DNA of 32,468 nucleotides, from NCBI GenBank assembly GCA_944326855.1, contig CALVFO010000041.1, positions 1 through 32,468 on the forward strand. The letters run 5' to 3'. Source of the stretch: an uncultured Alistipes sp. (GTDB lineage: Bacteria; Bacteroidota; Bacteroidia; Bacteroidales; Rikenellaceae). The notes beneath the pieces are model-generated. The model did no database searches, was not told the DNA's origin, and saw only the letters and a program-made list of their open reading frames with translations. Positions 1 to 32,468 of the stretch are shown one piece after another; the first letter of the stretch is position 1; each line of letters starts with the position of its first letter. The position numbers and the translations under genes are program-made.

Positions 1-210
1 GGCGAACTTGTTTTCGGGATCCTGGAGATGGAAGAGATAGCGGTCGGCCACGGCGATGAACAGATCGAGCTTGGTGGGATAATAGTTGAAGATCCCGGTT
101 TTGGTCAGCCCGACGCTGTGGGCGATCCTTTGCAGGCTGACGCTCTCGTAGTTCATCGACATAAAGAGTTGCAGGGCATTTTGCAGAATCTCTTCCCGAT
201 TGGTTTTCAT
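1..210 (-). CDS. TetR-family transcriptional regulator, N-terminal part (runs off window)
   Basis: Reading leftwards from the ATG at 210, the frame is open for 70 codons to the window edge. The product begins MKTNREEILQNALQLF and continues with a helix-turn-helix (residues about 22-45) containing SLQRIAHSVGLTKTGIFNYY and then a KLDLF segment. This is the typical TetR DNA-binding domain, with the recognition helix ending in the family's FNYY/YYHF-like signature. The C-terminal ligand-binding domain lies outside the window, so neither ligand nor target can be named. It is divergent from an AraC gene starting at 656. TetR repressors often control neighbouring efflux genes, but here another operon could equally lie to the left. 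The start is supported by a TATCTTTG -7 box at 232-239 on the same strand, about 22 bases upstream. Confidence 0.85.
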   Translation of the reverse strand, partial: MKTNREEILQNALQLFMSMNYESVSLQRIAHSVGLTKTGIFNYYPTKLDLFIAVADRYLFHLQDPENKFA

Positions 211-231
211 GTTTAGCCGTTTTTGTACACT

Positions 232-239
232 CAAAGATA
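232..239 (-). promoter_or_regulatory. -7 box of the TetR gene
   Basis: The minus strand reads TATCTTTG, a full match to the Bacteroidota -7 consensus TAnnTTTG, 21 bases before the TetR start codon. No clear -33 TTTG is seen 19-21 bases further upstream, so a weak or activator-dependent promoter is possible. Confidence 0.5.
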
Positions 240-469
240 CGGGCTTATTCCGGAAAACGATCAGGAATCCGCTTTTTTCATCCGCATATGGGCAAACAAG
301 CCCTGCCGGATAACACCGAAAAACATCGCTGCCGCAGTACCATACATCCGCAAGTTGCATTCCGACACACATATTGGGGATGATTCCCAGCTTCAAGGTT
401 TCCATATAGCCTTTTCCCGTCACTCCCCTACTTCGCCATGCCATGACGCTATCGGTAAAGAGTGAGGTT

Positions 470-516
470 CAGGTCGATCTCGAATGGGTGCTTTTGGGAT
501 TGCGGGAATCGACCTG
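470..516. repeat. Inverted repeat CAGGTCGAT / ATCGACCTG
   Basis: CAGGTCGAT at 470-478 is the exact reverse complement of ATCGACCTG at 508-516, with 29 bases between. Centre-to-centre distance is 38 bases. The separation is wide for one dimer site but could fit two cooperating half-operators or a hairpin. It lies between two regulator genes, so an operator role is possible; this is inference only. Confidence 0.4.
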
Positions 517-555
517 TGGAGAGAGTTTTGTCGGCAATGAGGCGAAATGTGATAC

Positions 556-585
556 GAATTACGGGTCGTGTGACCTGAATTACGG
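556..585. repeat. Direct repeat GAATTACGG x2, 21-base period, upstream of AraC promoter
   Basis: GAATTACGG occurs at 556-564 and again, identical, at 577-585, exactly 21 bases (two helical turns) apart. AraC-family proteins have two helix-turn-helix motifs and commonly bind direct repeats with this spacing. The repeats end about 18 bases before the -33 position of the promoter of the AraC gene at 656, a normal activator location. Autoregulation is the simplest reading. Confidence 0.5.
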
Positions 586-602
586 TTTTCCGGTTGCCGC
601 GC

Positions 603-633
603 TTTCCCGGGAATGATGAAAAACGTATCTTTG
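603..633 (+). promoter_or_regulatory. Promoter of AraC-family gene (656-1561)
   Basis: TATCTTTG at 626-633 is a perfect -7 box, and TTTC at 603-606 sits exactly 19 bases upstream, one mismatch from the -33 TTTG. Transcription would begin near 640, giving a leader of about 16 bases. Confidence 0.65.
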
Positions 634-655
634 TTCAACACCCCAAAAAACGCTT

Positions 656-1561
656 ATGGATAAAACATGGGTCAATCTCGAGACGGTCTCCCAATACAAC
701 GATCTGCTGGGAGTGGAAACGCTGCATCCGTTAGTGAGCGTAGTCGACATGTCACAGGCAAAACCGATGAGAAATTTCCGACAGACATATGGATTCTATG
801 CGATTTTTCTCAAAGAAGTCAAGTGCGGGAACCTGATATACGGACGGCAATATTACGACTATCAGGAAGGAACCCTGGTTTGTCTGGCCCCGGGACAGGT
901 TATCGGTATAGAAGACAACGGTGAAGTCTTTCAACCGAAAGGCTGGGCTTTGGTTTTTCACCCCGACCTGATTCGAGGCACTTCATTGGGACAGCATATC
1001 CGGGAGTATACGTTTTTTTCCTACGAAGTGAATGAGGCGTTGCATCTGTCGGAGCGCGAACGCGAACTGATCGTCGATACGTTTCATAAAATCCGTCATG
1101 AACTGGAACATGCCATCGACCGGCACAGCCGACGCCTGATCACCATTCAGATCGAGATGCTGTTGGATTATTGTCTGCGGTTCTATGAACGACAGTTTAT
1201 CACACGTTCGCAGGTCAATCGGGACATACTGAGTCGCTTTGAAACGCTGTTGGATGCCTATTTCACCGATGGACGCACCCAACAGGAGGGATTGCCCACC
1301 GTAAAGTATTGTGCCGGAAAGTTATGTCTGTCACCCAATTATTTCGGCGACCTGGTCAAAAAAGAGACCGGCAAAACAGCTCAGGAATACATCCAGTTCA
1401 AATTGATCGATTTGGCGAAAGAGCAAATCCTGGATCCGGGCAAAACCATTGCCCAGGTTGCCTATGAATTAGGTTTCCAATATCCACAGCATTTCACCCG
1501 CTTGTTTAAAAAAGTCGTAGGGAAAACCCCCAACGAATACCGAACCCGGGTCAGTTCATAA
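656..1561 (+). CDS. AraC-family transcriptional regulator
   Basis: The 301-residue product has an N-terminal cupin-like sensor region (about 1-190, with a typical YFLAPGQ-like stretch, here LVCLAPGQVIG) and a C-terminal double helix-turn-helix domain. The first HTH is around YCAGKLCLSPNYFGDLVKKETG. The second ends in the family signature, IAQVAYELGFQYPQHFTRLFKKVVGKTPNEYR, at about residues 265-297. This pattern is diagnostic for AraC/XylS C-terminal domains. The effector is unknown. Upstream are a good promoter (603-633) and a 21-base-period direct repeat that could be its own binding site. It is convergent with a second AraC gene (1939-2847); a strong terminator at 1661-1695 closes the transcript. 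Possible targets are its own gene, the divergent TetR unit, or the efflux operon downstream. Confidence 0.9.
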   Translation: MDKTWVNLETVSQYNDLLGVETLHPLVSVVDMSQAKPMRNFRQTYGFYAIFLKEVKCGNLIYGRQYYDYQEGTLVCLAPGQVIGIEDNGEVFQPKGWALVFHPDLIRGTSLGQHIREYTFFSYEVNEALHLSERERELIVDTFHKIRHELEHAIDRHSRRLITIQIEMLLDYCLRFYERQFITRSQVNRDILSRFETLLDAYFTDGRTQQEGLPTVKYCAGKLCLSPNYFGDLVKKETGKTAQEYIQFKLIDLAKEQILDPGKTIAQVAYELGFQYPQHFTRLFKKVVGKTPNEYRTRVSS

Positions 1562-1938
1562 CCTTGCCTCGGATCCGGATGACCGAGAGGGTACCATAGA
1601 GGCGTCCGTGAAGGAGAGAGAGGTCTTCCGACGGGAAACCCGTTCATAAAAATCAGGCGGAACGGATCCGATACTTTTTCGGATCCGTTTTTCTTTCTGT
1701 CGGGGGATCGCCGGAAAGATCGACAGGCGAATGAACGGGCCGGCAAAAAAATCAGACCGATACGGACTCATCCCACGAGACACTGTCCGTTGCCACCCCT
1801 CAAAACAGTGAATCCGACCCGAATCAAAGGCGTCCTGAATCCGAATCGACATAACGGGAAAGGTCGGCCAAGCGACAGCGTCCCGGCGAAAATCCCATGA
1901 CCGGCTGCCGGGGCTGCTGGATTCGGCAGGGGTGTATG
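1562..1938. other. 377-base gene-free convergent region between two AraC genes
   Basis: Both flanking genes end here. Apart from the intrinsic terminator at 1661-1695 I see no feature. A 204-residue open frame on the minus strand overlaps the end of the neighbouring AraC gene and has no family signature, so it is regarded as chance. Confidence 0.6.
1661..1695 (+). terminator. Intrinsic terminator after the first AraC gene
   Basis: AACGGATCCGA (1661-1671) and TCGGATCCGTT (1679-1689) form an 11-base-pair perfect stem with a 7-base loop, followed by a T-rich tail (1687-1695). It lies 100 bases downstream of the AraC stop codon. Confidence 0.8.
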
Positions 1939-2847
1939 CTATTTGTGTTTTTGATATTCGGAAGGGGAATATCCGGTCTTTTCCTTGAAATATTTGCCGA
2001 AAAAGGATTGATTGGCGAAATTCAGCATATCCGCTATTTGCTGTATCGTATATTTGTGGCTTTTGAGCAATGCCTTCGCCTCGAGAACGACAAAATCGGT
2101 GATCCAGTCCCCCGCAAAACGTCCGCTTACCTGGTGAACAATTTGCGACAAATATTTGGGGGTCACACACAACAGATCCGCATAATAGGAAATGCTGCGC
2201 TGCCGAATGTAGTTTTTCTGTACTTCCTTCATGAATCGGTTGTAGAGGTCCTGTTTCCGACCGGCTTTTTCTTTTGCATTTACCGTTTCGGCATCGGCGG
2301 CAAGCAGATAACTGTAGGCATTATAAGTAAGCACCTGTGTGTATCCGAGCAACGATCCTTTTCGAAAAGGATTGTCGGTTTGAGCCATTTTCATTTTCAT
2401 CAACCGATAAATCGTCATACACTCTTCGATCGCCTCCGGATCCATGTGACACAAAGGCGATGTATAGAATCGGCGGTGTAAGGACATGGTTTCCTCGATC
2501 TGGTTGACGGGTTGAAAATATTCGGGAGTAAAAGCAATCACGGCAATCTTCGTATGCTCATCCATACCGGTATATTCGCCGATCGTCCCCTCCTGAACAA
2601 CCAGAATATCATTGGACAAAATATGAAAATCCTGCAGGTTGATTCGGAATCGAATGCATCCCGTCAAACAAATGATTACGGTAGTGAACGAAATCTTGAC
2701 AGGATGATTGGTAAAAAAAGTTTCCGCATCATCCCGTCTGGATGATTCATCAAAGTTGTCGAGCAGGATAAGTTGTCGATCCAAATGTACAGCGCCGTCT
2801 TGTGCCGACAAGCGAATCAGATCCAAATCCCCATACGGATACTTCAT
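1939..2847 (-). CDS. AraC-family transcriptional regulator, divergent from the RND efflux operon
   Basis: From ATG at 2847 the product has 302 residues. The N-terminal half is a cupin-like sensor region (for example FRINLQDFHILSNDILVVQEG, and IAVIAFTPEYF). The C-terminal AraC domain contains SISYYADLLCVTPKYLSQIVHQVSGR and the signature IQQIADMLNFANQSFFGKYFKEKTGYSPSEYQ ahead of the stop. This architecture is common in Bacteroidales regulators of efflux and host-signal responses. The frame stays open well upstream (an ATG at 2919 and beyond), but a full promoter (-7 at 2875-2882) lies inside that extension, so 2847 is the likely start, with a leader of about 20 bases. Its promoter faces that of the efflux operon across about 140 bases, making it the best candidate regulator of the pump. 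The effector is not predictable. Confidence 0.9.
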   Translation of the reverse strand: MKYPYGDLDLIRLSAQDGAVHLDRQLILLDNFDESSRRDDAETFFTNHPVKISFTTVIICLTGCIRFRINLQDFHILSNDILVVQEGTIGEYTGMDEHTKIAVIAFTPEYFQPVNQIEETMSLHRRFYTSPLCHMDPEAIEECMTIYRLMKMKMAQTDNPFRKGSLLGYTQVLTYNAYSYLLAADAETVNAKEKAGRKQDLYNRFMKEVQKNYIRQRSISYYADLLCVTPKYLSQIVHQVSGRFAGDWITDFVVLEAKALLKSHKYTIQQIADMLNFANQSFFGKYFKEKTGYSPSEYQKHK

Positions 2848-2863
2848 AACTCTGCAATTAGAC

Positions 2864-2937
2864 TGTTCTATAGACAAAATTAGGTATTTTAGTCGACAAT
2901 ATTCAAATTTGTTATCCATTAGAACAAACTGTTGTTC
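2864..2937. repeat. Palindromic motifs in the AraC/efflux intergenic region
   Basis: GAACAA (2922-2927), four bases, TTGTTC (2932-2937) make a compact 16-base palindrome. TGTTCTA (2864-2870) and TAGAACA (2920-2926) form a second, widely spaced pair whose right arm overlaps it. The arms flank the AraC gene's -33 and -7 boxes, so binding here could control both divergent units, perhaps by looping. Confidence 0.4.
2875..2907 (-). promoter_or_regulatory. Promoter of the divergent AraC regulator
   Basis: On the minus strand TAATTTTG (2875-2882) matches TAnnTTTG, and TTTG (2904-2907) lies 21 bases upstream. The predicted start near 2868 argues for the ATG at 2847 and against the longer reading frame. 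Confidence 0.65.
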
Positions 2938-2985
2938 CCTTCGAAGAGCGTACTCATGGAATAAATCGAGAACTTTGCATCGAAA

Positions 2986-4068
2986 ATGAAAAATAAACCA
3001 CGAAACCCTATGAGAAAACTGATTACTCTGGTCATCGTCGTCGGATTGTTTTATGCCTGCGGCGGCCCATCGCATGAAGGCTCCGCCGTACGGAGCGTCG
3101 TACTGACAGTTCCGGAGCTGGCGGAATCGACCCTCAGCAAACATTACTCGGGCATTGTCCGTGAAGCGCACATGATCAATCTCGGATTCAAAACCGCCGG
3201 ACAAATCCAACGTCTATACGTGCAGGAAGGCGACTATGTCCGGCAGGGAGAGTTATTGGCCGAATTGGATGCGGCAGACTATCGGCTGGGCGTGGAAGCC
3301 TTGCAAATTCAATATAACCAGTTGAAAGACGAAGTAAAACGTACGGAGCAGCTCTTTAAACAGAAAAGTATTTCCGCCAACGATTATGAAAAAGCGCTGG
3401 CCGGGCTGAATCAATTGGGCATTCAACTTCAGATCAACCAGAATAAACTCGACTATACGAAACTGTATGCCCCGACGAACGGATACATCCAGTCCGTCAA
3501 TTTCGCTCCGGCAGAGATGGTCGATGCGGGGACGGCTCTGTTTACGCTGCTGGATGTGTCGCACATGGAGGTGGTGGCCGATATTCCGATCGACACCTAT
3601 CGGGCCTGCAATCGTTCCTCCCGCTACTATTGCCAGGTGGCGGGAACCGAAAAGAGTTGCCCGATGACCTTGCTGAGTCTGACGCCCCGGGCCGATGGCA
3701 ATCAGCTCTATCGCCTGAGGCTGGCCTTTGCCGATCGGCCCGACGAACGACTTACGGCCGGAATGAATGTCGAAGTCGGCATCGTCGTGACGGATACGAC
3801 CTCCTCGCCCCAATACATCCTTCCTTTAAGTGCGGTTTTCCGGGACAAGGATAGCGCCTGCGTTTGGGTGTTCGAGAGCGATTCCACAGTCTCCAAACGA
3901 CATGTCGTACTCGATGAAAAGGCCGATGCCGAAGGTCGAGCGATGGTGGTCGAAGGATTGACGGGCCATGAACAGATCGTACGGGCCGGCGTGAATGTTT
4001 TGCAGGAAGGTGAACAGGTACGTGTGATTGCCCGTCCGAGTCAGACCAATGTAGGAGGATTGCTATGA
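2986..4068 (+). CDS. RND efflux periplasmic adaptor (membrane-fusion) lipoprotein
   Basis: The product (360 residues from 2986) links the inner-membrane pump to the outer-membrane channel. It starts with a short lipoprotein signal ending GLFYAC, placing the lipidated Cys at residue 25. Then come the first half of a lipoyl-like domain (QIQRLYVQEGDYVRQGELLAELD, about 73-95), an alpha-helical hairpin (about 98-155), the second lipoyl half (LYAPTNGYIQSV) and a beta-barrel region with the family motif LTAGMNVEV. This is the HlyD/AcrA-type order. An in-frame ATG at 3010 gives a tidier signal peptide, and a -7-like GAACTTTG at 2970-2977 would leave almost no leader for 2986, so 3010 may be the true start. 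Its stop overlaps the next gene by four bases, indicating coupled translation. Substrates cannot be deduced. Confidence 0.9.
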   Translation: MKNKPRNPMRKLITLVIVVGLFYACGGPSHEGSAVRSVVLTVPELAESTLSKHYSGIVREAHMINLGFKTAGQIQRLYVQEGDYVRQGELLAELDAADYRLGVEALQIQYNQLKDEVKRTEQLFKQKSISANDYEKALAGLNQLGIQLQINQNKLDYTKLYAPTNGYIQSVNFAPAEMVDAGTALFTLLDVSHMEVVADIPIDTYRACNRSSRYYCQVAGTEKSCPMTLLSLTPRADGNQLYRLRLAFADRPDERLTAGMNVEVGIVVTDTTSSPQYILPLSAVFRDKDSACVWVFESDSTVSKRHVVLDEKADAEGRAMVVEGLTGHEQIVRAGVNVLQEGEQVRVIARPSQTNVGGLL

Positions 4069-7000
4069 TGAAAATGACCGAATTTTTCATGCGACGACCT
4101 CTGCTTTTCTGGTCGTTGATGGGGGCCATTGTGATTGCCGGGATACTCTCCTTTATGCAAATGCCCAAACTGGAAGACCCCGCCGTATCGGCCAAACAAG
4201 CCATGGTCGTGGTTCCATGGCCGGGAGCCAGCGCCCATGAGATGGAATTGAAGGTGGCCCAAATGATGGAAGATGAACTGCGGGCTCTTCCCAATGTCAA
4301 AAAAGTAAAAACCGTCTGTCAGAACAGTTCGGCCCTGTTTACGGTCGAGTTCCAGATGACGGTGCTGAATCGGGATCTGGAACAACATTTCGATCTGTTA
4401 CGTCGCAAAGTCCATGACGCAGCCCAACGTTTACCTCAGGGATGCTATGATCCGGTAGTCATCGACGACATGATGGACGTTTACGGGATCTTCTATGCGC
4501 TGACGGGAGACGGATACGATTACGACGAAATGTATAAATACGCCAAATATATCCGTCGGGAATTGCTCGATGTGAAAGGCGTCAAACGAATCAACATCGC
4601 AGGCAATCGCGATGAAGTGATTAACATCATCCTTTCGAAAGAACAGATTACCCGCAATGGCGTCATCCCCACACAGATCATGGCCGCTTTGCAAGCGGCC
4701 GGAAAGACGGTCAATGCCGGGATGTACCCCAGCGGCGATGAACGCATTGCGCTGTATGTCGACTCGGCGGTCGAAACGGAAGAAGACATCCGGGATCTGT
4801 TGATCCAGACATTGGACGGAAAACAAATCCGGATCGGCGATGTCGCACGGGTGGAGCGAGCCTATACCGAACCGCAACGCAATGGCTTTTTCGTAGAAGG
4901 CCGTCCGGCACTGGCCATTTGCATCGCCATGGAATCATCGGCTATCGTACCCGATGTAGGGAAAGCCGTCGATGCTCGTCTCTCCGAAGCAATGCAGCAT
5001 ATTCCGGTGGGATTCCAGACCGAAAAGATATTTTTTCAGCCCGACAAAGTGCGGGACGCGATCTCGTCGTTCATGTGGAATCTCCTCGAATCGGTCGCCA
5101 TCGTCATCCTGGTACTGATCTTTACCATGGGTTTGCGCAGCGGATTGATCATCGGTTTCGGGCTGATCCTTACGGTAGCGGTATCGTTCCCCATCCTGCT
5201 CGCCTGTGGGACGACCCTGCAGCGTATTTCGCTCGGAGCATTCATCGTGGCGATGGGGATGCTGGTCGACAATGCCGTGGTGATCATGGACGGCATCCTG
5301 GTTGACAAAAAACGAGGACTCTCGCCCAAAATATACCTCTATCGCATCGGTCGCAATACGGCCTTGCCGCTGCTGGGTGCAACGATTATCGCCGCCTCGA
5401 CCTTTTTGTGCGTTTATCTCTCGCCCGATTCGGCCGGGGAATATGCCAGAGACCTTTTCCTGGTATTGTGTGTCAGTTTGCTTGCCAGTTGGGTGTTGGC
5501 CCTGGTACAGGTACCCATTTGCGCCAAAACGTGGCTGCCGAGCCGGGAAAAACGAGGCGAACAAAACGGTGCGGTCATGCAATCGCCCGTGCATCGCTTC
5601 ATCCGCCGTACGATTACTTTCCTGATCGGATATAAGCGTACGACGATTTTCGTGGCGTTTGGATTGCTGGCACTCTGCCTCTTCGGGATGACGCGTGTCA
5701 AAAACCTGTTTTTCCCCGATTTCGATTACAAACAATTCGTGGTCGAATGCTTTTTCCCGTCCGCGACAAATGCCGATTCGGTACGTGACCGGTTGCTGGA
5801 CATGAGCGAGCAACTCTCGACGAATCCTCAGATCGAACGAGTGGCCGTCAGTCAGGGCAGCGCCCCGGCACACTACTGTCTGGTGCGACCGATGACTTCG
5901 GGCGGAGATTGTTACGGGGAACTGATTGTCGACTGCAAAGACTACCGGACCGTACTGGCTCAAATTCCGGAAGTCCGGAAACAACTGCGCTCAGAATATC
6001 CCGATGCCTATATTCGGATTCGAAAATACAACTTTTCGATCTCGACGACTCATACGGTAGAGGTCGAATTCGCAGGACCCGACCCGGCCGTATTGCGGGA
6101 TTTAAGTGCCCAGGCCGAGGCCATTATGCGTCGCTGTCCTTATGTGGATGCCTATTCGGTGCAGAACAACTGGAAACCTACGGGAAAAGCCTTCGTAGCC
6201 GAGTACTTGCCAGCCCATGCCTTGCGATCCGGAGTCGGACGGAGCGATGTGGCCAACGCCTTGCTGGCCGCAACAGATGGAATGACCGTCGGCGTATTGA
6301 ATGATCAGGAACGTCTGGTCATGCTCAATTTACAGGTGCGCAATGCCGACGGCAGCCGCATTCGCCGCCTGGAGGATATCCCGGTCTGGAGTACGATGAA
6401 CGCCCATCTCTCGAACGAAGAGTTACAGAGTGCGCTGGCCGGAGGCAGTGCCGTGAGCGAATTGCAAGACAAAATATTCCGGGCCACACCACTCGGCAAT
6501 GTCATTGACGGCTTGCGTCTCGACTGGGATGAAGATGTTGTTTTACGACTCAATGGACGACGGGTCATCGAGGCGGAATGCGATCCGAATCCGGATTGCA
6601 GTCAAGCTACGCCGGCCAAAGTTGTTGCCTCGATCCAGGATGAAATCGAAGCCATCCCCTTACCCGAAGGATACACCATGAGATGGGTCGGAGAAGGAGA
6701 AATTCAGGGCGAAGCGATCGGGAACCTGATGAAATACGTACCGATCACCATTTTCCTGATCTTGCTGATACTTCTTTTACTGTTCAATAGCTGGCGCAAA
6801 GTGCTGCTCATTCTGATCTGTTTCCCGTTTGTTTTCTGCGGCATTGTCCCCTCCCTGCTGTTGAGCGGACAACCGATGACGTTCATGGCCATTATCGGCA
6901 TGTTGGGATTGATCGGTATGATGGTTAAAAATGCCATTGTGCTCGTCGACGAGATCAATCGCCTGCAGACCGAAGAAAAATTGCATCCCTATACTGCCGT

Positions 7001-7211
7001 TGTCGACGCGACCGTATCACGCGTCCGTCCCGTACTGATGGCCTCGCTGACAACCATTGTCGGCATGATTCCGTTGGTAACCGACCCAATGTACAGTTCC
7101 ATGGCAATCACCATCATGGGAGGATTAACCGTAGGAACGATCATCACGCTGATTCTGTTACCGCTCTTTTATACGGCCCTGTTCCGTATTCATAAACCTG
7201 TCCAAGCCTAA
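4065..7211 (+). CDS. RND-family efflux transporter, inner-membrane pump (HAE1/AcrB-like)
   Basis: At 1048 residues this has normal RND length. TM1 is near residues 12-32, followed by a large periplasmic porter region, a block of helices from about 335 to 490 and another from about 880 to the end. The proton-relay region shows GMLVDNAVVIMDG with D402, but the next residue is N403 where AcrB has a second Asp. The conserved TM10 lysine is present as K955 in GMMVKNAIVLVDE. Proton-driven export of small molecules is established for the family. Sequence features point to the hydrophobe/amphiphile branch rather than the metal branch, but the substrate is unknown. It overlaps the adaptor gene (start codon inside the upstream stop) and is followed 12 bases later by the outer-membrane channel, so all three form one operon. 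Confidence 0.92.
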   Translation: MMKMTEFFMRRPLLFWSLMGAIVIAGILSFMQMPKLEDPAVSAKQAMVVVPWPGASAHEMELKVAQMMEDELRALPNVKKVKTVCQNSSALFTVEFQMTVLNRDLEQHFDLLRRKVHDAAQRLPQGCYDPVVIDDMMDVYGIFYALTGDGYDYDEMYKYAKYIRRELLDVKGVKRINIAGNRDEVINIILSKEQITRNGVIPTQIMAALQAAGKTVNAGMYPSGDERIALYVDSAVETEEDIRDLLIQTLDGKQIRIGDVARVERAYTEPQRNGFFVEGRPALAICIAMESSAIVPDVGKAVDARLSEAMQHIPVGFQTEKIFFQPDKVRDAISSFMWNLLESVAIVILVLIFTMGLRSGLIIGFGLILTVAVSFPILLACGTTLQRISLGAFIVAMGMLVDNAVVIMDGILVDKKRGLSPKIYLYRIGRNTALPLLGATIIAASTFLCVYLSPDSAGEYARDLFLVLCVSLLASWVLALVQVPICAKTWLPSREKRGEQNGAVMQSPVHRFIRRTITFLIGYKRTTIFVAFGLLALCLFGMTRVKNLFFPDFDYKQFVVECFFPSATNADSVRDRLLDMSEQLSTNPQIERVAVSQGSAPAHYCLVRPMTSGGDCYGELIVDCKDYRTVLAQIPEVRKQLRSEYPDAYIRIRKYNFSISTTHTVEVEFAGPDPAVLRDLSAQAEAIMRRCPYVDAYSVQNNWKPTGKAFVAEYLPAHALRSGVGRSDVANALLAATDGMTVGVLNDQERLVMLNLQVRNADGSRIRRLEDIPVWSTMNAHLSNEELQSALAGGSAVSELQDKIFRATPLGNVIDGLRLDWDEDVVLRLNGRRVIEAECDPNPDCSQATPAKVVASIQDEIEAIPLPEGYTMRWVGEGEIQGEAIGNLMKYVPITIFLILLILLLLFNSWRKVLLILICFPFVFCGIVPSLLLSGQPMTFMAIIGMLGLIGMMVKNAIVLVDEINRLQTEEKLHPYTAVVDATVSRVRPVLMASLTTIVGMIPLVTDPMYSSMAITIMGGLTVGTIITLILLPLFYTALFRIHKPVQA

Positions 7212-7223
7212 AAAATCGAAACG

Positions 7224-8543
7224 ATGAATAATATGCGAATCGGAATTATATGCTGCGTCGGACTGCTGTTCTCATCCGGCGTCATGGCGCAACAGCCACT
7301 TCGTCTCTCTCTGGAGGAGTGTCGTCGGATGGCTCTCATCAATAGCGAAGAGCTGCAACAAGCAGGGAATCGACTTCAACAGGCAGAATTGGACCGCAAA
7401 ATCGCCGCCCAGGCTTCTCTCCCGAAAATCGACGGATCGGCAACCGGGGCCTATATGCTTCCCGACATGGACATGATGAGCATGGAACTGCGGATGCGAG
7501 GCATGTATATGGCCGGTATCAGTCTGACACAGCCGATCTATACGGGCGGGAAGATTTCGACGGGTCGAAAACTGGCCCGAATCGGCGAGGAGGTCGCTCA
7601 GGAACAACACCGCATGACCCGAATGGATATTCTGGTCGAAGCAGACCAGGCTTACTGGACTTATATTGCGGTGGCACGCAAGGTGGGCATGATGGAAAGT
7701 TATCGTTCGCAGATGGACACCTTATACCGCCAGACGGAAACAGCCTTGGCTACCGGTATGGCCACGGAAAACGATCTGTTACGCATCGAGGCCAAACGCA
7801 GTGAGATCCGCTATCAGCTCCAGAAAGTACAAAACGGGGCCGATTTGTGTCGGATGTCGCTCTGTCGAATGATCGGGGTCGATTTCGACACGGCGATAGA
7901 AGCGGTGGATACCACTTTCATGATTTCGCAGCCCGGCAAACTCTCATTGGATATGGAGGCACGTCCCGAACTGCACTTGCTGCGTCAACAAATCGCAGCC
8001 GGTAAAGAACAGATTCGTATGGCCCGTGCCGACATGCTGCCCACGGTCGGGTTGACGGCCGGATATACCTATTACGGCAACGTGAAGCTCAACAGCCTGA
8101 TCGATCTCGGCGAAGGAACGATGGTCCCTTATACGCAGGAATTTCGAGACGGGATAGGAATTGCGATGCTGGCGGTCAAGATTCCGATTTTCCATTGGGG
8201 CGAGAGCCGCAAAAAAGTCCGTAAGGCACAATATGAACTGAATAACGTCGAACTCGAATTGCAGAAAAATACTCGCCTGCTTTCTATCGAGGTACAACAG
8301 GCCATTCGGAACATGCAGGACGGCTATTTGATGATTCGTACGGCAGAAACCGGCGTACGGCAAGCCTCGGAAAATTTACGCATGATGCGCAATCGATATG
8401 TCGCTTCCATGGCTTCGCTCACCGATCTGCTTGATGCCCAGTCGCAATGGCAACAGGCTGAAAGCAATCTTATCGAAGCCCAAACCCAATATAAAATGTA
8501 CGAAACGGCCTACTTGAGGGCTACCGGAAGACTGTCGTTTTAG
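7224..8543 (+). CDS. TolC-family outer-membrane efflux channel
   Basis: The 439-residue product has a Sec signal peptide (cleavage likely after VMA, residue 22). It then shows the two-fold repeat of outer-membrane efflux proteins: LSLEECRRMALINSEELQQA at the start of repeat one, long heptad-rich helices, and a second half with LRQQIAAGKEQIRMARADMLPTVGL and the closing TDLLDAQSQWQQAESNLIEAQTQY. Trimers form the outer-membrane exit duct. No lipobox is seen, so it resembles TolC more than OprM in anchoring. It lies 12 bases after the pump gene and completes the tripartite operon. The following gene is convergent, 49 bases away, and no obvious terminator hairpin lies between them. Confidence 0.9.
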   Translation: MNNMRIGIICCVGLLFSSGVMAQQPLRLSLEECRRMALINSEELQQAGNRLQQAELDRKIAAQASLPKIDGSATGAYMLPDMDMMSMELRMRGMYMAGISLTQPIYTGGKISTGRKLARIGEEVAQEQHRMTRMDILVEADQAYWTYIAVARKVGMMESYRSQMDTLYRQTETALATGMATENDLLRIEAKRSEIRYQLQKVQNGADLCRMSLCRMIGVDFDTAIEAVDTTFMISQPGKLSLDMEARPELHLLRQQIAAGKEQIRMARADMLPTVGLTAGYTYYGNVKLNSLIDLGEGTMVPYTQEFRDGIGIAMLAVKIPIFHWGESRKKVRKAQYELNNVELELQKNTRLLSIEVQQAIRNMQDGYLMIRTAETGVRQASENLRMMRNRYVASMASLTDLLDAQSQWQQAESNLIEAQTQYKMYETAYLRATGRLSF

Positions 8544-8592
8544 CGGAAGTGTCTGACCGAGAAGTTCACCGCATCCAGAAATACGGCATTGT

Positions 8593-9447
8593 TCAGTCCC
8601 GATAAAAACGAAGGACATATTCCACGTCTGGCAGATAGGAGCGCCCGAAAAGATTCAGGTGATTGAACAAGTGATACAACCGATAGAGATTGTCCCGATA
8701 GGCCCATCCTTCGGGCAAGGGATACTCCTGCATATAGGCCCGATAAAATGAATCCGGAAAGCCGCCGAATAAACGGGTCATCGCCAGTTCGGCTTCGCGA
8801 TGTCCGTAATAAACGGCCGGATCGATCAGCACGGCCTTTCCCGAAAGCGCACAAAGAAAATTTCCGTTCCACAAATCACCGTGCAGCAAACAGGGTGGTT
8901 CTTCACTGCCATGCAACAGGGCCGGAAGCCGCTTTTCCAGTTTCACGAAATCCGAACGGAGAGAGGCGTTCACATAACCGTTTCGTTCAGCCAGACGATA
9001 CTGAAACAACAACCTTTTGTTGAAATAAAACAGAGCCCAGTCCGTTCGTTCTTGTCCGTCGGCCCGATTGAGTTGAGGATTGGCTCCGATATAATTATCC
9101 TCGTAGAAGCCGAAAACCGAGCCCGTATAACGGTGCATGCGGGCCAATGAACGGCCGAATGTTTCGAAGAAATCGACCGGAGGGGTTCCCCGTTCGATGT
9201 AGCGGGTCAAAATAAAATCATCGCCCGCAAAGATCGCATCGGCCACCGGGATTTCGCCCGAACGCGCCAACTCCCGCAATCCGTTCGCCTCACACCGGAA
9301 ACTCCGCCCGGAGGCTCCCCGTTTTAAAAAATAGGCCTGTCCCGAACGGGTTCGGATCACTCCGCCGACAGCCACCCGCGACAGGGAGTCCTCGGTCAAC
9401 GGTTCGCCCACGCACTCTTCCAGAAAACTGCGGCAAAGCATCAACAT
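8593..9447 (-). CDS. Fructosamine kinase family protein (FN3K/YniA-like)
   Basis: This 284-residue protein has the kinase-like fold of the fructosamine-3-kinase family, which phosphorylates ketoamines on glycated amines and proteins so that the sugar is released. Visible landmarks are the lysine strand YFLKRG (K42), the glutamate helix CEANGLREL (E53), the catalytic loop LLHGDLWNGN (about 187-196) and the metal-binding segment IDPAVYYGHREAE (about 208-220). The last two are strongly diagnostic. Length is normal (bacterial members about 285-300). It starts 4 bases after the stop of the GNAT gene upstream, so the two are co-transcribed. Deglycation repair is the family role; the physiological substrate here is inferred only. 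Confidence 0.88.
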   Translation of the reverse strand: MLMLCRSFLEECVGEPLTEDSLSRVAVGGVIRTRSGQAYFLKRGASGRSFRCEANGLRELARSGEIPVADAIFAGDDFILTRYIERGTPPVDFFETFGRSLARMHRYTGSVFGFYEDNYIGANPQLNRADGQERTDWALFYFNKRLLFQYRLAERNGYVNASLRSDFVKLEKRLPALLHGSEEPPCLLHGDLWNGNFLCALSGKAVLIDPAVYYGHREAELAMTRLFGGFPDSFYRAYMQEYPLPEGWAYRDNLYRLYHLFNHLNLFGRSYLPDVEYVLRFYRD

Positions 9448-9451
9448 ACGA

Positions 9452-9994
9452 TTACAATTCGAGAGTGCCGTGTACCTCTTTCAAAGCATCTGCGGTCAAC
9501 TCATAGACCTGCAAATAGGGTTCATACATCTGACGATCTCCGACCGCATAGATGCCGTATCGCGAAGCCAACGAAAAACCAAAACGAGCATAATAATCCG
9601 GATCGCCCAATACCGCCACGGCCGTCCAGCCCAACTCACGAGCCCGACGAAAAGCCTCCTGCACCAACTTCGCACCGACCCCACGGTGACGATAGGCATA
9701 TTTCACGGCCAGAGGAGCCAACAACAAAATCCGAAAAGGTTCCACACGGGGTACACACATACGCTCCGGCCGGATAAAACTTTTACTCAACATCAAATGG
9801 CCGATCAGTTCCTTGCCGCAGTATGCGACCAGCGCCAGTTCCGGGATGTAATTGGTTCCCCGACGCAGACGGTCCACATAATCCTGTTCATACCCGTCGG
9901 ATATTTTGGCCGACAGGAAAGCCTTCTGAATCAAATCGTATACCGCTTCATATTCCTGCGGGCGCTCGGTAGATATCGTGATTTCCGTATCCAT
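9452..9994 (-). CDS. GNAT-family N-acetyltransferase (YhbS-like)
   Basis: From ATG at 9994 the product has 180 residues. It shows GNAT features: ELALVAYCGKELIGHLMLS (beta strands 2-3), LLLAPLAVKYAYRHRGVGAKLVQEAFRRA containing the acetyl-CoA loop RHRGVGAKL, and VAVLGDPDYYARFGF, the last typical of the YhbS subgroup. Acetyl-CoA-dependent transfer is the expected reaction; the acceptor is unknown. The frame is open to 10027, but a -7-like TATCTTGC at 10024-10031 on the same strand makes the longer start unlikely. It leads a two-gene operon with the fructosamine kinase. Confidence 0.85.
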   Translation of the reverse strand: MDTEITISTERPQEYEAVYDLIQKAFLSAKISDGYEQDYVDRLRRGTNYIPELALVAYCGKELIGHLMLSKSFIRPERMCVPRVEPFRILLLAPLAVKYAYRHRGVGAKLVQEAFRRARELGWTAVAVLGDPDYYARFGFSLASRYGIYAVGDRQMYEPYLQVYELTADALKEVHGTLEL

Positions 9995-10272
9995 ATTTTC
10001 GTGAAACTCGTTTTTTTCAGAGCGCAAGATACACGTTTTTCCGGGTTAGACAAGCAATTTGCGATCGAGAGAAGCAATTCCGGAGAGTTTTATCGACAAA
10101 CGGTGCAGTCCGATCATGAATCCTCCGCACGAATTGTCCTTTCCGAATGGTTTTCCGGTCTCCGGTCCGCTATCCGTTTTCAGTAAAACAGGCCACAAAT
10201 CAAAACGAGATGACAGATCGATGGAAAAATGGGATCGAATCACTATCTTTCGCGTCAAATCATCGAAAAGCC

Positions 10273-10944
10273 ATGATCGAATCCAGCACCTTCGACTTCT
10301 TAACGGACCTCCGTCACAACAACTACCGTGAATGGTATCACGCCTCCAAATCCCGCTGTGAAGCAGCACGCAACAACGTGCTGGAAACGGCTTCGGAAAT
10401 GATAGCCGGAATCAATCGATTCGATTCCTCGGTCGGTTATCCCGACCTGCGGAAATGCATGTTCCGCATGGCCCGAGACACCCGCTTTTCTCCCGACAAA
10501 ACACCTTATAAAACCCATATCGGCCTTGTTTTCAGCCCGGAAGGAAACACTCACTGCAAAACTTCGGTTTATTATCTTCACATCGAACCGAACGGCAGTT
10601 TCGTCTCCTGCGGCCTGTATATGCCCGATAAGCCACAACTGAAGGCCGTGCGCGAAGCCATCGTGGAAGAGTGGGACGAATTTTCGCAGATCGTTCAGGA
10701 CCCTATATTCCGGAAAACATTCGGCGACTTGTGCCGTGAAAACAAGGTATTGCAACGGGTTCCCAATGGATTCGACAAGAATTTCCCGGGGGCCGACTAT
10801 TTGAAGTTGAATTCGTTCTATGTTTATGCCTCCTTCCCGGATCACGAGGTTTGCGCTTCCGATTTCGTTTCCCGGGCATTGCAGATCCTCGAATACACAG
10901 CTCCGCTCAACCGGTTTTTAAACCGGGCTATTCAAAACGGTTAA
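10273..10944 (+). CDS. DUF2461 (TIGR02453-type) family protein
   Basis: The 223-residue product from ATG 10273 begins MIESSTFDFLTDLRHNNYREWYHASK, matching the usual opening of DUF2461 proteins (hydrophobic FL.DL..NN..EW). It continues with FRMARDTRFSPDKTPYKTHIGLVFS and YYLHIEPNGSFVSCGLYMPDK, both family hallmarks. No biochemical function is established for the family that I can state. The frame is open upstream, but the initiation at 10273 fits the family N-terminus, and a near-consensus -7 box TATCTTTC at 10244-10251 precedes it. It appears to be a single-gene unit. Confidence 0.85.
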   Translation: MIESSTFDFLTDLRHNNYREWYHASKSRCEAARNNVLETASEMIAGINRFDSSVGYPDLRKCMFRMARDTRFSPDKTPYKTHIGLVFSPEGNTHCKTSVYYLHIEPNGSFVSCGLYMPDKPQLKAVREAIVEEWDEFSQIVQDPIFRKTFGDLCRENKVLQRVPNGFDKNFPGADYLKLNSFYVYASFPDHEVCASDFVSRALQILEYTAPLNRFLNRAIQNG

Positions 10945-11157
10945 CCCATTCAGGTTCCGGACGAGGCCTCGATACCAAGAGTTCCCTACCCCACGGGATC
11001 CGCACAATCCGACAACCAGTCTGAGCCAAAACCACTCATCGGAACAACCCTGAAAGCAAGATTTCCCGACCAATCGGATATATCGGCCCTCAGACCGTAT
11101 GATCCGACGCCTAACAGAGAATCTTTCCCCCATTCACAGTAACGTGCGACTTAAATA

Positions 11158-11796
11158 ATGAAGATAATAAATTGGACATTACTTTTTCTTGTATCGCTTT
11201 GGGGTTGTTGGGATAGCGTGAAAGCAAGCTCATTGCAGCAAGATACCATAAGGGATATAACCTACCAACTTTATCCGTTGGGGATTGCTTGCCGCAATCA
11301 TGATATGGCCACCATACAACGGTTGCTGGCCGAGACAGAGGAACCTATGGCAATGGGTAATGATTATTACGATTTTGACATACTCTATACAGCAATCTAT
11401 TTTGACAAAGAAGATGTACTGAAATATGCCCTTACCCGATATAAAGACATTAATGACAGAGTATATAGTGATGAATATGGGCTAACGCTCTTGACCTACG
11501 CCTGCAAATTGTCCAACGTGAAGTTAGCCCGCATATTGCTGGAGCATGGCATTAACGTAAATGGTTACCAAAGTCCATACGATACATATAAGGCATATCC
11601 GATTATGGAAGCCATTGCCAATAATAACTTAGAACTGGTGAAGTTGCTGTTAGAATATCATGCAGACCTTGATATAAAGGACAGTAACGGCAATACTCCT
11701 CTCACTTTAGCAAAGGAAACCGGTGCAAAAGAAATTGAAGATTTACTTTTGCAATGGATGAAACCACAAAAAAAGAATGCGAACAACGCAGAATAA
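11158..11796 (+). CDS. Exported ankyrin-repeat protein, AT-rich, probably acquired
   Basis: The 212-residue protein starts with a hydrophobic signal (about 1-23; an SLWGC stretch at residues 13-17 could be a weak lipobox). It carries ankyrin-type repeats: LGIACRNHDMATIQRLLAE, GLTLLTYACKLSNVKLARILLEHGINVN, and YPIMEAIANNNLELVKLLLEYHADLDIKDSNGNTPLTLAKETGAKEIEDLLL (about 148-200). Ankyrin repeats bind other proteins. Codon use is clearly richer in A/T (many ATA, TTA, AAT, GAT) than that of all its neighbours, suggesting recent transfer. No mobile gene or direct repeat is seen beside it. In secretion-linked contexts such proteins can be immunity factors, but no effector gene is adjacent, so no function is claimed. 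Confidence 0.8.
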   Translation: MKIINWTLLFLVSLWGCWDSVKASSLQQDTIRDITYQLYPLGIACRNHDMATIQRLLAETEEPMAMGNDYYDFDILYTAIYFDKEDVLKYALTRYKDINDRVYSDEYGLTLLTYACKLSNVKLARILLEHGINVNGYQSPYDTYKAYPIMEAIANNNLELVKLLLEYHADLDIKDSNGNTPLTLAKETGAKEIEDLLLQWMKPQKKNANNAE

Positions 11797-11845
11797 CGGC
11801 AAGCCGTTCCCGGCTGAACCATTAGGCAATCCCGAGGAAAAAACG

Positions 11846-11853
11846 TACTTTTG
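11846..11853 (+). promoter_or_regulatory. -7 box upstream of the binding lipoprotein gene
   Basis: TACTTTTG matches TAnnTTTG and lies 36 bases before the ATG at 11890. A non-ATG start at 11851 would fall inside this box, which supports 11890. The -33 region (TTAG near 11822-11825) is weak. Confidence 0.5.
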
Positions 11854-11889
11854 CAAAACTCTTTCGATCCGGACCTAAAACCAACCGAC

Positions 11890-12876
11890 ATGAATGTGAG
11901 ACACCCCCAAAAAAAGCATATATTGTATTGGCTGACAGGAATTGCTTGCCTGTTGACCCTGAGCGGATGCCTCAAGAAATCGGAATACATCACCGAACGT
12001 ATCGGTATCGCGCTGGCTCCACGCAACAACCATTGGGGGGCTGCTGTCTCTCAATACAGTACCCTGGAAGCGGCATCCTATCAATTGCCCTATTTCCTGA
12101 CCAATGCCACCTCCAGCAGCACGACCTCCGACAGCGCCAGCCAGCGTTCGCAACTGATCAACATGGCCTACCCCAACAGCGAGACCCTGAATCCCTGCCG
12201 TGCCATCATTCTTTCTCCCGTCGGACAGGATCTTAAAAGCCTGGACAGCATTATCAAGGCCCAAATTCCGCTGATCTTTTTCGAACGGCCGGTCGAAGGC
12301 GTGGAATACGCATACCTGGTCACCGGAGACAACGAACAAGCCGGCCGGCAAGCCGCCGAATTCATTCTCGACACCCTGGGTAACACAACCCCACAGGTAT
12401 TGACATTGGAGGCCGCCGACACCAATTACCAAATTCGGCTGAAGGCATTCCGCACTCAACTGGGGGTCAACACCGCCGATTCACTGGTTTCGGTTCCCTC
12501 CCGGGAAGAGGGAAAAAACATGATGCTTTCGGTGTTGGCGACCGAAGGTTCGGAACGGATCAATGCCGTATATACCGCCGACGACGATCTGGCTTTGGGG
12601 GTTTTGGATGCTTTGAACGACCAAGGGAATACAAGCGTTAAAATCGTGGTAGGAGGAGGTGGCGAACAGGAACTGTTGGAACTCATCCAATCCACCGACA
12701 ACCGGATCATCGCTACCACCCTGTACTCCCCGGCCATGATCCGCAGCTGCGTGGAAGTAGCCTATCGACTGGTTATTCTGGGTGAAACCCCCGCTCAAAA
12801 AGAAGAACATCATCCCTCTGTGCTGATCGATCGCTCCAATGTGGCCGAATACCTCGATCCCGAATCCTTGTATTAA
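11890..12876 (+). CDS. Substrate-binding lipoprotein of the periplasmic sugar-binding/LacI type, orphan
   Basis: The 328-residue product has a lipoprotein signal ending LLTLSGC, giving a lipidated Cys at residue 27. The mature part is a periplasmic-binding-protein type I fold as in sugar ABC transporters and LacI effector domains: ERIGIALAPRNNHWGAAVSQ, CRAIILSPVGQDLKSLDSIIKAQIPLIFFERP, YLVTGDNEQAGRQAAEFIL, and INAVYTADDDLALGVLDALNDQG. There is no DNA-binding domain. No ABC permease or ATPase gene lies in the window, so transport is not supported by context; a sensory or sugar-capturing role is possible. A GNAT gene follows after 26 bases and then a membrane ferredoxin, perhaps one transcript. 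Confidence 0.82.
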   Translation: MNVRHPQKKHILYWLTGIACLLTLSGCLKKSEYITERIGIALAPRNNHWGAAVSQYSTLEAASYQLPYFLTNATSSSTTSDSASQRSQLINMAYPNSETLNPCRAIILSPVGQDLKSLDSIIKAQIPLIFFERPVEGVEYAYLVTGDNEQAGRQAAEFILDTLGNTTPQVLTLEAADTNYQIRLKAFRTQLGVNTADSLVSVPSREEGKNMMLSVLATEGSERINAVYTADDDLALGVLDALNDQGNTSVKIVVGGGGEQELLELIQSTDNRIIATTLYSPAMIRSCVEVAYRLVILGETPAQKEEHHPSVLIDRSNVAEYLDPESLY

Positions 12877-12902
12877 CTTCAATATTTTCTCAGAAAGTAT
12901 CC

Positions 12903-13436
12903 ATGGACATCTTTCGACTGACCGATACGAACGATCCGTTATTCGCCCCCGTTTGGGAAATCTACACGGCCAGTTTCCCGATCTGCGAACAACGTACCCT
13001 GGCTCACCAGCAAACCGCATTCCGTTCCCCCGATTTCCACTTCCTGGCCTACTACGAAGGAAACATTCCGGTCGGACTGATCGGTTATTGGGAAATCGAC
13101 GATTATCTCTACATCGAACATTATGCCATCAACCCGACCCTACGCGGTGGCGGTTACGGCAGCCGGATTCTCGAAGAGCTGATCCGGCATACGGACCGCA
13201 CGGTCATCCTGGAAATCGACGACGTAACAGACGAGATATCGACCCGTCGTCTCCATTTCTACCAACGCCTGGGATTCGTGCTGAATCCATACCTTCATCC
13301 ATTGCACCGCTACCGGGAAGGAGCGGAACATCAGAATGCCGTTTTGAAGATTCTGAGCTATCCCACAGCAATCGATTCTACGACTTACGAACGTTTCAAC
13401 CACGATTTGGAGACGATCGTCATGAAACGCGACTGA
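12903..13436 (+). CDS. GNAT-family N-acetyltransferase
   Basis: The 177-residue product opens MDIFRLTDTNDPLFAPVWEIYTASFP and contains FLAYYEGNIPVGLIGYW and YIEHYAINPTLRGGGYGSRILEEL, where RGGGYGS is the acetyl-CoA pyrophosphate loop. It ends the domain with RRLHFYQRLGFVLNPY, the usual GNAT strand 5 to helix 4 region. The substrate is unknown. It lies 26 bases after the binding lipoprotein and 19 bases before the membrane ferredoxin, consistent with co-transcription. Its start is supported by the family-like N-terminus; no competing upstream start is visible. Confidence 0.85.
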   Translation: MDIFRLTDTNDPLFAPVWEIYTASFPICEQRTLAHQQTAFRSPDFHFLAYYEGNIPVGLIGYWEIDDYLYIEHYAINPTLRGGGYGSRILEELIRHTDRTVILEIDDVTDEISTRRLHFYQRLGFVLNPYLHPLHRYREGAEHQNAVLKILSYPTAIDSTTYERFNHDLETIVMKRD

Positions 13437-13455
13437 TCCATACAACCGAAAATCG

Positions 13456-14487
13456 ATGCAACTTCGGACTACAGAGCCATCCCGACCCCTGCCTCAAACC
13501 TCCCGTACTCGTCGTTCCGAACGAAGATGGGCCCTGGCCACAACTTTGGCCATTGCCGGAATACTCAGCGCCGTACAGTTACAGGTAAAATCCCCCCTAT
13601 TGTTAGGAGAGCGATGGTTCCCGGGGGGCGGGTGGATTCAGATCATCTTGGCGGCCGGAGCCGGCGGATGGCTGTACGTTCGGTTGCAGCCGCTTCCGAC
13701 CCGAAGCCGATGGAGAAAACGGACGTGGTTGTTGTTTACCCTCGTATTTTTCGCTCAACTGATTCTGGGCATTGGGGTGGATCCGCGCTTTTTACTCAAC
13801 GGAGAACTTCATTTCCCCATACCGGATCTCATTGTAGGAGGAGCCGTTTATCGGTGGCAATTGGGCTTCATGCCGCTACTGTTTCTGGTGACCGTCCTGA
13901 TTTCCGGAGGGGCCTGGTGTCACCAACTTTGCTATTTCGGAGCGTTGGACGCCTTAGCGGCCGGGGAAAACCCCACCCCAAACCAACTCAATTCCTCGAC
14001 GCGTCAACGCCTTCGATTCGGGATCCTCGTACTATTCATACTCACAGCCCTCGGACTGAGGCTGGCTGGTGTATCCTCCTTATGGGCCACCCTGAGCGCC
14101 GGTGCCGTCGGTCTGTTAGGCGTCGGAATCATACTGTTCGGCTCCTATAGACGCAAACGCATGGTACACTGTTCTCTTTATTGCCCCTTAGGCACCCTGG
14201 TATCCTATCTAAAATCGGTTTCGCCCTGGCGATTTCGCATCACAAATCGGTGTACCCACTGCCTGATGTGTTCCCGACATTGTCCCTATGGAGCCCTGAC
14301 TCCCTCCGACATCGAACAGGGAAAACCCGGTCGCAGCTGCACTTTATGCGGAGACTGTCTGCCTCACTGTCCTCACCAGGCCCTGGGGTATTCCTTCCCG
14401 GGTTTAAAACCCGCCACGGCTCAACGTCTCTGGCTGTGTGTCTGCACAACGCTCTATCTTTGTTTCCTGATGTTGGCCCGCATCTGA
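13456..14487 (+). CDS. Membrane-bound 4Fe-4S polyferredoxin (NapH/NosR-like)
   Basis: The 343-residue protein has about six hydrophobic segments (near 25-42, 60-76, 90-108, 136-152, 188-205, 212-230) and a C-terminal one (about 325-341). Two ferredoxin clusters are complete: C266-C269-C272-C276 (CTHCLMCSRHCP) and C295-C298-C301-C305 (CTLCGDCLPHCP). Membrane-embedded cysteine pairs C155/C159 (WCHQLCYFGALD) and C239/C243 (CSLYCPLG) are typical of the NapH/NosR/CcoG group, which pass electrons between the quinone pool or flavins and partner reductases. No partner reductase is encoded nearby, so its electron acceptor is unknown. It closes the possible lipoprotein-GNAT-ferredoxin transcript. Confidence 0.85.
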   Translation: MQLRTTEPSRPLPQTSRTRRSERRWALATTLAIAGILSAVQLQVKSPLLLGERWFPGGGWIQIILAAGAGGWLYVRLQPLPTRSRWRKRTWLLFTLVFFAQLILGIGVDPRFLLNGELHFPIPDLIVGGAVYRWQLGFMPLLFLVTVLISGGAWCHQLCYFGALDALAAGENPTPNQLNSSTRQRLRFGILVLFILTALGLRLAGVSSLWATLSAGAVGLLGVGIILFGSYRRKRMVHCSLYCPLGTLVSYLKSVSPWRFRITNRCTHCLMCSRHCPYGALTPSDIEQGKPGRSCTLCGDCLPHCPHQALGYSFPGLKPATAQRLWLCVCTTLYLCFLMLARI

Positions 14488-14508
14488 GGTTTTCGTTTCC
14501 GGTCACCC

Positions 14509-14548
14509 TAAAAACAAGTTGGTGTCACCGCTTCGCGATAACACCAAC
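14509..14548 (-). terminator. Intrinsic terminator of the candidate small RNA
   Basis: On the minus strand GTTGGTGT and ACACCAAC (plus-strand 14541-14548 and 14518-14525) pair, with an inner CGC-GAA-GCG hairpin, and TTGTTTTTA follows directly (14509-14517). The T-run is on the minus-strand side only, so it terminates leftward transcription. Confidence 0.75.
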
Positions 14549-14720
14549 CCCACTAACTACTAACTATTAACCTAACTTCTACAACATTACCTAACTGACA
14601 TTCAGGTTGTGTAGAAACTTTCAGAGAGCCCCCTCAGACTACTCTGCAAGCGATTTTGCTTGAATATCTCCTGATCGGCAGGATCCGATCCTCGTTCCAA
14701 ATTTAAAATTGAGACTTTCT
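14510..14720 (-). ncRNA. Candidate structured small noncoding RNA, family not identified
   Basis: A complete transcription unit of about 211 nt reads leftwards. It has a consensus promoter (14727-14757), a predicted start near 14720 and an intrinsic terminator (14509-14548), with no usable reading frame between. Four local hairpins can be drawn: 14673-14690 (GATCGG/CCGATC), 14647-14662 (CAAGC/GCTTG), 14622-14646 (CAGAG/CTCTG) and 14577-14616 (7-bp stem TTCTACA/TGTAGAA plus ACCT/AGGT). Between the last hairpin and the terminator the RNA repeats GUUAG several times in an apparently unpaired stretch. Candidates include 6S RNA, the Bacteroidales-1 RNA, or an undescribed RNA; I cannot assign it by eye. 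It is an independent unit, antiparallel to the ferredoxin gene and divergent from the MBL gene. Confidence 0.6.
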
Positions 14721-14946
14721 TTAATGCAAAGATAACTATATTTTTCGTTTTCCCAAATTTTAACCGCACAAAATGTATGTTAAAAAAAGTTAATCTTTCG
14801 TTTTAGCGACGTTTTCGATTTTTTCTTCTGAAGAGCCAGAATTAGCCTTCGAATCGACACCAAATTCCTTTGCTTTTTGTATCTTTAAACATAGAACGTC
14901 ATTCCCGGAACAATTCGTATATATTATATCAAAAAAACAGATCAAA
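14721..14946. other. Gene-free stretch between the small RNA and the MBL-fold gene
   Basis: This AT-rich stretch holds the small-RNA promoter and the probable MBL promoter. A short minus-strand frame (about 14790-14890) would encode a charged tail (EFGVDSKANSGSSEEKIENV) but lacks a credible start, so it is not called a gene. Confidence 0.5.
14727..14757 (-). promoter_or_regulatory. Consensus promoter driving the candidate small RNA
   Basis: TTTG (14754-14757), exactly 19 bases, then TATCTTTG (14727-14734): a perfect match to both boxes of the Bacteroidota housekeeping promoter and, with yajC's, the best in the window. No coding sequence follows it. Confidence 0.8.
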
Positions 14947-15588
14947 ATGGATAAATACCTCTCCTCTGCCGGCGAAATCGCCATCCAACACATCGGTCAC
15001 GGCTCGATTATGCTTCTCTGGCGCGACAAGATCGTTCAGGTGGACCCGTACAGCGAAGTGGCCGATTACAAAACCTTGCCGAAAGCCGATATGATCCTGA
15101 TCACGCACGATCATTACGACCATTACGATCCGCAAGCCATCGAAGACACCCGAAAACCCGATACGATGATCATCGGGAAATTTCCGGACGATACCCCCAT
15201 ACGCTCCCGTATTCCGCTCGACAACGGACAACAAACCCAATGGGAAGGAATCACCATCAAGGCCGTAGCCGCCTATAACCGACTACACATGCGCGCCCCC
15301 GGCCAGCCTTTCCACCCCCAAGGTTTCGGAAACGGTTACATACTGAAAATCGGAGATTTGACCCTTTACATCGCCGGAGATACCGAACCCATACCCGAAA
15401 TGCGGGACCTGGGGCCTGTCGATATCGCCTTTCTGCCCCAGAACCTGCCCTACACCATGGATCCGGACATGTTTATCGAAGCCGTCCACATGATTCGCCC
15501 GCGCATTCTGTATCCCTATCATTACGGAGAGATCGATCGCAAGGCCCTGGCCCGCGCTTTACCCGAAATCGATATTCGTTGGAAATAA
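14947..15588 (+). CDS. MBL-fold metallo-hydrolase (UlaG-like)
   Basis: The 213-residue product has the metallo-beta-lactamase metal motif H54-x-H56-x-D58-H59 (THDHYDHYD), preceded by IQHIGHGSIMLLW and VDPY, the opening of the UlaG-like subgroup. Further metal ligands appear as D145 in YIAGDTEP and H192 in PYHYGE. These proteins are cytoplasmic metal-dependent hydrolases of varied phosphoester or lactone substrates; the actual substrate is unknown. All ligand residues are present, so it should be active. No signal peptide is seen. It is convergent with a methyltransferase gene 19 bases away. A partial -7 match TATCTTTA at 14880-14887 may be its promoter. Confidence 0.88.
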   Translation: MDKYLSSAGEIAIQHIGHGSIMLLWRDKIVQVDPYSEVADYKTLPKADMILITHDHYDHYDPQAIEDTRKPDTMIIGKFPDDTPIRSRIPLDNGQQTQWEGITIKAVAAYNRLHMRAPGQPFHPQGFGNGYILKIGDLTLYIAGDTEPIPEMRDLGPVDIAFLPQNLPYTMDPDMFIEAVHMIRPRILYPYHYGEIDRKALARALPEIDIRWK

Positions 15589-15607
15589 CCGCAAACGAAG
15601 CCACCCG

Positions 15608-16360
15608 TCAATAGGTGGCGATATAGACCCAATCGAAACAGGACTCGGAGGCAGGAGCGACATAATAATCCGACGAGGTCAGTGAACAGGTCAATGTTCG
15701 ATTGGCAATGAATATTTTGCGGCGGGTCATCCGATAATAAAGGCTGTAGGGAATCCGAAACAACACACGCGGCAACCAACAATGCAGCTTCAAGAGGTCG
15801 TGTCGGAGCAGTTGTTGAACGAATTGACGACTTTTTTCGTAATAGGTCATCGCCCGGGAATTTCCGAACACCCCCTTGCGATCCACCTCCCGAAAACGAT
15901 AACGCAACAAATTGCACAACTCGTCGCCCAAATACTCCCTGACATACCAGGGATTACGGGTCAGCGACATTCTGCGATTCGGAGAAATCAGGATCAAGCG
16001 TCCTCCCGGTTTCAACATACGGTGCAGTTCACGGATCATTTCGAAATCATCCCGGACATGAACCAACACATGGTAGGAAATGATACAATCGAAACTCCCG
16101 CTGGCCTGAATAAAAGGAGGATGTGTCAGGCGATAGAATTCGACATGTTCCCAACGCGTCGTATCGACACGGCAGGCATGACGGCTGACGATCGTCAGGC
16201 TGCGCACCCGCGGAGCGATCAAATCGATTCCATCCGGATAACAATCACTGATTTCCAATACATCGCCCGAGATTTCTTGGGCGATGTATTCATAAATGGC
16301 CCGACGACGCTGGTACTGAAAATTGTCGGACATATCCCGTACGGAGGAAACTTCATTCAT
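15608..16360 (-). CDS. Class I SAM-dependent methyltransferase
   Basis: The 250-residue product carries a class I methyltransferase core, though motif I is atypical: GDVLEISDCYPDGIDLIAP (about 32-50) replaces the usual glycine-rich loop. Clearer are FDCIISYHVLVHVRDDFEMIRELHRMLKPGGRLILISPNRR (about 89-129), the classical post-motif region of ubiE/Methyltransf_11 proteins. The C-terminal third (YYEKSRQFVQQLLRHD... YSLYYRMTRRKIF) is basic and unassigned. The acceptor substrate is unknown. It has its own promoter (16385-16415) in the 60-base gap after the ligase gene, so it is separately transcribed although on the same strand. Confidence 0.78.
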   Translation of the reverse strand: MNEVSSVRDMSDNFQYQRRRAIYEYIAQEISGDVLEISDCYPDGIDLIAPRVRSLTIVSRHACRVDTTRWEHVEFYRLTHPPFIQASGSFDCIISYHVLVHVRDDFEMIRELHRMLKPGGRLILISPNRRMSLTRNPWYVREYLGDELCNLLRYRFREVDRKGVFGNSRAMTYYEKSRQFVQQLLRHDLLKLHCWLPRVLFRIPYSLYYRMTRRKIFIANRTLTCSLTSSDYYVAPASESCFDWVYIATY

Positions 16361-16384
16361 GGCAGGCCGGAATTAAAGCCGCTT

Positions 16385-16415
16385 CAAAGATAAGCATTCT
16401 CGGCGATTCAAAAAA
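16385..16415 (-). promoter_or_regulatory. Promoter of the methyltransferase gene
   Basis: TATCTTTG on the minus strand (16385-16392) with TTTT (16412-16415) 19 bases upstream. The -7 is perfect and the -33 has one mismatch. Start codon follows about 25 bases from the box. Confidence 0.6.
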
Positions 16416-16420
16416 TCCGT

Positions 16421-18073
16421 TCAGATCACCTCTACCCCACGCTCTTTGAGCAGCGCCAAACCCCAATCCTTGAGTTTGTATTTCTGAATCTTCCCGCTGG
16501 CCGTCATCGGGTAGGTATCGACAAAGAAAATATATTTCGGGATCTTATAACGGGCGATCTGCCCCCGGCAAAACAACTTCACCTCTTCTTCCGTCAGCGA
16601 ATGGCCCTCTTTCACCTTAATAAAAGCCCCCACCTCTTCTCCGTATTTGGGGGAAGGTATTCCAGAAACTTCCACACTCTCGATCTGGGGCATGTTATAC
16701 AGGAAATTTTCGATCTCACGCGGATAAATATTTTCGCCGCCCCGAATGATCATCTCCTTGATACGTCCCGTAATGCGGAAATATCCCTGTTCGTCCATCA
16801 CACCCAAATCACCCGAATGCAGAAAACCGTTCTCGTCGATAATGGCGGCCGTCGCTTCGGGATTCTTGTAATAGCCCTTCATGATGTTGTATCCCTTGCA
16901 ACACATTTCGCCCTGCACGCCGACCGGACACTCCCGGTTGGTTTCGGGATCGAGCACTTTCACCTCCACGAAAGGCAACGAACGACCCACGGTCGTCGCC
17001 CGAATCTCCGGAGAATCGGTCACCCGCGTAGCCGTCATACCCGGCGACGATTCGGTCAAACCATATACGCTGATAATGTCCCGACAGTACATTTTTTCCA
17101 TCACCTGTTTGAGTGTTTCGATCGGACAGGGCGCTCCGGCCATAATCCCGGTACGCAGGGAGGAAAGATCGAACATGTCGAACATCGGGTGATTCAATTC
17201 GGCAATGAACATCGTCGGAACCCCGTACAGCGAGGTACATTTCTCCTTCTGCACCGAAGCCAACACCTTGAGCGGATCGAAATCCTCGACCATGACCATC
17301 GTCGAGCCGTGCGTAATCACCGCACACAGCGACAACACACATCCGAAGCAGTGAAACAGCGGCACGCAGGTCAACACCCGATCCGCCGGCGTATAATGCA
17401 TGCACTCCCCAACCGTCAGTCCGTTATTCAGAATGTTGTAATGGGTCAGCAAAACCCCTTTTGGGAAACCCGTGGTTCCCGACGTATACTGCATATTCAC
17501 TTCGTCGTGAGGATCGACCTGAGAAACCGCATCCCGCAACTGACGATCATCGCCATAACGACCACGCACCAACAATTCGGTGGTCGTGTACATGCCCCGC
17601 TGTTTTTCATGACCGATATACACCACATTCCGCAACTCCGGAAAACGTTCGGAACGCATCTTTCCCCGTTCGGAAACATAAAGTTCCGGGACCAAATCAT
17701 ACATGATCTGGATATAATCGCTGTCCCGGTATCCGTTGACCATACACATGGTGTGGATATCGGCATTTTCGAGAATATAAGCCACCTCGGAAGCCTTATA
17801 GTTGGTATTGACCGTCACCAAGACGGCTCCGATCTTCGCCGACGCAAAAAAGATGGTCAACCAGTCTGGTACATTCTTGGCCCATACACCGACTTTACTG
17901 CCTCGGGTCACTCCAATGGAAAGAAATCCCCGGGCCAGATCATCCACCCGTTCATTAAACGTCTTATAGGTGAACCTCAAATCCCGATCGGGATAGACGA
18001 TAAAATCATGATCGGGGGTTTCGGCAGCCCATTTTTCGAGCAGTCCCCCCATGGTATAATCGATCAACTGCAT
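16421..18073 (-). CDS. AMP-binding acyl-CoA synthetase family protein
   Basis: The 550-residue protein has full length for the ANL superfamily. Visible motifs are the P-loop [11 protein letters not shown] (about 196-206), [22 protein letters not shown], the adenylate-binding stretch [20 protein letters not shown], the hinge [17 protein letters not shown], and the C-terminal catalytic lysine in [12 protein letters not shown]. Such enzymes activate a carboxylic acid as the acyl-AMP and transfer it to CoA. Overall similarity is to medium/long-chain fatty-acyl-CoA synthetases, though benzoate-like or other acids cannot be excluded. Upstream on the same strand, 224 bases away, is an XRE-cupin regulator. 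The pair often occurs together in Bacteroidales, so the regulator probably senses a related ligand. Strong GC-rich hairpins lie in the leader (18084-18103 and around 18145-18170). Confidence 0.9.
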
Positions 18074-18083
18074 AGTTTCAAAC

Positions 18084-18103
18084 GGAGTCCGACCCCGAAC
18101 TCC
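18084..18103 (-). promoter_or_regulatory. Leader hairpin just upstream of the acyl-CoA synthetase start
   Basis: GGAGT (18084-18088) and ACTCC (18099-18103) pair around a 10-base loop, ending 10 bases before the start codon. The purine-rich AAGGAG on the minus strand falls in this hairpin, so it could mask the ribosome-binding region. This is weak evidence. Confidence 0.3.
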
Positions 18104-18297
18104 TTCCTTATAATATTAAACGATTCTGTTCCCCGGGCAGCGAAGGCGGATTCGGGGCCGAGCCCGCCCTGCGGCACCTCCTCAAAAGGAAATTTCTCCG
18201 GAACACAAGCTCCGTTCACACGATCGTCCCGACAGGCAAAATATCTCCGGAAACTTTTCCCGACATCGAATAACCGTTATTTTACGAAGCCCAAAAA

Positions 18298-18870
18298 CTA
18301 AAACGGAGTATAAGTGACCGCCAATACCTGAGCCTTTTCCCCTTCTGCCGGCGTCGTCAGAATATGGGGCACGAAGGAATCGTAATAGATGCTGTCTCCC
18401 GGTTCAAGGGTATAGGTTTCATTGCCGTACAACAAAACAGCCCGGCCGTCGAGTACATACAAAAACTCTTCGCCCTCATGCTGAGAAGGTTCACCTCCCT
18501 CGGGATCGTAATAATTCACCTCGATCAGCAAAGGTTCCATGGTACGGTCGCTTTTCTCCTGTGCCAGTGCATAAAAATTCAGATGATTCCTCACTTCCGT
18601 ATTGTCATTGGAGGTACTGATCGTGGGGGTCAACTTCTTATTATAATGAACCGCCGGCGAGTGGCACTCTTCCCCATCGAGAATGGTTCCCAGACGCAAT
18701 TTCAAAGCCTGGGCAATCCGGATCAGCGTTGCCATCGAAGGTTTGTGTTCTCCGTTTTCGATCATTTCCAGCTGACGGGGGTGCAAGGCCGTCTCGGCAG
18801 CCAGATCCTGGAGACTCATTCCGTTCTCTTCACGGAATTGTTTGATCTTTCGTCCGATTCTGTTTGTCAT
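18298..18870 (-). CDS. XRE-family regulator with C-terminal cupin domain
   Basis: The 190-residue protein joins an N-terminal lambda-repressor-like HTH (about 4-60: IGRKIKQFREENGMSLQDLAAETALHPRQLEMIENGEHKPSMATLIRIAQALKL) to a C-terminal cupin_2 barrel (about 105-185: EGGEPSQHEGEEFLYVLDGRAVLLYGNETYTLEPGDSIYYDSFVPH). HEGEEFLYVL and the later H of VPH are the usual metal or ligand positions. This design is typical of small-molecule-responsive regulators. It precedes the acyl-CoA synthetase gene, and together they likely form one unit. A near-palindrome around GTTTAAAC sits right upstream (18871-18896) and may be its operator, implying autoregulation. It is divergent from proC. Confidence 0.88.
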   Translation of the reverse strand: MTNRIGRKIKQFREENGMSLQDLAAETALHPRQLEMIENGEHKPSMATLIRIAQALKLRLGTILDGEECHSPAVHYNKKLTPTISTSNDNTEVRNHLNFYALAQEKSDRTMEPLLIEVNYYDPEGGEPSQHEGEEFLYVLDGRAVLLYGNETYTLEPGDSIYYDSFVPHILTTPAEGEKAQVLAVTYTPF

Positions 18871-18896
18871 GAAAATGAATGTTTAAACGAATTTTC
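18871..18896. promoter_or_regulatory. Candidate operator of the XRE-cupin regulator
   Basis: GAAAAT ... GTTTAAAC ... ATTTTC: the 8-base palindrome GTTTAAAC (18881-18888) is flanked by inverted GAAAAT (18871-18876) and ATTTTC (18891-18896). It abuts the start codon, a plausible repressor site. Confidence 0.4.
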
Positions 18897-18992
18897 ACTG
18901 AATTTAGTATCTTGCTCCCGAGAATAAAATGTCAGAAAATTTAAAATTACGAGCCCCAACGGAACGTATAGATTTCAGAAACATCTTACAAT

Positions 18993-19023
18993 TTTTAACA
19001 CTAAGAGATTTTTCTTAACTTTG
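18993..19023 (+). promoter_or_regulatory. Promoter of the proCBA operon
   Basis: TAACTTTG (19016-19023) is a full -7 match; TTTT (18993-18996) sits 19 bases upstream. The predicted leader is about 15 bases. No proline-responsive structure or leader peptide is visible. Confidence 0.6.
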
Positions 19024-19044
19024 AAAGATTAAATCCGATTACAT

Positions 19045-19836
19045 ATGAGAATTACGATCATAGGAGGTGGCAACATGGGAGGAGCCATGGCCAAAGGCAT
19101 GGCGGCCGGAAAAATCGTCGATGCCGCCAATATCCGCGTCACCGCCAAAAGCGAACAAACCTGCCGCAAAATCTCCGGTTACGACCCTCGCATGCAAACC
19201 GGAACCGATAACAGAACCGCAGTCGAAGGAGCCGACCTGATCATTCTGGCCATCAAGCCCTGGTTGCTGGAAGATGTCGTCAACGAAATCAAAGATAAAC
19301 TCGACTACTCCCGTCAGGCCATTGCTTCGGTGGTAGCCGGCGTCAACTTCGAAAAACTGCACCAGATGCTCGACAACGGCAGCGGTATCCGTCCCGTACT
19401 ATTCCGCATTATTCCCAATACGGCCATCTCGATCGGAGAGAGTGTGACCTTTATCGCAGCTGACGGAGCCGGGCAACCACAGATCGACACCCTGAAAAGC
19501 ATTTTCGATGAACTGGGCCTTACCATGATCATTTCCGAAGCGATGATGCCGGCTGCCACCTCTTTGGCCTCCTGTGGCATTGCCTTCGCCCTCCGGTACA
19601 TCAACGACTCGATGCAAGGAGGTATCGAATCGGGATTTACACCCCAAGACGCCCGGCAAATCGTCATGCAAACCGTTCGGGGCGCCCTGGAGATGCTGGC
19701 ACACAACGAGACCATGCCCCAAACCGAAATCGACAAAGTAACCACGCCCGGAGGAATCACCCTCAAAGGTCTGGCTGCCATGGAAGAAGCCGGATTCACC
19801 GAAGCGGTCAAGGCCGGATTAACCAAAAGTCGATAA
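19045..19836 (+). CDS. proC: Pyrroline-5-carboxylate reductase
   Basis: The 263-residue protein catalyses the last step of proline synthesis, NAD(P)H-dependent reduction of 1-pyrroline-5-carboxylate. It begins with a Rossmann motif, ITIIGGGNMGGAMAKGM (G7-G-G-N-M-G), then ADLIILAIKPWLLEDV. The C-terminal signature is clear: AMMPAATSLASCGIAFALRYINDSMQGG, and VTTPGGITLKGLAAMEEAGF (about 232-252), the latter being the ProC hallmark. Length is normal. It is first in a proC-proB-proA operon, with proB starting 4 bases after its stop, so all three proline enzymes are coexpressed. It lies divergent to the XRE-cupin gene. Confidence 0.95.
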   Translation: MRITIIGGGNMGGAMAKGMAAGKIVDAANIRVTAKSEQTCRKISGYDPRMQTGTDNRTAVEGADLIILAIKPWLLEDVVNEIKDKLDYSRQAIASVVAGVNFEKLHQMLDNGSGIRPVLFRIIPNTAISIGESVTFIAADGAGQPQIDTLKSIFDELGLTMIISEAMMPAATSLASCGIAFALRYINDSMQGGIESGFTPQDARQIVMQTVRGALEMLAHNETMPQTEIDKVTTPGGITLKGLAAMEEAGFTEAVKAGLTKSR

Positions 19837-19840
19837 GAAA

Positions 19841-20947
19841 ATGAGCAAATACCGATTCAAACGTGTCGTAGTCAAGGTGGGCAGCAATGTATTGGCTCGT
19901 CCCGACGGAACGCTGGACATCACCCGCATGTCGGCTTTGGTGGACCAAGTCGCCGAACTGACCCGCAACGAGGTGGAAATCATTCTGGTCTCTTCGGGGG
20001 CTGTCGCTTCGGGACGCAGCGAACTGCACCTCCATCCGGGGCGCAAACTCGATCCCGTGTCGGCCCGCCAGCTCTTCTCAGCCGTCGGTCAGGCCAAGCT
20101 CATCAACCGATACTACGAACTGTTTCGCGATCATCGCATCGCCTGCGGCCAGGTGCTCACCACCAAAGAAAATTTCGGCACCCGTCGCCACTACCTCAAT
20201 CAACAGAGTTGCATGAACGTCATGTTGGAAAACGGCGTCATCCCCATCGTCAACGAAAACGACACGATTTCGGTGACAGAGCTGATGTTTACCGACAACG
20301 ACGAGCTTTCGGGCATGATCGCCGCCATGATGGATGCCGAGGCGCTGATCATTCTGAGCAACATCGACGGGATTTTCAACGGCAACCCGGCGGATCCGGC
20401 TTCCGAGGTCATCCGTGAGATCGATCCGCAACACAACGATCTGTCCGCCTACATTCAAACCGGCAAATCGCAATTCGGCCGGGGAGGAATGCTGACCAAA
20501 AGTCGCATTGCCAATCAGGTAGCTAATGAAGGAATTGAGGTAATTGTTGCAAACGGAAAGAGAGACAATATTTTAATAGACCTGCTAAATCCGGACAGCG
20601 ACACGGTGGCCACCCGTTTTCTGCCGGCTGAAAAGAGTCTTTCGTCGGTTAAAAAGTGGATCGCCCATTCGGAAGGATTTGCCAAAGGAGAGTTGCACAT
20701 CAACGCTCCTGCCTGCGAGGCTCTGGGGCGTCCCGAAGCCACCAGTCTGTTGGCGGTAGGCATCGAAAAAGTAGAAGGAGAATTCGAAAAAGATGACATT
20801 GTCCGCATCATGTCTCCCGAAGGGCATCTCATCGGTGTCGGAAGGGTGGCTTTCGACAGCGAACGGGTACGCCGTATGATCGGGAAAAAAGGAGGGAGAC
20901 CCATCGTGCACTACGACTATCTATACATTCATCAACCCTTCAATTGA
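19841..20947 (+). CDS. proB: Glutamate 5-kinase with PUA domain
   Basis: The 368-residue protein phosphorylates glutamate to glutamyl-5-phosphate, the committed, normally proline-inhibited step. The amino-acid kinase domain (about 1-255) shows VVKVGSNVL (about 10-18), LVSSGAVASGR, and PIVNENDTISVTELMFTDNDELSGMIAAMMDAEALIILSNIDGIF, followed by GRGGMLTKSRIANQVANEGIEVIVANG. A PUA domain occupies about 275-360 (KGELHINAPACEALGRPEATSLLAVGIEKVEGEFEKDDIVRIMSPEGHLIGVGRV). This two-domain arrangement is that of E. coli ProB. It lies between proC (4-base gap) and proA (30-base gap). Confidence 0.95.
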   Translation: MSKYRFKRVVVKVGSNVLARPDGTLDITRMSALVDQVAELTRNEVEIILVSSGAVASGRSELHLHPGRKLDPVSARQLFSAVGQAKLINRYYELFRDHRIACGQVLTTKENFGTRRHYLNQQSCMNVMLENGVIPIVNENDTISVTELMFTDNDELSGMIAAMMDAEALIILSNIDGIFNGNPADPASEVIREIDPQHNDLSAYIQTGKSQFGRGGMLTKSRIANQVANEGIEVIVANGKRDNILIDLLNPDSDTVATRFLPAEKSLSSVKKWIAHSEGFAKGELHINAPACEALGRPEATSLLAVGIEKVEGEFEKDDIVRIMSPEGHLIGVGRVAFDSERVRRMIGKKGGRPIVHYDYLYIHQPFN

Positions 20948-20977
20948 AACCACGTAATCACCTAAAGAACACGAGAA

Positions 20978-22225
20978 ATGACCATCGAAAATACATTGAT
21001 AGCCGCACGCAAGGCATCTGTCGCCCTGAACCTGATCGAAGAAGAGAAAATCAATGCCGTATTGCGTGATTTGGCCGATGCCGCCGAAGCCCAAACCGAA
21101 CGGATCCTGCAAGCCAATGCGATCGATCTGGAACGTATGGAGCGTTCCCATCCGATGTATGATCGTCTGATGCTCACACCGGAACGTATCGCCGGTATCG
21201 CCTCCGATATTCGCAACGTGGCCTCCCTGCCCTCTCCCCTGGGTCGCGTATTGAGTGAAACCGAACGTCCTAACGGCATGTTCATCAAAAAGGTATCTGT
21301 TCCTTTCGGGGTCATCGGCATCATCTATGAAGCCCGTCCGAATGTCAGTTTCGATGTATTCTCGCTCTGTTTCAAATCGGGCAGTGCCTGCGTGCTCAAA
21401 GGAGGACACGATGCGGCCCGGTCCAACGAAGCCATTGTTGCCCTGATCCGTGAAGTATTGCAGGCTCACGGCCTGGACGAACACACCGTCACCCTGTTGC
21501 CGACGGACCGGACGGCAACGGCAGAATTGCTGAATGCCACCGGATATGTCGATCTGATCATTCCCCGCGGCAGCAAGGGACTGATCGATTTTGTCCGCCA
21601 AAACGCCCGGGTTCCGGTCATCGAAACCGGAGCCGGTATCTGCCACACCTATTTTGACCGGGAAGGAGAACTCGAAATGGGAGCCTCCATCATTCTGAAT
21701 GCCAAGACTCGCCGGGTGAGCGTTTGCAATGCACTGGACTGTCTGATCGTACATCGCGACCGCTTGGCGGATCTACCTGCCCTGTGCCACCGTCTGGCAG
21801 ACAAACGAGTTATCCTGTATGCCGACCCCGAAGCCTATGCCGCTCTGCAAGGCCACTATCCGGAAGAATGGCTGCAAAAGGCCGACGATCACAGTTTCGG
21901 CACCGAATTTCTGGATTACAAAATGGCTATTCGTACGGCAGGATCTCTGGATGAAGCGCTCGAACACATTGCCCGTTACTCTTCCAAACACAGTGAAGCG
22001 ATTATCAGCCGCAATCCGCAAACCATCGATCAGTTCCTCAAACGGGTCGATGCCGCCTGCGTATACGCCAACGTATCCACCGCTTTTACCGACGGCGCCC
22101 AATTCGGATTAGGGGCCGAAATCGGCATCAGCACTCAAAAGTTGCATGCACGCGGGCCGATGGCCCTGCAGGAGCTGACCAGCTACAAATACATCATCAC
22201 CGGAGAGGGCCAAACCCGCCCCTAA
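20978..22225 (+). CDS. proA: Glutamate-5-semialdehyde dehydrogenase (gamma-glutamyl phosphate reductase)
   Basis: The 415-residue enzyme of the aldehyde-dehydrogenase superfamily reduces glutamyl-5-phosphate to glutamate semialdehyde using NADPH, acting directly after ProB. Diagnostic segments are [39 protein letters not shown] (about 105-143), [28 protein letters not shown], the catalytic Cys C250 in [13 protein letters not shown], and the C-terminal [26 protein letters not shown]. All are intact and the length is typical. It is the last gene of the proCBA operon. A 135-base gap with no strong terminator separates it from the lipocalin gene. Confidence 0.95.
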
Positions 22226-22360
22226 GGATTCACGCGTCGAGGTGACAGTTTCTGATCACCGATCCAAAGTCCAGCCCCGAATGATCGGGCCCCAGAACAT
22301 GAAGGCATATCCCGCCGGGAGGCTGAAGCGATTGGTATCATTCTTGCTAATTTTCAGGAT

Positions 22361-22855
22361 ATGAATCCCGAAATTCCTCCGATCATGTCTTGTTTAGCCC
22401 GACACAAAGTCGACATTCCGGCACTTCCGGACTTCAACGCCGCCCGCTACATGGGCAGCTGGTACGAAATCGCCCGTCTGAACCATCCTTTCGAAAAAGG
22501 ACTGGAACGAGTCAGCGCCTGTTATACCCTGCGCCCTGATGGTAAAATCACGGTTGTCAACCGCGGCTTTGCCCCCGACCCGGGTCGCTGGAAGGAGGCC
22601 AAAGCCATTGCCGTACAAACCCCGGTCAAAAATTTCCTGAAAGTCTATTTCGTTCCGCTGTTCGGAGGTCGTTACCGGGTAGCGTACGTAGACGACGACT
22701 ACACACTGGCCGTTGTCTCCGGCGGCAATCTGCGTTATCTGTGGCTGATGGCCCGTTCCGCCCACCCCACCCCGGTCCAAATCGAAAGCATGCTCGATGT
22801 AGCCCGTCGTTTGGGATACGACACCTCGAAACTGATTTACCCGGCACAGGAATAG
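22361..22855 (+). CDS. Lipocalin-family protein (Blc-like)
   Basis: The 164-residue product contains the lipocalin GxW motif G32-S-W34 (ARYMGSWYEIARLNHPFEKGLERVSACYTL). Next come GKITVVNRGFAPD, FLKVYFVPLFGGRYRVAYVDDDYTLAVVSGGNLRYLWLMARS, and a C-terminal helix, in the order of bacterial lipocalins such as Blc that bind fatty acids or lysophospholipids. Unlike E. coli Blc there is no signal peptide or lipobox, so it would be cytoplasmic unless exported otherwise. An in-frame ATG at 22385 is an alternative start. It stands alone between proA and the convergent thrA. Confidence 0.85.
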   Translation: MNPEIPPIMSCLARHKVDIPALPDFNAARYMGSWYEIARLNHPFEKGLERVSACYTLRPDGKITVVNRGFAPDPGRWKEAKAIAVQTPVKNFLKVYFVPLFGGRYRVAYVDDDYTLAVVSGGNLRYLWLMARSAHPTPVQIESMLDVARRLGYDTSKLIYPAQE

Positions 22856-23028
22856 CCCCAACCCGCCGGAAGCGAAGCCGTACGGATTCAAGATACCGAA
22901 CACGCCGAACAAAATACCCCAAGCACACCCTCAAAGGCCGGACTGCTTTCCGCCCCGAATCTGTTTTGTCCGCTTGATTCACGGTTCAAGCGAGATCGGC
23001 AATAATTCCCGAAATGTCCCTTTTCCAA

Positions 23029-23067
23029 GCAGAACGCCCGTCTGAATCGTTCAGGCGGGCGTTCTGC
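23029..23067. terminator. Long hairpin between lipocalin and thrA genes
   Basis: An 18-base-pair stem (23029-23046 with 23050-23067, one G-T pair) closes on a TCG loop. It sits 29 bases after the thrA stop codon, so it is the likely terminator or mRNA-stabilising end for thrA, and faces the lipocalin gene too. Neither side shows a clear T-run. Confidence 0.55.
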
Positions 23068-23095
23068 ACAAACTTAAATGAAGCAAACCCGAAGG

Positions 23096-25531
23096 TTATC
23101 GGATATTGGCGATGCTGATGATATCGGCAAATACCCCGGCAGCCGTCACATCTTCTCCGGCTCCGTACCCTTTGATGACCATCGGATACTCTTTATAACG
23201 TTCAGTCGTCAACATGATGACATTGTTGCTGCCGGCCAACTGATAGAATGGACTTTCCGCGCCCACTTCCCGCAAGGCCACTTCGGTACGTCCTTCGTCA
23301 AGCGTAGCCACGAAACGCAACCGTTTCCCGGAAGCCTCCATTTCCTGGCGTTTCTGCTCGAACTCGGCATCCATCTGCGGGATGCGTTCCCAGAACTCAT
23401 CCACACTGCCTTCGAAATAAGATTCGGGGATAAAAAGGGTCTTTTTCACATCGCTCTGTTCCACCCGATAGCCCGCTTCGCGGGAGAGAATCACCAATTT
23501 GCGGATCACATCCGTTCCGCTCAGGTCGATACGCGGGTCGGGTTCGGCATAGCCGGCCTCCTTGGCCATCCGAATGGCCTGACTGAAAGGAACCGTGGCA
23601 CTCATCTCGTTGAAGATAAAGTTAAGCGTTCCGGACAACACCGCCTCGATACGCAAAATGCGGTCCCCGCTATTGATCAGATCACTGATCGTGTTGATAA
23701 TCGGAAGACCGGCGCCCACATTGGTTTCGAACAAGAATTTCACGCCGCGTTTACGGGCAATGCTTTTCAGTTCACTGTATCGTTCATACGTGGCCGAAGC
23801 TGCAATCTTGTTGGCCGTCACCACCGAAACGTTGTGACCGAGCAATTCCTCATAAATAGCCGACACCTCGCCGCTGGCCGTACAATCCACAAATACCGAA
23901 TTGAAGATATTCATCGACAAAATCTCGTCCCGGAATTTATCCGGCGAGGAGATCTGCTCCGATTGGGCCAACTCGTCACGATAAGTCGTCAAATCGATTC
24001 CTTTGCGGTCGATGATATAACGACGGGAGTTGGTAATACCCACCACCCGCAACTGCAAACCGTTGGTCGATTTGAGCTTTTCCTGCTGGGCGCAGATCTG
24101 CTCCAGCAGTTTGTGTCCCACATGTCCCACGCCGGCTACGAAAAGATTCAGCACCTGGTATTCGGACAGGAAGAACGAATCGTGGATCACATTGATCGAC
24201 TTACGCAAGTTTTCCAACGAAACCACAAAAGAGATATTCGTTTCCGAAGCCCCTTGAGCACAAGCGATCACATTGATCCCGTTGCGTCCCAGCGTTCCGA
24301 ACAGTTTCCCGGCGATACCCGGCACATGGCGCATATTTTCACCGACGATAGCCACCGTAGCCAGATTGCGGTCCAAACGGATGCGATTGATCTCGCCCAT
24401 GGCGATTTCCTGAGCGAATTCGGTGGCCAACACTTCGGCCGCCAGATCGGCATCGGCATTACGCACCCCGATGGAAGTCGTATTTTCCGAAGCGGCCTGC
24501 GATACGAAGAACACACTGATCCCCGATTTCGACAAGGCTTTGAAAATACGGTAATTCACCCCGATAACGCCCACCATACCCAAACCGCGGATCGTCACCA
24601 GACAGGTGTCGTTGATCGAGGAGATCCCTTTGATCGAACGACTCTTATCGGCAGTTTTCTCTTTGGAGATATAGGTTCCCGGAGAGGCGGGATTGAACGT
24701 ATTCTTAATCAGAATCGGAATGTTGTTATGGAAAGCCGGGAAAATCGTGGGCGGATAGATCACCTTGGCCCCGAAGTTCGACAACTCCATGGCTTCCACA
24801 AAACTCAGGCGTTCGATCACGTAAGCCCCGCTGATCACTTTGGGATCGGCTGTCATGAAACCATCTACATCAGTCCACAATTCCAGCGAGGAGGCTCCCA
24901 GCGTCGCCGCCAGCACCGATGCGGTATAATCCGATCCCCCTCGTCCCAGGTTGGTCACATCACCCGTAGTCGCATCCGCGGCAATGAACCCGGGAACGAT
25001 CGTAATGCGCGGCATCGTCGCAAAATGTTCCCGAATCAGTTGCTCGGTGATCGCAAAATCGACCACGTGTTTTCCGTAATAAGGTTTGGTTTTGATAAAA
25101 TTCCGGGCATCGCTCAACTGCGAACCGGCAATCATGGCATGTACCAACACGCTGGAGAGACGTTCTCCATAACTGACAATCGTATCGGAAGTCTTGGGGG
25201 AAAGATCCCGAATCAGCGAGACTCCGGTCAAAATATTGGCAAGCTCGCTCAACAGGGCGCCGACCTTTTCACGGGTCGGCATGAGCATCTCCGGCATGGA
25301 CACCTGTTCGGTCAGCTCGCTGTGACGCGAGATCAAATCCTCCAATTCCGCCTTATAAGACGGATCGGCCTGCGAGGCCAGCCGTGCCGTACGCAAAAGC
25401 TGGTCGGTCACTCCGCTCAGGGCCGAAACCACCACGATCACCTCTTCCGTACAAGACTCCACCACCTGTTTGACCTGGCGGAGGCCCTGAAGAGATCCCA
25501 CGGAAGTTCCGCCGAATTTCAATACTTTCAT
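23096..25531 (-). CDS. thrA: Bifunctional aspartate kinase / homoserine dehydrogenase I
   Basis: The 811-residue protein combines two steps of the threonine/methionine branch. The N-terminal aspartate kinase (about 1-290) shows MKVLKFGGTSVGS, VVSALSGVTD, GRGGSDYTASVLAATLGASSLELWTDVDGFMTADPK. A regulatory pair of ACT-like domains spans about 310-455 (IRGLGMVGVIGVNYRIFKALSKSGISVFFVSQAASE; ATVAIVGENMRHVPGIAGKLFGTLGRNGINV). The homoserine dehydrogenase starts near 462 with the Rossmann motif FVAGVGHVGHKLLE and includes FVDCTASGEV, VVTANKIAAS, FLFETNVGAGLPIINTI and RIEAVLSGTLNFIFNEM. The start ATG at 25531 follows the family N-terminus. No thrB or thrC gene is nearby; in related genomes they follow thrA, so here the cluster appears split or the genes lie outside the window. 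Confidence 0.95.
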   Translation of the reverse strand: MKVLKFGGTSVGSLQGLRQVKQVVESCTEEVIVVVSALSGVTDQLLRTARLASQADPSYKAELEDLISRHSELTEQVSMPEMLMPTREKVGALLSELANILTGVSLIRDLSPKTSDTIVSYGERLSSVLVHAMIAGSQLSDARNFIKTKPYYGKHVVDFAITEQLIREHFATMPRITIVPGFIAADATTGDVTNLGRGGSDYTASVLAATLGASSLELWTDVDGFMTADPKVISGAYVIERLSFVEAMELSNFGAKVIYPPTIFPAFHNNIPILIKNTFNPASPGTYISKEKTADKSRSIKGISSINDTCLVTIRGLGMVGVIGVNYRIFKALSKSGISVFFVSQAASENTTSIGVRNADADLAAEVLATEFAQEIAMGEINRIRLDRNLATVAIVGENMRHVPGIAGKLFGTLGRNGINVIACAQGASETNISFVVSLENLRKSINVIHDSFFLSEYQVLNLFVAGVGHVGHKLLEQICAQQEKLKSTNGLQLRVVGITNSRRYIIDRKGIDLTTYRDELAQSEQISSPDKFRDEILSMNIFNSVFVDCTASGEVSAIYEELLGHNVSVVTANKIAASATYERYSELKSIARKRGVKFLFETNVGAGLPIINTISDLINSGDRILRIEAVLSGTLNFIFNEMSATVPFSQAIRMAKEAGYAEPDPRIDLSGTDVIRKLVILSREAGYRVEQSDVKKTLFIPESYFEGSVDEFWERIPQMDAEFEQKRQEMEASGKRLRFVATLDEGRTEVALREVGAESPFYQLAGSNNVIMLTTERYKEYPMVIKGYGAGEDVTAAGVFADIISIANIR

Positions 25532-25688
25532 AGCTTCCAATTAAAATAAAACGATAAGATTGCAATTTTATAAAATTTTTGAGAAATTTCCTAATCCCTC
25601 CCGAACGACATTTCCCGTTCACTCAATGGCTTGAGGCCGATTGCCGAGAGCTTCCCGAAGAGGGCGTCGTTTTTCAGGCGATTTTTTC

Positions 25689-25696
25689 TATATTTG
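25689..25696 (+). promoter_or_regulatory. -7 box of the DUF5606 gene
   Basis: TATATTTG fits TAnnTTTG and lies 35 bases before ATG 25732. No clear -33 box. It rules out the longer open frame that begins near 25579. Confidence 0.5.
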
Positions 25697-25731
25697 CCTT
25701 TTCGAAATGTCTAACCAAATTTTATCCATTC

Positions 25732-26169
25732 ATGAAACTTCAGGAAATCTTGGCCATATCGGGACAGAGCGGGTTGTACAAATTCGTTGCCCAGAGTAAA
25801 AACGGCATCATCGTCGAATCGCTCGTGGACGGGCGTCGTTTCAACACGTCGGCGCATGCCCGTGTCAGCTCTTTGGGTGAAATCGCCATCTACACCGAAG
25901 GGGAAGACCTGCCCCTGGCCCGGGTATTTGAAACGATGTTCGCCAAAACCGAAGGGAAGGAAACCATTCCGGCCAAATCATCCCCCGAAGCGTTGAAAAA
26001 ATTGTTCGCCGAAATGTTGCCCGATTACGACCGCGACCGGGTACATGTATCGGACATTAAAAAGGTCGTGGCCTGGTACAATATCCTGGTGGCAGCCGGC
26101 ATGACGGAATTCAAATCCGCCGAAGACGAAGCCGAAGCTCAAAAAGAATCGGAAACTTCTGAAAAATAA
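25732..26169 (+). CDS. DUF5606 family protein
   Basis: The 145-residue product begins MKLQEILAISGQSGLYKFVAQSKNGIIVESLVDGRR, the conserved opening of the Bacteroidota DUF5606 family. It continues with a compact domain to about residue 125 (VHVSDIKKVVAWYNILVAAGM), followed by an acidic, low-complexity tail rich in E and A. No enzymatic motif, signal peptide or membrane segment is visible. The family's function is unknown to me. It starts 35 bases after a good -7 box and is followed 10 bases later by an M28 peptidase gene, so the two are probably cotranscribed. Confidence 0.85.
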   Translation: MKLQEILAISGQSGLYKFVAQSKNGIIVESLVDGRRFNTSAHARVSSLGEIAIYTEGEDLPLARVFETMFAKTEGKETIPAKSSPEALKKLFAEMLPDYDRDRVHVSDIKKVVAWYNILVAAGMTEFKSAEDEAEAQKESETSEK

Positions 26170-26179
26170 CTTATAACCC

Positions 26180-27502
26180 ATGAAAAAAACCGTATTGCTG
26201 ATTTGCGCCTCGCTGTTGGCCGTATCGGCGACCCAGGCCCAAAGCCTGGAAGAACGTTTCAAGAAACACCTCTACACCCTGGCCAGCGACGAATTCGCCG
26301 GACGGGAACCGGGAACCCATGGAGACACCCTGGCTGCCAATTACATCCGGGATTTTCTGGCCGGTCTGGACGGGGTCCAACTGTTAGCCAACAACGGATT
26401 GCAGGAATTTTCCTACCAGGCCTATCGGGAACTCGATGCCGCTCAGTGCGCCCTGAAAATCGGGAAACGCACCCTGAACTATGGTAAAGATTACCTGCCT
26501 TCGTTAAATTCGGCCACCGGCAATTTCCAGGGTGAAGTCGTCAATGTCGGGGAAGGCAAAGAAGACGACTATGTCGGGAAAGACGTCAAGGGGAAATTCG
26601 TTCTGGTACAACTCACCCCCCGCAGCTATACCGACGGGGCCGAACAACGTACCCGGGAAAGAATGGCTCTCAAAGCCGGTGCCGCCGGCATTCTGATGAC
26701 GGGCCAACCGCTGAGCAACCTGCCCGCCCGCTGGCCGACCGGTCCGATCGCCGTTTTCAAGGTAACCCCCCAAATCGCTAAAATGCTGGCCGGAAAGAGC
26801 GTCGAAGGAACGGTCACGGTCAACATGCTCACCGAACACACCTTTAACGTGGTGGCCAAAATCGCCGCTCCGAAGGCCAACAACCCGCAAGGAGATGTCA
26901 TGATTCTGGGCGCCCACTACGATCACATGGGTGTCGGTGAATACGAAGGCAAAACCAAGATCTATTACGGAGCCGATGACAATGCCTCCGGTACGGTTGG
27001 GGTAATGGAACTGGCCCGTGCGATCAGCCAGCGTCGTGCTTTCCTGAAGAAAGACGTTATCATCATTCTTTTCGGGGCCGAAGAACGCGGGCTGAAAGGA
27101 TCGAAACACTATGCCGCCAATCCCGTCGAACCACTCGATAAGGTCAAAGTGATGGTCAACATCGACATGATGGGTCGCATGGAAGGCAAAGGGTTGACCA
27201 TTCGCGGGATCGGCAGCGCGTATGAAGGCACCGACCTGTTCGCCAGCCTGCCCAACAACGACAAGCTGGATCTGATCTGGGAATTCCGCGGTACCGGTCC
27301 TACCGACTACACCCCGTTCTATCAGAAAGGCATTCCGGCCTTCTCGTTCGGCACCCGTCATCACGTGGACTATCACACCCCCGGTGACCGCGCCGATCGC
27401 ATCAACTACGAAGGGATGGTCATGACCTACAACTACATCGAAAACCTGATCAACCGCCTGGCATTCGAGCCGCTGAATCTGACCTACCGCAAGACCGAAT
27501 AG
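26180..27502 (+). CDS. Exported M28-family zinc aminopeptidase
   Basis: The 440-residue protein has a Sec signal (about 1-20, ending ATQA-Q). A PA-like insert domain around 115-225 (YVGKDVKGKFVLVQL, AGAAGILMTGQ) is followed by the M28 catalytic domain. Zinc ligands and the catalytic base are all visible: H246 (LGAHYDHMG), the D266/D267 pair (GADDNASG), E301/E302 (FGAEERGLKGS), D329 (NIDMMGR) and H399 (VDYHTPGD). The family removes N-terminal residues from peptides; this one should act in the periplasm or outside. It follows the DUF5606 gene by 10 bases and ends at a strong bidirectional terminator (27529-27569). Confidence 0.9.
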   Translation: MKKTVLLICASLLAVSATQAQSLEERFKKHLYTLASDEFAGREPGTHGDTLAANYIRDFLAGLDGVQLLANNGLQEFSYQAYRELDAAQCALKIGKRTLNYGKDYLPSLNSATGNFQGEVVNVGEGKEDDYVGKDVKGKFVLVQLTPRSYTDGAEQRTRERMALKAGAAGILMTGQPLSNLPARWPTGPIAVFKVTPQIAKMLAGKSVEGTVTVNMLTEHTFNVVAKIAAPKANNPQGDVMILGAHYDHMGVGEYEGKTKIYYGADDNASGTVGVMELARAISQRRAFLKKDVIIILFGAEERGLKGSKHYAANPVEPLDKVKVMVNIDMMGRMEGKGLTIRGIGSAYEGTDLFASLPNNDKLDLIWEFRGTGPTDYTPFYQKGIPAFSFGTRHHVDYHTPGDRADRINYEGMVMTYNYIENLINRLAFEPLNLTYRKTE

Positions 27503-27528
27503 TCCTTCGCAAGAGGTCCATACCCCAT

Positions 27529-27569
27529 AAAAACGACCCCGCAGTCTGTGAACTGCGGGGTCGTTTTTT
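27529..27569. terminator. Bidirectional intrinsic terminator between the M28 and yajC genes
   Basis: A 17-base-pair perfect stem (27529-27545 with 27552-27568) closes on a 6-base loop. It is flanked by A-run on the left and T-run on the right, so it can stop transcription from both convergent genes. Confidence 0.92.
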
Positions 27570-27586
27570 ACGGACTGACAAACAGA

Positions 27587-27916
27587 TTACTTACCCTGGC
27601 TGGCCAGATCCGAAGAATCTTTCATGACCATACTTTTATCCACACGAATGGTCACGTTATTGTCTACTTCCATCAGTACATACTGTTCTTTCACTTCTTT
27701 TACCGTTCCGTAGATACCGCCTGCGGTAACGATTTTCTGGCCTTTTTCCAACGCATTACGGAATTTCACCAGCTCTTTTTGTTTTTTCTGCTGAGGGCGG
27801 ATCATCAGGAAGTACATCACCCCGAAGATCAGCACCATCATGATCAAAAACTGAATGCTTCCGCCTCCCTGAGCCGGTGCCGGAGCAGCCTGAAGCATAA
27901 TGGTCATCAAATTCAT
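27587..27916 (-). CDS. yajC: Preprotein translocase accessory subunit YajC
   Basis: The 109-residue protein has a short Gln/Pro/Gly-rich N-terminus, one membrane helix (about 22-40: IQFLIMMVLIFGVMYFLMI) and the YajC signature RPQQKKQKEL directly after. A KIVTAGGIYGTVKEV segment in the cytoplasmic domain completes the family pattern. YajC associates with SecDF-SecYEG in the inner membrane. It is downstream of nusB and DUF1573 on the same strand but has its own consensus promoter in the 97-base gap (27946-27975). It ends convergent with the M28 gene at a shared terminator. Confidence 0.95.
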   Translation of the reverse strand: MNLMTIMLQAAPAPAQGGGSIQFLIMMVLIFGVMYFLMIRPQQKKQKELVKFRNALEKGQKIVTAGGIYGTVKEVKEQYVLMEVDNNVTIRVDKSMVMKDSSDLASQGK

Positions 27917-27945
27917 AATAGTCTCGGTTTATTGATTTAGTTTCG

Positions 27946-27975
27946 CAAAGTTAATATATTCCTACGATTGTGCAA
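27946..27975 (-). promoter_or_regulatory. Promoter of yajC
   Basis: TTG (27973-27975), 19 bases, TAACTTTG (27946-27953): a full match to the Bacteroidota consensus. It gives yajC independent expression, with a leader of about 24 bases. Confidence 0.75.
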
Positions 27976-28013
27976 GAACCGTACAAAAAGCCTTCGGTCC
28001 GTTCCCGGTTCTC

Positions 28014-28445
28014 TCAAATCACCTCTCCGAGCAACACCATCCGATAAGGTTCCGTGGACAGCGAAGTCGATACCGTAATATGTTTGAAAACAAATCCGCT
28101 GAAACCGCGGCTATCGAACGTAAAGGAAAAAGGGGACGTTTCGCCCGGCGCGATGGGCGTTTTCGGAAAATCGACCTGCGTGCAGCCGCAACTGGTTTTA
28201 ACCGTCAGGATCAACAACGGCTTCGAAGCATCATTACGCAACAGGAACTCCTGCTTCAGTTGTTCACCGGCATGGATCCGCCCCATATCCACCGTATCTA
28301 CCTGTCCCCCGGACAACGAACTATCCGACAAAGCGAGAATGGGACGCTGAGCCGTTTGAGAAGGTTCTTCCGCCGTCGTCGAACGGGAAGCCTCCCCGCA
28401 AGAGACCGCCAACAACATCCACAGTCCGCAACACCAGCCCTTCAT
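28014..28445 (-). CDS. DUF1573 lipoprotein
   Basis: The 143-residue protein has a short lipoprotein signal, MLLAVSC, with lipidated Cys at residue 16. The mature part is a DUF1573 domain (immunoglobulin-like/ASH fold): VDTVDMGRIHAGEQLKQEFLLRNDASKPLLILTVKTSCGCTQVDFPKTPIAPGETSPFSFTFDSRG, with the family's conserved SCGCT motif. Such proteins are abundant in Bacteroidota, usually outer-surface or periplasmic, function unknown. It starts 6 bases after the nusB stop and shares the nusB transcript; the nusB-DUF1573-yajC order recurs in the order Bacteroidales. Confidence 0.88.
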   Translation of the reverse strand: MKGWCCGLWMLLAVSCGEASRSTTAEEPSQTAQRPILALSDSSLSGGQVDTVDMGRIHAGEQLKQEFLLRNDASKPLLILTVKTSCGCTQVDFPKTPIAPGETSPFSFTFDSRGFSGFVFKHITVSTSLSTEPYRMVLLGEVI

Positions 28446-28451
28446 AGCGCC

Positions 28452-29396
28452 CTACTCTTCCAGCAAACCGCGTCCGCTTTTCTCCAAAAGCCCCTCTTTT
28501 CGGAACTCCTCGACGATTTTATCGAGGACCCCGTTGATAAAGACACTGCTGCTGGGTGTACTGTAGTATTTAGCGATCTCGATATACTCGTCCAAGGTAA
28601 CCTTGACCGGAATCGACGGAAAAGAAAGCAACTCGGTCATGGCCGTTGCCATGATCAGATTATCCATAAACGCAATACGATCCACATCCCAATTCTGGGT
28701 AAACTTGTCGATGTACTCGAAATACTTTTTCTGGTTGACCACCGTTCCCCGGAAAAGCTCCTTGACGAAACGTTCATCGTCTTCATTCTTGAATTTGGGC
28801 AGCAAAGGGAGTTCCTCCTGCGAAGCCTTCATGTCGTCCAGCGTACGCAACACCATAATATTGGCGAAATCCACATCATCGGCCCACATGATCGACTGCT
28901 CTTCCACCACCGTTTCCAACTCTTCGCTGGCATCGACCGTATTCAGGTAGAAATTCTGCACCAGTTTGACATCACTCTTGAACGAGCGTTTCTCCTCGGC
29001 CATATACGTCTGATAATAATCGCTGGCCACCATCTCCCGATAGAGCTTTTTGATCAATTCGGGATAGTTGGCCCACCCGAGTTTGTGGGACTCGAGATAG
29101 TCGCTCAATGTGTGGCTATTGCGAATGGCCGCGATCGCCCGATTTTCGATGAATTTGGTATTGGGATTGAGTTCCTCGGGAGTAGGCAGGTGTTTGCGTT
29201 TCCCCAGCTCGATGCGAGCCTCGGCCACATCGGCCACATCCACAATCAACCACAAGAGTTGATGATAGAGCTCGTAGGTCTTACCTATGCCGAACATCAG
29301 GTTCTTTTCAGAAGCGGCCAACGAATCGGATTCCGATTTAAAGTGCGCGTACAAGGCTTTGATCGCCTTAATTCTCAATAATCTTCGGCTTAGCAT
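28452..29396 (-). CDS. nusB: Transcription antitermination factor NusB
   Basis: The 314-residue protein starts MLSRRLLRIKAIKALYAHF, the NusB opening, and ends with the well-conserved ELLSFPSIPVKVTLDEYIEIAKYYSTPSSSVFINGVLDKIVEE (about 255-300). NusB binds the boxA of rRNA leaders with NusE to prevent premature termination. E. coli NusB has 139 residues; here a large helical insertion sits between the start and the canonical C-terminal half, which is normal in Bacteroidales. The ATG at 29396 is the family start; a longer open frame upstream crosses the promoter (29462-29492) and is rejected. Confidence 0.93.
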   Translation of the reverse strand: MLSRRLLRIKAIKALYAHFKSESDSLAASEKNLMFGIGKTYELYHQLLWLIVDVADVAEARIELGKRKHLPTPEELNPNTKFIENRAIAAIRNSHTLSDYLESHKLGWANYPELIKKLYREMVASDYYQTYMAEEKRSFKSDVKLVQNFYLNTVDASEELETVVEEQSIMWADDVDFANIMVLRTLDDMKASQEELPLLPKFKNEDDERFVKELFRGTVVNQKKYFEYIDKFTQNWDVDRIAFMDNLIMATAMTELLSFPSIPVKVTLDEYIEIAKYYSTPSSSVFINGVLDKIVEEFRKEGLLEKSGRGLLEE

Positions 29397-29461
29397 GTTC
29401 AGGAACTTATGAGACCCGCAGGCCCCGGGATATGAATATGTTATCGGCTTATAACGGTCGG

Positions 29462-29492
29462 CAAAGCTACATATTTTTTCGGGAACGGGAAA
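29462..29492 (-). promoter_or_regulatory. Promoter of nusB
   Basis: TAGCTTTG (29462-29469) with TTTC (29489-29492) exactly 19 bases upstream. Leader of about 60 bases. It is divergent from the BaiN-type gene's -7 box, about 42 bases away. Confidence 0.65.
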
Positions 29493-29510
29493 GAAACAGT
29501 GGCGTTTTTT

Positions 29511-29518
29511 TATCTTTG
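29511..29518 (+). promoter_or_regulatory. -7 box of the flavoprotein gene
   Basis: TATCTTTG lies only 11 bases before the ATG at 29530, so the mRNA would begin within about 5 bases of the start codon. No -33 box at the expected distance. Confidence 0.55.
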
Positions 29519-29529
29519 TGGGAAATTTC

Positions 29530-30789
29530 ATGCACGTGAGGTATTTCGATGTCATCGTAGTCGGCGCAGGTGCGGCCGGTGTCATGGCGGCCGGAGTGGC
29601 CGCCTCTGCAGGGAAAAACGTGCTGTTGTGCGAACGTATGGAAAAGCCCCAACGCAAAGTCCGCATCACCGGCAAAGGTCGCTGCAACCTCACCAACATG
29701 CGTTCCGAAACCGACTTCCTGGCTAAAATCCGCAGCGGGGCCGATTTTTTCCGTCCGGCATTCCAGGCTTTCGACAATCGGCAAACCGTCCGTTTCTTCG
29801 AAGAGATCGGCGTACCGCTGACCACCGAACGCGGCGAACGGGTATTTCCCGCCAGCGGCCGTGCCTGGGACATCGCAGAAGCCCATATCCGTTGGACCCG
29901 GCAACAAGGCGTACGCATCGAATGCCACAGCCGGGTACTGGGAATCCAAATCCGAAACGGAGCCGTCTACAGCGTCCTGGTCGAACAACAGGGCGGTTCC
30001 CGGGAAGAGATTGCCTGCGAGCGGGTCATCCTCTCTACCGGAGGAGCCTCCTACCCGGCCACCGGTTCTTCCGGAGACGGATACCGACTGGCTCACCGCC
30101 TGGGACACTCCATCGAAGCCATTCGCCCTTCCCTGACTCCTCTGGAAACATCGGAAGACATACGGTCGTTATGCGGCCTGAAACTCCGGAATGTCGAAAC
30201 CCAATTACGGATCGACTCTCAACCGGTCGCCTCCGAGTTCGGCGAGGTGGAGTTTTTCCGCGACTACCTCGGAGGAGCGGTCATCCTGCGTCTGAGTCGC
30301 CAAGCCGTAGACGCTTTGATCGAAGGACACCGGGTCGATTTGGAGATCGATCTGAAACCGGCGTTGACCCCCGAAAAACTTCAGGCACGTATCGAACGGG
30401 AAATCGAAACACTCGGAGCCGCAGCTACGGCGCGGACTTTGGCCGGAAAATTACTGCCTTCCACCCTGGCCGTTTGGGGGTTGCATAAAGCCGGTATCGA
30501 TCCTACCCTTCCCCTGCAACGATTTTCGACCCGGGATCAAGAAAAACTGATCCGACAACTGAAAAAATTCCGTTTCCCGGTATCCGATTACCGTCCCTTC
30601 CCGGAAGCCATTGTCACGGCCGGAGGTATCCGAACCGACCAGGTCGACCCCCAGACATTGCAATCCCGACTGGTGCGTGGTTTGTATTTTGCCGGCGAAG
30701 TACTGGACATCGATGCCGACACCGGAGGATACAACCTGCAAATTGCTTATTCGACCGGTCATCTGGCCGGAGAATTAAAAGACAGATAG
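29530..30789 (+). CDS. BaiN/HI0933-family NAD(P)/FAD-dependent oxidoreductase
   Basis: The 419-residue flavoprotein has an N-terminal FAD-binding Rossmann motif DVIVVGAGAAGVMAAGVAA followed by the family signature KVRITGKGRCNLTN. ILSTGGASYPATGSSGDGYRLAHRLGHSI, an insert domain (about 190-340), and the closing AIVTAGGIRTDQVDPQTLQSRLVRGLYFAGEVLDIDADTGGYNLQIAYSTGHLAG complete it. BaiN was described as a bile-acid C-ring dehydrogenase in gut bacteria, but most of this large family is uncharacterised, so no substrate is claimed. The ATG at 29530 (MHVRYFD) sits 11 bases from the -7 box, implying a nearly leaderless mRNA. A methyltransferase-like gene follows after 2 bases. Confidence 0.9.
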   Translation: MHVRYFDVIVVGAGAAGVMAAGVAASAGKNVLLCERMEKPQRKVRITGKGRCNLTNMRSETDFLAKIRSGADFFRPAFQAFDNRQTVRFFEEIGVPLTTERGERVFPASGRAWDIAEAHIRWTRQQGVRIECHSRVLGIQIRNGAVYSVLVEQQGGSREEIACERVILSTGGASYPATGSSGDGYRLAHRLGHSIEAIRPSLTPLETSEDIRSLCGLKLRNVETQLRIDSQPVASEFGEVEFFRDYLGGAVILRLSRQAVDALIEGHRVDLEIDLKPALTPEKLQARIEREIETLGAAATARTLAGKLLPSTLAVWGLHKAGIDPTLPLQRFSTRDQEKLIRQLKKFRFPVSDYRPFPEAIVTAGGIRTDQVDPQTLQSRLVRGLYFAGEVLDIDADTGGYNLQIAYSTGHLAGELKDR

Positions 30790-30791
30790 CC

Positions 30792-31334
30792 ATGTTTCAA
30801 GGTATCTCGAAACCCATTTCAAAAGTCTATTTCGGCGTCCGTTCACGCATCCATTTACGCCATTTCCGGGGACGAAGCATCCATTCTCCCTTTATGTACG
30901 GCATGGTGCGTAACGTATTCATGCGGAACCGAATCGAAGGCTCCGACCGACAACTCTACGAACGTCTCCGCATGGCAGGCGTCAAAGAAAGTACCGCTGT
31001 CATGCTCCAAAACATGCAAACATACAGCAACCTGACACAATTCGAACTGACAGCATCCACCGATGGTCCGCAGGAGCATGAGGAACTTTCTTCTTCCGAA
31101 AGACGACTGCGGGTGATGTTACCGGGAGTTCCGCCCCGTACCCTGATGGAGGCGGCCCACGAAGCCTCGATCCGCCAAGATACGTTGGTCATTCTGGCTC
31201 CGCACCTGACTCGCCGAGGACGGGAAGTCGCCCAATCCATCCGTCATCGATATCCTTGTGTAAGCGTCGATCGGGGCAATCTGATGATCTACATTTTCGA
31301 CACCAAACTTCAGCCCCAACACTATCGCATTTGA
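30792..31334 (+). CDS. Shortened methyltransferase-like protein lacking the SAM-binding core
   Basis: The 180-residue product begins with HLRHFRGRSIHSPFMYGMVRNVF (about 22-44), resembling the start of a Bacteroidota class I methyltransferase family with a GHGIHSPF-type opening. Its end (VSVDRGNLMIYIFDTKLQPQHYRI) resembles that family's C-terminal strand (D-x-F-R-x-G-L-V-F-F-R-K-E-Q-K-P-Q-H-F). What is missing is the glycine-rich SAM-binding motif: the central part (about 55-130) is short and has only LTQFELTASTDG. It therefore looks like a degraded or repurposed relative about 60 residues shorter than normal. It is coupled to the flavoprotein gene (2-base gap) and followed by an adenosyltransferase gene 18 bases on. 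The assignment rests on memory of the family. Confidence 0.6.
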   Translation: MFQGISKPISKVYFGVRSRIHLRHFRGRSIHSPFMYGMVRNVFMRNRIEGSDRQLYERLRMAGVKESTAVMLQNMQTYSNLTQFELTASTDGPQEHEELSSSERRLRVMLPGVPPRTLMEAAHEASIRQDTLVILAPHLTRRGREVAQSIRHRYPCVSVDRGNLMIYIFDTKLQPQHYRI

Positions 31335-31352
31335 ACCCCTAAAAATATCGCC

Positions 31353-31913
31353 ATGAAAATATACACGAAAACCGGAGACCGAGGCACGACCCAACTGATC
31401 GGCGGTCGCCGCGTTTCTAAAAACCACCCTCGCATCGAGGCTTACGGTACGGTGGATGAGATGATGGCTCAGGTTGCCTATCTGCGCGACAACCTGCCAA
31501 CCGACAAAGAGGAAATCAACGAATTTCATCAGGATTTGCTCCGCATTCTGGACGATCTGATGCGTTTGTCCTCATACTTGGCCGCTGAGGATAGCGCCGC
31601 CAAGAAACTACCCGCTTTCGATGCTTCCCACGTGCAATTTCTGGAAGGACGCATTGACGCCATTCAGGCAACCCTCGTTCCGATTACCCGATTCACCTTA
31701 CCCGGGGGACATCCGTTGGTTTCACTGGCCAATATCGCCCGGACGGTATGCCGTCGTTGTGAACGCAGAATCATCGATCTACAAGAGAGTTGTGAAATCA
31801 ATCCGTATGTAGGCGAATACATCAATCGGCTCTCAGACTACTTTTATGTAGCGGGACGAAAATTCACGGATGAATTTCACGTAAAAGAAATACTCTGGGA
31901 GTACAATTCATAA
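31353..31913 (+). CDS. PduO-type cob(I)alamin adenosyltransferase
   Basis: The 186-residue protein transfers the adenosyl group of ATP to corrinoid cobalt, making adenosylcobalamin. The PduO/EutT-type signature is intact: KIYTKTGDRGTTQLIGGRRVSKNHPRIEAYGTVDEM (about 2-37), including the ATP-binding TGDxG and the RIEAYGTVDE helix. It is followed by FTLPGGHPLVSLANIARTVCRRCERRI (about 113-139) and INRLSDYFYVAGR. Length is normal. It follows the methyltransferase-like gene by 18 bases and probably belongs to its transcript. There is no B12 riboswitch or biosynthetic gene nearby. Confidence 0.93.
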   Translation: MKIYTKTGDRGTTQLIGGRRVSKNHPRIEAYGTVDEMMAQVAYLRDNLPTDKEEINEFHQDLLRILDDLMRLSSYLAAEDSAAKKLPAFDASHVQFLEGRIDAIQATLVPITRFTLPGGHPLVSLANIARTVCRRCERRIIDLQESCEINPYVGEYINRLSDYFYVAGRKFTDEFHVKEILWEYNS

Positions 31914-31922
31914 AAAAATTTA

Positions 31923-31930
31923 TATTTTTG
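31923..31930 (+). promoter_or_regulatory. -7 box of the DUF2795 gene
   Basis: TATTTTTG is a full -7 match 49 bases before ATG 31979. It immediately follows the adenosyltransferase stop, giving the small gene its own promoter. Confidence 0.55.
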
Positions 31931-31978
31931 CACTTCATATAGGGATATATAGGTTAAACTGCTAAAAAACAAATTACT

Positions 31979-32200
31979 ATGTATTGGACCTTAGAGTTAG
32001 CTTCAAAGTTGGAGGACGCACCCTGGCCTGCGACCAAAGACGAACTGATTGATTATGCCACTCGTTCTGGAGCCCCGCTTGAGGTCATCGAAAACCTGGA
32101 GGAAATCGAGGACGAAGGCGAAATTTACGAAAGCATCGAAGACATTTGGCCGGACTATCCAAGCAAAGACGACTTTTTCTTCAACGAGGAAGAATATTAA
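31979..32200 (+). CDS. DUF2795 family small protein
   Basis: The 73-residue acidic protein begins MYWTLELASKLEDAPWPATKDELIDYATRSGAPLEVIENLEEI, matching the DUF2795 core (short helical domain in which a K/R-DELI-Y-A segment is conserved). It ends with a strongly acidic tail, EDIWPDYPSKDDFFFNEEEY. Its function is unknown to me. The gene has its own -7 box and a terminator hairpin at 32228-32262. It is the last gene before the putative mobile element edge. Confidence 0.85.
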   Translation: MYWTLELASKLEDAPWPATKDELIDYATRSGAPLEVIENLEEIEDEGEIYESIEDIWPDYPSKDDFFFNEEEY

Positions 32201-32227
32201 TGCGTTTTTAAGCGCGGAATAATTATT

Positions 32228-32262
32228 AAATCCCTGTTAATCAGATAGATTGGCAGGGATTT
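32228..32262 (+). terminator. Terminator of the DUF2795 gene
   Basis: A 15-base-pair stem (32228-32242 with 32248-32262, two G-T pairs) with loop AGATA, followed by GATTTGTTT. It marks the end of the chromosomal gene. Confidence 0.7.
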
Positions 32263-32264
32263 GA

Positions 32265-32362
32265 TTTGTTTGGACAACAGCGTCTGACCGTCTCAGATGG
32301 TGCAGTTTATTTGGACAAAATACGTTTTTCGGAGAAAAAATCGGGATTTGTTTGGACAAAAT
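32265..32362 (+). repeat. Three direct repeats of TTTGTTTGGACAA at exact 41-base period
   Basis: Copies begin at 32265 (TTTGTTTGGACAA), 32306 (TTTATTTGGACAAAAT) and 32347 (TTTGTTTGGACAAAAT), each exactly 41 bases apart (about four helical turns). They lie between a terminator and a recombinase start codon. The spacing puts all copies on one face of the helix, as expected for cooperative protein binding, for example arm-type sites of an integrase or a regulator array. Confidence 0.75.
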
Positions 32363-32373
32363 TCATTACCTTT

Positions 32374-32406
32374 ACAGAGGTTTGTGAGTATTACCGCAAC
32401 CTCTGT
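32374..32406. repeat. Inverted repeat ACAGAGGTT / AACCTCTGT before the recombinase
   Basis: 9-base arms at 32374-32382 and 32398-32406 with a 15-base spacer. A near -7 box (TACCTTTA, 32367-32374) overlaps the left arm, so the arms lie at the start of the recombinase transcript. Either an operator or a leader hairpin. Confidence 0.55.
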
Positions 32407-32430
32407 TCTTTAATTTCAAACATCTCCAGT

Positions 32431-32468
32431 ATGGGACGACCGAAACGACTATATCCATTGGGACGCTA
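32431..32468 (+). CDS. Probable tyrosine recombinase/integrase, first 12 codons (runs off window)
   Basis: The start codon at 32431 opens MGRPKRLYPLGR, cut by the window edge. This opening resembles that of Bacteroidales site-specific (tyrosine) integrases, whose N-termini often read RPKRLYPLG(K/R)YR. With only 12 residues, the assignment rests on that resemblance and on context: repeats at 41-base period and an inverted repeat just upstream. It would be the first gene of an integrated element entering from the right. A DNA-binding protein of another type cannot be excluded. Confidence 0.45.
   Translation, partial: MGRPKRLYPLGR

Follow-up and report, generated by a model that had tools for sequence, protein, structure and literature searches.

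RNAs of the CsrB/CsrC type are protein-sequestering and carry a short GGA motif repeated in and between hairpins, and 6S RNA folds into a single long hairpin that opens into a large bubble at its centre. Rfam includes models of 6S and of Bacteroidales-1. According to PMC11697453, the classical sRNA chaperones are missing from Bacteroides, and until RbpB was described no global RNA-binding protein other than Rho had been characterised in Bacteroidota. The same paper describes the FopS RNAs of Bacteroides thetaiotaomicron, which are bound by the RRM-1 protein RbpB and whose seeds pair with the starts of susC-type mRNAs (PMC11697453).

Here, we analyzed a 32,468-nt stretch of DNA from an uncultured Alistipes sp. 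(the window), in which an sRNA of about 213 nt is predicted at 14510-14722 on the minus strand. This prediction is based on the positions of a promoter and a terminator, on the fold, and on a homologue at the same place in another species, uncultured Alistipes sp. isolate E01__bin127 (contig CALVCS010000004.1). The two genomes are referred to as G000 (the source of the window) and G001, respectively.

At gathering thresholds, no Rfam family was matched in the whole window. When the 521 bases around the unit were searched at E ≤10, only two eukaryotic families were found, both far below their cut-offs. Neither the 6S nor the Bacteroidales-1 model was matched in either search, and GibS was absent from both and from a separate search of the 96-base 3' part. 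In that 3' search, FopS (RF04319) was the sole bacterial family listed (12.5 bits, E 6.4), beside a microRNA model. FopS membership was rejected, given a score of 12.5 bits against a cut-off of 56, a single copy, a structured 5' part, and no RRM_1 gene found. A literature search on GUUAG with Bacteroides, thin on subscription journals, had nothing relevant among the matches listed, and a search on sRNAs of Alistipes or Rikenellaceae had no such RNA among the matches listed. The initial annotation had proposed that this might be 6S RNA or Bacteroidales-1 and otherwise an undescribed sRNA. As no Rfam threshold was passed in the window, the latter branch applies, and the RNA is undescribed as far as Rfam 15 and the literature searches show.

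The locus and its predicted transcript

The unit lies in a gene-free gap (14488-14946) that is bounded by a stop at 14487 and a start at 14947. On one side is a gene (13456-14487) that carries Fer4 domains and that we take to be NapH-like; the other flank is an MBL-fold gene (14947-15588, Lactamase_B_3). The gap contains, on the minus strand, an exact match to the sigma-ABfr type of Bacteroidota promoter, with a -33 element TTTG (14754-14757) and a -7 element TATCTTTG (14727-14734; TATTTTTG in G001). The pattern TTTG-N19-TATCTTTG occurs once in the window (14757-14727, minus), compared with 0.01 expected from 100 shuffles, and the looser TTTG-N19-21-TANNTTTG occurs three times, compared with 0.30 expected. 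Thus, the gene-free setting and the perfect minus-strand promoter described in the initial annotation are both confirmed, and the window RNA has the canonical sigma-ABfr promoter that is one test of a FopS RNA. A second promoter-like site, TTTG-21-TAAATTTG (14730-14698, minus), overlaps the transcript start and has its TTTG in common with the first; it was not seen in the G001 alignment.

With the transcription start taken to lie a few bases past the -7 element and the 3' end placed at the T-run, the promoter and terminator positions predict a transcript of about 213 nt, in agreement with the ∼211 nt proposed before. The fold of 14722-14510 has a free energy of -65.8 kcal/mol (z -4.17), which none of 200 shuffles equaled; for the G001 homologue (z -3.13), one of 200 shuffles was as good. 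The centroid fold is a row of small local hairpins followed by the terminator, which fits the local hairpins described earlier.

All of the elements of this fold are on the minus strand. The 5' hairpin, GAUCGG-CCGAUC (14673-14690), belongs to the half of the RNA that differs between the two species and hardly aligns with G001. The next hairpin, CAAGC-GCUUG (14647-14662), has five of five pairs identical in G000 and G001. In the hairpin CAGAG-CUCUG (14622-14646), all eight consensus pairs are kept, two of them via changes on both sides, and in the hairpin CUACACAAC-GUUGUAG (14577-14616), whose inner arm holds the first GUUAG, the same is true of 13 of 13 pairs, again with two changed on both sides. 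The exposed linker GUUAGGUUAAUAGUUAGUAGUUAG (14553-14576) follows, with three GUUAG copies, and is identical in G001. It is part of a 45-nt block (14542-14586), comprising a hairpin end, the linker, and the start of the terminator stem, in which G000 and G001 are identical.

The RNA ends in an intrinsic terminator (14510-14550), and the hairpin and T-run noted before are present as a 16-pair stem (14550-14516) with a 3-nt loop, followed by GTTTTT; G001 retains all 15 of the 15 consensus pairs, one of which has changed on both sides. This stem is the longest of the seven scanned in 3 kb by a lenient search that gives 3.6 sites in shuffled sequence.

No ATG-started frame of at least 20 aa was found within the transcript on its own strand. 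By reading, a 55-aa frame with a GTG start upstream of the promoter has an internal TTG entry of 32 aa, and this 32-aa frame is broken by a 1-nt gap in the G001 alignment. These observations bear out the earlier statement that the transcript has no usable reading frame.

Conservation between two species

In a plain DNA search of 61 genomes (the source genome and relatives), 26 were matched at E ≤0.1, and only G000 (E 5e-131) and G001 (E 1e-31) fell below E 0.001. When 200 family genomes were searched, 29 were matched at E ≤0.01, and the best match after G000 and G001 (E 5.5e-6) was to the promoter region (query 9-60). Matches outside these two genomes are short, and those within query 1-66 cover the promoter region, as judged by position. 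Eight loci that match the middle of the query (starts 71-86) were rejected; they lie in correctly placed open frames of at least 236 aa and are therefore coding, and several of them look to us like dnaB. Within G000, the window RNA has one match at E ≤0.001 and is thus single-copy.

A covariance model built from the G000 and G001 pair (R1) was run against 268 family genomes under filters that discard part of the weak matches. Ten genomes were matched at E ≤0.1: G000 scored 187.7 bits, G001 200.8 bits, and the remaining eight at most 30.7 bits. R1 had no match in the other seven genus genomes (G003 is only 79% complete and G007 69%), and no convincing copy of the window RNA was found beyond G000 and G001 among the 268 family genomes. 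Two pattern searches were set aside. The GUUAG-repeat pattern matched 15 of 101 genomes, with many tandem repeats, and its reversed control also matched (14 loci read); a scan with 23 specified bases gave 11 stretches, and among the eight listed, only one (L105, which is G001) was the window RNA.

The G001 homologue sits between the same two flanking genes, with TTTG-19-TATTTTTG upstream and the terminator retained. At E ≤1e-20, the MBL gene was found in five of nine genus genomes and the NapH-like gene in two, the same two that contain the RNA. The G001 NapH-like gene (G001:C4:17977-18973; L063, L064) matches in two pieces that are not in one reading frame, which may reflect a broken gene or an error in the record.

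The flanking genes provide a measure of neutral divergence at silent sites. Fourfold-degenerate sites are identical between G000 and G001 at 26 of 69 positions (37.7%) in the MBL gene and at 19 of 53 (35.8%) in the C-terminal part of the NapH-like gene, which indicates that silent change is close to saturated. In the RNA, roughly the first 50 nt can hardly be aligned with G001, and the 45 nt across the linker are identical. The presence of 45 identical nt and of preserved pairs, compared with a fourfold identity of only 36-38%, points to strong selection. All 41 consensus pairs are kept (32 unchanged, four changed on one side, five on both sides, and none broken), and sliding the pair partners lowers pairing to 34-47%; these two sequences also served to derive the consensus, which favors the structure in this comparison. 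The observed covariation is reached by 16 of 500 shuffles and, as it comes from one species pair, is support and not proof.

The initial annotation had asked for a collection of homologues and a covariation check, which yielded one same-place relative with the preserved pairs and five double-sided changes given above. It had also stated that a lack of conservation in close relatives would count against the RNA; conservation was found, and it rests on the single species G001. On these sequence comparisons, the unit is very probably a complete, real, and selected non-coding RNA.

The GUUAG linker and a family of shorter RNAs

In the window RNA, GUUAG occurs at RNA positions 128, 147, 159, and 166, each time as AGUUAG. 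The linker is the least paired 26-nt segment of the RNA, ranking first of 188 in the window RNA and first of 202 in the G001 RNA, with some of its bases predicted to be only about half unpaired. The initial description of the repeats as lying in an unpaired stretch holds for the three copies in this linker and fails for the one at 128, which sits in a hairpin arm. All four copies fall within 43 nt; by comparison, both strands of about 402 kb of G000 (803 kb in all) contain GTTAG 119 times. Neither this G000 sample nor 378 kb of G001 has a further group of three GTTAG separated by gaps of up to 20 nt. The linker is probably the functional element. The further suggestion that it could be a binding platform fits the conservation pattern.

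RRM_1 genes are patchy in the family: a search that works, as the Bacteroides control genome was matched, detected them in 14 of 101 genomes and, within the genus, in three of nine (G004, G006, and G008). None was found in G000 (93% complete) or G001, although both carry the sRNAs described here; RbpB is thus either absent from them or was overlooked, and an RbpB-like partner is unlikely. Four more genus genomes, two of them incomplete, also gave no RRM_1 match.

Of the eight weak R1 matches, five (L110-L114) represent a single family of shorter RNAs, each about 100 nt long. Their layout is a promoter (mostly TATCTTTG), an open arm GAAGUUUUA(A)GGUUCAUUUUAGGUUAGUAGUUUUAGGUUAGU, and a terminator hairpin. 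The other three (L108, L109, and L115) contain a hairpin and are non-coding: L109 is repeat-rich, and L108 and L115 seem to lie past a gene end. A second covariance model (R2), built from five such short sRNAs, gave one to four matches in each of the nine genus genomes and matched 12 of 13 genomes at E ≤0.1 (all nine from the genus and three of four other hand-picked family genomes). One of the R2 matches in G001 is the counterpart of the window RNA (24.6 bits; E 0.07 for the G001 genome), and the R2 score of the window RNA itself is only 18.5 bits (E 0.55). In an order-wide search in which 10 candidates per genome were scored, R2 matched 17 of 393 genomes at E ≤0.01; five are in the same family, and the 12 outside it are weak (29.9-36.3 bits). 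When the window linker was aligned with four short arms, the alignment scores were reached by 89, 425, 159, and 113 of 2000 dinucleotide shuffles (4-21%). The position and wording of the shared stretch suggest a common origin for the window RNA and the short family.

The copies of the short family that were tested had no match to FopS, GibS, or another bacterial Rfam sRNA, and the best match in one search was a microRNA model on the terminator hairpin (28.1 bits, cut-off 75). A literature search on words from these sRNAs had no Bacteroidota RNA among the matches listed.

Additional elements were noted in the course of these searches. On one contig of the source genome, two short FopS-like sRNA copies (G000:C51:33437-33538, minus, and 43470-43580, plus; L120, L133, and L196) have a promoter, an open arm with GGUUCAUU..., GUUUUAGGUUAG, and a terminator, and one of these copies is adjoined by genes that read as capsid- and portal-like phage genes (L196, 449-4851). 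A locus in another family of the order (L066, in G236) has the layout of the window RNA, with a TAACTTTG promoter-like site, GUUAG repeats, and a short terminator-like hairpin; its R2 score is only 22.5 bits. An order-wide element, TTTAGGTT...TTTTAGGTT, was present in 74 of 393 genomes, but the reversed control matched many genomes and many loci were simple repeats (nine loci read), and for these reasons no order-wide claim is made for it.

Neither the short RNA nor the window RNA had a meaningful match in phages or plasmids, and three exact viral scans were empty. Eighteen IMG/VR viral contigs (L200-L217) carry GTTTTAGGTTAGTAG-spacer-GTTTTAGGTT, with the outer words fixed by the search. The free spacer is TAATATTTATA in 17 of the 18, some of which may be copies of one phage, and many of these elements are followed, by eye, by a terminator-like hairpin. 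In L202, L212, and L213, the element lies 9-62 nt past a tRNA gene. Rfam scores of viral contigs with the related element are weak (FopS, 31.5 bits against 56; GibS, 34.3 against 115).

Interpretation and comparison with known RNAs

We propose, at about even probability, that the window RNA is a new regulatory sRNA that is encoded between genes, is transcribed independently, and acts in trans, with its linker docking a partner common to the short sRNAs. The linker would be the working part of the molecule, and the role of the structured 5' part would be to shield or display it. That the partner also handles the short FopS-like sRNAs is proposed because the linker weakly resembles their tail; this sharing is a tentative suggestion, put at a little under even. 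The partner would most likely be an RNA-binding protein that reads repeated (A)GUUAG and less likely an mRNA reached via base pairing. A frozen, exposed linker next to hairpins that vary yet remain paired is the pattern of a docking site, and it modestly favors a protein partner.

If the RNA instead acted in trans as an antisense molecule, the linker would be a seed against mRNA leaders that blocks translation starts in the manner of GibS and FopS, a reading that we consider rather unlikely. An invariant exposed stretch beside the terminator is what the FopS report describes (PMC11697453; for GibS, PMC7366714), and CTAAC exceeded expectation in the 60 nt before starts in the G000 sample (18 compared with 11.7 expected), as did CTAACC (10 compared with 3.7). 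This excess was not repeated in the G001 leaders (CTAAC, 11 compared with 17.3; CTAACC, 6 compared with 5.5), and the pooled CTAAC count was 29 compared with 29.2 expected. The strand asymmetry in leaders (29 CTAAC and 6 GTTAG) was discarded, being largely the second-order Markov expectation (29.2 and 9.8). In addition, the linker was predicted to pair with 285 start regions from G000 and 321 from G001 no more stably than 12 shuffled linkers; these regions are from the longest ATG frames of at least 100 aa in about 16-17% of each genome and not from susC genes specifically. The linker also has no CAU with which to face an AUG, and the Rfam FopS consensus has one. It is less probable still that the RNA is cis-acting, antisense to the 3' UTR of the NapH-like gene, and modulates either that gene or the MBL-fold gene on the divergent side. 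The RNA is convergent with the NapH-like gene, no plus-strand terminator-like site was listed in the gap, and gene and RNA occur in the same two of nine genus genomes, but this co-occurrence may only reflect that G000 and G001 are nearest relatives. The 45 identical nt are not explained by antisense pairing, which does not depend on a conserved sequence, and the NapH-like gene may be broken in G001.

It is very unlikely that the unit is a short coding gene or a repeat-derived GTTAG microsatellite that happens to be flanked by an ordinary promoter and an ordinary terminator. Tandem AGTTAGT-type repeats do occur in other genomes, in spacers and apparently within genes, and the 32-aa TTG frame can be read in the transcript, but two species with nearly saturated synonymous sites have the block unchanged, the stems covary, and the frame has no ATG and is lost in G001. 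A housekeeping RNA (6S, Bacteroidales-1, or similar) that has diverged beyond Rfam would have about this length and a structured body, and we regard it as scarcely credible: the permissive Rfam searches found neither model, the centroid fold consists of successive short hairpins in place of a long one with a central bubble, and the lack of a match in seven of nine genus genomes is unexpected for such an RNA.

RRM_1 was not found in six of the nine genus genomes that carry sRNAs with the conserved GUUAG (G000, G001, and four others). The persistence of GUUAG sRNAs where no RRM_1 was found points either to action by base pairing alone or to an unknown binding protein, and the frozen linker is a ready bait for finding the partner. 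In a more specific and improbable version, the window RNA would be a sponge whose four AGUUAG titrate a GUUAG-reading chaperone of the short FopS-like sRNAs and so set their activity. If this were true, Bacteroidota would have a counterpart of the CsrB system, in which the partner is a protein of Rikenellaceae without RRM proteins and is distinct from Hfq, ProQ, CsrA, and RbpB.

The window RNA can be compared with four kinds of RNA. Like the CsrB/CsrC RNAs, it has a repeated motif, with four AGUUAG, three of them in its least paired stretch; the motif is GUUAG in place of GGA. GibS (RF04182) is likewise an intergenic Bacteroidota sRNA in which hairpins are combined with an exposed stretch and a terminator (PMC7366714). 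In GibS, the seeds lie in an open 5' segment (PMC7366714) and the promoter is non-canonical (PMC11697453), whereas the window RNA has its exposed stretch in the 3' part before the terminator and a canonical promoter. With FopS (PMC11697453), the window RNA shares a sigma-ABfr promoter and a single-stranded stretch directly before an intrinsic terminator, and words such as AGGUUAAUA are common to it and the Rfam consensus. It differs from FopS in its 146-nt, mostly structured 5' extension with several hairpins before the linker and in being single-copy, compared with the 14 FopS given for B. thetaiotaomicron (PMC11697453). The short Rikenellaceae sRNAs have the same promoter type and a GUUAG tail ...UUAGGUUAGU with a terminator, and they are present in the same genome as the window RNA; they differ from it in their length of about 100 nt, their open 5' arm GAAGUUUUAGGUUCAUUU..., and their one to four matches per genus genome.
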